DNA of 64,000 bases from Pseudomonadota bacterium (lineage in GTDB: Bacteria > Pseudomonadota > Alphaproteobacteria > Acetobacterales > Acetobacteraceae). Location: the NCBI GenBank assembly GCA_021845595.1, contig JAJZVV010000004.1:62001-126000 (forward strand), written 5' to 3'. How positions within the stretch are numbered: the first letter of the stretch is position 1; each line of letters opens with the position of its first letter. This document shows, in pieces, positions 1 through 64,000 of the stretch. The notes below the pieces were generated by a model. The model searched no databases and was not told the origin of the DNA. It saw only the letters and a program-made list of their open reading frames with translations. The translations under genes were made by a program, and so were the position numbers.

Positions 1-1
1 T

Positions 2-142
2 TCGGACTGGGCGACGAATTGCCCGGAATACAAGGTGACGGCGGTACAGGTGTCGCGCTCGAACGGCCCCTCCGCTTGGCAGGAGGATTACCGGCGCCAC
101 GCCGAAGCCAGCCGCCGCGTCGCCGACCTCGCCGCCGAGTAA
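2..142 (+). CDS. fdsA: NAD-dependent formate dehydrogenase alpha subunit, C-terminal end (partial)
   Basis: Only the last 46 codons are inside the window; the gene enters from the left edge. The residues read SDWATNCPEYKVTAVQVS, which matches the C-terminal end of molybdenum-dependent formate dehydrogenase catalytic subunits (molybdopterin-dinucleotide-binding fold). The family oxidises formate to CO2 at a bis-MGD molybdenum centre. The stop TAA overlaps the ATG of fdhD (TAATG), so the genes are translationally coupled. Identity rests on this short tail plus the following fdhD and fdsD genes, which complete the usual fdsGBACD order. Confidence 0.8.
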   Translation, partial: SDWATNCPEYKVTAVQVSRSNGPSAWQEDYRRHAEASRRVADLAAE

Positions 143-969
143 TGCTGCCGCCGCAACCGGTTGCGCCGTCGGCGCCGTGGCTGTGGCGCGCGGGTGAGCC
201 CGGCGGCGTGCGGCCGCGGCCGCTGCCGGAGGAGACGGCGGTGGCGCTGACCTACGGGCGCGCTACCTACGCGGTGATGATGGCGACGCCGGACGATCTC
301 GAGGATTTCGCCGTCGGCTTCAGCCTCAACGAGGGCATCGTCACCGCCGCCGACGAGATCGCCGCGCTCGAGGTGGTCGCGCGGCCGCTCGGGATCGAAT
401 TGCGCATGGATCTGCCGCCAGCGCGCGAATCGGCGCTGATCGCGCGGCGGCGGCACGTGCTCGGCGCCACCGGCTGCGGCCTGTGCGGCATGGAAAGCCT
501 GGAGGCGGCGACCATGCCGCCGCCGAAGGTGGCGGGCGCGCTGCACGTGGCAGCGCCGGCGCTGGCCCAGGCGATGGCGGCGATGGCTCCGGCGCAGCGA
601 CTGAACCGCGAGACGCACGCGGTGCACGCCGCCTGCTTCTGGAATCCCACCAGCGAGACAATTGTGCTGCGCGAGGATGTCGGCCGGCACAACGCGCTCG
701 ACAAACTGGCCGGCGCACTGGCACGCGCGGGTACGGCGCCCGCGTGTGGCGTGCTGCTGCTGACGAGCCGGGTTTCGGTGGAGCTGGTGCAGAAGGCGGC
801 GGCGATGGGTGTTTCCATTCTCGCCGCGGTGTCGGTGCCGACGGCGCTGGCGGTGCGTGTCGCGGAGACCGCCGGCATCACGCTGGTCGCCGTGGCCCGC
901 GCTGACGGCTTCGAGATTTTTGCGCACCCAGAACGCATTACCGCGAGGGCAGCCGAGCATGTCGCCTGA
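142..969 (+). CDS. fdhD: Formate dehydrogenase accessory sulfurtransferase FdhD/FdsC
   Basis: 275 aa, the usual FdhD length. The family carries sulfur from a cysteine desulfurase to the Mo cofactor of formate dehydrogenase. The conserved sulfur-relay segment TGCGLCG is present with Cys112 and Cys115, followed by the FdhD-type core (HAACFW, EDVGRHNALDK, LTSRVS). The reading frame is open further upstream, but ATG 142 is chosen because it overlaps the fdsA stop and gives the family length. The 3' end overlaps fdsD by 11 nt. In fds operons this gene is called fdsC. It acts in the cytoplasm during enzyme maturation. Confidence 0.93.
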   Translation: MLPPQPVAPSAPWLWRAGEPGGVRPRPLPEETAVALTYGRATYAVMMATPDDLEDFAVGFSLNEGIVTAADEIAALEVVARPLGIELRMDLPPARESALIARRRHVLGATGCGLCGMESLEAATMPPPKVAGALHVAAPALAQAMAAMAPAQRLNRETHAVHAACFWNPTSETIVLREDVGRHNALDKLAGALARAGTAPACGVLLLTSRVSVELVQKAAAMGVSILAAVSVPTALAVRVAETAGITLVAVARADGFEIFAHPERITARAAEHVA

Positions 970-1192
970 TCATCTCGTTTCTATGGCAAACCAGATTGCC
1001 CGCTTCTTCGCCCACCGCGGCGAAGCCCGCGCGGTGGCCGAGATTGCCGATCACCTGCAGAAGTTCTGGGATCCGCGCATGCGTCGTGCGATCGGTTCGC
1101 ATCTTGCCGCCGGCGGCGCCGGGCTCGATCCGCTCGCGCGCAAAGCTGTTGAAGCTCTGATGCAGGATGTGCGACCTTCACAGAATACTTGA
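959..1192 (+). CDS. fdsD: Formate dehydrogenase subunit delta
   Basis: 77 aa. It carries the features of FdsD: MANQIARFF near the N-terminus, then HLQKFWDPRMRRAI and GAGLDPLARKAVEAL. FdsD is a small subunit or assembly factor of the soluble NAD-linked formate dehydrogenase; its exact role is not settled. ATG 959 lies inside the end of fdhD (11-nt overlap), which indicates operon coupling. The next gene begins about 100 nt later, so this closes the fds operon proper. Confidence 0.9.
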   Translation: MSPDHLVSMANQIARFFAHRGEARAVAEIADHLQKFWDPRMRRAIGSHLAAGGAGLDPLARKAVEALMQDVRPSQNT

Positions 1193-1288
1193 CTGCGAGT
1201 GGAGATTCGGTTTCGAACGTCAGCGGGATCGGGCGAAACCCAAAGCGCAAGGACATCCGGTTGCGGCCGGAAGTCGAACCGGGAGGCG

Positions 1289-2944
1289 ATGACGACAATG
1301 TCCACCGTGATGCCGGCGCCGGGAGCGCGGGCGGAGACGCCGGGCCTGCTGAGCCGTGAGCGCATCGTCGCCGGACCGCGGTTCAACCGCTGGCTCAGCC
1401 CTCCTGCCGCCCTGGCGATTCATCTGTGTATCGGCATGGCCTACGGATTTTCCGTGTTCTGGTTGCCGATGACGCGGCTCATTCCGCGCGCGGACGCGGC
1501 GGCCTGCGCCGGGCTCTCCTTCTGGGCCGAGCTTTTCACCACCAGTTGCAACTGGACAGTGCCGAGCGTCACCCACGTCTTCGAGATCTTCATCGCTCTG
1601 CTTGGGATTTCCGCCGCCATCTGGGGCGGCTGGCTGGAGCATGCCGGGCCACGACGGGCCGGGTTCGTCGCCGCGCTGTGCTGGGGCGGCGGACTCGTGC
1701 TGCTCGGTATCGCGGTCATGGTCCACCAGCTTTGGCTCGTGTATCTGGTGGCCGTCGTCTGCGGCGTTGGCCAGGGCATTGGCTACATCACCCCGGTCTC
1801 GACGCTGATCAAATGGTTCCCGGATCGGCGCGGCATGGCGACCGGGTTCGCCATCATGGGCTATGGCGGCGGGGCGATGGTCGGCGCGCCGCTCGCCGTA
1901 TGGTTCATGGGCCATTTCACGAGCGGCGGCATTCCGGGTGTCGCGCCGACCCTGATGGCGATGGGCGTGATCTATTTCCTCGCGATGTCCGCGGGTGCGT
2001 TCAGCTTCCGCATCGCCCCGAGCGGCTGGCGACCCGCCGGCTGGATGCCCGTCGCCAGTAGCACGGGCGGGCGGACGATGATCACGACGCGCCATGTCCA
2101 CGTGAACGAGGCTTGGAAGACCCCTCAGTTCTGGCTGATCTGGGGTGTGCTTTGCCTCAATGTCACCGCGGGCATCGCGGTGATCTCGATGGCCAGCCCG
2201 ATGCTGCAGGATATGTTCGGCGCCAAGCTGGTCGGCGCGGACGCGACGACGATCACCGCCGCGCAGCGCGCTGCGGTCGTTGCTGCCGCCGCCGGGCTGG
2301 TCGGGCTGATCAGCCTGTTCAATTCGCTCGGACGCATCTTCTGGGCCTCGCTGTCCGACAAGATCGGCCGCAAGACCATGTATTTCACGATCTTCGTGCT
2401 CGGGATCGTGCTCTATTCACTGCTGCCGACCTGGGGTCACCTCGGCGTCGCAGCGCTCTTCGTGGTCTCGATCTGCATCATCCTGAGCATGTATGGCGGC
2501 GGCTTCGCCACCGTGCCGGCCTATCTCGCGGATATTTTCGGCACCCAGATGGTCGGTGCGATCCATGGCCGGCTGATCACCGCCTGGTCGGCCGCCGGCG
2601 TCATCGGGCCGGCGCTGATCGCTGGCTTGCGTCAGTTCCAGCTCGATCACGGCGTCGCCCGCGCGCAGGTCTACGACATAACCCTGTATGTCATGGCCGT
2701 TCTTCTGCTTGGCGGTTTGCTGTGCAACCTGTTCGTCCGGCCCGTGAACCCGAAGCACTGGATGAGCGATGAGCAGCTCGCCCGCGAGCGCGCGCTGCAG
2801 CGCGAAGACCGCGTGGCGGAGACGGCGGAGACCGCCGGGCGCGGCGGGTTCGGCGCCACCGGCGTGATCGCCTGGCTGGCCGTCGGCGTGCCGTTCGCCG
2901 TCGGGCTGTTCATCGCGGTGCAGAAAGCGGCGGCGCTGTTCTGA
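1289..2944 (+). CDS. MFS transporter, oxalate/formate antiporter (OFA) type
   Basis: 551 aa integral membrane protein with about 12 hydrophobic segments, a short basic N-terminus and a last helix at the C-terminus (TGVIAWLAVGVPFAVGLFIA). It has MFS features such as RRGMATGFAIMGYGGGAMVGAPLA and a long central loop (about residues 250-275). Arrangement and length match the OFA subfamily (OxlT/YhjX-like). Its place directly after fds genes suggests formate or oxalate transport; this is an inference from context. ATG 1289 follows GGGAGG very closely; ATG 1298, 11 nt after GGGAGG, is an equally good start. Confidence 0.8.
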   Translation: MTTMSTVMPAPGARAETPGLLSRERIVAGPRFNRWLSPPAALAIHLCIGMAYGFSVFWLPMTRLIPRADAAACAGLSFWAELFTTSCNWTVPSVTHVFEIFIALLGISAAIWGGWLEHAGPRRAGFVAALCWGGGLVLLGIAVMVHQLWLVYLVAVVCGVGQGIGYITPVSTLIKWFPDRRGMATGFAIMGYGGGAMVGAPLAVWFMGHFTSGGIPGVAPTLMAMGVIYFLAMSAGAFSFRIAPSGWRPAGWMPVASSTGGRTMITTRHVHVNEAWKTPQFWLIWGVLCLNVTAGIAVISMASPMLQDMFGAKLVGADATTITAAQRAAVVAAAAGLVGLISLFNSLGRIFWASLSDKIGRKTMYFTIFVLGIVLYSLLPTWGHLGVAALFVVSICIILSMYGGGFATVPAYLADIFGTQMVGAIHGRLITAWSAAGVIGPALIAGLRQFQLDHGVARAQVYDITLYVMAVLLLGGLLCNLFVRPVNPKHWMSDEQLARERALQREDRVAETAETAGRGGFGATGVIAWLAVGVPFAVGLFIAVQKAAALF

Positions 2945-2958
2945 GCGGGCCGGCGGGT

Positions 2959-3900
2959 GTGGCCGCGCGGATCGTCACGCTGACCCTGAACCCGGCCGTC
3001 GACGTCGCCAGCGAGGCGGCGGCGGTGCGGCCGACCGAGAAAATCCGCACCTTCGCGGATCGCTTCGATCCCGGCGGCGGCGGCGTGAATGTGGCGCGCG
3101 TCGTCGCCGCACTCGGTGGCGAGGCGCACGCGCTGGTGCTGGCCGGCGGCGCCACCGGGCAATGGCTCGGCGAATTGCTGAGCGAGGCCCGGATCGGCTG
3201 GGAGCACGTGCCGATCGCCGGCCGCAGCCGCGTCAGCCTGACCGTCCATGACCGTTCGAGCGGTCTCGAATACCGCTTCGTCCCTGAAGGGCCGCGCGTC
3301 ACGGAGGCCGAGTGGCAAGCCGTCCTGGCGCGGCTGGCGGCGCTGGACGCGGCGTGGCTGGTCGCCAGCGGCAGCCTTCCGCCCGGCGTGCCGGAGGATT
3401 TCTATGCCCGCGTCGGCGCCCTGGCGCGGACGCGCGGCCTGCACTTCGCCCTCGACACGTCCGGTCCCGCCCTGCGCGCCGCCACGGCAGCACGCGCGGG
3501 CATCGCGGTGCTGAAGGTCAGTCTCGGCGAGCTCGAATCGCTGTGCCGCAAGCGCCTCGCCACGATGGCAGCACAGGACGCGGAGGCCGCCGCGCTGGTG
3601 CGGGCCGGTGCCGCGGACCGGGTCGCGGTCTCGCTCGGCGCGGACGGCGCGCTGCTGGCGACCGCGGCCGGGGTGCGGCGCCTGGCAGGGCCGGCGGTGA
3701 CGGTGCGCAGCGCAGTTGGCGCTGGGGACAGTTTCCTTGCCGCGCTGGTCCTCGCGCTGGCCCGCGGCGGCAACGACGGGGCGGCGCTGGCCGCCGGCGT
3801 CGCCGCCGGCACCATCGCCGTCACCCGCGTCGGGACCGCGCAGGTCGTGCGCGCGGAGGTTGAGGCGCTGACGGAACGGCTGCTCCGGACCAGCGGCTGA
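2959..3900 (+). CDS. PfkB-family hexose kinase (1-phosphofructokinase / 6-phosphofructokinase II-like)
   Basis: 313 aa ribokinase-fold kinase. N-terminal TLTLNPAVDVAS and the FDPGGGGVNVARVVAALGG segment are typical of the 1-phosphofructokinase/tagatose-6-phosphate kinase group. The C-terminal PfkB signature AVGAGDSF carries the catalytic Asp, and DTSGPAL and KVSLGELESL are also family-like. It probably phosphorylates a sugar phosphate; which one cannot be decided here. It starts with GTG 14 nt after the MFS stop, so it may be co-transcribed with that gene. No phosphotransferase-system gene is next to it, so a PfkB-type 6-phosphofructokinase is at least as likely as FruK. Confidence 0.82.
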   Translation: MAARIVTLTLNPAVDVASEAAAVRPTEKIRTFADRFDPGGGGVNVARVVAALGGEAHALVLAGGATGQWLGELLSEARIGWEHVPIAGRSRVSLTVHDRSSGLEYRFVPEGPRVTEAEWQAVLARLAALDAAWLVASGSLPPGVPEDFYARVGALARTRGLHFALDTSGPALRAATAARAGIAVLKVSLGELESLCRKRLATMAAQDAEAAALVRAGAADRVAVSLGADGALLATAAGVRRLAGPAVTVRSAVGAGDSFLAALVLALARGGNDGAALAAGVAAGTIAVTRVGTAQVVRAEVEALTERLLRTSG

Positions 3901-3914
3901 ACCGGCCGGAAATA

Positions 3915-3949
3915 CCCCGTTTCGCATTGCGCGCTAACGGGGATATAAC
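3915..3949 (+). promoter_or_regulatory. Candidate rsmB promoter inside an inverted repeat
   Basis: CCCCGTT (3915-3921) and AACGGGG (3936-3942) form a perfect 7-bp inverted repeat. Overlapping it is a sigma70-like pair: TTCGCA (3921-3926), 17 bp, then TATAAC (3944-3949). The predicted start of transcription would fall at or next to the rsmB ATG at 3956, with no Shine-Dalgarno sequence just upstream. This could be an operator-controlled promoter giving a leaderless mRNA. The same repeat could instead be a weak terminator hairpin for the kinase gene upstream, although no T-tract follows it. Confidence 0.4.
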
Positions 3950-3955
3950 GGTTTC

Positions 3956-5236
3956 ATGTCATCGGTCCTATCGACGGTAGCGGCCCAGGCCGATCCGACT
4001 CGTGCCGCCGCGTTCGCCCTCCTCCATGCCGTGCTGGATCGCCGCCGGCCGCTGGAAGAAGCGCTCGAAGCGCAAAGCGGCATCGAGGCGCGCGATCGCG
4101 CCGCCGGCCACCGGCTCGCCGCCGCCACGCTGCGTCGGCTCGGCACGCTCGACGCGGTACTGGAACCGCTGCTGCGCAAGCAGCCGCCGCCGCCGGTGCG
4201 CCACGTCCTGCGGCTTGGCGCGGCGGGACTGCTGCTGCTCGAGTCGCCGCCTCACGCCGCCGTCTCCACTGCCGTCGCGCTATGCCGAGGCCTCGGGCTC
4301 GAGGCGTTCGCCGGCTTGGTCAACGCGGTGCTGCGGCGCATCGCCGCCGACGGTCCGGCGCTGCTCGAGGGTCTGGATGGTCCGCGCCTGGACACGCCGC
4401 CATGGCTCTGGGCGGCCTGGAGCCGCTATTGGGGTGAGACCACCCGCGCCATCGCCGCCGCACACACGGCCGAGGCGCCGCTCGACATCACCCTCGCGCC
4501 CGGGGCCGCGGCGCCACCGGGCGGAACCGCACTGCCGACCGGCTCGTACCGCTTCGCACCGGGCACGCCGGTGGCGGCGCTGGCGGGTTTCGCCGAGGGC
4601 CAGTTCTGGGTACAGGACGCTGCCGCAGCCCTGCCGGCCCGGTTGCTCGCGGCCCGGCCCGGCGAACGGGTCGCCGATCTCTGCGCCGCGCCGGGTGGCA
4701 AAACCGCCCAGCTCGCCGCCACCGGAGCGCAGGTCGTCGCGGTGGAGCGCGACAAGACCCGCCTCGCGCGTCTGCGCGAAAACCTGACGCGGCTCGGCCT
4801 GACGGCCGAAACCGTCGCCGCCGACGCGGCGCGGTGGCACCCGTCCCAGCCCTTCGACGCGGTGCTGCTGGACGCGCCCTGCAGCGCGACCGGCACGATC
4901 CGGCGCCATCCGGATGTCGTCCATCGTCGCCGGCCGGCCGACATTGCCGCACTGGCGACGGCTCAGGACCGGCTGATCGAGGCCGCCACCACGCTGTTGC
5001 GCCCGGGTGGGCGGCTGATCTACGCGGTCTGCTCCCTGCAGCAGGAGGAAGGTCCGGATCGGATCGCCGCCGCACTGGCCCGCGGAGTGCTCCGTCACGT
5101 TCCGTTCACGATAGCCGAGCTGCCCGGACTGCACGCCGCGATTGCGCCCGACGGCACGCTGCGAACCCATCCTGCCTTGTGGCCCGAGTATGGCGGGCTG
5201 GACGGTTTCTTCGCCGCGCGGATGGAGAGAGTGTAA
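3956..5236 (+). CDS. rsmB: 16S rRNA (cytosine-967-C5)-methyltransferase RsmB
   Basis: 426 aa. An N-terminal NusB-like RNA-binding domain (about residues 10-140) is followed by a Rossmann methyltransferase domain. The SAM-binding motif DLCAAPGGKTAQ is near residue 241. The two cysteines of RNA m5C methyltransferases are in DAPCSATGT (about 308) and YAVCSLQQEE (about 358). The enzyme methylates C967 of 16S rRNA during 30S maturation. The start is ATG 3956; no ribosome-binding site is obvious, in line with the possible leaderless transcript. Confidence 0.93.
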   Translation: MSSVLSTVAAQADPTRAAAFALLHAVLDRRRPLEEALEAQSGIEARDRAAGHRLAAATLRRLGTLDAVLEPLLRKQPPPPVRHVLRLGAAGLLLLESPPHAAVSTAVALCRGLGLEAFAGLVNAVLRRIAADGPALLEGLDGPRLDTPPWLWAAWSRYWGETTRAIAAAHTAEAPLDITLAPGAAAPPGGTALPTGSYRFAPGTPVAALAGFAEGQFWVQDAAAALPARLLAARPGERVADLCAAPGGKTAQLAATGAQVVAVERDKTRLARLRENLTRLGLTAETVAADAARWHPSQPFDAVLLDAPCSATGTIRRHPDVVHRRRPADIAALATAQDRLIEAATTLLRPGGRLIYAVCSLQQEEGPDRIAAALARGVLRHVPFTIAELPGLHAAIAPDGTLRTHPALWPEYGGLDGFFAARMERV

Positions 5237-5279
5237 GCGGCGGCTTGTGCAACGCGGAGCGGCCTGTCTAGAACCGGTC

Positions 5280-5990
5280 ATGGTCCTCTCGTCCCCGCCG
5301 TCCGGCCCGATGGCCCGCGCCGTGATCGCCCCGAGTCTCCTGGCCGCCGATTTCGGTCGCCTGGCCGAGGAAGTGCGGGCGGTGGCGGCGGCCGGCGCCG
5401 ACTGGCTGCATCTGGACGTCATGGACGGGCATTTCGTGCCGAATATCAGCTTCGGCCCACTGGTCGTGCAGGCCCTGCGCCGCCACGCCCCGCTGCCGTT
5501 CGACGTGCATCTGATGGTCACACCGGTCGATCCCGTGATCGCCGCGTTCGCCGAGGCCGGCGCCGACCATATCATTGTCCACGCCGAGGCCGGGCCGCAT
5601 CTGCACCGTTCGCTCCAGCTCGTCCGCAGCCTCGGCAAGCGCGCCGGCGTCGCGATCAACCCGGCCACACCCGCGGAGGCAGTGGCACCGGTCCTTGATC
5701 TGGTCGATCTCGTCACGGTGATGACGGTGAACCCGGGGTTCGGAGGCCAGCGCTTCCTCGACAGCCAACTGCCGAAGATCGCCACGTTGCGCCGGATGAT
5801 CGCGGCGTGCGGCCGCAACGTCGCGCTGGAGGTCGATGGCGGCATCACGGCCGAGACGGCGCGGCGCGCCCGCGCCGCCGGCGCGGAGGTGTTGGTCGCC
5901 GGCACCGCGGTCTTCGCCGCGGCCGACTATGCCGCCGCCATCGGTGCGCTGCGGGCCGCGGCGGACGGCAGCGAGGCGCACCAATCATGA
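5280..5990 (+). CDS. rpe: Ribulose-phosphate 3-epimerase
   Basis: 236 aa TIM-barrel enzyme interconverting D-ribulose 5-phosphate and D-xylulose 5-phosphate in the pentose phosphate pathway. Signatures: IAPSLLAADFG at the N-terminus, HLDVMDGHFVPNISFGP (catalytic Asp and metal-binding His), VHLMV, TVNPGFGGQ and LEVDGGI. ATG 5280 gives a ten-residue extension over ATG 5310, whose product MARAVIAPSL matches the usual family start; neither has a clear ribosome-binding site. The stop overlaps the next gene by ATGA, which indicates coupling. Confidence 0.93.
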   Translation: MVLSSPPSGPMARAVIAPSLLAADFGRLAEEVRAVAAAGADWLHLDVMDGHFVPNISFGPLVVQALRRHAPLPFDVHLMVTPVDPVIAAFAEAGADHIIVHAEAGPHLHRSLQLVRSLGKRAGVAINPATPAEAVAPVLDLVDLVTVMTVNPGFGGQRFLDSQLPKIATLRRMIAACGRNVALEVDGGITAETARRARAAGAEVLVAGTAVFAAADYAAAIGALRAAADGSEAHQS

Positions 5991-7588
5991 GCGGGCTCGA
6001 TCCGCGGCGCTGGCTGCGCGACGCCCGCCGCGCGATGGCGCGTCTGCCCAGCCTGCGCATCGCCCGCGTACCGGACGCCCCGGCGCTGCCGGTGCGCGAC
6101 CCGTGGCCTGGCGACCCGACGCGCGGGGCGCATCTGCTCAAGGGCGAACTGGCCTTCGCCGGCGGGGTGAAGGCACTGCGGCTCGGGGATTGGGCCGAGA
6201 TCTCCGGTGCGGAGCCGCTGCGCCGGCATGCGCACGGGTTCGGCTGGTTGCGCGATCTGCGCGCGCTGGGCACCGATTCGGCCCGACTGCGCGCCCGCGC
6301 CCTGGTCGCCGACTGGATCGCCACCCCGGCGCACGAGGCGCTGGCCGGGCAGCCCGATGTCACCGGCGCGCGGCTCGCCGCCTGGCTCGGCCACTATGAT
6401 TTCTTCGCCGCCTCGGCCGATGACCTGTTCCGCCAGCGGCTGATGGCGCGTCTCGTCGGCGATGCCCGGGCGCTCGCCGCCGCGCTGCCGGCGGAAGAGC
6501 AGGATGTGCGCGCATTCACCGCGCTCAAGGGGCTGATCGCCGCCGCGGTGGCCCTGCCCGAGCAGGCCGCGTTCCTGACCCGGGCGCTGCGCTTCCTGCC
6601 GCAGGAGATCGCCCGCCAGGTGCGCGCCGATGGCAGCCACGCCGAGCGTAGCCCGGCGGCCCACCTCGCCGCGTTGCAGGAGCTCACCGAGATCCGCGCC
6701 CTGCTCCAGGCCGCGCAGGTGCCGCCGCCGCCGGCGCTGTCGAGCGCGATCGAACGGCTCGGGCCGGCGCTGCGCGCGCTGCGCCATGGCGATGGCGGGC
6801 TGGCACTGTTCAATGGCAGCACCGAGGAAACGCCGGCGCTGATCGATCTGGCGCTGAGCCAGGCCGGGCGCGGCGGCCGGGCGCCGATGAGCCTCGCCGA
6901 GGGCGGCTTCCAGCGTCTGCAGGCCGGGCGCAGCGTCATCATCGCCGATTGCGCCCCGCCGCCGCCGCACGGGCTGGACCGCTTCGCCCACGCCGGCACG
7001 CTCTCGTTCGAATTCTCGGTCGGCCGCGACCGGCTGATCGTGAATTGTGGCGCCGCACCCGCCGGGGCCGCCGAGTGGCGCGACGCGCTGCGGGCGACTG
7101 CGGCGCATTCGACGCTGGTGATCGCCGACACTTCCTCCTCAGAGCTGCGCCCCGAGGGGCTCGGCCGCCGACCGGAGAAGGTGCAGATGCAGCGCCAGGA
7201 GGCGAGCGGAGCGCACTGGCTGGAGGCGAGCCACGATGGCTGGCGCAAGCCGTTCGGAGCGGTGCATCGGCGCCGGCTCTACATCGCCGAGAGCGGCGAG
7301 GATCTGCGCGGCGAGGATGCCGTCGAGGCGGCTACGCCGCAACCTTTCACCATCCGCTTCCATCTGCACCCCGCGGTGAACGCCAGCCTCCAGCACGACG
7401 CCGAGGCGGTGCTGCTGCGCCTGCCGCATGGCGGCGGCTGGCGGCTGCGGGCGGACGGCGCGCGCATCAGCATCGAGGAGAGCGTCTATCTCGGCGCGCC
7501 CGAGCCAAGACGCGCCGAACAGGTGGTCCTCGCCGTCGACGCGGACGGGCCGCAACTGGTCAAATGGGCGATCACGAAAGTAGGCTGA
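5987..7588 (+). CDS. Heparinase II/III-like protein
   Basis: 533 aa. The arrangement fits the heparinase II/III family: a helical N-terminal part (about 60-300) and a beta-rich C-terminal part (about 340-525). The family-typical stretch [16 protein letters not shown] is followed by [21 protein letters not shown] and AHSTLVIAD. Members are polysaccharide lyases or related proteins, but the copy found between rpe and purH in alphaproteobacteria has no established substrate. No signal peptide is evident. It overlaps rpe by ATGA and is followed 2 nt later by purH, so it is almost certainly co-transcribed with both. Confidence 0.8.
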
Positions 7589-7590
7589 GG

Positions 7591-9159
7591 ATGACCGATC
7601 TCGTTGCCATTCGCCGCGCCCTGATCTCCGTCTCGGACAAGGCCGGCCTGCTCGACCTCGCCGGGGCGCTGGCGGCGCGCGGAGTGGAGATCCTGTCCAC
7701 CGGCGGCTCGGCACGAGCGCTGCGCGAGGCCGGGATCGCGGTCACGGAGGTCTCGGCCCACACCGGCTTCCCCGAGATTCTCGACGGGCGGGTAAAGACC
7801 CTGGTGCCGCAGATCCATGGCGGCATCCTCGGCCGGCGCGACGAGCCCGAACACCTCGCCCAGATGGCCGCGCACGGCATCGCGCCGATCGATCTCGTCG
7901 CCGTCAATCTCTACCCGTTCGAGGCGACGGTGGCGCGCGGGGCGGATTTCGCCGAGTGCGTCGAGACTATCGATATCGGCGGCCCGGCGCTGATCCGGGC
8001 GGCGGCGAAGAACCACGAATTCGTCACCGTGCTGACCGACCCGGCGCAGTATGAGGCGGTCGCGGCGGAGATCGACGCCACCGGCGGCACGCGCCTGGCC
8101 ACGCGCCTTCGCCTCGCAGGCGAGGCCTATGCTCGCACCGCCGCCTACGATGCCGCCATCGCCGCCTGGTTCGCCGGCGCCGACCCGCTGCCCGAGCGGC
8201 TCGCCTTCGCCGGACAGCAGCGCCAGACCCTGCGTTATGGCGAGAATCCGCACCAGCGTGCGGCGTTCTACGCCACCGGCACGCGCCCCGGCGTCGCCAC
8301 CGCGCACCAGGTCCAGGGCAAGGAGCTGTCCTACAACAACATCAACGATACCGATGCCGCCTTCGAGTGCGTCGCCGAGTTCAGCGCGCCGAGCGTGGTC
8401 ATCGTCAAGCACGCCAACCCGTGCGGGGTGGCGAGTGCGGCGAGCCTCGCCGAGGCCTGGCCGCTGGCGCTGCGCTGCGACCCGGTTTCCGCCTTCGGCG
8501 GCATCGTGGCGCTGAACCGGACGTTGGACGCGGCCACGGCGGAACAGATTTCGGCGCTGTTCACCGAGGTGATCGTCGCGCCCGACGCCGACGAGGCGGC
8601 GCTGGCCATCCTCGCGCGCAAGAAGAATCTGCGCCTGCTGCTCACCGGCGGCCTGCCAGACCCGGCCGCGTCCGGGCTCGCGTTCCGCAGCGTCGCCGGC
8701 GGGTTCCTCGCCCAGACCCGCGACAACGGACGGATCGGTGCCGAAGATTTGCGTGTGGTGACGCGCCGGGCGCCGAGCCCGGCGGAACGTGACGACCTGC
8801 TTTTCGCCTTCCGCGTCTGCAAGCACGTGAAGTCGAACGCCATCGTCTACGCCCGGGGCGGTGCGACGACCGGCATCGGCGCGGGGCAGATGAGCCGGGT
8901 TGACAGCGCGCGGATCGCGGCATGGAAAAGCGAGGAGGCGGCGCGCGCGGCGGGCCTCACCGAACCGCTGGTGCGCGGCAGCGTGGTCGCCTCGGACGCG
9001 TTCTTCCCCTTCGCCGACGGGCTCGAGGCCGCGGTGGCGGCCGGGGCGACGGCGGTGATCCAGCCCGGCGGGTCGATCCGCGACGCTGAAGTGATCGCCG
9101 CCGCCGATGCCGCCGGCGTCGCCATGGTGTTCACCGGCATGCGCCATTTCCGCCACTGA
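7591..9159 (+). CDS. purH: Bifunctional AICAR formyltransferase / IMP cyclohydrolase
   Basis: 522 aa, normal PurH length. It catalyses the last two steps of de novo purine synthesis, AICAR to FAICAR to IMP. The N-terminal IMP cyclohydrolase (MGS-like) domain begins [13 protein letters not shown] and contains LSTGGSA and [14 protein letters not shown]. The C-terminal transformylase domain carries RYGENPHQ, the catalytic [17 protein letters not shown] and a final PGGSIRD...[15 protein letters not shown]. The start is ATG 7591, 2 nt after the heparinase stop. It closes the rsmB/rpe-side gene block. Confidence 0.96.
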
Positions 9160-9492
9160 AGGCGGCCCCGACCCAGCACCGGACGCGCACCGCAACAATT
9201 TTATTACCATAGACTGTCATTTTTTACTTTAGTCGGTTTCGCCTAGCTCGCCGGATATTATGCCACGCAATGGTATTTATTGAGGGCTTAGCCAGGCGGA
9301 CAATAATACCGAGTGGCACGCGTCGGGCGCATGGCTGCCTCGCTCGACACGGAAACGCTTGGGTTTCCGGCCTCGAACCCAGCGGGCCGACGCCGTGGAG
9401 CCGGATCCGTTCAAGATCTGTTTACTCCTCGCACGCACGTTCGCGTGAGTGGCGCACGGCGCCGGAAGAAGCGACGGGAAGTGGATCGCGGA
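9160..9492. other. Intergenic region, AT-rich, between purH and the GGDEF-EAL gene
   Basis: No gene is supported in these 333 bases. The part from about 9195 to 9310 is clearly more AT-rich than the surroundings and contains promoter-like elements (TATTAT at 9256-9261; TTGAGG at 9280-9285 with TAATAC at 9304-9309). A hairpin with one bulged base can form between 9272-9281 and 9302-9310. A second, perfect 7-bp hairpin joins CGGAAAC (9350-9356) and GTTTCCG (9363-9369). The frame of the downstream gene is open through part of this region, but its conserved sequence begins only after 9493. Confidence 0.55.
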
Positions 9493-11655
9493 ATGAAACT
9501 CGAGGGACGGTGCGCAGAGGGGCTTTCCGAATCGGTCGAAACCTGCGTCACGCGGGACCGTGCGACGATGCTCTACGCGCATGCCCGCGCGGGCATCTTC
9601 GCCAGCGCGCTGGTGAGCACCCTCCTGGTGCTGACGGTCGCGCCCAGCGGCGGGCGGCACCGATTCATGCTCTGGCTGGCCGCCATGCAGGTAGTCCAAG
9701 CCGTGCGCTTGCTGGACCTCCTCCTGTGGCATCGCCGACCGCGGCGCACGTTCAACGGCCCGAGGCGCATCGTGCGCTTCTCGGTAGGCGCGATGGCCTC
9801 GGCGGCGGTGTGGGCGGCCTTTCCGGTCCTGTTCTTCCACCTTCTGCCGCAGGGCGCCCGCATGGCCGCCTTGGTGACGTTCAGCGCCATGGCCAGCGGC
9901 AGCGCCACCGTGCTCGCACCCTCGCTCACCCTCGCGATATCCTACGCCGTGACGCTGATCGTCCCCGCATCGCTGGTCATGCTGACCAGCCCGGGGCAGG
10001 AAGACATGCTGCTCGGCACGCTGAGCATCCTCTATTGCGTGGTGCTGGTGGTCTCGTCGCGGATCGCGCACCAATCCAGCGTCGGCGCGCTACGGCTGGG
10101 CCGCGAGAACGAGCGCCTCGTGCTGCACACCGACATGCAGCGCCGGCAGACGGAGGCGACGAACCAGGAACTCGGCACGGCCAAACAAGCGCTGGCTGAA
10201 TCGAACCAACTGCTCGAAACCCGCGTGCAGCAGCGGACCGCGGAACTCGCGAACGAAGTGCTGATGCGCGAACAATACGCCGAGGCACTGGCGCGGCTCG
10301 CATCCACCGATCCTCTGACTGGTCTGTGCAACCGCACGACTTTCACCGAGCGGCTCGCACGCCTGCTCGCCGTTGCCGAGCAGGCGAAGGTGCAGGTCGC
10401 CGTGTTGTTTCTGGATCTGGACAATTTCAAGCAGATCAACGATGTGCGCGGCCACGCGACGGGCGACCAAGTGCTGCAGGCGGTTGCCGGCGTGCTCGGC
10501 AAGGAGGTCACCACGGGCGCGGAAATCGCGCGCTGGGGTGGGGACGAATTCCTCGTCGCCGTGCATGTGGCCGATTGCGAGGCCGCGGCCGACATCGCGC
10601 AGCATCTGCGCGATGCGCTGGCAGAGCCGCTGGAAATCGGCATCGACACAGTGCGCGTGGAGGCGACGATCGGCGTCGCGCTGTTCCCGAAGGACGCGAC
10701 GACGCAAGACGAGCTGATCCGTGCCGCCGACGTGGCGATGTACGAGGCCAAGCGCGAGGGCAAAGGCCGCGTGAAACTGTTCGATCCGGCGCTGGCGAGC
10801 GACATGGCCGAGCGGTTCGCGCTTGAGCAGGGGCTGCGCCACGCCTTGGCGCGGCAGGAATTGTCGCTGGCGTTCCAACCCATCGTAGCGGCGCGCACCG
10901 GGCGCACCTATGCGTTCGAGGCGCTGCTGCGCTGGCGGCATCCGGACCGCGGCATGGTCAGCCCTATGGATTTCATCCCGATTGCCGAGCAGACCGGCCA
11001 GATCCACGAAATCAGCTGCTGGGTGCTTCGCGAAGCCTGCACCCAGGCGGCGGGCTGGCCGGATGCGACGATCGCGGTGACGGTGAACATCTCCGTCGCG
11101 CACGTGCTGACAGGCACGCTGATCGCCGACGTGGAGGCGGCGCTGGCGGCGAGCGGGCTCGCGCCTTACCGGCTGCAACTGGAGATCACCGAGAGCATGT
11201 TCCTCGGCGATCATGTGCGCGCGGCCCCGGTCTTCGAGGCATTGCGGGCACGCGGCATCCGTATCCTGCTCGACGATTTCGGCACCGGCTATTCCTCGCT
11301 GGCCTATCTCGGGCGGCTGCCGGTGGACGTCATCAAGATCGACCGAAGCTTCGTCATCAACGCGGAACGTGACGGCTACGCGACGATCGAGGCGATCCTG
11401 TCGCTCGCCCGCGCGCTCGGCATGGAGGTGACGGCGGAAGGCGTCGAGACGAAGGTGCAGCGGGACACGCTGCGCAAGCGCGGGGTGACTCGCTTCCAGG
11501 GCTATTTGTTCAGTCGGCCGATCCCGGCTGCAGAGGTGGAAGCCTGGCTGCGGCGCGACGACCCCGGAGCCGACGCACAGACTCCCGCCGCCCGCACCCT
11601 GGTTCCGACCGGGACGCGGACACAGTTCGAAGCGCGCACACCGGTGGAGGCCTGA
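9493..11655 (+). CDS. Membrane GGDEF-EAL protein (c-di-GMP synthase/phosphodiesterase)
   Basis: 720 aa. About residues 30-190 hold several hydrophobic segments forming a membrane sensor domain, followed by a coiled coil (about 205-270). The GGDEF domain has DPLTGLCNR, DLDNFKQIND and an intact RWGGDEF (about 349-355). The EAL domain has FEALLRWRHP, EITES, DDFGTGYSS, KIDRSFV and AEGVET. Both catalytic motifs are complete, so either activity is possible; no inhibitory RxxD motif precedes GGDEF. It turns c-di-GMP over at the inner membrane. ATG 9493 is preferred over the open upstream frame (from 9313) because the upstream residues are low-complexity basic and not protein-like. Confidence 0.9.
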   Translation: MKLEGRCAEGLSESVETCVTRDRATMLYAHARAGIFASALVSTLLVLTVAPSGGRHRFMLWLAAMQVVQAVRLLDLLLWHRRPRRTFNGPRRIVRFSVGAMASAAVWAAFPVLFFHLLPQGARMAALVTFSAMASGSATVLAPSLTLAISYAVTLIVPASLVMLTSPGQEDMLLGTLSILYCVVLVVSSRIAHQSSVGALRLGRENERLVLHTDMQRRQTEATNQELGTAKQALAESNQLLETRVQQRTAELANEVLMREQYAEALARLASTDPLTGLCNRTTFTERLARLLAVAEQAKVQVAVLFLDLDNFKQINDVRGHATGDQVLQAVAGVLGKEVTTGAEIARWGGDEFLVAVHVADCEAAADIAQHLRDALAEPLEIGIDTVRVEATIGVALFPKDATTQDELIRAADVAMYEAKREGKGRVKLFDPALASDMAERFALEQGLRHALARQELSLAFQPIVAARTGRTYAFEALLRWRHPDRGMVSPMDFIPIAEQTGQIHEISCWVLREACTQAAGWPDATIAVTVNISVAHVLTGTLIADVEAALAASGLAPYRLQLEITESMFLGDHVRAAPVFEALRARGIRILLDDFGTGYSSLAYLGRLPVDVIKIDRSFVINAERDGYATIEAILSLARALGMEVTAEGVETKVQRDTLRKRGVTRFQGYLFSRPIPAAEVEAWLRRDDPGADAQTPAARTLVPTGTRTQFEARTPVEA

Positions 11656-11659
11656 CGCG

Positions 11660-11686
11660 CCCACCCGCGCCGTCGGCGCAGGTGGG
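11660..11686. terminator. Hairpin between convergent genes
   Basis: CCCACC (11660-11665) pairs with GGTGGG (11681-11686), and inside it GCGCC (11667-11671) pairs with GGCGC (11675-11679) around a GTC loop. This 11-bp, very GC-rich stem lies 4 nt after the GGDEF-EAL stop and 27 nt from the dnaE stop on the other strand. It is placed to end transcription from both sides. No T-tract follows, so it may work only as a stabilising 3' end or a Rho-assisted terminator. Confidence 0.5.
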
Positions 11687-11712
11687 TCAGCGAATGCGCA
11701 GAACACTGACGC

Positions 11713-14700
11713 TCAGAGTTCTTCTACTGCCTCCACGCCCGCCACCTGCTTCAGCGCCTCGCCCAGCCTCGGCGTGACGTGGAACCCGCCCGGCAGGGCG
11801 ATTTCGACCGACTGGGCCGGACCGATCCGCGGGATCAACACCACCCGGCCACGGCCGCCGCGCTCGCGGCCGAGCAGGGCGCGGATCGAAGCCACCGCTT
11901 CGCCGGCGCCGAGCCAGACGCGCAGCCCGCCCGCCGCTGCGGCGGCGGCCGTGTCGAGGTCGGTGAGATCTTGCGCGGTGATGCGCAGCGTCTCGCCTTC
12001 GAGGCGGATCTCAGCGCTCGCCAACACGCTCGTGCCCGGCTCGAGCAGCGCCCCGGCACGGGCGAGCACTTCGCTGAACAGCGTCACCTCGCACGAGCCG
12101 GCCATGTCGGTGAGCCGTACCCAGGCCATGCGGCTGCCGGTGCGGGTCATGCGCTGCTTCACCGCCACCACGGTGCCGGCGAGCTTGACCCGTGCCGCAC
12201 CATTCGCGGCGCGGGCTTCGAGCTGGTTGCTCGGCACCACGCCAAGGCGGCGGAGCGCGGTGGTATAGGCGTCGAGCGGGTGGGCGGTGAGGTGAAAGCC
12301 GATCGCCTCTGCTTCGTAGCCGAGCCGATCGAGGCTCGGCCACTCGGCGACGGTCGGCAGGCGCAGCGGCTCGGGCTCTCCGCCGCCGAACAGGCCGACC
12401 TGGCCGCTGCCGCGCGCCTCGGCCGCTTCCTGGGCGCGACGAAGGATGGTCTCGGCCCCGGCCACCACCCGTGCCCGGCTTTCGCTCAGGGAATCGAACG
12501 CGCCGGCGCGCGCCAGCGTCTCGATCTGCATGCGGTTGAGCGATTGCGGCTCGATGCGCGCGGCGAAATCGGCGAGGTCGCTGAAGGGCCGCGCACCGCG
12601 TGCCGCGGCCACCGACCGCATCGCCGCCATGCCGACCTTCTTCACCGCGGCGAGCGCGTAGCGGATCGCGAGACTGCCATCGGCGAGGCGTTCGATGGTG
12701 AAATCCGCCCCCGAGCGATTGATGTCCGGGGGCAGGATGCGGATGCCGAGCCGGCCCGCCTCCTGGCGCAGTGCCGCGAGCCGGTCGGTGTTGTTGATGG
12801 CGAGCGACAGGCAGGCGGCGATGAAGGCAACGGGATGGTTGGCGCGCATCCACGCGGTCTGATAGGCGAGCAGCGCGTAGGCCGCGGCGTGAGACTTATT
12901 GAAGCCGTAATCGGCGAATTTCGCCATCAGGTCGAATATCTCGCCGGCCTTGGCGGGTTCGATGCCGTTGGCGGTAGCGCCATCGGTGAAGATGCGGCGC
13001 TGCGCCTCCATCTCGCTGCGGATCTTCTTGCCCATCGCCCGCCGCAGCAGGTCCGCCGCGCCGAGCGAGTAGCCCGCGAGCGTCTGGGCGATCTGCATCA
13101 CCTGTTCCTGGTAGACCATGATGCCGTAGGTCTCATCCAGAATCGCGCGGATGGCCGGATGCGGTGGCTCCCACGCCTCACCGTGCTTGCGCTGGCAATA
13201 GGCGGGAATGTTCGCCATCGGCCCGGGGCGATAGAGCGCGACGGCAGCGATCAGATCCTCGAACCGGTCGGGCCGCATCTGGCGCAGCACGTCGCGCATG
13301 CCCTGGCTTTCGAACTGGAACACCCCGCCGGCATCGCCCTTCTGCAGCATATCGTAGGTGCGCACATCATCGAGCGGCAGCCGGTCGAGATCGATCCGAA
13401 GATCGAGCTCGCGCAGGAAGAGCACCGCCTTGTGCAGGATGGTGAGCGTCGTCAGGCCGAGAAAGTCGAACTTCACCAGCCCGGCCTGCTCGACATATTT
13501 CATCGAATACTGGGTGACGAGCAGCTCCGACCGCGGATCACGGTAGAGCGGTACCAGCTCGATCAGCGGCCGGTCGCCGATGACGACGCCGGCGGCGTGG
13601 GTGCTGGCGTGACGGTAGAGTCCCTCGATCTGCAGCGCGATCTCCAGCAGCCTGCGGATCGCCTCGTCGTCGTCGCGCAGCTGCTGCAGGCGCGGCTCGC
13701 CATCGATCGCCTGCTGCAGCGTCACCGGCTTGGCCGGATTGTTCGGGATCAGCTCGGCGACCTTGTTCACCTGGCCGAAGGGCAGGCCGAGTACGCGCCC
13801 GACATCGCGCACCGCGGCGCGCGCTTGCAGCTTGCCGAAGGTGATGATCTGCGCTACCCGGTCGGCGCCGTATTCGCGGCGCACGTAGCCGATCACTTCA
13901 TCGCGCCGGTCCTGGCAGAAATCGATGTCGAAATCCGGCATCGACACGCGTTCGGGATTGAGGAAGCGCTCGAACAGCAGGTTGAAGCGCAACGGATCGA
14001 GATCCGTGATGGTCAGCGCCCAGGCGACGACCGAGCCGGCGCCCGACCCGCGCCCCGGACCGACCGGGATTCCCTGCGATTTCGCCCATTGGATGAAGTC
14101 GGCGACGATGAGGAAATAACCCGGGAAGCCCATCCTCGCGATGACATCGAGTTCGTACGCGAGCCGTTCGCCGTAGCGCGCCGCGGTCGCGGCATCGGCG
14201 TCCATCGCCGCCAGGCGCGCGGCGAGCCCGTCGCGTGCCATGGCGCGAACGGTCTCCTCCTCGCTGGCGCCGGCATGCACCTTGGGGCAGACCGGCAGTA
14301 GCGGCTTGCGCGGCTCGGCCATCACCGCGCAGCGCCGGGCGATGGCGATGGTGTTGTCGCAGGCTTCCGGGAGGTCCGCGAAGGCCGCACGCATCGCAGC
14401 GGCGGACTTGAACCAATGCTCGGGCGTGACGCGCCGGCGCGTCGTTTCAGAGAGCACGCGGCCTTCGGCGATGCAGAGCAGCGCGTCATGCGCTTCATGC
14501 ATGTCCGGGCGCGCGAAATAGCAATCGTTCGTGGCCACCAGCGGCAGACCGGCGGCATCGGCGAGCGCGATCAGCCCGGGCTCGATCGCCGTCTCCACCG
14601 CCCCGCCGTGGCGATGGAGTTCGACAACCGTGCGGTCCACGAATGCCTCGGCAAACGCCGCGAGAAGCCGTTCGGCCTCGCCACGCTGGCCATCGGCGAG

Positions 14701-15129
14701 CAGGCGGGCCAGCGGACCGGCGCTGCCGCCGGTGAGCAGAATAAGCCCGGCCGCGTGCTGGCAGAGCGTATCGAGCCCGACCTGCGGCCGCAGCCCTGGC
14801 TCGGTGTGCAGGAACCCGGCTGAGGACAGGCGCTGGAGATTATCCAGCCCGGCGGCATCCTGCGCCAGCAGCACCAGCGTTTCGGGCGGCAGACGTGGAT
14901 TGTCGGGACGCGTCAGCGCGAGCTGGCAGCCGATGATCGGCTGCACCCCCTTCGCCACGGCAGCCTGGCTGAATTCCAGCGCGCCAAACAGATTGCCGGT
15001 GTCGGTGAGCGCCACCGCCGGCATGCCGGCCTCGCGGGCCAGCGCCGGCAGCTTCTCCGCCTTGATCGCCCCTTCGCTGAGCGAGTAGGCGGAATGGACG
15101 CTGAGATGGACGAAATCGGCGTGCGCCAT
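11713..15129 (-). CDS. dnaE: DNA polymerase III subunit alpha
   Basis: 1138 aa, typical for DnaE1, the catalytic subunit of the replicative polymerase. It starts with a PHP domain (FVHLSVHSAYSLSEG), then the C-family polymerase core. Catalytic aspartates lie in PDFDIDFCQDRRDEVI and the preceding GPGRGSGAGS; YQEQVM and FNKSHAAAYA are finger-region motifs. C-terminal helix-hairpin-helix and OB-fold regions follow (VKLAGTVVAVKQRMTR). The stop is at 11713. It is the last gene of proS-lolC/E-lolD-dnaE and starts 4 nt after lolD. Confidence 0.96.
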   Translation of the reverse strand: MAHADFVHLSVHSAYSLSEGAIKAEKLPALAREAGMPAVALTDTGNLFGALEFSQAAVAKGVQPIIGCQLALTRPDNPRLPPETLVLLAQDAAGLDNLQRLSSAGFLHTEPGLRPQVGLDTLCQHAAGLILLTGGSAGPLARLLADGQRGEAERLLAAFAEAFVDRTVVELHRHGGAVETAIEPGLIALADAAGLPLVATNDCYFARPDMHEAHDALLCIAEGRVLSETTRRRVTPEHWFKSAAAMRAAFADLPEACDNTIAIARRCAVMAEPRKPLLPVCPKVHAGASEEETVRAMARDGLAARLAAMDADAATAARYGERLAYELDVIARMGFPGYFLIVADFIQWAKSQGIPVGPGRGSGAGSVVAWALTITDLDPLRFNLLFERFLNPERVSMPDFDIDFCQDRRDEVIGYVRREYGADRVAQIITFGKLQARAAVRDVGRVLGLPFGQVNKVAELIPNNPAKPVTLQQAIDGEPRLQQLRDDDEAIRRLLEIALQIEGLYRHASTHAAGVVIGDRPLIELVPLYRDPRSELLVTQYSMKYVEQAGLVKFDFLGLTTLTILHKAVLFLRELDLRIDLDRLPLDDVRTYDMLQKGDAGGVFQFESQGMRDVLRQMRPDRFEDLIAAVALYRPGPMANIPAYCQRKHGEAWEPPHPAIRAILDETYGIMVYQEQVMQIAQTLAGYSLGAADLLRRAMGKKIRSEMEAQRRIFTDGATANGIEPAKAGEIFDLMAKFADYGFNKSHAAAYALLAYQTAWMRANHPVAFIAACLSLAINNTDRLAALRQEAGRLGIRILPPDINRSGADFTIERLADGSLAIRYALAAVKKVGMAAMRSVAAARGARPFSDLADFAARIEPQSLNRMQIETLARAGAFDSLSESRARVVAGAETILRRAQEAAEARGSGQVGLFGGGEPEPLRLPTVAEWPSLDRLGYEAEAIGFHLTAHPLDAYTTALRRLGVVPSNQLEARAANGAARVKLAGTVVAVKQRMTRTGSRMAWVRLTDMAGSCEVTLFSEVLARAGALLEPGTSVLASAEIRLEGETLRITAQDLTDLDTAAAAAAGGLRVWLGAGEAVASIRALLGRERGGRGRVVLIPRIGPAQSVEIALPGGFHVTPRLGEALKQVAGVEAVEEL

Positions 15130-15133
15130 CGGC

Positions 15134-15811
15134 TCAGTCCGGCTCGATCAGCCCGTCACGCAGGCGCACCGTGCGGTCCATGCGCTGAGCCAGATCGGCA
15201 TTGTGGGTGGCGATGAGCGCGGCGACGCCGTGGTGGCGGACGACATCGAGCAGCGCGTCGAACACGAATTCGGCGGTATGGACATCGAGATTGCCAGTCG
15301 GCTCGTCGGCGAGCAGAAGCCCCGGCGCGTTGGCGAGCGCGCGGGCGATGGCGACCCGCTGCTGCTCGCCGCCGGAAAGCTTTCCCGGCAGATGCGCGAG
15401 CCGCGCAGAGAGGCCCATCAGACCGAGCAGCTCGGCGGCATGAGCGAGTGCCGCGCGCCGCGTCCGCCCGGCCAGGATCTGCGGCAAGGCGACGTTCTCC
15501 TGCGCGGTGAATTCGCCGAGCAGATGGTGGAACTGATAGACGAAGCCGATGCGGTCGCGGCGGATCCGCGTGCGCTCCGCGTCCGCCAGCGCCGCCGCGT
15601 CGCGGCCGTCGACCAGAACGCTGCCGCCATCGGGTTTTTCCAGCAAGCCGGCCAGATGCAGCAGGGTGGATTTGCCGCTCCCGGAGGGGGCGACGAGGGC
15701 GACGATCTCGCCCGCGCGCAGCGTCAGATCGACGCCGCACAGCACTGGCAGCGCGCCGCCCTCGGTGCGGAAGACGCGCCGCACCGCGCGCAGCACCAGC
15801 GGATCACTCAT
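15134..15811 (-). CDS. lolD: Lipoprotein-releasing ABC transporter ATP-binding protein LolD
   Basis: 225 aa ABC ATPase of the MacB/LolD group. Walker A is APSGSGKST, the signature is [15 protein letters not shown] and Walker B is [12 protein letters not shown]. With the adjacent permease it releases outer-membrane lipoproteins from the inner membrane to the periplasmic chaperone LolA. Its start overlaps the end of the permease gene by 8 nt, and dnaE follows after 4 nt, which marks an operon. Assignment to Lol rather than to another export system rests on the lolC/E-like partner. Confidence 0.9.
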
Positions 15812-17051
15812 GACGCAACGCCTCGATCGGATCGGTGCGCGCCGCGCGCCAGCTCGGATAGAGCGTGGCGACGAGCGAAAGTCCCAGGGCCATGGCGATG
15901 ATCTGCATCACCTCGTGCCAATCCAGCCGTGCCGGCAGATGCGTCAGGTAGTAGACTTCCGGGTTGAATACCTGGGTCCCGGTCGCCGCCTCCACCCAGC
16001 CCTGGATGGTGCGGATGTTGCGGCAGAACACGACGCCGAGCGCGGTGCCCGCGAGCGTGCCGGTGACGCCGACCGAGGCACCGCACATCAGGAAAATGCG
16101 CATCACCGCCCCTTGGCCAGCGCCGATGGTGCGCAGCACGGCGATGTCACGGGTCTTGTCCTTGACCATCATGATCAGCGAGGAGACGACGTTGAACGCG
16201 GCCACCAGGATGATCAGGGTCAGGATCAGGAACATCACGTTCTGCTCGACCTGGACGGCGGCGAAGAAGCTGTCGTTGCTGTGCTGCCAGTCGACGATGC
16301 GGATCGGCAGATCGCCGAGCGCGTCGCGGATCGCGTCGCTGACCTCGCCGACCCGCAGCGGATCGCGCACCCGCACCTCGATCTGCGTCACCGCGCCCTT
16401 GGACTGGAAGAACACCTGGGCCGCCTGCAGCGGCAGAAACACGTAGTTGCTGTCGTATTCGTTGAGGCCGACCTGGAAGATGGCGACCACTTTGTAGGCA
16501 CGCACACGCGGCACGGTACCGAAGGCCGTCGCCGCGCCCTGCGGGGAGACCAGCGTGAGGGAATCGCCGATGTGCAATCCGAAGCGCTGGGCAAGTCCGA
16601 CACCGATGGCGATGGCATCCTCGCCGGTGAACCCATCGAGCGAGCCGGCACGGATGTTGCGGCTGACAGCGTCCAGGGCGCGCAGGTCGGCCGGCGCGAT
16701 GCCGCGGACGAGGCCGCCGGTGCCGCCTCGCTCGGTGGTCAGCAGCGCCTGGCCATCGACGACCGGCACCGCCGAGACGACGTCGCCCATGGCGCGCAGC
16801 CGTGCCACGATGGCGTCGTAGTCACGCAGCGGCGCGCCGTCGGCATAGACGCCGAGATGGCCGTTGAGGCCGAGGATGCGATTGAGCAGATCGACCTTGA
16901 ACCCGCCCATGACGCTCATGACGATGATCAGCGTGGCGACGCCGAGCGCGATGCCGACGAGGGAGAACCCGGCGATCACCGACACGAACCGCTCGCCGCG
17001 CCGCGCGCGCAGATAGCGGCCGGCGACCATGCGCTCGAAACTGTTGAACAT
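15804..17051 (-). CDS. Lipoprotein-releasing ABC transporter permease (LolC/E family)
   Basis: 415 aa. The N-terminus [35 protein letters not shown] is the LolC/LolE type with the first membrane helix. A long periplasmic MacB-like domain (about 50-265) follows, and then three FtsX-type helices at the C-terminus. Only one permease gene is present, as in alphaproteobacteria where a single LolC/E-like protein (sometimes called LolF) is thought to act as a homodimer with LolD. The start at 17051 is 2 nt after the proS stop, so the genes are co-transcribed. Confidence 0.9.
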
Positions 17052-17053
17052 GC

Positions 17054-18364
17054 TCAGCCCAGCCGCGCCAGCGCCTCGTCGACGGAGAGCTCCGCGCGCT
17101 CGCCGCTGGCGCGGCGCTTCAGTTCCACCCGGCCGGCGGCGGCGCCACGGGGACCGACGATGATCTGCCACGGGTGGCCCATGAGATCCGCGTCGGCAAA
17201 CTTCACCCCGGCGCGCTCGGCGCGGTCGTCATAGAGAACTTCGGTGCCGAGTCGGCCGTAGAGTTCATCGCAGAGCCGGTCGCAGCCGGCGTCACCTGGT
17301 TTGAGGTTGAGAATGACGGCACGGAACGGGGCGACGCTGTCGGGCCAGATGATGCCCTGTGCATCGTGCGAGGCTTCGATGATGCCGCCGACGAGGCGGC
17401 TGACGCCGATGCCGTAGCTGCCCATTTCCGGATGCAGCGGCGCCCCGTCCGGTCCGGTCACGGCGAAGCCCATGGAGGCGCTGTATTTGGTACCGAAATA
17501 AAAGATGTGCCCGACCTCGATGCCGCGCCCCTCGCGCCGGTCGGGCTCCGGCACGCGCTGCCAGGCGGCGGCGTCGTGCTTCTCGTCGGTAGCGGCGTAG
17601 TGGGTGGTCATCAGCTCCGTGAACCGAGCGAGATCGCTGTCCGAGGCGTGATCGAAATTACCGCCCGAATAGTCGATCGCCTCGAAAGCGGCGTCGTAGA
17701 ACACCTGACTCTCCCCGGTCGGGGCCAGGATGATGAATTCATGGCTCAGATCTCCGCCGATCGGCCCGGTCTCGGCCTGCATCGGGATCGCCTTGAGCCC
17801 CATGCGCTGAAAGGTGCGCATGTAGGCCAGCATCATCTGGCGGTAGCTGCGCACCGCGCCGGCGTGGTCGAGGTCGAAACTGTAGGCGTCCTTCATGAGG
17901 AATTCGCGCCCGCGCATGACGCCGAAGCGCGGCCGCACCTCGTCGCGGAACTTCCACTGGATATGGTACACCGCCTGCGGCAGCTCGCGATAGGAGCGCA
18001 CCGACTGGCGGAAAATGTCGGTGATCATCTCCTCGTTGGTCGGCCCGTAGAGCAGCTCGCGATCATGACGGTCGCGGATGCGCAGCATCTCCTTGCCATA
18101 TCCGTCGTAGCGACCGCTTTCGCGCCACAGTTCGGCGGGCTGGATGGTCGGCATCAACAGCTCCTGGGCACCGATCGCATCCTGCTCCTCGCGCACGATG
18201 CGGGCGATGTTGTTCAGCACGCGCAGCCCGGCCGGCAGCCAGGCATAGATGCCGGCAGCGGTCTGGCGCACCAGCCCGGCGCGCAGCATCAGCCGATGCG
18301 AGGCGATCTGCGCCTCGGCCGGGGTTTCCTTGAGCGTGGGGATGAGGCAGCGGGAGAGGCGCAT
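17054..18364 (-). CDS. proS: Proline--tRNA ligase
   Basis: 436 aa class II aminoacyl-tRNA synthetase charging tRNA-Pro. It is the short alphaproteobacterial form without the large editing insertion. The N-terminus [19 protein letters not shown] matches relatives, so ATG 18364 is chosen; ATG 18376 would add MPSP. Motif 2 region [26 protein letters not shown] and motif 3 region [13 protein letters not shown] are present, with the anticodon-binding domain at the C-terminus. It heads the proS-lolC/E-lolD-dnaE operon. A 15-bp palindrome lies about 110 nt upstream of the start codon. Confidence 0.95.
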
Positions 18365-18474
18365 CGGGGATGGCATCCAGAATGGGAGGGCAGGAGGAAG
18401 GACAGGGGCGGCGCACCCTACAGGCAGCCGCGCCGGGCCGGAAGCCTGGGCGCGAGTCGCAGCGACCGGGTCGA

Positions 18475-18489
18475 TTGTGCATTGCACAA
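18475..18489. promoter_or_regulatory. Palindromic operator-like site upstream of proS
   Basis: TTGTGCA, one spacer base, then TGCACAA: a perfect 7-1-7 inverted repeat. It lies about 110 nt upstream of the proS start codon in a gene-free stretch, as expected for a dimeric repressor or activator site. Its GCA-N-TGC core and spacing are shared with a second palindrome at 52820-52834. The regulator is unknown; PhaR-type TGC/GCA dyads look similar. Confidence 0.45.
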
Positions 18490-18613
18490 GATGGGGCCTG
18501 ATCACAAGTTCGTGAGGTCGCGGTTGAATCCGGTCAGACCAGGGTGACTTGGCGCGCCGCCCGCTGTAACAAGCTGTTGCTTCACGTTGCCGAGGGGAAA
18601 GACCCGGGCGCGA

Positions 18614-18678
18614 GCCAAGTTTGGGGAGGAGACAGGCTTGGCGCGGCAGGATGGGGGCGATCCTCCTCCTGCCGTTTT
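18614..18678 (+). ncRNA. Candidate structured small RNA with terminator-like 3' end
   Basis: Hairpin 1: GCCAAG (18614-18619) with CTTGGC (18637-18642); its loop holds GGAGGAG (18625-18631). Hairpin 2: CGGCAGGA (18644-18651) with TCCTGCCG (18667-18674), followed directly by TTTT (18675-18678). The region 18663-18669 reads CTCCTCC, complementary both to the purine-rich loop of hairpin 1 and to Shine-Dalgarno sequences. The layout resembles small RNAs with anti-Shine-Dalgarno motifs and a Rho-independent end. No promoter was identified, so the call is tentative. Confidence 0.25.
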
Positions 18679-18746
18679 AGCGTACGGCCAGGCTCAGCCC
18701 GCACCCGCTGTGTGCAGGGCGGTCCCGGCCCCCAGACATCCCACGT

Positions 18747-20645
18747 TCAGAAGCCGAACATGTGGTCGAGCGAGAACCCGCCCGCCGCGTTCATCAGCCC
18801 GTGATAGCCGAACAGGCGGCAGGTCGTGTCGCGGACGATCACGTAGCCGCCCTCGCCAGCGGCGCGGAGCGCCTCGGCCCCGAACACCGCGTCGGCGAAC
18901 ACCAGCGCCGAGCCGGAGCAGGCGATCGCCAGCGGCGAGTCTGCCAGCGCCCGGCCGGCGCGGTCATGCAGCACCAGCCGGGTCTCGGACTGCGCCCGCC
19001 ATGGCGCCGAGGCGGGATAGATCAGCAGCGTGAAGGCCCGCATGCCGTCGCCGCCGAGACGCAGGAAGAGCCGTGTCGAGAGGCCGGGCGGTGGGCCGGA
19101 ATAGGATTGCGGCTCGTCCTTGTAGGTCAGCAGCGTGTTGAACATGTGGGCGCCGAAGCTGGTCTCGGCCTCGTGGCCGGAGCGCCGGTCCGCGCAGCGG
19201 ACGAGCGCGTGCAGCCAGCCATCGGCCTCGCCGCCGTCGCGGAAATCATAGACCAGCTCGGCATGGCCGCCGGCCGCGAGCGCGTCCGGGCCGAGCAGCG
19301 TGTCGAGATCGATGGCGCAGGCATGGTCGCGCGCCAGCCGCCCGATGACGTGCGCAGCGACGCGCTCTCCGGCCGGATCAAACACATCCAGCCGCAGCGG
19401 CAGCGAGCGCTGCGTCGTCGCCATCGGCGTCGGCAGCACGACGGTGCGGAAGCGCCCGCGCGGCAGCACCGGGAAAGGCAGCAGGAAGCCACGCCCGAGC
19501 CCGGCCGGCAGGGCGGCGATCGCCGGGTCGGGAGCGAGATCCGTGCGCTCGACATTGACATGGGCGATGTGCGTCCGCCGCTCGCGCACCACCTCGTAGC
19601 GCGGCCGGACCACGTGCTGCCCGGCGCTGAGCTCGATCTGCGCCGGCCAGGCGAGACCGGGCAGCAGCGTGGCGCAATCGATCGCGACCGAGGCGAAGGG
19701 AGCGACGGCGTGCGGCCAGGCCACCGCCGTCTCCGCGCCCATGCGCCCGAGCGCCACGGCGCCGGGGGGGATCGGCACGGCGTGGCTGTTCTGCAGCCAG
19801 AGCAACACCCGCTCGTCCGGCCGGGGCGCCGGAAGGCCGGCATAGAGCGCGGCGGGCCAGGCGTTGGCGTCGTGGGTGCAGGAGAGGCTGGCGCCCGTCG
19901 TACCGGAATAGGTATCGAGGGCATATTTCACCACGTCGTGCCCGGCGGCACCGATGGCATGCAGAAAGAGCTGGCCGGTGAAGGCCGGCAGGCCGAAGCG
20001 GCGGCGCACCGCGGCACTGTCGATGACGATGCCGGCCCCGTCGCCGGCGACCGGCTCCTCCCACGTCGCCAGAACCCGGCCGTCCGCGTCGAACAGGCGC
20101 AGCCAGAGCCGAAGCGCCCCGGCACCGTAGCCGGACCAGTAATTGGCGGTGACGAGCCGGGTCGAGAGCCCGTCGGCATCGCGGAAGAAGGCGAAATTGG
20201 TGGCGAAGTTCAGCCGGTCGAGATAGCGCGCCGGGTTGGTCAGCATCGCCGCGGGCAGCCGCGCCGCATCCAGCGTCGCCAGTTCGGCACCCGCCGGCAG
20301 CAGGGGCGTCAGGCGCGCGGCAAGGCGCGCGGCATCGAAGGCGGCGATGAGCACGCTCGGCGCGCGCGTCGCGCCCAACTCGGTGAGCGGGCGGGTGACG
20401 CTGCCGGCGCGCGGCAGGCCGATCGTGCGCACATCCTGGACGAAGACATCGGCGAGCGGCGGCAGGCCCGGAGCGAGTGCGGCCAGCGCCGGCAGGATGC
20501 CGTCCACGTCGACCACCGCGACCGGCCCGCGCGCGGCCAGGCGTGCCGCGAGCGTCGCCAGCGCCTCGGCGGCCAACGGGTGGGCGAGCGCCTTGTAGAG
20601 CACGTTGCCGCCCTGCTTCTGGTCGAACGTCTCGATCGGCAGCAT
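18747..20645 (-). CDS. Conserved protein of unknown function, 632 aa
   Basis: I do not recognise a named family. The start ATG 20645 has a good ribosome-binding site (GAGGGG, 7 nt upstream) and gives MLPIETFDQKQGGNVLYKAL; the open frame extends 24 codons further. No signal peptide or membrane helices are evident. The first about 150 residues look alpha/beta (VAVVDVDGILPALAAL, APSVLIAAFDAARL). The rest is a long series of beta-type segments with many aromatic residues. It lies 10 nt downstream of the ELM1-like gene on the same strand, so the two are probably co-transcribed and may share a role in cell-envelope or surface processes. That role is a guess from context. Confidence 0.7.
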   Translation of the reverse strand: MLPIETFDQKQGGNVLYKALAHPLAAEALATLAARLAARGPVAVVDVDGILPALAALAPGLPPLADVFVQDVRTIGLPRAGSVTRPLTELGATRAPSVLIAAFDAARLAARLTPLLPAGAELATLDAARLPAAMLTNPARYLDRLNFATNFAFFRDADGLSTRLVTANYWSGYGAGALRLWLRLFDADGRVLATWEEPVAGDGAGIVIDSAAVRRRFGLPAFTGQLFLHAIGAAGHDVVKYALDTYSGTTGASLSCTHDANAWPAALYAGLPAPRPDERVLLWLQNSHAVPIPPGAVALGRMGAETAVAWPHAVAPFASVAIDCATLLPGLAWPAQIELSAGQHVVRPRYEVVRERRTHIAHVNVERTDLAPDPAIAALPAGLGRGFLLPFPVLPRGRFRTVVLPTPMATTQRSLPLRLDVFDPAGERVAAHVIGRLARDHACAIDLDTLLGPDALAAGGHAELVYDFRDGGEADGWLHALVRCADRRSGHEAETSFGAHMFNTLLTYKDEPQSYSGPPPGLSTRLFLRLGGDGMRAFTLLIYPASAPWRAQSETRLVLHDRAGRALADSPLAIACSGSALVFADAVFGAEALRAAGEGGYVIVRDTTCRLFGYHGLMNAAGGFSLDHMFGF

Positions 20646-20655
20646 CGCGCCCCCC

Positions 20656-21609
20656 TCAGATGCCGAGCCGCCGGCGCAGCTCGCGCGCTGCCGCCGGGGT
20701 ATCATCGATCGCCGCAACCGGCCAGAGATCGAGCCGGCCGCCGAACCAGCGCACGCGCTGTTCGTCGAGCAGACCCTGGATGAACAGGCGCTGGCGCCGC
20801 GAACGCCCCGGCAGGGCGGCGATCAGCACCGGCGCGCGGGTGGCCACCGCCTCGGAGATCATCGAGACACTGTCCATGGTGGCGACGATGGCGTCGGCGT
20901 GAGCGAGAAGGCCGAAATAGGGGTTCTCGCCGCTCCCGTCCCAGATCATCGCCCCGCGCGGCGCCAGCGCCTCGCGCAGGACGGCGACCGCCTCCGGCGC
21001 GGTGCGCCGCGAAGGCGTGAGGGCAAGGCCGACCCGGTCGCGGTCCATCATGTCGGCGAGCGACGCGGCGAGGCCCTCGGCCACCCGGGCGTCGAGCCGG
21101 TAGCGGCCATTGCTGCCGCCCACCAGCACAGCGACCAGCGGGCGCGGCAGGGCGGCGAAGGCGCCGGCCCAGCGTGCCGCCGCCTCCGCCAGACGCGGCG
21201 GCGTGACGCGATGCAGGGCGGTGCGGGTGACGACGATATTGGCACCGTCCAGCTCGTCATGCCGGGCGGCGAAGATCACATCGAAGCGGCGCGGGTCCAT
21301 GCGCGGATGCTGAACCTGCGCCACCGCCCGCCCCCGCCGGCGCAGTGCCGCGCCCACCGCCGCGCCGACCCCGCCGCAGCCGATGATCAGTTCGGGCAGG
21401 GGCGGCGCCAGGTCGTCGGCCGACACCGCCGCCAAGGGCGCTGGCCAGATCCGGGCGGGCAGAAAGCGCCACGGCAGCCGCGGATGCAGCGGCCGAACGG
21501 CCGCGGCGAGATCGGCCGCCTCGGCCAGGCCCACCGCCTGCGCCTGCAGGCCGGCATAGGGCTCACTGACAATCCACGCGTGCGGCGGAAGCGGCGGGGC
21601 GGCGTCCAT
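20656..21609 (-). CDS. ELM1 / mitochondrial fission family (GT-B-like) protein
   Basis: 317 aa. It matches the ELM1 (DUF1022) family: an N-terminal region ending ELIIGCGGVGAAVGAALRRR, a DVIFAARHDEL segment, VAVLVGGSNGRYRL in the middle and NPYFGLLAHADAIVATMDSVSMISEA near the C-terminus. The fold is similar to GT-B nucleotide-sugar glycosyltransferases. The bacterial members have no proven function; the name comes from the plant homolog involved in mitochondrial fission. Start 21609 (MDAAPPLPPHAWIVSE) is chosen over 21645. The downstream gene on the same strand begins 10 nt after its stop. Confidence 0.82.
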   Translation of the reverse strand: MDAAPPLPPHAWIVSEPYAGLQAQAVGLAEAADLAAAVRPLHPRLPWRFLPARIWPAPLAAVSADDLAPPLPELIIGCGGVGAAVGAALRRRGRAVAQVQHPRMDPRRFDVIFAARHDELDGANIVVTRTALHRVTPPRLAEAAARWAGAFAALPRPLVAVLVGGSNGRYRLDARVAEGLAASLADMMDRDRVGLALTPSRRTAPEAVAVLREALAPRGAMIWDGSGENPYFGLLAHADAIVATMDSVSMISEAVATRAPVLIAALPGRSRRQRLFIQGLLDEQRVRWFGGRLDLWPVAAIDDTPAAARELRRRLGI

Positions 21610-21693
21610 CAGCGGGCTTTTCCGCTGCCCGCGCGGCCGGGTCAATGCCGCCCCTTGACGCCAGCGCCGGCATGCGCCATCTCGACGAAATCA

Positions 21694-21708
21694 GGACCGT
21701 TGCGGTCC
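21694..21708. promoter_or_regulatory. Inverted repeat upstream of the SUF regulator
   Basis: GGACCG, TTG, CGGTCC: a perfect 6-3-6 inverted repeat about 87 nt upstream of the Rrf2 regulator start. It sits in the 185-nt divergent region shared with the ELM1-like gene. It is a reasonable candidate operator for autoregulation by the Rrf2 protein or for another dimeric regulator. It does not match the E. coli IscR type 1 or type 2 consensus as I know them. Confidence 0.35.
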
Positions 21709-21794
21709 CCTTATCCCCCCGACCCCGCTGGGAGCACCCCGGCGGATCACGTGTCTGTCGCTCGAACCGGCGCAGGAGGCTGGCGCGTACGCCC

Positions 21795-22274
21795 ATGCTG
21801 AGGCTGTCGAAACTCACCGACTACGCCGTCGTCGTGATGGTGCGGCTGGGCCGGGGCGAAGCGGTGCAGACCTCTCCATGCATCGCCGCCGCGACCGGCG
21901 TGCCCGAGCCGACCGTGGCCAAGGTGCTGAAAATCCTCGCTGCCGCCGGTCTCGTCGCCTCCCATCGCGGGGCCCGCGGCGGCTACCGGCTGGTCCGCCC
22001 GCTGGACGCGGTGCCGATCGCCGACATCATCGCCGCCATTGACGGACCGATCGCGCTCACCGCCTGCGTCGATGGCGGGACGAGTTGCGAGGCCCAGGGC
22101 CTCTGCCCGATGCGCGGCCGCTGGGACCCGGTGAACCGGGCCGTCGAGGCCGCGCTCGTCGGCATCACGCTCGCCGACATGGCCGATCCGGCCTTGACCT
22201 TCGCCGCGCCTGCCGAGGCCGCGGCGCTGGGTCCGCTGGCGCTGCCGCTGCCCGCACTCCACGTCGCCGAATAG
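21795..22274 (+). CDS. Rrf2-family regulator of the SUF operon
   Basis: 159 aa. An N-terminal winged helix ([45 protein letters not shown]) is followed by a cysteine cluster Cys91, Cys98 and Cys104 that can hold a [2Fe-2S] centre, as in IscR. It probably senses Fe-S status and controls the sufBCDSU genes that follow 32 nt downstream. ATG 21795 is used; AGGAGG lies 15 nt upstream, a rather long spacing. Proteins of this type at the head of suf clusters are annotated as SUF-system assembly regulators in Acetobacteraceae and related groups. Confidence 0.88.
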
Positions 22275-22306
22275 GCGCCGCTCCGCCCCGTCACGAAGGG
22301 TCCGTC

Positions 22307-23788
<1,482 letters not shown>

Positions 23789-23799
23789 GGAACGGACGC

Positions 23800-24549
23800 A
23801 TGCTCGAGATCACCGGACTCGCCGCCGCCATCGACGGCAAGGACATCCTGCGCGGCATCGACCTGAAGCTGCCGCAGGGCGAGGTGCACGCCATCATGGG
23901 GCCGAACGGCTCCGGCAAGTCGACCCTTTCCTACGTCCTCGCCGGGCGCGACGGCTACGAGGTGACGGCCGGATCGGCGCGGCTGGACGGCGCCGACCTG
24001 CTGGCGATGACGCCCGACGCGCGCGCAGCCGCCGGCCTGTTCCTGGCGTTCCAGTATCCCGTGGAACTGCCCGGGGTCGGCAATGCGAACTTCCTGCGCA
24101 CGGCGCTGAACGCGCAGCGGCGCGCGCGTGGCGAGAGCGAGCTGGACGCGGTGCAGTTCCTCAAGCTCGCGCGCGCGGCGACGAAGCAGCTCGCGATGCC
24201 GGACGACATGCTCAAGCGCAATGTCAACGTCGGCTTCTCCGGCGGCGAGAAGAAGCGCAACGAGGTGCTGCAGATGGCGCTGCTGCGCCCCCGGCTGGCG
24301 ATTCTCGACGAGACCGACAGCGGGCTCGACATCGATGCGCTGAAGATCGTGGCCGAGGGCGTGAATGCGCTGCGCGGACCGGCCTTCTCGGCTCTGGTCA
24401 TCACCCATTATCAGCGTCTGCTCGATTACATCGTGCCCGATCGGGTGCACGTGCTCGTGGGCGGGCGCATCGTCCGCTCTGGCGGCCCCGAACTCGCACT
24501 CGCGCTCGAAGCCGACGGCTACGCGGCGATCGCGGCGGAGGCGGCATGA
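23800..24549 (+). CDS. sufC: Fe-S cluster assembly ATPase SufC
   Basis: 249 aa ABC-type ATPase of the SufBCD complex. Walker A GPNGSGKST, the family-specific signature FSGGEKKRNEVLQM and Walker B ILDETDSGLDID are present. ATP hydrolysis by SufC drives conformational changes in SufB-SufD during cluster assembly in the cytoplasm. ATG 23800 has a ribosome-binding site AAGGAA 6 nt upstream. Its stop overlaps the sufD start (ATGA). Confidence 0.97.
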   Translation: MLEITGLAAAIDGKDILRGIDLKLPQGEVHAIMGPNGSGKSTLSYVLAGRDGYEVTAGSARLDGADLLAMTPDARAAAGLFLAFQYPVELPGVGNANFLRTALNAQRRARGESELDAVQFLKLARAATKQLAMPDDMLKRNVNVGFSGGEKKRNEVLQMALLRPRLAILDETDSGLDIDALKIVAEGVNALRGPAFSALVITHYQRLLDYIVPDRVHVLVGGRIVRSGGPELALALEADGYAAIAAEAA

Positions 24550-25811
24550 GCGCCGCGCTGGCGGAAACGGCGCATTCGTTCCTCGCGCGCTACGAGGGCC
24601 TGCGCGAGCACCTGCCGGGCGATGGCGCGGCGCGGCAGGCGGCGGCGGCGGCCTTTGCCGCGATTGGGCTGCCGGGGCCGCGCGACGAGGCCTGGAAATA
24701 CACCTCGCTCCGCCCTCTCGCCGAGATCGCCTTCCACGCGCCACTGGCCGCGCTCGCCGATCCGCACGCGCCATCCGCGCTGATGCCCGCGCTCGACATG
24801 CCTCGTCTGGTTCTGGTTGATGGCCGCATGCAGCCGGACCTCTCGGTGCTGCCCGATGGCGTGCGTGTCAGCGGATTTGCCGCCGCGCCGGAGTTCGGCG
24901 CGCTGCCCGGCGCCGGCCGCGACGCGATGGCGGCGCTGAACACCATGCTGGCCGAGGACGGCGCGCGGATCGAGATACCGGAGGGTGTCGACGCCGGCGT
25001 GCTCGCGGTGATCAGCCTCGCCTCCGAGGCGGCGCACCATCCGGTCGATTTCCACCCGCGCCACGCCATCCGGCTCGGCGCCGGCGCCCGGCTGACGCTG
25101 CTCGAACTCGCCCGCGGGCATGGCGTCTATCTGCACAACCCGCTCACCGAGCTGCACGTCGGCGCCGGAGCGACCCTCGTCGCCGTACGCCTGCTGGAGG
25201 AATCGCACCGCAGCTTCCATCTCTCCGGGACCTATGCCGAGATCGCCGACGGTGGCAGCTACGAGCTGTTCCTGCTCCATCTTGGCGCCGGCCTGGCGCG
25301 CAGCGAGATCGATGTCACACTTGCGGGGCGGGGCGCACGCTTCGACCTGCGCGCGGCACAGGCGATCGGCGAGGCACGGCACGGCGACATCACCACCGTC
25401 GTCCGCCACGCGGCGCCGCACTGCGCCTCGCGCCAGAGCGTGCGCACGGTGCTCGACGGCCGCGCGCGGGGCGTGTTCCAGGGGCGGATCGAGGTCGCGC
25501 GCGGCGCGCAGAAGACCGACGGCTATCAGATGAGCCAGGCGCTGCTGCTCTCACCGGACGCCGAGATGGACACCAAACCGCAACTCGAAATCTACGCCGA
25601 CGACGTGAAGTGCAGCCACGGCGCCACCATCGGCGAGCTGGATGCGGATCAGCTCTTCTATCTGCAGAGCCGTGGCGTGCCGCAGGCGCAGGCGCGCGGC
25701 ATGCTGGTGCACGCCTTCCTCGCCGAAACGGTGGCGGCGCTGCCGCATGCCGGCGCGCGTGAGCTGGCGGAAGCGGCGATCGAGGCGTGGCTGGGAGCGC
25801 GGTCGGCATGA
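24546..25811 (+). CDS. sufD: Fe-S cluster assembly protein SufD
   Basis: 421 aa. A SufD-type N-terminal region (GLPGPRDEAWKYTSLRPLAEIAF) is followed by the beta-helix core and the C-terminal DVKCSHGATIGELDADQLFYLQSRGVP motif shared with SufB. SufD is the heterodimer partner of SufB and is needed for iron acquisition onto the scaffold. Coupled on both sides: ATGA overlap with sufC upstream and ATGA overlap with sufS downstream. Confidence 0.96.
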   Translation: MSAALAETAHSFLARYEGLREHLPGDGAARQAAAAAFAAIGLPGPRDEAWKYTSLRPLAEIAFHAPLAALADPHAPSALMPALDMPRLVLVDGRMQPDLSVLPDGVRVSGFAAAPEFGALPGAGRDAMAALNTMLAEDGARIEIPEGVDAGVLAVISLASEAAHHPVDFHPRHAIRLGAGARLTLLELARGHGVYLHNPLTELHVGAGATLVAVRLLEESHRSFHLSGTYAEIADGGSYELFLLHLGAGLARSEIDVTLAGRGARFDLRAAQAIGEARHGDITTVVRHAAPHCASRQSVRTVLDGRARGVFQGRIEVARGAQKTDGYQMSQALLLSPDAEMDTKPQLEIYADDVKCSHGATIGELDADQLFYLQSRGVPQAQARGMLVHAFLAETVAALPHAGARELAEAAIEAWLGARSA

Positions 25812-27043
25812 ACGCCCACGACGCCAGCGCCATGGCGCGATTGCGCGCCGATTTCCCGATCCTGACGCAGCGCGTGTACGGGCGGGATCTGGTCTATCTC
25901 GACAGCGCCGCCTCGGCACAGAAGCCGCGCTCGGTGATCGAGGCGATGCGCGCGACGATGGAAACACAATACGCCAATGTCCATCGCGGCCTGCACTGGA
26001 TGAGCGAACGCGCCACCGACGCCTACGAGGCGACGCGCGACGATGTTGCCCGGCTGCTCAACGCGCCCGACCGCGCCGAGATCGTGTTCACGCGCAACAG
26101 TACCGAGGCGATCAACCTGGTCGCGCACAGCTATGGCCGCGGCGTGCTGCGCCCCGGCCAGGCGGTTCTGATCTCCGAGATGGAGCATCACTCCAACATC
26201 GTCCCCTGGCAGATGCTGCGGGATGCGCATGGCGTCGGGCTCCGCGTCGCGCCGGTCACCGATGCCGGTGAACTCGATCTCGCCGCCTTCGAGGCGCTGC
26301 TCGCAGACGGCCGCGTCGGGCTCGTCGCCATCACCCACATGTCCAACGTCCTCGGTACGGTGACGCCGGCCGAGCGTCTCGTTCGCATCGCCCATGCCCA
26401 TGGCGCGAAAGTCCTGCTGGATGGTTCGCAGGCGATCGTGCATCGGCGCGTCGACGTGCAGGCGCTGGATGTCGATTTCTACGCCTTCACCGGCCACAAG
26501 CTCTACGGCCCGACCGGGATCGGCGTGCTGTGGGGCCGGCGGGCGCTGCTCGATACGATGCCGCCGTTTCTCGGCGGCGGCGACATGATCTCCTCGGTCA
26601 CGTTCGAACGATCGAGCTGGGCACAGGTGCCGCACAAGTTCGAGGCCGGCACGCCGGCGATCATCGAGGCCGCCGGCCTGTCGGCGGCGATCCGCTATGT
26701 CGAGGCGATCGGCTACGACGCCATCGGTGCGCACGAGGCGCGGCTGACCGATCACGCCCTGGCGCGGCTAGCCGCGATAGAGGGGGTCGATATCGTCGGC
26801 CACGCGCAGGATCGTGGCGGCGTGGTCAGTTTCACGCTCGCCAACGCCCATGCGCACGACGTCGCGACCCTGCTCGACCGGCAGGGCATCGCCGTGCGCG
26901 CCGGGCATCACTGCGCTGAGCCGCTGATGCGCCGCTTCGGGCTCGACAGCACCGCGCGCGCGAGCTTCGGCCTCTACACGACCGAGGCCGAGATCGACGC
27001 GCTCGCCGCCGGGCTCGAGCGGGTGCGGGAGTTCTTCGCCTGA
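25808..27043 (+). CDS. sufS: Cysteine desulfurase SufS
   Basis: 411 aa PLP enzyme of the group II (SufS/CsdA) desulfurases; releases sulfur from cysteine for cluster assembly. YLDSAASAQKP at the N-terminus, the PLP lysine in AFTGHKLYGPTGIG, and the active-site cysteine in RAGHHCAEPLM are present. It shares ATGA/TGATG overlaps with sufD and sufU. It probably passes sulfur to the adjacent SufU. Confidence 0.97.
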   Translation: MNAHDASAMARLRADFPILTQRVYGRDLVYLDSAASAQKPRSVIEAMRATMETQYANVHRGLHWMSERATDAYEATRDDVARLLNAPDRAEIVFTRNSTEAINLVAHSYGRGVLRPGQAVLISEMEHHSNIVPWQMLRDAHGVGLRVAPVTDAGELDLAAFEALLADGRVGLVAITHMSNVLGTVTPAERLVRIAHAHGAKVLLDGSQAIVHRRVDVQALDVDFYAFTGHKLYGPTGIGVLWGRRALLDTMPPFLGGGDMISSVTFERSSWAQVPHKFEAGTPAIIEAAGLSAAIRYVEAIGYDAIGAHEARLTDHALARLAAIEGVDIVGHAQDRGGVVSFTLANAHAHDVATLLDRQGIAVRAGHHCAEPLMRRFGLDSTARASFGLYTTEAEIDALAAGLERVREFFA

Positions 27044-27528
27044 TGTCGGAAAGCTTCGAGACGCTGCGCGATCTCTACCAGGACGTGATCCTCGACCACG
27101 GCCGCCATCCGCGCCATGCCGGCCGGCTCGCCGCATTCGACGCCGCCGCCAAGGGCGACAATCCGATGTGCGGCGACCGCATCCAGCTCTGGCTGAAATA
27201 CGCGCCCGACGGCCGTGTCGAGAACACCGGCTTCGAGGCGCGTGGCTGCGCCATCAGCGTCGCCTCCGCCGATCTCATGGCCGAGGTCGTCGCCGGCGCC
27301 TCGGTCGAGGAGGTGCGCGCGCTGTTCAGCGCCTTCCGCGACATGGCGAAGCATGGCGCCGATGCGCGCGGGACATCGGAGCCAAACGCAGCGCTGGCCG
27401 AGCGGCTGGAGCGTCTGCGCCCGCTCGCAGGCGTGCATGAATTTCCCTCGCGGGTGAAGTGCGCGACCCTGCCCTGGCACGCGCTGATCGCCGCGATCGA
27501 GGGGACGCAGGAGACGAGCAGTGAGTGA
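27043..27528 (+). CDS. sufU: SufU-type sulfur transfer / scaffold protein
   Basis: 161 aa IscU-fold protein. The ligand residues are kept: Cys43 and Asp45 in NPMCGDRI, Cys69 in RGCAISVASADLM, and a third Cys in VKCATLPW. The insertion between the second and third cysteines (about residues 95-125) marks SufU rather than IscU. SufU accepts persulfide sulfur from SufS as a Zn-dependent partner. The start overlaps the sufS stop (TGATG). Confidence 0.94.
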   Translation: MSESFETLRDLYQDVILDHGRHPRHAGRLAAFDAAAKGDNPMCGDRIQLWLKYAPDGRVENTGFEARGCAISVASADLMAEVVAGASVEEVRALFSAFRDMAKHGADARGTSEPNAALAERLERLRPLAGVHEFPSRVKCATLPWHALIAAIEGTQETSSE

Positions 27529-27919
27529 AAACGCAACGCCAGCCTCTGCCGCGCCACACGACCCCGCGGCGCCCGCTCCGCACGGGGCCTGGACGCCCAC
27601 GGGCGAGGCGGTTCCTGCGCCCTCCGAGAACAGCGTCATCGCCGCGATCGCGACCGTCTACGACCCGGAAATCCCGGTCAACATCTACGAACTCGGGCTG
27701 ATCTACACGATCGACCTACACGAGGACGGACGCGTGAAAGTTGAGATGACGCTCACCGCGCCCGCCTGCCCGAGCGCGCAGGAACTGCCCGAGCAGGTGC
27801 GCGAGGCAGTGCTCGCCGTCCCAGGGGTGACCGACGCCGAGGTCGAGGTGATCTGGGAGCCGCCCTGGACGCCCGACCGAATGAGCGAAGAAGCGCGACT
27901 GCAGCTCGACATGTTCTGA
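27521..27919 (+). CDS. sufT: SufT-like MIP18-family (DUF59) protein
   Basis: 132 aa. A variable, Ala/Pro-rich N-terminal 35 residues precede the DUF59 domain with DPEIPVNIYELGLIY and MTLTAPACPSAQELPEQV. SufT proteins help in Fe-S maturation or delivery. The GTG start at 27521 overlaps sufU by 8 nt; no ATG gives a full domain. Its place inside the suf operon supports the role. Confidence 0.9.
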   Translation: MSENATPASAAPHDPAAPAPHGAWTPTGEAVPAPSENSVIAAIATVYDPEIPVNIYELGLIYTIDLHEDGRVKVEMTLTAPACPSAQELPEQVREAVLAVPGVTDAEVEVIWEPPWTPDRMSEEARLQLDMF

Positions 27920-27931
27920 ACGGAGGCCGTG

Positions 27932-28312
27932 ATGGCAACGATGGCAGATCCGACCGCCACGCCCACCCGCCCGAAGCGGGCATTGCCGCCGCTGATGCAG
28001 CTCACCGAGGCCGCGGCCGAGCGACTGCGCAGCCTCTATGCCCGCGGCGAGGCGGGCCGGCTGCTGCGCATCGGCGTCAGCACCAAGGGCTGCTCGGGCC
28101 TTTCCTACGATATGGGCTGGGTCGATGCGCCGGGCGCCGGCGATGAGGTTGTCACCGACAAGGGCGTGACCGTGCTGGTGGACCGCCGCGCGGCGCTCTT
28201 CCTCATCGGCACCGTGATGGACTACCGGCAAGGTGCGCTCGAGTCCGGCTTCACCTTCGTCAATCCGAACGAAAAGGGCCGCTGCGGCTGCGGCGAGAGC
28301 TTTCACGTCTGA
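27932..28312 (+). CDS. sufA: A-type Fe-S carrier protein (SufA/HesB family)
   Basis: 126 aa. The HesB-like core begins LTEAAAERLRSL and carries the three conserved cysteines: one in KGCSGLSYDMG and two in RCGCGESF near the C-terminus. A-type carriers receive clusters from the SufBCD scaffold and pass them to target enzymes. ATG 27932 has CGGAGG 5 nt upstream; GTG 27929 would add one residue. It is the last gene of the operon. Its 3' end overlaps the convergent glnE stop by 10 nt. Confidence 0.94.
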   Translation: MATMADPTATPTRPKRALPPLMQLTEAAAERLRSLYARGEAGRLLRIGVSTKGCSGLSYDMGWVDAPGAGDEVVTDKGVTVLVDRRAALFLIGTVMDYRQGALESGFTFVNPNEKGRCGCGESFHV

Positions 28313-31251
28313 TCGCCGGCTGCCTCCGGCAGCCCGACCAGCCGGGTGAAGGCCTCGCGCACGGCCGCAGCCAGCTCATCCAGCACCGATTCGAGCCGCG
28401 CCGGAGCGGCGAGTTCCAGGGCCCGGGCGATGGCCGCGCGCGTCGGCTCCGGCAGATGGTCGCGCGGCACGCGCCCGAGGGTGATGCGCAGCATCTCCTG
28501 GACCGTGCGCCAGACGAAATCGGCCCGCCGCAGACGCGCCGCATCCGCGGCCCCGATCGCCCCGGCCACTTCGAGCCGCGTCAGCGCCTCCACCGTGGTG
28601 GGATGAGCCACGGCAGGGTTCACCTGAACCTGGATCAATTGTAGCACCTGGACGATGAATTCGACTTCCATCAGGCCGCCGGCCCGGAGCTTGACATCCC
28701 AGGGACCGGCAGGCGGGGCATCGCGGGCGAGACGGGCACGCATCGCGGCGGCATCGGCGCGGATGGTCGCCGCCGGCTCACGCCGCGCCAGGGCTGCGGC
28801 GATCGCGGCCTCGACCCGCAGGCTCAGCGCCCGCGGCCCGGCGACGACGCGCGCGCGCGTCAATGCCATGCGTTCCCAGGTCCAGGCGGAGGAGGCATGG
28901 TAGCGCTCGAAGCTCGCAAGCGAGACGGCCACGGGCCCCTTGTTGCCGGATGGGCGCAGCCGCATGTCCACGGCATAGAGCGCACCCTCCGTGCTGGGCG
29001 CGGTGAGGGCGGCGACGAAACCATGAGCGGCACGGATGAACCATTGGCTCACCGGCAGCGCCCGCGCCCGGCCGCCGCGCCGCACGCGGCTGTCCGCCAC
29101 CGCCTCGGGATGGTCGTAGACCAGCATCAAATCGAGGTCGGAGCCGGCGAGCATCTCGCGCGAGCCGGCCTTGCCCAGAGCCACGACGACCATGCCGCCC
29201 CCGCGCACATGGCCATGGCGGGCGGCATGATTGGCAAGCACGCGCGGCAGCAGCGCGGCGAGGACGGCGTCGGCGAGCGCGGTGCGGGCACGGCCGGCGC
29301 TATCGACATCGAGCCGCCCCTCCATGCTCGCGACCGCAAGGGCGAATTCCTGCTCGCGCACGCCGTGGGCCAGCGCCGCGAGCGCGGCCTCGAGCTCGCC
29401 GGCCTCGGCGACGCGGCGGCGCAGCAGCCGCACGGAGGCCGCCGGCGCCTCGGGCGCGATCAGCCCATCCAGTGCCGACGGCACCCGCGCCAGATAATCC
29501 GCCAACGCCGGAGCCGCGCCGAGCACGGCGACGACGCGTTCGAGCAGCGCCGGATTGCGCTCGAACAGCGACAATGGCTGCACCCCGGCGGGGAGATGAT
29601 CCAGAAAGCCGGCGAAACGGGCGAAGGCGAGATCGGGATCCGGCTGGCGCGCGAGCGCGGCGAGCAGGTGCGGCAGGGTGGCGCCCATGAGCTCACGGGC
29701 GCGCAGCGAGCGCAGGGCGCGCACCCGGCCGGCCTGCCAGGAGCGCACCGCGGCGGCGATGGCGCCGGGATCGCGGAAACCCATGGCCGCCAGCGTATCC
29801 AGCGTCGCCGGCGAATCGTCGGGCCCATCGAAATAGAGCCGCGTGGCAGCGCGCGGCGGCGCCGGCAGGGCATCGAACAGCGCCGCCCAGTGACGTCCGA
29901 CTGTGCCGAGATGGCGCCGGAGCGCGGCCTCCATCGGCCCGGCACCGCCATAGCCGAGAAAAATGGCGAACCGCGCCATAGCCTCCGGGGTTTCGGGCAG
30001 GGTGTGGGTCTGCCGATCGGCGACCATTTGCAGCCGGTGTTCGGCGCCGCGCAGGAACCGGTAGGCGCGGGCGAGCTCGGCCGCGGCGCGCAGCGACAGA
30101 TGGCCGGCGCGCGCCAGCGCGGCGAGGGCGGCGAGCGTCGCCGGGGCGCGCAGCGAGGGATCGCGCCCGCCCCAGACCAGCTGAAGCGTCTGGGCGATGA
30201 ACTCGATCTCGCGGATGCCGCCGCGCCCGAGCTTCAGATTGTGCCCGGCCAGTCCATCCCGCGGCGCGCGCGCGAGGCGCTCGGGCCGGCGCGGGGCGGC
30301 TTGCGCATCGATGCGCCGCTTCATGGCGTGGATGTCGGCAATGGCGGCGAAATCGAGATGGCGCCGCCACACGAAGGGACGGATCGCCTCCAGGAACGCG
30401 GCGCCGAGGGCGATGTCGCCGGCCACCGGGCGCGCCTTCAGCATGGCCGCGCGCTCCCAGGTCTGTCCCATGCTCTCGTAATAGGCCAGCGCCGCCGGCA
30501 GCGAGACCGCCGGCGCCGTCGCGCCCGGGTCGGGCCGCAGGCGCAGATCCGTGCGGAAAACGTAGCCGTCCTCGGTGCGGTCCTGCATCAGTCCGACCAG
30601 CGCGCGGGCGACGCGCACCGCAACCGCCGCCCGGGCCTCGTCCTCGCCCGGATCGTACAGCACCACCAGGTCGACATCGCTGGAGAAATTGAGCTCCCGC
30701 GCGCCCAGCTTGCCCATGCCGAGAATGACGAGGCCGCGCAGCTGCGCGCGCAGCGGCGGCCCGAACATCGGCGCGCTGTCGGCCAGGAGATGGGCGAGCG
30801 CGGTCTCCAGGGCGGCTTCGGCCAGCGCGCTCAGCGCCGCGGTGATGCGGGCCAGCCGCCACTGCCCGCCGATATCGGCCAGGGCGATGACCAGCGCCGC
30901 CCGCCGCTTCACCCGGCGCAGCAGGGCGGCGATGCGTGCGCGCGGCAGCGCCGGCGGGGCCGCCTCCAGCTCGGCGAGCGCCGCCTGCAGCACCGGCTCC
31001 GGGCCCTCGGCAGCGAAGCGGAGCACGGCGGCACTCTCGGCCAGCGCCGATTCCGCCAGATAGGGGCTGTTGCCGCCGATGGCCGCCAGCATGGCGGCCC
31101 CGCCCGCGCTGGCCGCCAGGCGCGCCTCGCTGCGGCCGATGGCGGCGAAATGCTCGGCGAACCGCGCCGCCGCCGCCGGGTCGGCCGCGGGCGGCCAGGG
31201 CTGTCGCGGCGCCGCCGGGCGGAGCGGCGGCAGGGGGGCGGCGGAGCGCAT
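28303..31251 (-). CDS. glnE: Glutamine synthetase adenylyltransferase/deadenylylase
   Basis: 982 aa. Two nucleotidyltransferase halves: the first has ELNFSSDVDLVVLYD and is the de-adenylylating half, the second has AGSDLDLMLVYD and is the adenylylating half. Each is followed by a helical bundle domain (DLRLRPD in the first, DMRLRPSGNKGPVAVS in the second). It controls glutamine synthetase in response to PII proteins. ATG 31251 is the last ATG before conserved sequence; the frame is open a further 71 codons but low in complexity. It is divergent from the YhdP-like gene with only 17 nt between the start codons. Confidence 0.95.
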   Translation of the reverse strand: MRSAAPLPPLRPAAPRQPWPPAADPAAAARFAEHFAAIGRSEARLAASAGGAAMLAAIGGNSPYLAESALAESAAVLRFAAEGPEPVLQAALAELEAAPPALPRARIAALLRRVKRRAALVIALADIGGQWRLARITAALSALAEAALETALAHLLADSAPMFGPPLRAQLRGLVILGMGKLGARELNFSSDVDLVVLYDPGEDEARAAVAVRVARALVGLMQDRTEDGYVFRTDLRLRPDPGATAPAVSLPAALAYYESMGQTWERAAMLKARPVAGDIALGAAFLEAIRPFVWRRHLDFAAIADIHAMKRRIDAQAAPRRPERLARAPRDGLAGHNLKLGRGGIREIEFIAQTLQLVWGGRDPSLRAPATLAALAALARAGHLSLRAAAELARAYRFLRGAEHRLQMVADRQTHTLPETPEAMARFAIFLGYGGAGPMEAALRRHLGTVGRHWAALFDALPAPPRAATRLYFDGPDDSPATLDTLAAMGFRDPGAIAAAVRSWQAGRVRALRSLRARELMGATLPHLLAALARQPDPDLAFARFAGFLDHLPAGVQPLSLFERNPALLERVVAVLGAAPALADYLARVPSALDGLIAPEAPAASVRLLRRRVAEAGELEAALAALAHGVREQEFALAVASMEGRLDVDSAGRARTALADAVLAALLPRVLANHAARHGHVRGGGMVVVALGKAGSREMLAGSDLDLMLVYDHPEAVADSRVRRGGRARALPVSQWFIRAAHGFVAALTAPSTEGALYAVDMRLRPSGNKGPVAVSLASFERYHASSAWTWERMALTRARVVAGPRALSLRVEAAIAAALARREPAATIRADAAAMRARLARDAPPAGPWDVKLRAGGLMEVEFIVQVLQLIQVQVNPAVAHPTTVEALTRLEVAGAIGAADAARLRRADFVWRTVQEMLRITLGRVPRDHLPEPTRAAIARALELAAPARLESVLDELAAAVREAFTRLVGLPEAAGDQT

Positions 31252-31268
31252 CGCCGCCGAGGCTGGGC

Positions 31269-34200
31269 ATGAGACGCTTTGCCGGTCAAGCGGCGCGTGG
31301 GGCGGCCTTGACGCTGCACCGGCTCGCCCATGCCCTGATGGCGCTGGCCATGCTCGCGACGGTCGGGGCCGGCGTGCTCGCCTGGCGGCTGGCGCAGGGG
31401 CCGATCGGGCTCGACTGGCTGGCGCGGCGGCTGGCCGCGGAGGTCGATGCCGCGGTGACGCCAAATCGTCTGGTCATCGGTTCGGCCAGCCTCGGTTGGG
31501 ATGGCTGGGCCCGAGGCTTCGGCCAGCCACTCGTGGTCCGCCTGGGCGAGGTGCGCGCCATCGACGCGACGGGGGCCACCTTTGCCGCGATCCCGCGCGG
31601 CGAGATTTCGGTCTCACTCGCTTGGCTGCTGGTCGGGCGCATCGTGCCGCGCGCCGTCGTCGTCGAGGGCGCCGCCATCACCCTGACCCGCTCCGCCGAC
31701 GGCACGCTCGGGCTCGATTTCGGCGCCACCGGCGGGGCGGCCGGGCCGAAGCCGGCGGCGAACCCGTTCGACCTCCTGCTCGCCGAACTCGCCACGCCGC
31801 GGGTGAACGACGTCGGCAGGCACAGCACCGCCGGCACGCGCTGGAGCCAGTTCGCGCGGCTGGTGATCAGTGACGCGACGCTGCGCATCGACGACCAGGT
31901 GCTCGGCGCGGTCTGGACGGTGCGGCGCGCAGACCTCGATCTGCGCCGCCATCGCGCCGGCGGTGTCGACGCCGCCGGAACGCTGCAGCTCGCGGTAGGG
32001 GATGACGCGCTCAACCTCACCGTCTCTGGCACGGTGCCGCGCGGGGCCAGCGGGGAAACCGACCTGCGCCTCACCGCCGAACCGTTCGCCCCTGCCCTGC
32101 TCGCGGCCGCTCTGCCCGCCGCCACCCGCCCCGCCCTGGCGCCGCTGTCCGCGCTCGACGCGCCGCTCTCGGCGACGCTGCAAGTGGCGCTCACGGCCGA
32201 GTTCGGGCTACGGCACGCGGTCCTGCAGGCCTCGCTCGGCAGCGGGCGGGTGCACGCCGGGGAGGGGAGCGTGCCGCTGCTGGGAGCCACGCTCGAAGCC
32301 GGGATCAGCCCCGATCGCCTGCACCTGCGGTCGCTGCGGGCGGCGCTCGCCGCGCCCGACGGCGGCGCCGGGCCGGTGCTGACGGCGAGCGGCGAAGCGG
32401 AGCGCCGGCCCGGACGGATCGAGGCGCGGCTCGGCCTCGACCTCGACACCGTGCCGTTCGCCGATCTCGCGCGCTACTGGCCGGCCGGGCTGGCCAAGGG
32501 GGCGCGCGCCTGGCTGACCGAGAACGTCACCGCGGGTCAGGCGCGTGCGGCGCATCTGGATCTCAGCCTTGCCGCCGAGCCGGGCGGCTCCGACCTCACC
32601 GTGCTGGACGCTGCCGGGCACGTCTCAGGCGAGGATCTCACGGTGAACTGGCTGCGGCCGCTGCCGCCGGTGGAGCATGTGCCGGCGACACTCACCGTGG
32701 TATCGCCGGATGCAGTGGACATCGCCATCGGCGGCGGCGTGCTGACGCCCCCGCCAATGCCATCGGCGTCAGCCCCGGGAACCCTCACGGTGCCGTCGGG
32801 CAGCCTACGCATCGACGGCCTGATGGCCAAGGACCAGGTCGCCAGCATCGCGCTCGACATTTCCGGCCCGCTCCCGGCCGCTCTCGCCCTGCTGCAGGCG
32901 AAGCGGCTGCACTTGTTCGAGCGGCGCAAGCTTGCACTTGTCGATCCGAAGGGCGCGGTGACAACGAAGCTGGTCGCGCGAGTGCCGCTGGAGGCCGAGG
33001 TCGGCATGGAGGCGATCGCGATCAAGGCCAGCGGCCATGTCACCGACGGGCATCTCGGCGACATCATCGCCGGCCGCGCGCTCGATCGCGGCGATCTCCG
33101 CTTCGAGGTCGATCAGGATGGGCTGCACCTGGAAGGCGGTGCCGAACTGGCGGCAATTCCGGCGCAGCTCGCGGTGGAGATGGATTTCCGCTCCGGCCCG
33201 CCGGGCCAGACGCTGCAGCGGATCACGGTCAACGCCGAACCGAGCACGGCACAGCTCGCCGGCGCCGGGCTCGATGCGGGCGATTTCGCGTCCGGCACGG
33301 CCAGCATGAAGGCGACGATGACCGAACGCCGCGACGGCGCCGGCGAGATCGCGCTGCAGGCGGATCTGCGCCGGACGCGCCTGGCGGTGGCGCCGATCGC
33401 CTGGGAGAAGCCCGCCGGGTCGCCGGCGGCGCTGACGGCGCGCGCGCTGCTCCAGCAATCGCGCCTCACCGGCATCGAGGCCATCGTCCTGACCGGCGAA
33501 GGGCTGGCGCTGCGCGGCGGCGTCCAAGTCGCCGCCGGCCGGCCGGTTTCGGCCCGCTTCGACGAGATCCGGCTCGGCCGCACCGAAGCGCGCGGCGAGA
33601 TGCTGATGGGCGCCGAGCCGTCCGCGCCGCTGCATATGCGCATCAGCGGCACGGTGCTGGACCTCACGCCCCGGTTCGGCCGCGCGGCGCCCGCAACCGC
33701 GCTGAAGGCCGCCGCCCCGAAGGAGACGGCGCGGCCGTCACCTCCCACCACCGGGAGTGATCAGTTATTCATAACCGACGCAAGCTTCGGCCGCGTGCTG
33801 CTCGGGCCCGGTCGGGACCTCACCGACCTCGTCGCCCATGCCGAGCAGCAAGGCGAAACGCTCAAGCGGGCGCATGTTGAGGCGCTGGCCGGCCGAGGCA
33901 ACCGGCTGACCATCACGCTCGTCCCGGAGGCGGCGGGACGGGCGTTTACCGTGCGCGCCGGCGACGCCGGGGCGGTGTTGCGCGCTTTCGGCGTGCTGGA
34001 GAGCGTGCAGGGCGGCCGGCTCGACCTCACCGGACGGTTTGCCGACCGCCAGCCGGGCCGCCCCTTCCTCGGCCGGCTGCAGATCGAAGCCTTTGTCCTG
34101 CGCGACGCGCCGCTGGCGGCGAAGGTGCTGCAGGCGATGACGCTCTATGGCCTTCTCGACGCGCTGCACGGCCCCGGGCTCGGCTTCGATCAGCTGGTCG

Positions 34201-34595
34201 CCTCGTTCCGCCTCGCCGATGGCCAGATGACGATCGAGGATTCGCGCGCCCACTCGCCCTCGCTCGGCTTCACCGCCAAGGGCCGGATCGATCTCGACGC
34301 CCGCACCGCCGACCTGCAGGGCACCATCGTCCCGGCCTATGCGTTGAACCGGCTGCCGGGCGAGATCCCGCTGATCGGTCGCCTGTTCAGCCCGGAGAAG
34401 GGGGGTGGCCTCTTCGCCGCGACCTTCACCGCGAGCGGACCGCTCGACGATCCCGCGGTCGCGGTCAACCCGCTCGCTGCGCTCACTCCGGGGTTCCTGC
34501 GCGGATTGTTCGGCATCTTCGACAGCACGCCCGCGCCCGCCCCCTCCGGCGGAAGCGGCTCCAGCCCGGCGCCGGTCGCGCCGCGCCCGCGCTGA
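31269..34595 (+). CDS. YhdP/AsmA-like large envelope protein
   Basis: 1108 aa. One N-terminal membrane helix (about residues 17-40: AHALMALAMLATVGAGVLAW) anchors a very long, repetitive beta-rich periplasmic region, ending in an AsmA-type C-terminal domain (QMTIEDSRAHSPSLGFTAKGRIDLDARTADLQGTIVPAYALNRLPGEIPLIGRLF). The layout matches DUF3971/AsmA-like YhdP proteins, which are bridge-like proteins for lipid transport between the membranes. The ribosome-binding site GAGG precedes ATG 31269. The C-terminal tail is Pro/Ser/Ala-rich. Confidence 0.85.
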   Translation: MRRFAGQAARGAALTLHRLAHALMALAMLATVGAGVLAWRLAQGPIGLDWLARRLAAEVDAAVTPNRLVIGSASLGWDGWARGFGQPLVVRLGEVRAIDATGATFAAIPRGEISVSLAWLLVGRIVPRAVVVEGAAITLTRSADGTLGLDFGATGGAAGPKPAANPFDLLLAELATPRVNDVGRHSTAGTRWSQFARLVISDATLRIDDQVLGAVWTVRRADLDLRRHRAGGVDAAGTLQLAVGDDALNLTVSGTVPRGASGETDLRLTAEPFAPALLAAALPAATRPALAPLSALDAPLSATLQVALTAEFGLRHAVLQASLGSGRVHAGEGSVPLLGATLEAGISPDRLHLRSLRAALAAPDGGAGPVLTASGEAERRPGRIEARLGLDLDTVPFADLARYWPAGLAKGARAWLTENVTAGQARAAHLDLSLAAEPGGSDLTVLDAAGHVSGEDLTVNWLRPLPPVEHVPATLTVVSPDAVDIAIGGGVLTPPPMPSASAPGTLTVPSGSLRIDGLMAKDQVASIALDISGPLPAALALLQAKRLHLFERRKLALVDPKGAVTTKLVARVPLEAEVGMEAIAIKASGHVTDGHLGDIIAGRALDRGDLRFEVDQDGLHLEGGAELAAIPAQLAVEMDFRSGPPGQTLQRITVNAEPSTAQLAGAGLDAGDFASGTASMKATMTERRDGAGEIALQADLRRTRLAVAPIAWEKPAGSPAALTARALLQQSRLTGIEAIVLTGEGLALRGGVQVAAGRPVSARFDEIRLGRTEARGEMLMGAEPSAPLHMRISGTVLDLTPRFGRAAPATALKAAAPKETARPSPPTTGSDQLFITDASFGRVLLGPGRDLTDLVAHAEQQGETLKRAHVEALAGRGNRLTITLVPEAAGRAFTVRAGDAGAVLRAFGVLESVQGGRLDLTGRFADRQPGRPFLGRLQIEAFVLRDAPLAAKVLQAMTLYGLLDALHGPGLGFDQLVASFRLADGQMTIEDSRAHSPSLGFTAKGRIDLDARTADLQGTIVPAYALNRLPGEIPLIGRLFSPEKGGGLFAATFTASGPLDDPAVAVNPLAALTPGFLRGLFGIFDSTPAPAPSGGSGSSPAPVAPRPR

Positions 34596-34602
34596 CCCTG
34601 GC

Positions 34603-35772
34603 TCAGCGCCAGGCGGCGAGCCTGGCCACCGCCTCGTCGATGTCCGCCTCGGGGGCGCAATAGCTGAACCGAACGAAGTGCCCGCCGCGCGCGGCGTCGA
34701 AATCGAGGCCCGGGGTGGCGGCGATGCCGATCTCGGCCAACATGCGGGCGCAGAAACGCGCGCTGTCCTCGTCCCGCCCGGCGATATCGGCATAGAGGTA
34801 GAAGGCGCCGTCGGCCGAGCTGAGCCGGGGGAAGCCGCATTCGGGCAGTGCCGCCAGCAGACGCGCGCGCGAACGACGGTAGCGGGCGACATTGGCCTCC
34901 AGCTCGTCGCCGCACTCGAACGCCGCCAGTGCCGCCACCTGCGCGATGTGCGGCGCGTTGATGAAGAAATTCTGCGCCAGACACTCGACCGGACGCAGGA
35001 GCGCTTCGGGCAGGACCATCCAACCGACGCGCCAGCCGGTCATCGAGAAATATTTCGAGAAGCTGTTGATGACGATCGCGTCGGGACCAACCGCGGCCGC
35101 AGTGGCGATCGGCGTGTCGTAGTGCAGGCCGTGATAGATCTCGTCACTGATCAGGCGGACGCCGTTCGCCGCGCACCAGGCCGCGAGCTCGGCGAGGTCC
35201 GCCGCGGGCAGCATGCTGCCGGTTGGGTTCGCCGGGCTGGCGATGATCAAGCCGTCCGGCGGCCCGGCTTGGGCGGCGAGCCGGTCCAGCATCGCCACGC
35301 TCGGCTGGAACCGCGTCTCCGGGCCGGCCTCCAGGATCACCGGCCGCATGCCCAGCGAGCGCAGGATATTGACGTAGGGCGGATAGTACGGCGCGGCGAG
35401 GGCGATGCGGTCGCCGGCATCGAAGGCGGCGAGGAAGGCGAGCGGAAACGCGCCGGAGGCACCGGTGGTGACGGCGATACGGCGCGCGGGAAGGTCGAGT
35501 CCGTACCACTCCCGGTAGTGCGCGGCGATCCGCGCGCGCAGGGCCGGCAGGCCGAAGGTCTCGGTATAGCCGAGCGGATCGCCCGCTTGCAGCGCCGCCA
35601 CCACCGCCGCCGCCGCCCCGGCCGGGGCGCCGGTCCCCGGCTGGCCGACCTCCATGCGCAGCACCCGGGCCGCACCCGGCGGCAGCGCCGCCTGGCGGGC
35701 ATTGGCGGCGGCGATCACGTCCATCACCCGGAACGGCGGGGATGCGGCGGCGCGGCCGATCTTCAGTGCCAT
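34603..35772 (-). CDS. Class I/II aminotransferase (PLP-dependent)
   Basis: 389 aa fold type I aminotransferase. SPANPTG and DEIYHGLHYD lie in the PLP site; the internal-aldimine lysine is in NSFSKYFSMTGWRVGW, and the substrate-carboxylate arginine is in HFVRFSYCAPEADIDEAVARL. The substrate is not clear; the sequence is of the aspartate aminotransferase-like Ib subgroup, so aspartate, alanine or aromatic acids are candidates. It converges on the YhdP-like gene (7 nt between stops) and follows the gamma-glutamyltransferase-like gene on the same strand. Confidence 0.88.
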   Translation of the reverse strand: MALKIGRAAASPPFRVMDVIAAANARQAALPPGAARVLRMEVGQPGTGAPAGAAAAVVAALQAGDPLGYTETFGLPALRARIAAHYREWYGLDLPARRIAVTTGASGAFPLAFLAAFDAGDRIALAAPYYPPYVNILRSLGMRPVILEAGPETRFQPSVAMLDRLAAQAGPPDGLIIASPANPTGSMLPAADLAELAAWCAANGVRLISDEIYHGLHYDTPIATAAAVGPDAIVINSFSKYFSMTGWRVGWMVLPEALLRPVECLAQNFFINAPHIAQVAALAAFECGDELEANVARYRRSRARLLAALPECGFPRLSSADGAFYLYADIAGRDEDSARFCARMLAEIGIAATPGLDFDAARGGHFVRFSYCAPEADIDEAVARLAAWR

Positions 35773-35799
35773 GGCTTGGCTTCCCCGGGCGACCGATGG

Positions 35800-37338
35800 C
35801 TAATTGATCGTCCGCCGCTGCTGCAGATCTTTGTTATCGTACGCCGGCTCGCCCGTCTTCTCCGGGCTGCCGAGCCCGCGCTCCTGCTCGAGCTCGCGGT
35901 CCGACTTCTCGCCGAGCGCGAGGCCCTTGCCGCGAGGGTCGGCAGCCCATTTGCAGGTCTCTTCGTCGCCCGGCAACCCGCCAGGGCAGGCGATCAGCGC
36001 CAAGCGGCCGGGATCGGGCGGCCATTTCGTCGGGATCGGCTTGGCGTCGTGCAGCGCGGTGCGCATGCCGATGGCGAGCGCCAGCGGCGCGGCGGACTGG
36101 CCGGAGGACGCTGCGGCGGCGCGGAAGGCGCCGGCGGAGGCATCCCACGCGATCGCGGCCGAGAGCAGCGGCGCTGGCATGGTCGAGGGCGAGGCCGCGA
36201 GCAGCAGACCCGTCCCCGGGGCAATGCGGCCGGTGCCGAACAGGTTATCCATGGTCTCGGCGCAGGCCACGGCCATGCCGTGGGGATCGAGCACGACGAA
36301 GCCGGTAGAGGCCGACAGGTCGGGCAGGCGCGCCGGCGGCGCCTCGGAGCCGAGCAAGGCCTTGGCGTCACCCCCGCCACTCCGCCACCGCGCCGCCAGC
36401 GCCTCGGCGCGCCGGGCGGCGTCGGCGAGTGCTGCCTGGTTCGACGCTAGCACACGCCAGGCACCGGCCGCGGCGAGGCCGCCATCGGCCGGAAGCGGCA
36501 GGAAGGCCACCTGCAGCGCGCCATCGGGCACGGTGAGCGGGGCAACCGTCTGGGCACCAACGCCGGCGAGGTCCTCGGTCGTCAATCCGCCGCCCGCCGT
36601 GGTGGCTGCGGCCACGATCGTATGGGCGAGCGCGCCGCGATAGAAATCGCCGAGGCCGCCGATGCGCAGCTGGGCCAGCGTGACGGCGAGATCGGTCTGG
36701 ACGAGGATGCCGCCCTCGTCGAGCACCTCGCCGCGCGGGCCGAACACGGCGCGCGCCGCTGCGTCCGCCAGCAACGGCCGCGCCACGACGTGCAGATCGC
36801 GCGACAGCGCGGCCGAGACCGGCACGCCGAAGCGCGCCATCTCCTCGGCCGGCGCCATCAGACGGTCGAGCTTGAGGTGGCCGTACCGTGCGTGCAGCGT
36901 CAACAGCCCCGCCGGAACCGCCGGCGCGGCGGCCGGCCGGTCGGCTGACGCCGCGAGCATCTTCGGCGGCTGCGACATGAACATCACCGTCTCGGCCGCG
37001 GCACCGGGGCGGTAGACCAGGCAAGCACCGCCGCCGCCGAGACCGGCGCGCGAGGGCAGCGTCACGGCGAGCGCGAAGCCGAGGGCAGTCGCGGCGTCGG
37101 CGGCGTTGCCGCCAGCCGAGAGCACCTCGCGCGCAGCCACGACGGCGCGCGGCTCATCGGCGACGACGCCGCCGAGGAAGCCGGCCACATGGCCCGGAAC
37201 CCCTTCGGCCGGAGCGCCGAAAACGAAGCGCTGCACGCTGGTGCAGCCGGACACCGCCAGAAGCGCAGCCAGTGCCACGGCGCCCGCACGAAGCCCGGAC
37301 GAGGTTCTCCCGGACACATTCCTCATCGTCACAGCCAT
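35800..37338 (-). CDS. Gamma-glutamyltransferase-like lipoprotein, divergent
   Basis: 512 aa. A lipoprotein signal (about residues 15-32, lipobox VSGC with Cys32) precedes a gamma-glutamyltransferase-type chain: GNAADAATALGFALAVTLP, GLGGGGACLVY, FGVPVSAALSRDL and FVVLDPHGMAVACAETMDNLFGTG. Key sites differ from active enzymes. The segment that is normally FREMAP is FMSQPPK, the TTH motif at the autoprocessing site reads STG, and the usual GG oxyanion loop is not obvious. It may be inactive or have a changed function. ATG 37338 is used; ATG 37326 is possible. The C-terminus is charged (EKSDRELEQERG). Confidence 0.78.
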   Translation of the reverse strand: MAVTMRNVSGRTSSGLRAGAVALAALLAVSGCTSVQRFVFGAPAEGVPGHVAGFLGGVVADEPRAVVAAREVLSAGGNAADAATALGFALAVTLPSRAGLGGGGACLVYRPGAAAETVMFMSQPPKMLAASADRPAAAPAVPAGLLTLHARYGHLKLDRLMAPAEEMARFGVPVSAALSRDLHVVARPLLADAAARAVFGPRGEVLDEGGILVQTDLAVTLAQLRIGGLGDFYRGALAHTIVAAATTAGGGLTTEDLAGVGAQTVAPLTVPDGALQVAFLPLPADGGLAAAGAWRVLASNQAALADAARRAEALAARWRSGGGDAKALLGSEAPPARLPDLSASTGFVVLDPHGMAVACAETMDNLFGTGRIAPGTGLLLAASPSTMPAPLLSAAIAWDASAGAFRAAAASSGQSAAPLALAIGMRTALHDAKPIPTKWPPDPGRLALIACPGGLPGDEETCKWAADPRGKGLALGEKSDRELEQERGLGSPEKTGEPAYDNKDLQQRRTIN

Positions 37339-37496
37339 TTCATTGCCCCGGCACCTCATCGCCAATGCTCAGCTCCGTCCCTGGATGCCATAGACGGGCG
37401 CCGGTCCGCCAGCAACCGCGGCGCACGGACAAGAGTGACCGGCCAGAATGAGGGGCAAGATTGACGGGCGTCGGAACGGTGGCCAGAGTCGTGGCC

Positions 37497-38291
37497 ATGC
37501 CCATGTCCCTCCGCCGCATCGCGCTGGTCCTGCTCCTGCCGGCCGCGCTTCTCGTCGCCACCCCGCGCTTCGCCGCGCGCGCCGCGGACCCCGTCCCGCC
37601 ATCCTCGGGGCAGCCGTCCTCCGCACAATTCACCCCGGACCAGCGCCAGGAGATCGTCGCCATCATCCGCGAGGCGCTGAAATCGGACCCGTCACTGTTG
37701 CGCGACGGGATTCTGGCGCTGAAGTCGGAAGAGGAGGACCGCGCCAAGGTGGAAGCGGGCGCGGCGCTGGCGGACTCGGGGCCGGCGCTCCTTCACGATG
37801 CGGCAGACGCCACGCTCGGCAATCCCGCCGGGGATGTGACGGTGGTCGAATTCTACGACATCCGCTGTCCTTATTGCCGGCGCGTCGAACCGACATTGGC
37901 GCAGCTGCTGCAGCAGGACCCGCGCGTTCGCCTGGTGATCAAGGAATTCCCGATCCTCGGCCCGTCCAGCGTGCTCGGCGCCCGCGCCCTCATCGCCGCG
38001 CAGCGCCAGGGGGGCTACGACCGGCTGCACGCGGCGCTGATGCGCGAGAGCGCCGGACCAACCGAGGAAAGCCTGCATGCGGACGCCAAGGCGCTAGGGC
38101 TCGACTGGGCGCGGCTGCAGCGCGACATGGCGGACCCGGCGATCGGGCGCAAGATCGACGACAACCTCGCCCTGGCGCACCGGCTCGGTATCGAGGGCAC
38201 ACCCGCCTTCGTCATCGGCGAGACGATCGTGCCCGGCGCCGTCGGGCTGGCCGACCTCAAGCGGGCCGTTGCCGCCGCGCGCGCGCACTGA
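37497..38291 (+). CDS. DsbA-family thiol oxidoreductase (Com1/BdbD-like)
   Basis: 264 aa. A signal peptide (about residues 1-30) leads to a helical N-terminal region (FTPDQRQEIVAIIREALKSDPSLL) usual for Com1-like DsbA proteins, then a thioredoxin fold with CPYC (Cys124-Cys127) and the cis-proline in GTPAFVIG. It probably forms or isomerises disulfides in the periplasm. ATG 37497 is chosen; ATG 37503 would also work. It is divergent from the gamma-glutamyltransferase-like gene with 158 nt between them. Confidence 0.88.
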   Translation: MPMSLRRIALVLLLPAALLVATPRFAARAADPVPPSSGQPSSAQFTPDQRQEIVAIIREALKSDPSLLRDGILALKSEEEDRAKVEAGAALADSGPALLHDAADATLGNPAGDVTVVEFYDIRCPYCRRVEPTLAQLLQQDPRVRLVIKEFPILGPSSVLGARALIAAQRQGGYDRLHAALMRESAGPTEESLHADAKALGLDWARLQRDMADPAIGRKIDDNLALAHRLGIEGTPAFVIGETIVPGAVGLADLKRAVAAARAH

Positions 38292-38429
38292 ACGCCCGGC
38301 TCCGATGAGCGCGAGCCCGCCGGCCACGCCTGAGCCGGCCAAGCCCTAAGGCCGCGTTCATCTTTGCCCTCTAGGCTCGCCACCAACGCAGCCGGCACGG
38401 GCCGGCCGCCGCCTGCCGAGGAGGCGAGC

Positions 38430-39182
38430 ATGATGGGCCGCGCCCATATCTTCATTGCGACGCCATGCTACGGCGGGCTGGTGACCCAGGCCTACATGCA
38501 GTCGGTGATCGGGCTGATGCAGCACGCCGCGGGCGCCGGCTTCGATCTGACGCTGGCGATGCTCGGCCATGACGCGCTCATCACCCGCAGCCGCAACACG
38601 CTGGTCGGCCAGTTCCTGGACACCCCAGGGGCGACGCATCTGCTGTTCATCGACGCCGATATCGGCTTCGATCCGGCGCAGGTGGAGCGCATGCTGGCGG
38701 CGGGCAAGGACATCGTCGCCGGCGTCTACCCGTTGAAGACCATGCACTGGGACCCGCGCGCGGCGGCCAGGCTGGGCGAGGGCGAGAGCATCGCGCAGGC
38801 CGGGCTGCTCTATGTCGGCCGGCTCTGCGAGGGCAACGAGCTGCAGCGCGAGGACGGGTTCGCCACCGCGATCTACGCTGGCACCGGGTTCATGATGATC
38901 CGTCGCGCCGCAATCGAGCGCCTGATCGCGGCGCATCCGGAGACCCGTTACACCGGCATCCACGCCTACCCGATGCCGAAAACCCCACCGCGGCCGCGCT
39001 TCGCCCTGTTCGACTGCATGATCGATCCAGACACCGGCGAATATCTCAGCGAGGACTACGCGTTCTGCCGCCGCTGGCGCGATCTCGGCGGCACGCTCTG
39101 GCTCGACACCCGCGGCAAACTGACCCATTCGGGCCCGTTCGACTTCCACGGCGACCCGGCCTCGCGCTTCGAGGCCGCCTGA
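38430..39182 (+). CDS. GT-A-fold glycosyltransferase-like protein
   Basis: 250 aa. The chain starts HIFIATPCYGG and has LITRSRNTLVGQFL, then THLLFIDADIGFDP with a DxD-type motif, PLKTMHWD, and GTGFMMIRRAAIERL. These match GT-A glycosyltransferase-like (family 2/Anp1-like) proteins. Donor and acceptor are unknown. ATG 38430 follows GAGGAGG by 4 nt; ATG 38433, at 7 nt, may be the true start. No membrane helices; probably cytoplasmic. Confidence 0.75.
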   Translation: MMGRAHIFIATPCYGGLVTQAYMQSVIGLMQHAAGAGFDLTLAMLGHDALITRSRNTLVGQFLDTPGATHLLFIDADIGFDPAQVERMLAAGKDIVAGVYPLKTMHWDPRAAARLGEGESIAQAGLLYVGRLCEGNELQREDGFATAIYAGTGFMMIRRAAIERLIAAHPETRYTGIHAYPMPKTPPRPRFALFDCMIDPDTGEYLSEDYAFCRRWRDLGGTLWLDTRGKLTHSGPFDFHGDPASRFEAA

Positions 39183-39198
39183 GCTACGCGGCCGCGGA

Positions 39199-40860
39199 TC
39201 AGCTCTGCGCCGCGAGCCGGGCGATGATGGCGCCGGTGTCGGTCCCCGCCGGGAGCGTGCCGTAGGCGAGGCCGCCCTCGCCGCCCAGCCGGGCGCGGCA
39301 ATAGGCCTCGGCGACGGCGGTGGGAGCGTGGCGCAGCAGCACGCTCGCCGTCAGCGCCAGCGCCATGGTCTCGACCCATCGCCTGGCCTCGCCCTCGGGC
39401 AGCGCCGGACGCGCCAGCGCCTCGGCAAGACGCGCCGCCATCGCATCGAGCCGGGGATCGGCGCCCCGCGCCGCGCCCAGTTCCGCCAGCACCGCGTCGC
39501 GGCAGGCGGGCTCGCGGCCCAGCGCCCGCATCACGTCCAGGCAGATGACGTTGCCCGCGCCTTCCCAGACCCCGTTCAGCGGCGCTTCGCGATGCAGCCG
39601 CGCCAGCGGATGGTCCTCGATGAAACCGTTGCCGCCATGGCATTCCAGCGCCTCGGCGACCACGCCGGGGGCGCGCTTGCAGGCCCAGTATTTCGCCACC
39701 GGCACGCCGATGCGCGACAAGGCGCGGGCCGCCTCGTCGCCGGCTTCCCCGGCATCGAGCGCCGCGGCGACACGCAGGGCGAGCCAGGTCAGCGCCTCGC
39801 TCTCCAGCGCCAGATCGGCGAGCACGCCCTGCATCATCGGCTGATCGGCGAGCACACGCTGGAAGGCGCGGCGATGCGCCGTATGATGGACTGCCTGTGC
39901 CGCTGCCTGGCGCGCGATCGCGGCCGAGGACAGGGCGCATTCCAGCCGCGTCAGGTGCGCCATTTCGAGGATGGTGGCGATACCGCGCCCCTCCTCGCCG
40001 AGCATCACCGCGCGCAGGCCACGGAACTCGACCTCGGCCGAGGCATTGGAGCGGTTGCCGCATTTCTCTTTCAACCGCTGCAACAGCAGGTGGTTGCGGT
40101 TGCCGTCCGCCAGCCAGCCTTCGGCGAGGAAGCAGCTCACGCCCTTCTCGGTGCAGGCGAGGGTGAGGAACAGATCGGCGATCGGAACGGAGAAGAACCA
40201 TTTGTGCCCGGTGAGGCGGTAGTCGGCGCCGGGGCCGGCGGCGGCGCTCTCCGGGCGGGCGACGGTCTGGGTCTGGCGCAGGTCGGAGCCACCTTGCTTC
40301 TCCGTCATCGCCATGGCGACGACGAGCGCCGGCTTGGCGGCGGGCGGCAGCGGGCGGGGGTCGTATCCGGTGGCCAGGATACGCTCCTGATAGCGGGCCA
40401 GCAGCGCCGGATCATGCCGGAGTGCGGCGATGCCGGCGAAGGTCATGCTCGCCGGGCAGCAGACGCCGTTCTCACCCTGGTTCCACAGATAGGACAGCAC
40501 GGCGCGGTCGAACTGCGCGCCCCGGCGGCGCTCCCGCCAAGCCAGGGAATGCACCTCGGAGCCGCGGATCAGCCCCATCAGCTCGTGCCAGGCCGGGTGG
40601 AACTCGACCTCGTCGATGCGGTTGCCGTAGCGGTCGTGGGTGCGCAGTTCGGGAACATGGCGGTTGGCCGCGCTGGCCAGGGCCTGGACGCGCCGGCTGC
40701 CGACGAGCGCGCCGCAGTCGGCGAACCGGCCCCCGACATCGCCGGCGCCGAGCGCCGCCGCGGCGCCGGCGAGCGCGGCGTCGTCGGCGTAGGCGTTGTA
40801 GCCGGCGAGATCGCCGGGCTGGTTCAGCACCTCATGGGTGGCATAGGAATCGTCCGGCAT
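39199..40860 (-). CDS. AidB-like acyl-CoA dehydrogenase
   Basis: 553 aa, longer than ordinary acyl-CoA dehydrogenases and typical for the AidB/isovaleryl-CoA dehydrogenase-like group. It begins THEVLNQPGDLAGYNAY, as AidB does, followed by FAD-binding TEKQGGSDLRQTQT, HKWFFSVPIADLFL, the ECHGGNGFIEDHPLARLHREAPLNGVWEGAGNV region and a C-terminal helical extension. AidB is an FAD protein linked to the alkylation response; whether members have acyl-CoA dehydrogenase activity is unclear. Start ATG 40860 with a clear upstream gap. Confidence 0.88.
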   Translation of the reverse strand: MPDDSYATHEVLNQPGDLAGYNAYADDAALAGAAAALGAGDVGGRFADCGALVGSRRVQALASAANRHVPELRTHDRYGNRIDEVEFHPAWHELMGLIRGSEVHSLAWRERRRGAQFDRAVLSYLWNQGENGVCCPASMTFAGIAALRHDPALLARYQERILATGYDPRPLPPAAKPALVVAMAMTEKQGGSDLRQTQTVARPESAAAGPGADYRLTGHKWFFSVPIADLFLTLACTEKGVSCFLAEGWLADGNRNHLLLQRLKEKCGNRSNASAEVEFRGLRAVMLGEEGRGIATILEMAHLTRLECALSSAAIARQAAAQAVHHTAHRRAFQRVLADQPMMQGVLADLALESEALTWLALRVAAALDAGEAGDEAARALSRIGVPVAKYWACKRAPGVVAEALECHGGNGFIEDHPLARLHREAPLNGVWEGAGNVICLDVMRALGREPACRDAVLAELGAARGADPRLDAMAARLAEALARPALPEGEARRWVETMALALTASVLLRHAPTAVAEAYCRARLGGEGGLAYGTLPAGTDTGAIIARLAAQS

Positions 40861-40898
40861 GGCGGTGCTCCCCCGGGAGGCTCCGGCAAAGATGCGGA

Positions 40899-41093
40899 TC
40901 AGACGAACGTGTAGATCAGCCCGAACAGGACGAACACGCTGACGGTCGAGACCACCGCCAGCAGGAATTTGGACAGGCCGAGCGTGCCGGCGCCCGCCGT
41001 CAGCGCAAACAGTGCGGCGGTCGCCACGGCCAGGCCGGATCGCCAGCGCAGGCGCCGGCGGCGGTTCTCATCTTCGATCGCACGGAAAAACAT
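40899..41093 (-). CDS. Small membrane protein, 64 aa
   Basis: A charged N-terminus (EDENRRRRLRWR) is followed by two hydrophobic helices (about 18-37 and 43-63). No known family. It lies between the acyl-CoA dehydrogenase gene and the tRNA-Leu gene, all on the minus strand, and has proper codon use for this genome. The N-terminal basic stretch would stay in the cytoplasm. Function unknown; it could be a spurious but plausible ORF. Confidence 0.6.
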   Translation of the reverse strand: MFFRAIEDENRRRRLRWRSGLAVATAALFALTAGAGTLGLSKFLLAVVSTVSVFVLFGLIYTFV

Positions 41094-41122
41094 CCGACCA
41101 GCCTAGCACGGAAGGGCAGCTC

Positions 41123-41206
41123 TGGTGCGAGAGGGGGGATTCGAACCCCCATGACTTGCGTCGGCCGATTTTGAGTCGGCTGCGTCTACCGTTCCGCCAC
41201 TCTCGC
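41123..41206 (-). tRNA. tRNA-Leu(CAA)
   Basis: 84 nt with encoded CCA, read on the minus strand. The acceptor stem is GCGAGAG/CTCTCGC with discriminator A. The anticodon stem GCCGA/TCGGC has loop CTCAAAA, so the anticodon is CAA. A long variable arm and the T-loop sequence GGTTCGAATCC are present, as in class II tRNA-Leu. It is divergent from tRNA-Asn with 84 nt between them. Confidence 0.96.
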
Positions 41207-41290
41207 GCGGGCCGGTTTTCGCCCATCTCGCGGCCGGCCGCCAGCCCATTTGCGTCCGTCGCGGCGCTTCGCTATAGGAACCCGGGTCGT

Positions 41291-41366
41291 TCCCGGATAG
41301 CTCAGTCGGTAGAGCAAGCGGCTGTTAACCGCTGGGTCGTAGGTTCGAGTCCTACTCCGGGAGCCA
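41291..41366 (+). tRNA. tRNA-Asn(GUU)
   Basis: 76 nt with encoded CCA. The acceptor stem is TCCCGGA/TCCGGGA with discriminator G. The anticodon stem GCGGC..GCCGC-type (AGCGG/CCGCT) surrounds loop CTGTTAA, anticodon GTT. D-arm GCTC/GAGC and T-loop TTCGAGT are normal. PhnM starts 43 nt downstream. Confidence 0.97.
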
Positions 41367-41409
41367 TCCCATCCGGCGCGGCGTGCTCTCTCCCGCTCCA
41401 GGAGCCCGC

Positions 41410-42540
41410 ATGCCAGAGACGATTTTCTCCAATGCCCGGCTCGTCCTGCCCGACGGCATCTGTCCCGGCGGCGTGCGCGTGCGCGACGGCGCGATCGCCG
41501 AGATCCTGCCCGGGCACGTCACTGGCGGCGTCGATCTCGAGGGCGATCTGCTGCTGCCCGGCCTGATCGATCTGCACACCGACAATCTCGAGCGCCAGGT
41601 GGCGCCGCGGCCGAATGCCCGCTGGCCGTCGCGCTCGGCGCTGTTCGCCCATGATTCGCACTGCGTCGCCGCGGGCATCACCACTGTGCTCGATGCGCTC
41701 TGCCTCGGCGATGTCGGGTTCGAGAAGGAGCGCATCCGCACCTTCCACGACGGCATCGCCGATCTCGACGCGCTGGGCGGCACCGGGCTGCTCAAGGCCG
41801 AGCATTTCCTCCATCTGCGCTGCGAGCTGCCCGCGCCGGACATGCTGGCGATGTTCGACCCGGTGGCCGCGCACCCGCGCCTGCGTCTGGTCAGCCTCAT
41901 GGATCATTGTCCGGGCTTCGGCCAGTACGCGGATCTCGACTATTACCGTGCCCTCAAGCGCCGCGACGGGTTTTCCGACCTCGACATCGACCGGCTGATC
42001 GAGACCGCCCGCGCGCAGCGGGCGCGGGTCCGCGCGCCCAATCGTGCCGCCCTGCTCGCCCGCCTCGCCGGGCGTGGCATCGCGCTCGCCAGCCATGACG
42101 ACCGCACCGAGGACGAGGTCGCCGAGAACGCCGCCGATGCCATCGGCATCAGCGAGTTCCCGGTGAGCATGGCGGCGGCACGCGCGGCGCAAGCGGTCGG
42201 CATGCAGGTGATCGCCGGCGCGCCCAACATCGTTCGCGGCGGCTCGCATTCCGGCAACGTCGCCGCCGCCGACCTGGTCGCCGCCGGCGCGGTCGACGCC
42301 CTCGCCTCCGACTACGTGCCGTCGAGCCTGATCGAGGCCGCGTTCGCCTGCGTCCGCACCGGGCTCCTGCCCCTGCACGAGGCCATCGCCCTGGTCACGG
42401 AGCGGCCGGCGCGGATGGCCGGCTTCACCGACCGGGGGCGGCTGGCGGCGGGGCTGCGCGCCGATCTGGTGCGTGTGCGGGTGCATGACGGGCTGCCGGT
42501 GGTGCGGGCGGTTCTGCGCGCCGGCGAGCGGGTCGGCTGA
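41410..42540 (+). CDS. phnM: Alpha-D-ribose 1-methylphosphonate 5-triphosphate diphosphatase (PhnM family)
   Basis: 376 aa amidohydrolase-fold enzyme. The metal-binding motif LIDLHTDNLERQ is followed by VAAGITTVLDAL, LMDHCPGFGQY, ALASHDDRTEDEV and GAPNIVRGGSHSGNV. PhnM hydrolyses ribose 1-phosphonate 5-triphosphate in the C-P lyase pathway of phosphonate use. No other phn gene is in the window, so this copy stands alone next to tRNA-Asn. ATG 41410 has AGGAG 6 nt upstream. The last 116 nt overlap the convergent protease-Hint gene. Confidence 0.9.
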   Translation: MPETIFSNARLVLPDGICPGGVRVRDGAIAEILPGHVTGGVDLEGDLLLPGLIDLHTDNLERQVAPRPNARWPSRSALFAHDSHCVAAGITTVLDALCLGDVGFEKERIRTFHDGIADLDALGGTGLLKAEHFLHLRCELPAPDMLAMFDPVAAHPRLRLVSLMDHCPGFGQYADLDYYRALKRRDGFSDLDIDRLIETARAQRARVRAPNRAALLARLAGRGIALASHDDRTEDEVAENAADAIGISEFPVSMAAARAAQAVGMQVIAGAPNIVRGGSHSGNVAAADLVAAGAVDALASDYVPSSLIEAAFACVRTGLLPLHEAIALVTERPARMAGFTDRGRLAAGLRADLVRVRVHDGLPVVRAVLRAGERVG

Positions 42541-44032
42541 CGGGATAGCGCAGCGTCCCCTGCAAGGTCACGGCGATGCGCCGGACCGCGTCAGCGAAGG
42601 CGAGATGGGCGTTGCCGTCGGTCCAGCACCAGGACCGCTCGCCGTCCCGCTCCAGCGCGTGGAACCCGCTCAGCGCCGCCAGCATCGCGGCGTCCAAGCG
42701 ATGGACCATGCCTTCCATCTCGCCTTCCACCAGGGCCACGGCGACGCCGAGCCGGCGGCGATCGCTGCCTTGGGTGACATCGGCGGCAATCGCGGCGCGC
42801 GAGCGGAGCCGCAGACGGCGGACCGGGGCGGGCAGGACGAAAATGTGCCGCCCGGCGGCGACATAGGCAGGGCGCAGGACCCGCCCGCCGGCGACGAGAG
42901 CGAGATCGGGATCGGTGCAGAGCATGAGCCCGCCCCGCTCGGCCCGGTCGAGCAGGCGCGCCTTGACCGCGGCGAGCGCAGGGCCGTCATGGCAGCGCGG
43001 CGCGCAGGCCGGCCCGGGCGCCGGCGCCACCGCCGCGCCATTGTCGAACCCGACCCGGTTGCCGGTATCGAGATAGGATTCCGCCGCCGCCCCCTCCGCG
43101 AGCAACACCTCATGACGGTCGAGTTCGACATGGACATAGGTCACGGCGGCGCGGTTCGGAACGCGCCGGATGGTGCGCCCGTTGACGAGGTGCTTGGCCT
43201 CGATCAGCACGCCGCCCGCCTCGGCGAACCAGAATGCGTGATCGCCCGAGACGAGCAGATCGCGCGACGGCACGCCGTCGGCGAACGCCCCGGCGGCCAG
43301 CCGCACCGGCGCATCGTCCGCGCGCGGGCGGACGATCCGCCGCCGGCCGACCCAGCGGACGGCACGCACCGCGCCCGAGGCGGTGAGCACCGGGTCACCC
43401 GCGGCCAGCTCTTCCACCGCCCGCTCCCCGGCCGGCGTGGCCAGCCGCGTGCCAGCCACGAAGCAGGGCGCGGTGGCCGGATAGAGCGCCTGGATGCCGG
43501 CGATGTCGGAGGCGTCCAGCGTCGGGTTGGCGGGGCTGGCGACCGGGTACATCACCGCGTTCGGATCGGTCGAATGGGCGAGACCGAGGGCGTGGCCGAT
43601 CTCGTGCAGCGCGACCTGCTCGAACGTCGTCGATGTGCCGGCATAGGTCGGGTTGGCGCCGCCGGAGAGCGGGTCGAACGCGGGATCTTCGAGACGCACC
43701 AGCGTATCGTTGAGGAATTGATCGGTCGTCGGGTCGTAGCTGTAGTCGGTCTCGCCGATCTCCCCGCCGCTGGTGGTGCTGAAGCTGGCATAGCCGAAGC
43801 GGATATCGGCGGCATTCGCCGGGTTCGTGCTGTCCGGCACGAGCACGAAGGTGAGGCCGGAGACCTGGTGCCAGGTGGTCAGCGCCTGCTCGACCAGATT
43901 ATATTCCGGACTGCCAACGGTGATCGGATCGCTGAACGGAGTCGCCAGGTCCTGGTTGTAGGTCACCGTGGCGAAGCTGAAGGTGATGACGCTGGACGCC
44001 CAGGTCGGCCCTTCGAAGGCGTAGTTGATCAT
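42425..44032 (-). CDS. Metzincin protease fused to a Hint domain
   Basis: 535 aa. Residues 1-185 form a matrixin-like metalloprotease: zinc motif HEIGHALGLAH (His143, Glu144, His147, His153) and a Met-turn VMYP (Met161). Immediately after comes a Hint domain starting at Cys190 (PCFVAGTRLATPAGERAVEEL, then LLVSGDHAFWF, VEVEL-like DRHEVLLAEG). Hint domains self-cleave next to their first Cys. No signal peptide or RTX repeats are seen, so the export route is unclear. The last about 39 residues are Pro/Arg/Ala-rich and are encoded opposite the end of phnM, which suggests that an earlier stop was lost. Confidence 0.85.
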   Translation of the reverse strand: MINYAFEGPTWASSVITFSFATVTYNQDLATPFSDPITVGSPEYNLVEQALTTWHQVSGLTFVLVPDSTNPANAADIRFGYASFSTTSGGEIGETDYSYDPTTDQFLNDTLVRLEDPAFDPLSGGANPTYAGTSTTFEQVALHEIGHALGLAHSTDPNAVMYPVASPANPTLDASDIAGIQALYPATAPCFVAGTRLATPAGERAVEELAAGDPVLTASGAVRAVRWVGRRRIVRPRADDAPVRLAAGAFADGVPSRDLLVSGDHAFWFAEAGGVLIEAKHLVNGRTIRRVPNRAAVTYVHVELDRHEVLLAEGAAAESYLDTGNRVGFDNGAAVAPAPGPACAPRCHDGPALAAVKARLLDRAERGGLMLCTDPDLALVAGGRVLRPAYVAAGRHIFVLPAPVRRLRLRSRAAIAADVTQGSDRRRLGVAVALVEGEMEGMVHRLDAAMLAALSGFHALERDGERSWCWTDGNAHLAFADAVRRIAVTLQGTLRYPVSRPARRRAEPPAPPAARHAPAHAPDRRAAPPPAAPGR

Positions 44033-44115
44033 CGCGTCCTCTCGCGTCGCTTGTGGCGCCAGGGGAAGTGTGGCCGGATACGCGCGGGGTGCAAGCCCGG
44101 GATGGAGGACCGATC

Positions 44116-45213
44116 ATGCGGCTGAGCGATCTGCGTACCCCCTGCCTGGTGCTCGACCGCGCCGTGCTGATGCGCAACATCGCCGCCATGGACCGCGCCG
44201 TCGCGCGGCATGCCGTGGCCTTGCGGCCGCACATGAAGACGGCGAAATCGGTCGAGATCGCGCGCCTGGCCATGCGCGGCGGCGGCGTCACCGTCTCGAC
44301 GCTGGCCGAGGCCGCGTTGTTCGCCGAGCACGGCATCGTGGATCAGATTCTCGCCGCCGGCATCACGCCGCGGAAGCTGGCCGAGGTGGCGGCGCTCAAC
44401 CGGCGGGGCGCGGCCGTGAAGGTGATCACCGACGATCTCGACATGGCCCGCACGATCGCCGCGGACGGTGGCGTCAGCGCGCTGATCGAGATCGATTGCG
44501 GCGAGGGGCGCGGCGGCATCGGGCCGGAGGATGCGCGCCTGCCGCTGCTCGCCGCCGCGCTCGGTCCGGCGCTGGCCGGGGTGCTGACCCATGCCGGGCA
44601 TAGCTACGCCGCCACCAGCCCCGCCACCATCGCCGCAGTGGCGGAGGCGGAGCGGGCCGCAGCGGTGGCGGCCGCAGAGCGGCTGCGCGCGGCCGGCCAC
44701 ACGGTTGGCATCGTCTCGATCGGCAGCACGCCGACCGCGCTGCACGCCGAGACGCTCGCCGGCGTCACCGAAATGCGGCCGGGAGTCTACATGTTCGGCG
44801 ACCTGTTCCAGGCGCAGCGCTTCTCCTGCGGGCTCGGGGACATCGCCGTCACCGTGCTCGCCAGCGTCATCGGCCGCCGGCCGGCCGAGCACCGCCTGCT
44901 GATCGATGCCGGGGCGCTCGCGCTGTCCAAGGACCGCAGCACCGAGGCGGCGCCGCACGATTACGGCTTCGGCCGCGTGCTGGGGCTCGACGGCACGGCC
45001 TCGCTCGGCGCCGCCACGGTGGCGCGTGCCTATCAGGAGCATGGCATCGTCGCCTGCGATCCGGCGCTGCCCTTCCCGGACCTCGCCATCGGCGCGCTGG
45101 TGCGCATCGCGCCGAATCATGCCTGCCTCACCGCCGCCGCCCATGATCGCTACCACGTCGTCGATACCGGCGATGCGGTCGAAGCGATCTGGCCACGCGT
45201 CAATTACTGGTAG
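44116..45213 (+). CDS. D-serine dehydratase-like / D-threonine aldolase-like PLP enzyme
   Basis: 365 aa fold type III PLP enzyme (alanine racemase-like N-terminal barrel). LRTPCLVLDRAVLMRNI and the PLP lysine in LRPHMKTAKS open the chain. The C-terminal PNHACL motif supplies the His and Cys metal ligands of the DSD1/D-threonine aldolase family. It cleaves or dehydrates D-hydroxy amino acids; which one is not clear. ATG 44116 has GGAGG 7 nt upstream. Divergent from the protease-Hint gene. Confidence 0.87.
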   Translation: MRLSDLRTPCLVLDRAVLMRNIAAMDRAVARHAVALRPHMKTAKSVEIARLAMRGGGVTVSTLAEAALFAEHGIVDQILAAGITPRKLAEVAALNRRGAAVKVITDDLDMARTIAADGGVSALIEIDCGEGRGGIGPEDARLPLLAAALGPALAGVLTHAGHSYAATSPATIAAVAEAERAAAVAAAERLRAAGHTVGIVSIGSTPTALHAETLAGVTEMRPGVYMFGDLFQAQRFSCGLGDIAVTVLASVIGRRPAEHRLLIDAGALALSKDRSTEAAPHDYGFGRVLGLDGTASLGAATVARAYQEHGIVACDPALPFPDLAIGALVRIAPNHACLTAAAHDRYHVVDTGDAVEAIWPRVNYW

Positions 45214-45223
45214 CGCGCCGCGC

Positions 45224-45913
45224 TCATTCGTCGAGAAACGTCGCGAACGCGTCGACCGGCACGCGCGGCGTCTCCAGCCGGTTGGCAGGTTCGTCGGGAT
45301 CGGCATAGCCCAGTGCCATGCCGCAAACCACGATCTCGCTGGCAGGAATCGCGAGTTCGGCGTGGATGATGTCAGCATAGAAGGCGAACGCGGCCTGCGG
45401 GCAGGTATCGAGCCCGGCGCCGCGGGCCGCGATCATGATGTTCTGCAGGAACATGCCGAGATCGAGCCAACTGCCGCGGCCGAGGACGCGATCGATGGTG
45501 ACGATCAGGCCAACCGGGGCGCCGAAGAAATCGTAGTTGCGCGCATGCTGGCGGCGCGCCGCGGCGCGGTCGCCCTTGGCGATGCCGAGCAGTCCGTAGA
45601 GCGCCCAGCCGATCTCACGACGCCGGTCCAGATACGGCGAGACCCATTCGCTCGGATAATAGTCGTACTCGGCCTGGTTCTGGGCGCCATCGGCATGCGC
45701 TGCCTGCAGCATCGCCGCCAGGCGCTGCCGCGCGGCGCCGGTGAGCACGCGCAGTTTCCAGGGCTGGGTGTTGGTCATGGAGGGAGCGCGGCTGGCCAGC
45801 GCCAGAACCTGCCGCAGCGTCGCCTCCGGCACCGGGCGCGGCAGGTAGCCACGCACGCTGCGCCGGCCGCCGATCGCGGCGGCCACCGACGCCGAAATTT
45901 CTGTATCCGTCAT
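45224..45913 (-). CDS. Nitroreductase-family flavoprotein
   Basis: 229 aa FMN enzyme of the nitroreductase fold. FMN-binding RRSVRGYLPRPV and SRAPSMTNTQPWKLRV are at the N-terminus; SWLDLGMFLQNIMIAARGAGLDTCPQAAF and VVCGMALGYADPDEPANRLETPRVPVDAF at the C-terminus. It reduces nitro compounds or quinones with NAD(P)H; the natural substrate is unknown. It converges on the D-serine dehydratase-like gene and follows the CPA2 antiporter gene by 19 nt. Confidence 0.9.
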   Translation of the reverse strand: MTDTEISASVAAAIGGRRSVRGYLPRPVPEATLRQVLALASRAPSMTNTQPWKLRVLTGAARQRLAAMLQAAHADGAQNQAEYDYYPSEWVSPYLDRRREIGWALYGLLGIAKGDRAAARRQHARNYDFFGAPVGLIVTIDRVLGRGSWLDLGMFLQNIMIAARGAGLDTCPQAAFAFYADIIHAELAIPASEIVVCGMALGYADPDEPANRLETPRVPVDAFATFLDE

Positions 45914-45932
45914 CCTTCGCCGTTCCCTTCCG

Positions 45933-47735
45933 TCATGTCCTGCGCGCCAGATCGCGCAGCCGGCGCCGGCGCAGCGGGCGAACCTCCGCCGACGGCGCCA
46001 GGCGACGGATCTGCGCCTGGATCTCGGCGCGCTTCTCGTGGATCGAGGCGATCACCGGCCCCATCGGCACGCCGACATCGACCAGCACCGCCTCGGCCAG
46101 TTGAAGACTGGCCTCGATCGTCTCCGGCACCGCGTCGAAGGCGCCCACTTCGTAGAGATGCGCGGCGTGGGCGGCATCGCGTGCCCGGGCGACGATGCGC
46201 AGCGACGGCCATTCCGCCCGCGCCGCGGCGATGAGCGCATCCGCCGCGCGCGGCGCGTCCAGCGTCACCACCAGCGCCTGCGCGGCATCGAGCCCGAGGC
46301 GGCGCAGCAGGTCAAGCCGCGTGATGTCGCCGAAATAGACCGGCTGGCCGAGCGCGTGCTGACGGGCGACCTGATCGGCGTCGCCGTCGATGGCGAGATA
46401 GCTCACGCGATGCGCCGCCAGCAGCGCCGCGACCGTCTGCCCGACGCGGCCGAAACCGGCGATCACCACCCGGCCGGCGGGCGCGGCCGGCGCCGCCTCG
46501 GCGCGCAGCAGCGGATCCAGCGGCACCCGCTCGAAGCGCTGCGCCAGACCGGCGCCGAGGGCACCGAGGAGGGGAATCCCGGCCATGCTCAGCGCCGCCA
46601 CCAGCCGGGCGAAATCCGCCTGCGCCGCACTCAGCAACCCGTCCGATGCGGCCAGCGCGAGAATGACGAAGCTGAACTCCCCGCCCGGGCCGAGCAGCAG
46701 CCCGCTTGGCACGCCGACCCGCCAGGGCTGGCCGAAGGCGCGGGCGGCGACGGCGATGACGGCGAGCTTCAGCCCGACGACGGCGGCGACGGCGCCCAGC
46801 ACCGCCAGCGGCTCCGCGACGACCCAGCGGAGATCGAGGCTCATGCCGATGGCGACCAGGAACACGCCGATCAGCAGGCCCTTGAACGGCTCGATCGTCA
46901 CCTCGACCTGCCGGCGATACTCGGTCTCGGCCAGGAGCAGCCCGGCGATCAGCGCCCCCATCGCCATCGACAGCCCGGCCGCGGCGGTGGCCAGCGCGGT
47001 CGCCACGACGACCAGCAGCGACGCCGCCATGAACAGCTCCGGGCTGCGCGTGCGCGCCACGCCGCGGAACAGCGGACGCAGGCCCAGCCGGCCGAGGGCG
47101 ACGATCATCGCCACCGCGAACACCGCCTGGCCGACGACGATGCCGAGGCGCTCCATCCCGACCGCGCCGGACCCGGCGCCGAGCAGCCCGAGCGCGAACA
47201 TCACCGGCAGGACCGCGAGATCCTGCAACAGCAGGAGGGCGAAGCTGAGCCGCCCGACCGGGGCGAGCAGGCGCCCCGCCTCTCCCAGCACCTGGATCAC
47301 CACCGCCGTCGAGGAGACGGCCAGCGCCAGGGCGAGCACGAGGGCCGCGCCCGGAGGCTGACCGGCGGCCAGCGCGGCGGCGGCGAGCACGGCGACGGCG
47401 GCGACGAATTGCAGCGTGCCGAGGCCGAACACCAGCCGCGCCATGCCGAGCACACGCTCGAACGAGAGTTCGAGCCCGATGGTGAACAGCAGCAGCACCA
47501 CGCCGAACTCGGCGAATGGCGCGAAACGGTCGGGATCCGCGATGGTGACGATGGCCAGCCACGGTACCCGCCCGGCCAGCGCGCCGAGCCCCGAGGGCCC
47601 GACGGCGATGCCGACGAGCATGAAGCCGAGCACCGGGCTGACCCGCAACCGATGAAAGACGGGGATGACCACGGAGGCAGCCGAGAGGATGAGCAACGGC
47701 TCGCGCAGGGCCTCGGGGTCGATCGCCTGGCTCAC
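45933..47735 (-). CDS. CPA2-family monovalent cation:proton antiporter (Kef-type)
   Basis: 600 aa. Residues 1-400 hold about 12 membrane helices with FTIGLELSFERVLGMARLVFGLG and SSTAVVIQVLGEAGRL as in KefB/KefC. The C-terminal about 180 residues are a TrkA-N nucleotide-binding domain: VVIAGFGRVGQTVAALL (GxGxxG), AIDGDADQV and PVYFGDITRLDLL. It exports K+ or Na+ in exchange for protons. No ancillary KefF/KefG is adjacent. Confidence 0.9.
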   Translation of the reverse strand: MSQAIDPEALREPLLILSAASVVIPVFHRLRVSPVLGFMLVGIAVGPSGLGALAGRVPWLAIVTIADPDRFAPFAEFGVVLLLFTIGLELSFERVLGMARLVFGLGTLQFVAAVAVLAAAALAAGQPPGAALVLALALAVSSTAVVIQVLGEAGRLLAPVGRLSFALLLLQDLAVLPVMFALGLLGAGSGAVGMERLGIVVGQAVFAVAMIVALGRLGLRPLFRGVARTRSPELFMAASLLVVVATALATAAAGLSMAMGALIAGLLLAETEYRRQVEVTIEPFKGLLIGVFLVAIGMSLDLRWVVAEPLAVLGAVAAVVGLKLAVIAVAARAFGQPWRVGVPSGLLLGPGGEFSFVILALAASDGLLSAAQADFARLVAALSMAGIPLLGALGAGLAQRFERVPLDPLLRAEAAPAAPAGRVVIAGFGRVGQTVAALLAAHRVSYLAIDGDADQVARQHALGQPVYFGDITRLDLLRRLGLDAAQALVVTLDAPRAADALIAAARAEWPSLRIVARARDAAHAAHLYEVGAFDAVPETIEASLQLAEAVLVDVGVPMGPVIASIHEKRAEIQAQIRRLAPSAEVRPLRRRRLRDLARRT

Positions 47736-47769
47736 CGTGCCGTCCCCCCGTCAGCGATTCACGCGGCGC

Positions 47770-49308
47770 TCATCGGGCGGCCGGATGGACCTTCTCGCTC
47801 GCGGCGCAGCCGGCGTCGCAGCATTTTCCTGGCTGGCGATCGGCCTGATGGCTGGCGCGGCGGGCGTCGGCGGCGACGCCGCGGTCGAGCAGACGCTCGA
47901 CCAGCTCGGCGCGCTCCCAGGTGGGATAGTGGCGCCAGATCTCGCGCTTCATCGCCTCCGGCGAGCCGCCGCCGTGCAGCGAGATCACCGAGTACCAGCC
48001 GCCCTGGCTGGACGCGGTGAGATCCTCCACCAGCCGCGCCAGCTCGAGGCGCTGCGCCGCCGGGATGTCGGCCCGTCCGGCGAGCACGGCGGCGAGCGAG
48101 GCGGCCGTCGCGGGATTGTGGTCCTCCTCCGGACCGGGCAGCGCCACGATCAGCCCGCCCGAGACGTAATGGGCGAGCCGGTGCATGTCGTAGATCTGGT
48201 TGGCCAGCAGCAGCTTGCCGATATTGGCGAAGACCGGGTCCGGCATCACCGAGCCCGCCGGGTCGGCCTGGCCATAGACCGAGGCGGCAACGCCGCAGGC
48301 GAAGAACCCCTCGACGATCTTGATCAGCTCGACCATCGCCTCGCGGATATGGGGCTGGCGGTCGGCGTCGAGCCCATTGGCTTCGCACATCAGCGCCCCC
48401 GCCCCGATCAGCAGGTCGCCGAAGCCGGCGCGCGCGCCGATGCAGGAATGGCGGTGATGGGTGGCGTAGCTGGTGGTGAGAAACCCGCCCTCCTCGGTCT
48501 CGCCGGCGAGGAATACCTGCTCATCCGGCACGAACACGTCGTCGAACACGACGACGCCGGTCGACTGGCCGTACCGGGCGGAGAATGCCGCCGCCCGCTC
48601 GCCCGGCCGCCCGGCCGGCCGGGCGATGATGGTCACGCCCGGCGCATCGACCGGCATGGCGCAGCAGACCGCGAAATCGCGCTCCGCCTCGGTCATGGTG
48701 CGGCAGGGCATGACGAGAAACTCGTGCATGTAGGGCGCGCCGGTGACAATCGCCTTGGTGCCGCGAATGACGACGCCGCCCGGCCGGCGCTCCTTGATGT
48801 GGACGTAGACGTCCGGGTTGGACTGACGCGCCGGCCGCAGCGAACGGTCGCCCTTGGCGTCGGTCATCGCCACGCCGAGGGTCAGATCCTCGGCCTGCAC
48901 GCGGTCGAGATAGGCGAGGAAGCGGGCGTGATACGCGGTGCCGTGCGCGGCATCGGCCCGCGCGGTGGCTTGGAAGATGGCGTTCAGCGCGTCGTGGCTG
49001 AGATAGCGCTGGGCGCAGCCGGAGTGGCGGCAGACGAGGCGCACGGCTTCGAGCTTGGCGAGCAGGTCGTCCTGGTTCTCGTTGATGTGCAGCATACGGC
49101 TGACGCGCGCCCCGGTGCGGGACTGCTTTGCCGCGAGCAGGCGCGCGCTCTCAGGCCGCAGGGCGAAATCATAGGTGATGCCGACCGCCGCGATGCCGGG
49201 CGCGAGGCGCGGCTCATCGGCGACGCTGGCGATCGCCTCGCCGTTGATGAACACGCGTGGACGCCGCCGACGCAGGGACTCGCGATAGTCGGCGGCGGAC
49301 ATCAGCAT
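47770..49308 (-). CDS. 4-hydroxyphenylacetate 3-hydroxylase / 4-hydroxybutyryl-CoA dehydratase superfamily flavoprotein
   Basis: 512 aa. N-terminal MSAADYRESLRRRRPRVFINGE and central DVYVHIKERRPGGVVIRGTKAIVTGAPYMHEFLVMP and VFDDVFVPDEQVFL match the HpaB/AbfD superfamily (acyl-CoA dehydrogenase-like fold, FAD). In the positions of the four Fe-S ligands of 4-hydroxybutyryl-CoA dehydratase it keeps a Cys (Cys98) and a His (His285), but has Tyr102 and Ala292 in place of the other two, so a [4Fe-4S] cluster is doubtful. That comparison is from memory. ATG 49308 has GGAG upstream. The last about 30 residues are an unusual Arg/Ala/Cys tail. Confidence 0.8.
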   Translation of the reverse strand: MLMSAADYRESLRRRRPRVFINGEAIASVADEPRLAPGIAAVGITYDFALRPESARLLAAKQSRTGARVSRMLHINENQDDLLAKLEAVRLVCRHSGCAQRYLSHDALNAIFQATARADAAHGTAYHARFLAYLDRVQAEDLTLGVAMTDAKGDRSLRPARQSNPDVYVHIKERRPGGVVIRGTKAIVTGAPYMHEFLVMPCRTMTEAERDFAVCCAMPVDAPGVTIIARPAGRPGERAAAFSARYGQSTGVVVFDDVFVPDEQVFLAGETEEGGFLTTSYATHHRHSCIGARAGFGDLLIGAGALMCEANGLDADRQPHIREAMVELIKIVEGFFACGVAASVYGQADPAGSVMPDPVFANIGKLLLANQIYDMHRLAHYVSGGLIVALPGPEEDHNPATAASLAAVLAGRADIPAAQRLELARLVEDLTASSQGGWYSVISLHGGGSPEAMKREIWRHYPTWERAELVERLLDRGVAADARRASHQADRQPGKCCDAGCAASEKVHPAAR

Positions 49309-49335
49309 CGGTCGTTCTCCGCGTGGTCCACCCGC

Positions 49336-49863
49336 TCAGGCCGGCTTGCCGGCGACGATGGCCCCCAGAATGTAGCGCTCCGCCGCCTCACGGTCGCCCC
49401 AGCCCGAGAGTTTCACCCACTTGCCCTGCTCCAGATCCTTGTAGCGGGTGAAGAAATGCTCGATCGCCTGGCGCGTGATCTCGGGCAGCTCGGCGACGGT
49501 GGCGATATGGCTGTGCTGCGGGTGGATCTTGTCGTGCGGAACGCAGACCACCTTCTCATCCGGTCCGGCCTCGTCCTCCATATGCAGCACACCGATTGGG
49601 CGGGAGCGGATCACAGCGCCGGGAACCACCTGCGAGGGGACCAGGACCAGCGCATCCACCGGGTCGCCATCGGCGGCGAGGGTTCCGGGGATGAAGCCGT
49701 AGGCGGCGGGATAGGCCGTCGGCGTGAACAGGAAGCGGTCCACGACGATCGCGCCGGAGACCTTGTCCACCTCGTATTTCACCGATGATCCTTGCGGAAT
49801 CTCGATGACCACGTTGATGTCCTGCGGCGGGCTGTTCCCGGTCGGGATCTTGGCGACATCCAT
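49336..49863 (-). CDS. ppa: Inorganic pyrophosphatase, soluble (first copy)
   Basis: 175 aa family I pyrophosphatase. The PPase signature DGDPVDALV, the substrate-binding segments KYEVDK, RFLFTPTAYPAAYGFIPGT and KWVKLSGWGD are all present. It hydrolyses PPi in the cytoplasm. Start ATG 49863 gives family length; the open frame continues 32 codons upstream. It lies downstream of hppA (131 nt between the hppA stop and this start) and is closely related to the second copy at 52241. Confidence 0.95.
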   Translation of the reverse strand: MDVAKIPTGNSPPQDINVVIEIPQGSSVKYEVDKVSGAIVVDRFLFTPTAYPAAYGFIPGTLAADGDPVDALVLVPSQVVPGAVIRSRPIGVLHMEDEAGPDEKVVCVPHDKIHPQHSHIATVAELPEITRQAIEHFFTRYKDLEQGKWVKLSGWGDREAAERYILGAIVAGKPA

Positions 49864-49994
49864 CCTGACGTGCTCCGTCTGACGCGCCGGCCGAACGCAC
49901 GGCGGACCCATAATGTCCGAACCGGGGCGCGAAAACAAAGGCCCCGGATGCCATCGCACCCGGGGCCCCAGCCGTTACCGGGCGGCCGTCGTAC

Positions 49995-52091
<2,097 letters not shown>

Positions 52092-52240
52092 CCCGGAGGT
52101 TTCCTTTTGGACTGGACGGCGATTCGAGGGCGTGCGCTCAGCCGAGGCAAAGCGGCGCGGAAAATGGCAGAACCGTCCCGCTCAGGCAACGGCACCCGGC
52201 GCCGGATGGCCGATTTCCCTTCCCTGTGGCCGCCGCGCCG

Positions 52241-52807
52241 CTACTCGGCGGCCGCGGCCAGATAGGCCTCGGGCCGAGCGCGACGGATGCAGGCCACTAC
52301 CAGCGCCTCCGCCTCCGCGCGCTCGCCCCAGCCCAGCACCTTCACCCACTTGCCGCGCTCGAGGTCCTTGTAGCGGGTGAAGAAATGCTCGATCGCCTGG
52401 CGCGTGATCAGCGGCAGGTCGCTGATGTCGGCAACGTCGGCGTGCTGCGGGTGGATGCGGTCATGCGGCACGCAGATGATTTTCTCATCGCGCCCGGCCT
52501 CGTCTTCCATCAGCAGAACCCCGATCGGCCGCGCCCGCACCACTGCGCCCGGGACAAGCTGGCCCGGCAGCACCTGGTTCGGCAGCAGCACCAGCGCGTC
52601 GGCCGGGTCGCCGTCCTCGGCCAGGGTTCCCGGAATGAACCCGTAGGCCGCCGGATAGGCCATCGGCGTGAACAGGAACCGGTCGACGACGACCGCACCG
52701 GACGCCTTGTCGATCTCGTACTTGACCGCCGACCCTTGTGGAATCTCGATGACGACGTTGATGTCCGCCGGTGGCAGACGGCCCGCCGCGATCTCTGTGA
52801 CGTTCAT
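52241..52807 (-). CDS. Inorganic pyrophosphatase, soluble (second copy)
   Basis: 188 aa family I pyrophosphatase, colinear with the copy at 49336 over nearly the whole length (for example KYEIDK, RFLFTPMAYPAAYGFIPGT, TRQAIEHFFTRYKDLE, KWVKVLGWGE). It differs by a short insertion (GQLVPG region) and by Ala in the PPase signature DGDPADALV. The ATG at 52807 has AAAGGA 7 nt upstream. A perfect 15-bp palindrome lies just upstream of the start codon, suggesting its own control. It is the first gene transcribed of the minus-strand ppa2-hppA-ppa1 block. Confidence 0.94.
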   Translation of the reverse strand: MNVTEIAAGRLPPADINVVIEIPQGSAVKYEIDKASGAVVVDRFLFTPMAYPAAYGFIPGTLAEDGDPADALVLLPNQVLPGQLVPGAVVRARPIGVLLMEDEAGRDEKIICVPHDRIHPQHADVADISDLPLITRQAIEHFFTRYKDLERGKWVKVLGWGERAEAEALVVACIRRARPEAYLAAAAE

Positions 52808-52819
52808 GGTAATCCTTTA

Positions 52820-52834
52820 TGTTGCACTGCAACA
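52820..52834. promoter_or_regulatory. Palindromic operator-like site at the second ppa gene
   Basis: TGTTGCA, one base, TGCAACA: a perfect 7-1-7 inverted repeat centred about 21 nt upstream of the second ppa start codon. A TATACA-like -10 lies further upstream on the minus strand (about 52846-52851), so the site would overlap the start of transcription. It shares its GCA-N-TGC core with the site at 18475-18489. PhaR, the polyhydroxybutyrate-responsive repressor, binds TGC/GCA dyads of this look; that link is inference. Confidence 0.45.
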
Positions 52835-52910
52835 AAGCCTGCTCTGTATATCGCCCGCGCTCAGCCTTGCCAAGTGCCGGGTTTGCGGGTTCCCATGCGC
52901 CTCCCGCCAC

Positions 52911-52984
52911 GCGCCCGTAGCTCAACCGGTCAGAGCGGGCCGCTCATAACGGCTTGGTTGCAGGTTCGAGTCCTGCCGGGCGCA
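52911..52984 (+). tRNA. tRNA with anticodon CAU, probably tRNA-Ile2
   Basis: 74 nt, cloverleaf complete: acceptor GCGCCCG/CGGGCGC with discriminator A, D-arm GCTC/GAGC, anticodon stem GGCCG/CGGCT with loop CTCATAA, T-arm GCAGG/CCTGC with loop TTCGAGT. The anticodon is CAT. Acceptor pairs C4-G69 and C5-G68 favour the tRNA-Ile that is modified to lysidine (TilS substrate) over elongator tRNA-Met. No CCA is encoded. Confidence 0.88.
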
Positions 52985-53121
52985 GGCGCGGGCCGCGGCC
53001 TGATTGCCGATCGCGTCCCGCGTGCTTATTAGAAGCCCGCCCGCAATGGCGCGGCCGGCGGGCCTGCGCCAGGGACGGTCGTGCCGCATCGGCGCGGCGG
53101 GCGCATCAGCGAGGAACCCGG

Positions 53122-54801
<1,680 letters not shown>

Positions 54802-54830
54802 GCCGTCCGGCCGCGCCCGCGTCGCTGGCA

Positions 54831-55340
54831 ATGCATCCGGCCCGGGTCATCACCACCGGCCGGCTGGTGCTGCGCCCGGTCGGCTTCGCCGATCTGGCGG
54901 ATCTCACGGCGCTGAAGGCGGATCCGCGCGTGTTCGCGGTCATGCTGGGCGGAGTGCGCACGCCCGAGCGGACGGGCGAGGAGCTGGCCGAAGAGATCCG
55001 CTTCTGGGGCCAGCACGGCGTCGGGCTGTGGGCCGTGCGAGCGCGCGAAACCGGCGCCTTTCTCGGCATCGCCGGCGTGATGGAGCGGCCGGACGGGCTC
55101 GGCCTGGCGCTGCGGTTCGCGCTGTGGCCGGACATGCGCGGCCAGGGCCTGGCGCGCGAGGCGGCCGGCGCGGTGCTGCGCTACGCCCACGACATCGCCC
55201 GCATTCCGCGCATCGTCGCGGTGGCGCGCGAGGATAATTTCGCCTCCCGCACCGTACTCGGCGGCATCGGCATGATCGAATGCGGCCGCTTCACCCGCGA
55301 CGGGCACGCGATGCTCGTCTATGAGAGCCGCGCCTGCTGA
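54831..55340 (+). CDS. GNAT-family N-acetyltransferase
   Basis: 169 aa of the RimJ/RimL type: TTGRLVLRPVGFADLADL at the N-terminus, the acetyl-CoA-binding MRGQGLAREAAGAVLRYA in the middle and REDNFASRTVLGGIGM towards the C-terminus. Substrate unknown (protein N-termini or small amines). It overlaps no neighbour but is only 29 nt after ettA and just before pgsA, so it may be co-transcribed. Confidence 0.85.
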   Translation: MHPARVITTGRLVLRPVGFADLADLTALKADPRVFAVMLGGVRTPERTGEELAEEIRFWGQHGVGLWAVRARETGAFLGIAGVMERPDGLGLALRFALWPDMRGQGLAREAAGAVLRYAHDIARIPRIVAVAREDNFASRTVLGGIGMIECGRFTRDGHAMLVYESRAC

Positions 55341-55395
55341 TCGCCGCCTGCCGCCCGGTTTCCGCCGGGCGCCAAAACCCTCTATCCTGCGCCCG

Positions 55396-56004
55396 ATGCT
55401 GACCGATCTGCCCAACCTCCTGACGCTCTCGCGCATCGCCGCGATCCCGCTCCTGGTCGCCCTGGTCGCGGCCGGGCAGCCATGGGCCGATCTCGCCGCC
55501 TGCATCGTCTTCACCGTGGCCGGGATCACCGACTATCTCGACGGCAAGCTGGCCCGCGAATGGCGACAAATCTCCGATTTCGGCCGCATGCTGGACCCGA
55601 TCGCCGACAAGCTGCTGGTCGGCGCGGTGCTGATGATGCTGGTCGGCCGCGCGCGGCTGTCCGGCCCGGGCCTCTATCCCGCGGTCGTCATCATGCTGCG
55701 GGAGATTCTCGTCAGCGGCCTGCGCGAATATCTCGGCAGCGTTCGCGTCGGCCTGCCGGTCACACGGCTGGCGAAATGGAAGACCGGCGTGCAGATGGTC
55801 GCCCTCGGCACGCTGCTCGCCGGCGACAACACCGCCGCGCTGCTCGGGCTCGGGCGCCTGCCCGTCTCGACGATCGGCGAGGCGCTGCTGTGGCTCGCGG
55901 CGATTCTGACCCTGGTCACCGGCTGGGACTATCTCACCGCCGGGCTGCGCCATGCCTCCCCGTCCGCACGCCCGGCGCCGAGCGGGACCTCGCCGAGCCC
56001 ATGA
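55396..56004 (+). CDS. pgsA: CDP-diacylglycerol--glycerol-3-phosphate 3-phosphatidyltransferase
   Basis: 202 aa integral membrane enzyme making phosphatidylglycerol phosphate. The CDP-alcohol phosphotransferase motif DYLDGKLAREW...GRMLDPIADK is complete. N-terminus LTDLPNLLTLSRIAAIPLL is typical. ATG 55396 is used. The stop TGA (56002-56004) overlaps ATG 56001, the first of three tiny reading frames that link this gene to mobB. Confidence 0.93.
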   Translation: MLTDLPNLLTLSRIAAIPLLVALVAAGQPWADLAACIVFTVAGITDYLDGKLAREWRQISDFGRMLDPIADKLLVGAVLMMLVGRARLSGPGLYPAVVIMLREILVSGLREYLGSVRVGLPVTRLAKWKTGVQMVALGTLLAGDNTAALLGLGRLPVSTIGEALLWLAAILTLVTGWDYLTAGLRHASPSARPAPSGTSPSP

Positions 56005-56046
56005 AGCCGAGCCAGTGAAGCTGAGTCAGTGAAGCTGAGTCAGTGA
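56001..56046 (+). repeat. 14-bp tandem repeat with chained five-codon reading frames
   Basis: Units start at 56001, 56015 and 56029 (ATGAAGCCGAGCCA once, GTGAAGCTGAGTCA twice). A fourth partial copy, GTGAAGCT, forms the beginning of mobB at 56043. Because 14 is not a multiple of three, each unit reads as a start codon, four codons and TGA: MKPSQ, MKLSQ, MKLSQ. Each TGA overlaps the next GTG by 4 nt (GTGA), exactly as the pgsA stop overlaps the first ATG and the last TGA overlaps the mobB start. The result is a chain of four coupled re-initiation points. Confidence 0.85.
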
Positions 56047-56573
56047 AGCTACTGGGGCTGATCGGCTGGTCCGGCAGCGGCAAGACGACGCTGCTCACCG
56101 CGCTGCTGCCGCGCTTCGTCGCACAGGGGCTGCGCGTGTCCACGGTGAAGCACGCCCATCACGGCTTCGATCTCGATCGCCCCGGCAAGGACAGCTACCG
56201 CCATCGCGAGGCCGGAGCGCACGAGGTGCTGGTCGTCAGCGGCGTGCGCTTCGCCCTGCTGCACGAACTGCGCGGCGAGGAGCCGCCGCTGCCGGCGCTG
56301 CTCGCCCGGCTCGACCCGGTCGATCTCGTGCTGGTCGAGGGGTTCAAGACGCACGCCTTCGCCAAGATCGAGGTGCATCGCCCGTCGCTGGCGAAGCCGC
56401 CGATCTGGCCGGCCGAGCCCGGCGTCATCGCCGTCGCCGCCGACGCGCCGCCGGCGACGATGCCGCCCGTGCCGCTCTTGCCCCTCGGCGATCCGGCCGC
56501 CATCGCCGACTGGATCCTCGCCCGGCTTGCCGATTTGCCGTCGCGCGCCGATCTTTCCACTTCCGCACCTTGA
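56043..56573 (+). CDS. mobB: Molybdopterin-guanine dinucleotide biosynthesis adapter protein MobB
   Basis: 176 aa P-loop protein. LGLIGWSGSGKTTLLTALLP (Walker A) opens the chain; STVKHAHHGFDLDRPGKDSYRHREAGA and VDLVLVEGFK are typical of MobB. It assists MobA in attaching GMP to molybdopterin, giving MGD for enzymes such as formate dehydrogenase. It starts with GTG 56043 at the end of the 14-bp repeat chain. No independent ribosome-binding site is visible, so it may rely on coupling. Confidence 0.93.
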   Translation: MKLLGLIGWSGSGKTTLLTALLPRFVAQGLRVSTVKHAHHGFDLDRPGKDSYRHREAGAHEVLVVSGVRFALLHELRGEEPPLPALLARLDPVDLVLVEGFKTHAFAKIEVHRPSLAKPPIWPAEPGVIAVAADAPPATMPPVPLLPLGDPAAIADWILARLADLPSRADLSTSAP

Positions 56574-56681
56574 GCCGCGGGCAGGGGCTTGGCACAGTGC
56601 CGGTGCACCAGAGCACCGTCCGCCCTGACCAATCCATCACGCCGGACCCTGCTCCAGGCGAGCCAGATAGGAACCGACCGC

Positions 56682-57209
56682 ATGCGCCGCTCCGCCATCG
56701 TTCTTCCGCTGCTGCTCGCGGGCTGCGGCTTCGATGATTTCTTCGGCAACACCCACACGTTCCACGCCACGCCGAATGCACCGCTCGGCGAAAGCGAAAC
56801 GATGCTGAACGCGCGCGGCGTCATCACCGAGGAGGCGCCGCTGCAGCCGGAGCCGGGCAATATCTGGCCGGGCCCGATCAAGCCCATCCCAACCCTGAGC
56901 GAGCTCGAGCAGCAGGAAAACGAGGGGATGAAGAAGCTCCGGCCAATGGAGACACCGCCCGTCAAGGGTGCGCCGCCGCCCTCGGCCGGCCAGCCCGTGG
57001 TGATCCCGAACGGCGACGGCACCAGCACCGTCATCATGCCCGACGGCACCATCCGCACCATCCCGAGCGCCTCCACCAAGCCCTCCCAAGGCCAGACCGG
57101 AACCGGCAAGTCCGCGACCGGCAAGTCCGCACCGAGCAAGACCCTGCCCGACCAGCGCCCCGCGCCGGCCGACATGCCGGCGGGCGATACCGCCAAGCCG
57201 GCGCAGTAG
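56682..57209 (+). CDS. Proline-rich lipoprotein of unknown function
   Basis: 175 aa. A short signal MRRSAIVLPLLLAGC with lipobox LAGC marks it as a lipoprotein. The mature chain has PGNIWPGPIKPIPTLSELEQQEN, and a C-terminal Pro/Thr/Ser/Gly/Lys-rich region with GKSATGKSA and DGTSTVIMPDGTIRTI. No known domain. Probably envelope-attached. It is placed between mobB and moaD; a functional link to molybdenum cofactor genes is not evident. ATG 56682 with AGGA 10 nt upstream; the frame is open upstream but without conserved sequence. Confidence 0.8.
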   Translation: MRRSAIVLPLLLAGCGFDDFFGNTHTFHATPNAPLGESETMLNARGVITEEAPLQPEPGNIWPGPIKPIPTLSELEQQENEGMKKLRPMETPPVKGAPPPSAGQPVVIPNGDGTSTVIMPDGTIRTIPSASTKPSQGQTGTGKSATGKSAPSKTLPDQRPAPADMPAGDTAKPAQ

Positions 57210-57215
57210 CAGGCG

Positions 57216-57482
57216 ATGAGCGCGCCGTCGCTCCACATCCTGTATTTCGCCTGGCTGCGCGAGCGGCTCGGGCTTGGCGAGGAGTGCCTGATGCTCCCCG
57301 AGGGCGTGGACACAGTGGGCACGCTGATCGCCTGGCTACGCGGGCGCGACGACCGCTACGGCGCCATCTTTGCCGACGGGCGGGTGGTGCGCTGCGCCGT
57401 CAATCAGGAATTCGCGGGGCCGGACACGCCGCTCGCCGCCGGCGACGAGGTCGCCTTCTTCCCACCGGTCACCGGCGGCTGA
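57216..57482 (+). CDS. moaD: Molybdopterin synthase sulfur carrier subunit
   Basis: 88 aa ubiquitin-like protein ending in PPVTGG, whose C-terminal Gly-Gly is adenylated and thiocarboxylated. LHILYFAWLRERLG at the N-terminus and AVNQEF, LAAGDEVAFFPPV are usual for MoaD. It supplies sulfur to precursor Z in molybdopterin synthesis. Starts 6 nt after the lipoprotein stop, and moaE follows 1 nt after its stop. Confidence 0.96.
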   Translation: MSAPSLHILYFAWLRERLGLGEECLMLPEGVDTVGTLIAWLRGRDDRYGAIFADGRVVRCAVNQEFAGPDTPLAAGDEVAFFPPVTGG

Positions 57483-57483
57483 G

Positions 57484-57948
57484 ATGGCCCGGGTCGTCGT
57501 GCAGGAAGCGGCGTTCGACCTCGGCGCGGAATTCGCCGCCCTCACCGCCGGGCGCCGCGACATCGGCGGCATCGGCGCTTTCGTCGGCACGGTGCGCGAG
57601 CTGTCGGGAGGGCAGCGCCTGGAGGCGATGACGCTCGAACATTATCCGGCGATGACCGCCGCTTCCCTCAGCCATATCGCCGCCGAGGCAGAGCGGCGCT
57701 GGGATCTGCTCGGCTGCACGCTCATCCACCGCATCGGCCGGCTTGAGCCGGGTGCGCCGATCGTCCTCGTCCTCGCCGCCGCTGCCCATCGCGACGCGGC
57801 GCTCGCCGCCACCGGCTTCCTCATCGATTGGCTGAAGACCAGGGCGCCGTTCTGGAAAAAGGAATGTTTCGCGGACGGCGACGCGCACTGGGTGGAGGCC
57901 CGCGCCGAAGACGATGCGGCGGCGGCGCGCTGGAGCGAGCCGGGCTGA
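57484..57948 (+). CDS. moaE: Molybdopterin synthase catalytic subunit
   Basis: 154 aa. IGGIGAFVGTVRELSGG, MTLEHYPAMT, HRIGRLEPGAPIVLVLAAAAHRDAALAA and the catalytic-lysine segment KTRAPFWKKE are the MoaE hallmarks. With MoaD it converts cPMP to molybdopterin in the cytoplasm. ATG 57484 directly follows the moaD stop. The gene faces the rcnA-like gene across 44 nt. Confidence 0.96.
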   Translation: MARVVVQEAAFDLGAEFAALTAGRRDIGGIGAFVGTVRELSGGQRLEAMTLEHYPAMTAASLSHIAAEAERRWDLLGCTLIHRIGRLEPGAPIVLVLAAAAHRDAALAATGFLIDWLKTRAPFWKKECFADGDAHWVEARAEDDAAAARWSEPG

Positions 57949-57992
57949 ACCGGCCGGTCCACGCTCGCCATGTTCACGCCGATACCGCCGCA

Positions 57993-58856
57993 TCAGCCGC
58001 CGAGCATCATCGCCGCGCGCACTGTGAGAACGACACCCATGCCGAGGATCAGCAGCGTCGTCGCCACCTGAACCCGGGTCAGCCAGACGCTGTCCAGCCA
58101 GCCTAGCACCCGCTCGCCGATCTTGGCCGCGATCACGCCGACGAGGGTGAGGGCGGCGGCGAAGCCGATGCTGAACACCAGCACCGTCAGCAGCCCCAGC
58201 ATGACGCGGCCCTGACCCACCGCGGCGAGCAGAATAGCCAGCGCCGTCGGGTCGGGCAGCAACCCGCCGGCGATGCTCAGCGTCAGCAGCACGCCGAGCT
58301 TGGGCCGGTTGTCGGTGATGACGTCCAATTGGTGCGCGTGCGCGCGGCCCCAGCCATGGCTGTGCCAGACCGCGCCACCGCCGGGCTCATGGTGGTGCGC
58401 GTGATCATGATCATACCCGTGCCCATGATCGTGCCCGTGGTCGTGCCCGTGGTCGTGACCATGATCGTGTCCATGGTCATGGTCGTGGTGATCGTGCCCG
58501 TGATGATGCGACTGGGCGGCGGGCGGCAGGCCGAAGGCGATCCGCACCAATGCAAGCTGCGTCCAGAGCATCCACAGCCCGAGCCCGACGACGAGCAGCC
58601 CCATGGCCAGCGCCAGATCGACCTCGATGCGCTGCGGCACGAGCCAGGCCGAGCCGATCGAGGCCGCCACGCCGACCATCACGATGCCGGACACGTGCGA
58701 CAGGGTCACGAATACGCCGAGAATGACGGCATCGATCGGCTTGCCGCGCGCGCCGACGATATAGGCCGCGGCAATGGTCTTGCCATGCCCCGGGGTGGCG
58801 GCATGCACCGCGCCGGTCCAGAAGCTGGACAGAAGATAGAATACAGTCTCTTTCAT
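57993..58856 (-). CDS. Nickel/cobalt exporter-like protein (NicO/RcnA family) with His-rich loop
   Basis: 287 aa with about six membrane helices. TGAVHAATPGHGKTIAAAYIVG, TLSHVSGIVMVG and PDPTALAILLAAVGQGR are NicO/RcnA signatures. Residues about 117-175 form a very His/Asp-rich cytoplasmic loop built largely of HDHG repeats, likely a metal-binding segment. It exports Ni2+ or Co2+, or a related metal. ATG 58856 is used; 58883 and 58931 are possible. The loop is encoded by a 12-bp tandem repeat (see the repeat entry). Confidence 0.86.
   Translation of the reverse strand: MKETVFYLLSSFWTGAVHAATPGHGKTIAAAYIVGARGKPIDAVILGVFVTLSHVSGIVMVGVAASIGSAWLVPQRIEVDLALAMGLLVVGLGLWMLWTQLALVRIAFGLPPAAQSHHHGHDHHDHDHGHDHGHDHGHDHGHDHGHGYDHDHAHHHEPGGGAVWHSHGWGRAHAHQLDVITDNRPKLGVLLTLSIAGGLLPDPTALAILLAAVGQGRVMLGLLTVLVFSIGFAAALTLVGVIAAKIGERVLGWLDSVWLTRVQVATTLLILGMGVVLTVRAAMMLGG
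58395..58508. repeat. Tandem repeat encoding the His-rich loop
   Basis: A series of about five 12-bp units encoding HDHG on the minus strand, with flanking degenerate copies rich in CATGATCGTG and CCGTGGTCGTG on the plus strand. Such runs can change unit number by slippage, which would alter the metal-binding loop length without changing frame. Confidence 0.7.
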
Positions 58857-58961
58857 GGACCATTCACTCCCTGCTGCGTTCATGCCCGTCCTGACGCGCC
58901 GAGTCCACCGGGCCGCTGCTCGCTTCCTCACCGTTCCGGGTTATCACGAGCCGACCCAGCC

Positions 58962-60053
58962 ATGCCGCGTCTCACCCTCGCCGCCGCCCCGGCGCCCCCG
59001 TTGCTCGCCGAGACCTGGCAGGCGCTGGAAGCGCGCGCGGACGGCTCGTTCTTCCAGGGCTGGAGCTGGACCGGTTGCCAGTATGCCACCCGCTTTCCGG
59101 ACCCCATCCTGCTGCGGGCGGAGGCGTCCGGCCGGGTGCTGGCCCTCGGCCTGTTCAACCGCCGCCCGCGCCGGCTCGCCCACTCGTGCCTGCATCTCGG
59201 CGAAAGCGGCGATCCCGCGCTCGACGCCGTCTTCATCGAGCATAACGGGTTTCTCATCGATCGCGCCGCACCGGCCGGGCTCGCGGCCGCCTGCCTGCGC
59301 GCAGCGCTGACGCTCGCGCTGCCGGAAGGCGGCACGCGGCGGCTGGTCCTGAGCGGGATCGGCGACGATCTGCTCGCCGCGGCACGGCCGTTCGCGCCGC
59401 GCGTCACCGCCACGCGCCCGGCGCCCTTCGTCGATCTCGCCGCGCTGCGCGCGCACGGCGGGCACTATCTGGACCGGGTCAGCGCCAACACCCGCTACCA
59501 GTTGCGACGCTCCGCGCGGGCCTATGCCGCCCGCGGCCCGCTCTCGGTCCATCGTGCCGCTAGCGTCGCCGAGGCGCTCGCCTGTCTCGATCGCCTGGCC
59601 GAGCTGCATCAGCGCACCTGGCAGGCACGCGGCAAGCCGGGCGCATTCGCCAACCCGGCCTTCCGGGAGTTCCACGCGGCGCTCATCGCCCGCGGCCTGC
59701 CGCGCGGCGAGGTGGACCTGCTGCGCATCGCCGCCGGCGGCGATGCGATCGGGTATCTCTATAATTTCCGCTACCGTGACCGCGTCGCCGCCTACCAGAG
59801 CGGTTTCGACTATGACGGCGCCGGCGCCCACGCCAAGCCCGGCCTGACCTGCCATCACCTCGCGATCGAGCACTATGCCGCCACCGGCGCGGTCGCCTAT
59901 GACTTTCTCGCCGGCGGCGACCGCTACAAGACCAGCCTCGCCAATGCGGCCGAGACACTGCACTGGATCGAAATGTCCCCCGCCGCCACCCTGCCCGGCC
60001 TGCTCGACCGAGCCCGCCATCTGGCCCATGCCTGCCGCGAGCGGCTGGCGTGA
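58962..60053 (+). CDS. BioF2/CelD-type GNAT acyltransferase
   Basis: 363 aa with two GNAT-like halves. The C-terminal half has YLDRVSANTRYQLRRSARAYAARG, ELHQRTWQARGKPGAFANPAFREFHAALIARG, LLRIAAGGDAIGYLYNFRYRDRVAAYQSGFDY and HLAIEHYAATGAVAYDFLAGGDRYKTSLA, matching the CelD/BioF2-like acetyltransferase group often linked to exopolysaccharide or cellulose genes. The acceptor is unknown. Its stop overlaps the GTG of aroE (GTGA). Confidence 0.8.
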   Translation: MPRLTLAAAPAPPLLAETWQALEARADGSFFQGWSWTGCQYATRFPDPILLRAEASGRVLALGLFNRRPRRLAHSCLHLGESGDPALDAVFIEHNGFLIDRAAPAGLAAACLRAALTLALPEGGTRRLVLSGIGDDLLAAARPFAPRVTATRPAPFVDLAALRAHGGHYLDRVSANTRYQLRRSARAYAARGPLSVHRAASVAEALACLDRLAELHQRTWQARGKPGAFANPAFREFHAALIARGLPRGEVDLLRIAAGGDAIGYLYNFRYRDRVAAYQSGFDYDGAGAHAKPGLTCHHLAIEHYAATGAVAYDFLAGGDRYKTSLANAAETLHWIEMSPAATLPGLLDRARHLAHACRERLA

Positions 60054-60916
60054 GCGGCGAACCCTCGTTCCTCCTCGGTCTGATCGGCTCCGGCATCCAG
60101 GCCTCGCTGACCCCGGCGCTGCACGAGCATGAGGCCGATGCGCAGGGGCTGCGCTGTCTCTACCGGCTGATCGATCTGGACCGGCTCGGCCTCGACGGCG
60201 ACGCCCTCCCCGAGCTGCTCGCTGCCGCTGAACGCATGGGCTTCACCGGGCTCAACATCACCTATCCGTGCAAGCAGACGGTGATCCCGCTTCTGCACGC
60301 GCTGTCGGACGAAGCGCGCGCGCTCGGTGCGGTCAACACGGTGGTGCTGCGCGACGGCCGTCGCGTCGGCCACAATACGGATTGCTCCGGGTTTGCCGAC
60401 AATGTGCGGCGCCATTTCGGCGATTTCGCGGGCACTCGGGTGGTCCAGCTCGGGGCCGGCGGCGCCGGCGCGGCGGTGGCCCACGCCACGCTGACGCTCG
60501 GCGCACGCCATCTCGCCCTGTTCGACATCGACACCGCCCGCGCCGAGCGTCTCGCCGCCGACCTCGCCGCCCGCTTCGGCGCCGGCCGCGTCGCGGTCAT
60601 CGCCGATCCGGCCGCCGCCGTGGCCGAGGCCGACGGGCTGGTCAACACCACGCCCGTCGGCATGACCAAATTTCCCGGCCTGCCCCTGGACGCGGCCCTG
60701 CTGCGTCCGGCGCTGTTCGTCGCCGACATCGTCTATGTCCCGATCGAGACCGCGCTGCTCGCCGCCGCCCGCGCCCGCGGCTGCCGCACGCTCGACGGCG
60801 GCGGCATGGCGGTCGCACAGGCGGCCGAGGCCTTCCGACTGTTCACCGGCCGCGCCGCGAACCTCGATCGCATGGCACGCCACTTCGGCGCGCTCCGCGA
60901 GGGGCGGAGCGCCTGA
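60050..60916 (+). CDS. aroE: Shikimate dehydrogenase-family protein
   Basis: 288 aa. GLIGSGIQASLTPALHEHE and the catalytic lysine in NITYPCKQTV, Asp in GHNTDCSGF, NAD(P)-binding GAGGAGAAVAHA and NTTPVGM are all present. It reduces 3-dehydroshikimate to shikimate, or oxidises quinate/shikimate. The YPCK variant of the usual IPHK motif and the GxGIxxSLTP start are more like catabolic quinate/shikimate dehydrogenases, so its direction is uncertain. GTG 60050 overlaps the upstream stop. Confidence 0.86.
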   Translation: MSGEPSFLLGLIGSGIQASLTPALHEHEADAQGLRCLYRLIDLDRLGLDGDALPELLAAAERMGFTGLNITYPCKQTVIPLLHALSDEARALGAVNTVVLRDGRRVGHNTDCSGFADNVRRHFGDFAGTRVVQLGAGGAGAAVAHATLTLGARHLALFDIDTARAERLAADLAARFGAGRVAVIADPAAAVAEADGLVNTTPVGMTKFPGLPLDAALLRPALFVADIVYVPIETALLAAARARGCRTLDGGGMAVAQAAEAFRLFTGRAANLDRMARHFGALREGRSA

Positions 60917-60926
60917 CACACCCTAT

Positions 60927-60955
60927 CGCGGGTTCACCGAGGCCCGCGCCGGTGA
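60927..60955. terminator. Hairpin pair between convergent aroE and oxygenase genes
   Basis: CGCGGG (60927-60932) can pair with CCCGCG (60943-60948), or alternatively TCACCG (60934-60939) with CGGTGA (60950-60955). The region lies 10 nt after aroE and 12 nt from the end of the minus-strand oxygenase gene. No T-tract follows. Confidence 0.35.
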
Positions 60956-60966
60956 CGCGGCGCCGA

Positions 60967-61653
60967 TCAGGGTGCGCGTCCCGTCACCGGCCGGTCCGGG
61001 AAGGCGAGTTCGTGGCGCGCCCGCCACTCGGGGCGGACATAGTTGATGATCAGCGACCGGCGCACGCCGCTGATCGGTCGGCGGGCGAACCCGTGCCAGG
61101 TATCGGCCGCGGGGACGAAGATCAGTCCGCTGTTGGCCGAACCGGGCGCCCGGCCGAGCACCTCGCCCGTCGGGCTCATCAGGTCGGTGCCCCAGTCGGC
61201 GCTGCCCGGGCCGGTGGAGAGATAGACCAGCATGGTGAAGAGCTTGGCGCCGATGTCGGTGTGCGGTTCGAGCCAGAACCCGTCGCTGTCCAGGCAATAC
61301 TCGATGCGCAGCGATGACCCGCCGAGCGCGGCGCCGGTCATCGCCTCCAGCGCGCCGACCGTGGCCGTGTCCTGGAAGGCGCCGGCGATCGCCGCGCAGG
61401 GTCCCTGCTCCAGCCGCGCCCCGGCGAAGAACTGGCGCAGCGCGTTGTGCGTCTCCCGCTTGCCGCCGGTATCGGCGATGGCCGGAACCGCGAACGGCAG
61501 CGCGCGCACGGCATCTGCCAGCCGCTCGGGCAGCACGCCGCTCAGCAGCCAGTGGCGGAACGGAAGCTCGGACCGCTCCGCGGCGGCGAGCGACTGGGCG
61601 ATGCGCGCCGACGTGGCCGCGGCGGAGAACGCCTCCTCGACCAGCGCGCTCAC
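60967..61653 (-). CDS. 2OG-Fe(II) oxygenase-like protein, first of a pair
   Basis: 228 aa double-stranded beta-helix protein. The iron ligands HxD are in EPHTDIGAK, the distal His in DTWHGF and the 2-oxoglutarate Arg in RRSLIINY. It is probably a 2-oxoglutarate-dependent hydroxylase of unknown substrate. Its ATG overlaps the stop of the upstream partner gene (ATGA). Confidence 0.82.
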   Translation of the reverse strand: MSALVEEAFSAAATSARIAQSLAAAERSELPFRHWLLSGVLPERLADAVRALPFAVPAIADTGGKRETHNALRQFFAGARLEQGPCAAIAGAFQDTATVGALEAMTGAALGGSSLRIEYCLDSDGFWLEPHTDIGAKLFTMLVYLSTGPGSADWGTDLMSPTGEVLGRAPGSANSGLIFVPAADTWHGFARRPISGVRRSLIINYVRPEWRARHELAFPDRPVTGRAP

Positions 61654-62291
61654 GCTGCCCCCACGAGACGCTTGAGCCTGCGGCTGATGGCGTGGCGGAA
61701 CAGTTCGCGCTTGGCCATCGCCGCGCCGACCATCCAGTTGAGCATGATCACTTTCCGCTCGCCCTCGAACGAATGGTGGCCATGATAGGAATGATCGGAC
61801 CGGCGGAAGGTGATCAGCGTGCCGGCCAGCGGCGTCACTTCGGCGCTGTAGTCCTCGAGATCGCGCGGGCCGCGCAGGATGCGCAGCCGTCCGCCCTCGT
61901 GCGGCCAGGTGGCGTTGAGGTAGATCAGCGCCGTGACCAGCTTGGTCTCGCTGTCCGGATGGATCTTGCCGTCACCGCGCCGGCAATGCGCGCGCAGCGT
62001 GATCATCAGCTCGGCCGGATCCAGCGCCAGGCCGTATTTCTCGGCGAACAGCCGCGTCGTCGCCGGTTCGCGCAGCCGCGTCAGCAGCCGGCCCAGCGCG
62101 TCGGTGCCGTTCCCCTCCGGTGCCGGCACGATGCCGCCGAACGGGATGTCCGGGAACGCCTCCCCGGCCGCGACCGCCAGTGCCGTCGGGACGAAGCGGT
62201 CCAGGACCAGGTGATCGAAGGGCGAACGCGCCAGCGGCGCGGCCCGGAACTGGGCCACGTCGATCAGATCTTCGGACTCGGCAGCTGACAT
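61650..62291 (-). CDS. 2OG-Fe(II) oxygenase-like protein, second of a pair
   Basis: 213 aa, same fold as its neighbour but clearly divergent in sequence. HxD in IHPDSETK, distal His in YHGHHSFEG and Arg in ERKVIMLNW. The stretch LVTALIYLNATWPHEGGRLRIL is typical of 2OG-Fe(II) prolyl-4-hydroxylase-like proteins. It starts 10 nt after the hemN stop and is coupled to the downstream oxygenase. Confidence 0.84.
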   Translation of the reverse strand: MSAAESEDLIDVAQFRAAPLARSPFDHLVLDRFVPTALAVAAGEAFPDIPFGGIVPAPEGNGTDALGRLLTRLREPATTRLFAEKYGLALDPAELMITLRAHCRRGDGKIHPDSETKLVTALIYLNATWPHEGGRLRILRGPRDLEDYSAEVTPLAGTLITFRRSDHSYHGHHSFEGERKVIMLNWMVGAAMAKRELFRHAISRRLKRLVGAA

Positions 62292-62301
62292 GGGCAGACT
62301 T

Positions 62302-63666
62302 TCAGATCGAACGGGCGTGGCGGCGGACCCCGGCCTCGGGACCGGCGGCGAGGTAGGTATCGAAAACGGCGGCGACGTTGCGCACGAACGGCCGCCCGGT
62401 CTCGGTGAGTTCGACGCGCGTGCCGTCCCAGCGGATCAGCCCGTCCTCGGCCAGATCCGCCAGCCGCGGCGCGGCGGCCAGCAACGCGGAGGGCTCGGCG
62501 CCGTGGGCACGCGCCAGCGCCGGCAGATCGGCGGCGAGCTCGCACATCAGCGCCTCGATGACGCTGCGCCGCAGCCGATCCTCGGCCGAGAGCGCGACCC
62601 CGCGCGCGACCGGCAGTGCGCCGGCGCGCAGCGCCTCGGCATAGACGGGGATGCGCGCCGCGTTCTGCACGTAGCCTTGCGCCAGCGCGCCGATCGCCGA
62701 GGCGCCGAGGCCGATCAGCAATTCGGCATCGTCGACGGTATAGCCCTGGAAATTGCGCCGCACGCGCCCCGCCGCCTCGGCGCGGGCCAGGGCGTCGTCG
62801 GCGCGGGCGTAGTGGTCGAGCCCGATGCGGCGGAATCCGGCCTCGACCAGCACCGCCTCGGCGGCCTGGCGCTGGGCGAAACGCGCCGCCCCGTCCGGCA
62901 GGTCCGCCTCCGACAGCAGCCGCTGGTGCGGCTTCATCCACGGCACGTGGGCATAGCCGAAGACGGCAACGCGGTCCGGTTCGAGATCGAGCGCCTGACG
63001 CATCGTCGCCGCAACCGAGGCCGCCGTCTGGTGCGGCAGGCCGTAGAGCAGATCGAGATTGAGCGAGCGCACGCCGATGCGCCGCAGCGCCGCGGCCGCA
63101 TCGCGGGTCATGGCGAAGGGTTGCAGCCGCTGCACCGCGTGCTGCACGGCGGGATCGAAATCCTGCACGCCGAGGCTGGCGCGCGTCACACCCATGTCGG
63201 CGAGCGCCTCGATGCGGTCCTCGGGCAGATTGCGCGGGTCGATCTCGACCGCGATCTCGGCATCGGGGGCGATGTCGAACCCGGCGCGCAAGGCCGCGAA
63301 CACGGCGCGCAGGGAGTCCGCCGGCAGCGCCGTCGGCGTGCCGCCACCCCAATGGATCTGCGCCACGCGCTGCCGCCGCCCGAGCGCCGCGGCGACGAGC
63401 CCGATCTCGGTCTCGAGCAGGGCGGCGTAGCTCTCGCGTGGCGCGTTGTGGCGCGCCACCGTGGTGTGGCAGCCGCAGAACAGGCAGAGCTGCTCGCAGA
63501 ACGGCACGTGCAGGTAGAGCGAAACCGAAGCCCGCTCCGGCACCGCGGCCAGCCAGCCGGCATAGGTCGCGGCATCGACGGCAGGGGAGAAGTGCGGCGC
63601 CGTCGGGTAGCTCGTATAGCGCGGCACGCGCTGGTCGTAGCGGGCAAGAAGATCGGCCTGGGTCAT
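62302..63666 (-). CDS. hemN: Oxygen-independent coproporphyrinogen III oxidase
   Basis: 454 aa radical SAM enzyme. YTSYPTAPHF opens the chain, and CEQLCLFCGC supplies Cys57, Cys61 and Cys64 for the [4Fe-4S] cluster, plus Cys66. IHWGGGTPTALPADSL, EIDPRNLPEDRI and LNLDLLYGLPHQT are family motifs. It converts coproporphyrinogen III to protoporphyrinogen IX without oxygen in haem synthesis. A perfect FNR box lies 38 nt upstream of the start codon, so induction at low oxygen is expected. Confidence 0.96.
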   Translation of the reverse strand: MTQADLLARYDQRVPRYTSYPTAPHFSPAVDAATYAGWLAAVPERASVSLYLHVPFCEQLCLFCGCHTTVARHNAPRESYAALLETEIGLVAAALGRRQRVAQIHWGGGTPTALPADSLRAVFAALRAGFDIAPDAEIAVEIDPRNLPEDRIEALADMGVTRASLGVQDFDPAVQHAVQRLQPFAMTRDAAAALRRIGVRSLNLDLLYGLPHQTAASVAATMRQALDLEPDRVAVFGYAHVPWMKPHQRLLSEADLPDGAARFAQRQAAEAVLVEAGFRRIGLDHYARADDALARAEAAGRVRRNFQGYTVDDAELLIGLGASAIGALAQGYVQNAARIPVYAEALRAGALPVARGVALSAEDRLRRSVIEALMCELAADLPALARAHGAEPSALLAAAPRLADLAEDGLIRWDGTRVELTETGRPFVRNVAAVFDTYLAAGPEAGVRRHARSI

Positions 63667-63703
63667 GACACCTCGATAGCACCCCGCTCAACCGCCGGGC
63701 GCG

Positions 63704-63717
63704 TTGATTCAGATCAA
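63704..63717 (-). promoter_or_regulatory. FNR-type box upstream of hemN
   Basis: TTGAT (63704-63708), TCAG, ATCAA (63713-63717): exact match to the FNR/FnrL consensus TTGAT-N4-ATCAA. It is 38 nt upstream of the hemN ATG, in the 62-nt gap that also ends the upstream histidine kinase gene. Confidence 0.85.
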
Positions 63718-63728
63718 GTTGCGTCCCA

Positions 63729-64000
63729 TCAGGCGGGGGGCAGCACCAGGCGGAAGATGGTGCCGCCGGGCCCGGTCTGCGCCAGGGCGATCTCCCCGCC
63801 CTGGGCGCGCATGAGGTCACGGGCGATCGCCAGCCCGAGCCCGGCGCCGCGGGGGCGGGCGGAGGCATAGGGCTGGAACAGGCGCGGCCGCAGCGCGTCC
63901 GGCAGGCCCGGGCCGTCATCGGCGACATGGACGACGACCCCCTCGGCCCCCGTCTCGGCGGTCACGCGCAGCCGCTTCGCCCCCGCTTCCGCGGCATTGC
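63729..64000 (-). CDS. Sensor histidine kinase, C-terminal ATPase domain (partial)
   Basis: The gene continues past the right edge; 90 codons are visible. They cover the HATPase_c domain: N-box (NAAEAGAKRL), the G1 region ADDGPGLP and the G2 region RGAGLGLAIARDLMRAQGG, ending TIFRLVLPPA. The part with the phospho-accepting His lies outside the window. It precedes hemN on the same strand. Confidence 0.85.
   Translation of the reverse strand, partial: NAAEAGAKRLRVTAETGAEGVVVHVADDGPGLPDALRPRLFQPYASARPRGAGLGLAIARDLMRAQGGEIALAQTGPGGTIFRLVLPPA

Follow-up and report, generated by a model that had tools for sequence, protein, structure and literature searches.

What does a run of short tandem copies do when it lies exactly between two co-directed genes, and could it carry translation from the first gene to the second? 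In the window (the whole 64,000-nucleotide stretch of DNA analysed here), pgsA and mobB are consecutive genes on the plus strand, and a 14-bp tandem array, placed by Tandem Repeats Finder at 55992..56050 on the same strand, spans their junction. The upstream gene, pgsA (55396..56004, plus strand), encodes CDP-diacylglycerol–glycerol-3-phosphate 3-phosphatidyltransferase (TIGR00560, PF01066); its profile match, taken on 55321-56004, scores 144.1 bits on TIGR00560 against a cutoff of 109.1, and the start at 55396 is the call of a home-made codon-usage gene finder. The downstream gene, mobB (56043..56573, plus strand), starts with GTG and encodes molybdopterin-guanine dinucleotide biosynthesis protein B (TIGR00176, 155.5 bits against a cutoff of 76.2; PF03205). 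Beyond mobB (56682-57948) lie a lipoprotein-like gene that has no Pfam match and then moaD and moaE, so that a relay across the junction would lead into a small molybdenum-cofactor cluster. Further on, tandem repeats at 58395-58489, within a minus-strand open reading frame (57993-58931), encode a long His-rich stretch of the HDHGHDHGH type in a membrane-like protein that, judged by eye, is perhaps a nickel/cobalt exporter.

Stop/start overlaps across the pgsA–mobB junction

From 56001 the array reads ATGAAGCCGAGCCA GTGAAGCTGAGTCA GTGAAGCTGAGTCA GTGAAGCTACTG, and tracing the chain of reading frames along the plus strand reveals three five-codon minicistrons. The first (ATGAAGCCGAGCCAGTGA, MKPSQ; 56001..56018) overlaps the pgsA stop by four nucleotides, the second (GTGAAGCTGAGTCAGTGA, MKLSQ; 56015..56032) overlaps the first to the same extent, and the third (again GTGAAGCTGAGTCAGTGA, MKLSQ; 56029..56046) overlaps both the second and mobB. 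The pgsA TGA (56002-56004) sits inside ATGA 56001-56004, and at all four junctions (56001, 56015, 56029 and 56043) a stop and a start share one NTGA, as in gene pairs joined by termination–reinitiation (TeRe) coupling. Because 14 is one less than 15, the stop of each copy overlaps the next start by exactly four nucleotides. The first-pass annotation had described three five-codon frames linked in this way, and its description is borne out base for base. The mobB start itself is well fixed, since its frame is closed upstream by TGA at 56022, holds no ATG, GTG or TTG between that stop and GTG 56043, and enters the P-loop a few residues after this GTG. If the minicistrons are disregarded, 38 nt separate pgsA from mobB.

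A gap of this size matters for coupling: in the accessible text of PMC10666635, a +38-nt gap nearly abolishes reinitiation in E. coli, and assays in E. coli and Haloferax describe a steep drop of termination–reinitiation coupling with distance. We consider it likely that the array forms a stop/start relay that keeps coupling intact where a 38-nt gap would otherwise lie. A ribosome ending pgsA would reinitiate, translate five codons, terminate and reinitiate once more, and so on until it reached mobB. For two E. coli gene pairs, the same portion of PMC10666635 states that the upstream gene need contribute no more than its last 15 nt; since a five-codon frame amounts to 15 nt plus a stop, each rung of the array could plausibly support one restart. 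The earlier proposal that four reinitiations lie between pgsA and mobB holds for the serial route; as an obligatory path it does not, given that a ribosome might bypass units or begin de novo at mobB.

Some independent initiation at mobB is indeed possible, because the gene has a Shine-Dalgarno match of modest strength (-3.9 kcal/mol, against a genome median of -5.8). The idea that mobB has a promoter and a ribosome-binding site of its own splits in two: weak consensus scans found neither a promoter nor a terminator-like site at the junction, and the modest Shine-Dalgarno match speaks for the second element. A structured RNA attenuator or riboswitch leader was rejected on the same weak terminator scan and on an Rfam search that returned 0 matches at gathering scores in 55300-56700.

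Origin of the array and the junction in relatives

The genus of the window is represented in our collection by three genomes, namely that of the window (G000), G001 and G002. At the pgsA–mobB junction, G001 (L003) carries two perfect units, and G002 (L004) carries none, its pgsA TGA and mobB GTG sharing a single GTGA; one further locus, L043, apparently lies on the same contig as L004. Junction DNA is 93% identical to that of the window genome in G001 and 86% identical in G002, making G001 the nearer relative, and the four-nucleotide overlap architecture is retained in both, directly in G002 and through two units in G001. Because the sisters have zero units (with a direct GTGA) and two units, the junction was apparently coupled before local duplication built up the array. 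The simplest history would start from an ancestor with a single GTGA serving as pgsA stop and mobB start, which is the four-nucleotide overlap customary for TeRe coupling; slippage would then have duplicated a piece of about 14 bp over that overlap, yielding two units in G001 and three in the window. Both this history and the use of the relay by ribosomes are what we infer from the sequences. Duplication of the mobB start region as the source of the array, and a comparison of unit number among close relatives, had been put forward at first reading; the series of 0, 2 and 3 units supports the former and answers the latter with a difference among the three species.

The array is not a dispersed repeat, since the 93-bp junction sequence matches the window genome only once. 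This single match, together with the unrelated look (by eye) of the units at other joined junctions, makes it highly improbable that a mobile or dispersed element such as a MIRU was inserted at the mobB start. The variation in unit number among the three species would also suit the step-down attenuator suggested at first reading, in which selection on the number of units would bring MobB below PgsA to a greater degree and each reinitiation would lose some ribosomes; serial restarts would be expected to multiply any such loss per step, although coupling efficiency is still to be quantified according to the discussion in PMC6728339, as far as the accessible text goes. Slippage equally predicts variable unit numbers, however, and arrays of this kind occur at many unrelated junctions that have no evident common need for less downstream product. 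We therefore hold attenuation to be conceivable but doubtful.

To place the junction in a wider setting, we gathered 190 mobB loci, mainly from the window's own family, and retained 90 distinct junctions at which mobB directly follows a pgsA of the same orientation; 67 distinct loci lacking a same-strand pgsA match and 33 repeats of junctions already counted were excluded, as was one junction whose pgsA lies at a distance of 362 nt. The pgsA stop lies within an NTGA (ATGA, GTGA or TTGA) at 52 of the 90 junctions, and the remaining 38 are non-NTGA, TGATG (one) or far (one). The 52 NTGA junctions comprise 33 in which the genes overlap directly, 15 that are relayed through one to three minicistrons (the window and G001 included) and 4 that are neither; a direct or relayed overlap thus occurs at 48 of the 52. 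All 15 relayed junctions are linked solely by four-nucleotide overlaps. Twelve of them contain a single minicistron, with units of 8, 11, 14 (three cases), 17, 20, 23 (two cases), 26, 38 and 47 nt, and this wide variation in length indicates that most are probably separate events.

As a frame control, one base was inserted into or deleted from the 19 non-direct NTGA spacers at random: a relay survived in 13% of insertion trials and 6% of deletion trials, against the observed 15 of 19. Tandem arrays at the mobB start also occur in L029, where an 11-bp array is joined to pgsA, and in L012, where the pgsA stop lies upstream of a 17-bp array and is not joined to it; together with the 14 bp of the window's genus, all these periods are congruent to 2 modulo 3. 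Within the mobB junctions, a modulo-3 contrast between NTGA and non-NTGA stops was not significant (p=0.37). Two variations on the junction were seen besides. In three loci of one genus (g50; L017, L168 and L172), mobB has no ATG, GTG or TTG at the conserved start, and the likely start is a CTG in a CTGA that overlaps the pgsA stop. In L152 (G211), an in-frame 12-nt near-repeat (CAGCTCCCC/CAGCTCCTC) at the mobB N-terminus may be a counterpart congruent to 0 modulo 3, one that lengthens MobB rather than creating minicistrons.

Phase of tandem NTGA arrays at other gene junctions

A purely neutral account would hold that slippage duplicated the junction without any selection, the exact overlaps being a one-in-three chance on unit length. 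The units do resemble copies made locally from the junction, their number ranges over 0, 2 and 3 within one genus, and the phase of the window array, taken alone, is no more than such a one-in-three event. Duplication over a four-nucleotide overlap leaves both proteins whole at any length, and a neutral origin therefore predicts no dependence on phase. Under the relay model, by comparison, an out-of-phase duplication would leave both proteins intact and lose the coupling.

We searched 200 genomes of the family for four NTGA motifs at a fixed spacing, with periods of 10, 11, 13, 14, 16 and 17, and scored an array as joined when an NTGA holds the upstream stop and an NTG holds the downstream start on the same strand, a rule fixed after the first arrays had been seen. 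Among the matches listed, 178 arrays, selected independently of joined status, were examined; 74 were dropped before counting for a unit identity below 0.7 or a shorter subperiod, leaving 104 true tandem arrays. The window's own array stands outside the 67 in-phase arrays of this set. Repeat number may be wrong in many of the genomes surveyed, which are fragmented or derive from metagenomes.

Among the matches listed, 22 of 67 in-phase arrays (periods 11, 14 and 17) are joined at both ends, versus 1 of 37 out-of-phase arrays (periods 10, 13 and 16; Fisher p=0.00018), leaving 45 and 36, respectively, that are not joined. By period, the joined fractions among these matches are 15/43 at 14, 1/5 at 11 and 6/19 at 17, as opposed to 1/15 at 13, 0/6 at 10 and 0/16 at 16; the single-period contrasts give p=0.046 for 14 versus 13 and p=0.022 for 17 versus 16. 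Every link is a four-nucleotide overlap in 21 of the 22 joined in-phase arrays listed, the exception being L412, in which one unit ends in TAG and overlaps the next GTG by a single nucleotide, breaking the chain at that point. L340 was counted as joined with its called downstream start 18 nt away; a stricter count that omits L340 and L412 gives 20/67 versus 1/37 among the matches listed (p=0.00065). Five arrays that touch both genes by frame and have a called downstream start 66-234 nt off were left uncounted (L315, L415 and L367 in phase; L319 and L490 out of phase), and a looser count that includes them gives 25/67 versus 3/37 among the same matches (p=0.0011). One-sided arrays were likewise not scored as joined, whether downstream-only (for example L300, L309 and L428 in phase and L506 out of phase) or upstream-only.

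The two ends were also considered in turn. An upstream stop is joined in 44/67 in-phase and 12/37 out-of-phase arrays among the matches listed (p=0.002), and arrays already joined upstream go on to meet a downstream start in 22/44 versus 1/12 cases, again among the matches listed (p=0.0098). The in-phase excess of upstream joining is unexplained, as the relay alone does not require it. Because out-of-phase arrays are nearly absent at joined junctions, in-phase arrays are probably kept by selection on coupling. Coupling between the frames, as originally suggested for the window, thus gains comparative support, in that arrays joined at both ends nearly all preserve the overlap among the matches listed. 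The first-pass annotation had also raised neutral duplication of the mobB start region, and this stands as an origin; it leaves the phase bias unexplained. The joined arrays share, by eye, no unit sequence beyond NTGA, as the neutral account would have it; set against this, the phase contrast at joined junctions and the retention of the relay at most non-direct spacers lead us to judge neutrality on its own unlikely.

The 22 joined in-phase arrays come, among the matches listed, from 17 genera and lie between differing gene pairs. Pfam assignments place them, among other sites, between a sliding clamp and a RecF/SMC-like protein (L313), SAICAR synthetase and PurS (L465), a SIS/CBS protein and LptC (L301), HlyD and AcrB (L411), type II secretion E and F (L418), and squalene/phytoene synthase and an amine oxidase (L458), with several further arrays between ABC transporter pairs. 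Among the matches listed, a single out-of-phase array is joined at both ends: L332 (G037:C248), with a 13-bp period, which separates an Xre antitoxin gene from a RES toxin gene; broken coupling might be tolerated or favoured there. In a phylum sample of 289 genomes, for which the gene finder was run with family-trained codon scores, 69 genomes gave a period-14 match, and 3 of 12 tandem arrays among the matches listed (L509, L514 and L519) are joined with an intact chain; all three belong to other families of the same class.

The period rule also bears on whether ribosomes translating the minicistrons might simply keep the mobB start free of structure, so that fresh ribosomes initiate there and no reinitiation chain is involved. 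Junction mRNA folds somewhat better than shuffled sequences (z=-1.84; 10 of 200 shuffles were as good), with pairing that spans the array, and a weak Shine-Dalgarno match at mobB would fit such help with unfolding. Nonetheless, unfolding provides no clear reason for exact four-nucleotide overlaps or for the period rule, and Shine-Dalgarno strength does not differ significantly between joined and out-of-phase arrays; we regard this explanation as improbable. The latter comparison covered 21 joined arrays with an intact chain, 46 other in-phase arrays and 37 out-of-phase arrays, and a Shine-Dalgarno role in setting joined arrays apart was rejected, as the energies predicted for the last start did not differ significantly among them.

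Several broader signals proved less informative. Raw counts of period-14 NTGA arrays were set aside as evidence, in that a reversed control pattern also favours 14 over 13 (22 versus 8 genomes, among the matches listed) and heptamer arrays inflate the numbers. Conservation of NTGA within arrays was likewise discarded as proof of selection, there being, by eye, too few substitutions. Many non-tandem period-11 matches among L339-L368 read ATGACA/GTGACA at 11-bp spacing; these resemble PhoB-type direct repeats and are a confounder for scans of this kind. Separately, all three genomes of the genus retain four ATGA set 14 nt apart in a chain (L445 at G000:C49:173073-173118, L435 in G001 and L433 in G002); the units of this chain are not copies of one another, and the chain stands immediately upstream of a gene start. 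The product of that gene resembles a ComM/YifB-type protein. No same-strand gene ending into this chain was found, so the chain resembles the relay in leader form.

Spacing between genes was also surveyed across 1.97 Mb of stretches from the window's own genome (including the window), its family and its class, holding 985 same-strand pairs; genes in the comparison stretches were called with the home-made codon-usage gene finder, which recovered the window genes near pgsA and mobB. Where an NTGA stop is followed by an NTGA start at 5-60 nt, the pairs distribute 5/4/23 over distances of 0, 1 and 2 modulo 3, versus 24/20/28 for control pairs with other stops (modulo 2 versus modulo 1, Fisher p=0.02). 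Since the later data alone (second family set plus class) are weak, at 9:3 versus 15:11, and since a general excess at 2 modulo 3 appears even at spacers where a relay is impossible, the genome-wide spacing signal is only suggestive, and a tight modulo-3 law for all operon spacers was rejected on the same grounds. Among the 468 same-strand pairs 5-120 nt apart in these stretches, the window array is the sole tandem array that spans a junction.

Relation to known coupling systems and implications

The geometry of the junction is that of four-nucleotide-overlap TeRe coupling as described in the accessible parts of PMC6728339 and PMC10666635, with the same NTGA and co-directed genes, and the direct form of this coupling is found in G002 and at 33 of the 90 pgsA–mobB junctions. 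As far as their accessible text extends, these papers treat gene pairs, whereas the window has three five-codon frames in series, implying four reinitiations if they are used serially. Mycobacterial MIRUs offer a second likeness: in the available portion of PMC12548453 they consist of tandem units with an open reading frame coupled to the next gene by a four-nucleotide overlap, as in the window, and the units of 77 and 53 bp given in the part of PMC4213456 at hand are, by our own arithmetic, also congruent to 2 modulo 3. MIRU units nevertheless measure 40-100 bp in the accessible text of PMC2734929, compared with 14 bp here, and the same partly available literature presents MIRUs as a dispersed, seemingly mobile family, unlike an array with one genomic match. 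Arrays of the present type, at 11-17 bp, locus-specific and locally duplicated, differ from MIRUs in all these respects.

Very short upstream reading frames that alter translation of the next gene are described for the axe-txe minigene (PMC8708949) and the iraD short ORF (PMC5574718), each source being available in part. For axe-txe, both frame and stop-to-start distance matter, according to the accessible sections of PMC8708949, which place the end of the minigene 15 nt before txe with no overlap, whereas the window minicistrons overlap; neither system, in those sections, includes a chain of several reading frames like that in the window. We found no description of tandem minicistron arrays other than MIRUs in the literature searched, most subscription papers being outside its reach. 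Judged by its sequence, the array is a minimal, locally made and non-dispersed variant that stands beside four-nucleotide-overlap coupling and the mycobacterial MIRUs.

Our more tentative generalization, which we would not yet call probable, is that ladders of coupled minicistrons are a general and fast-evolving operon part in Alphaproteobacteria, in which slippage would add and remove in-phase rungs of 11, 14 or 17 bp, selection would purge out-of-phase ones, and the number of rungs would tune the ratio of downstream to upstream protein as a translational VNTR. A functioning relay would mean that bacterial ribosomes are able to make several successive restarts on frames of five codons, a capacity that bears on how a post-termination ribosome restarts and on how local that event is. 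The junctions described here would provide a natural series for the cost per restart, with 0, 2 and 3 units at one junction and units of 11, 14 and 17 bp elsewhere. A working relay also implies that some operon spacers, tens of nucleotides long, consist of coupled minicistrons in a chain, each too short to be called by gene finders, and such hidden chains would affect censuses of operons and of translational coupling.
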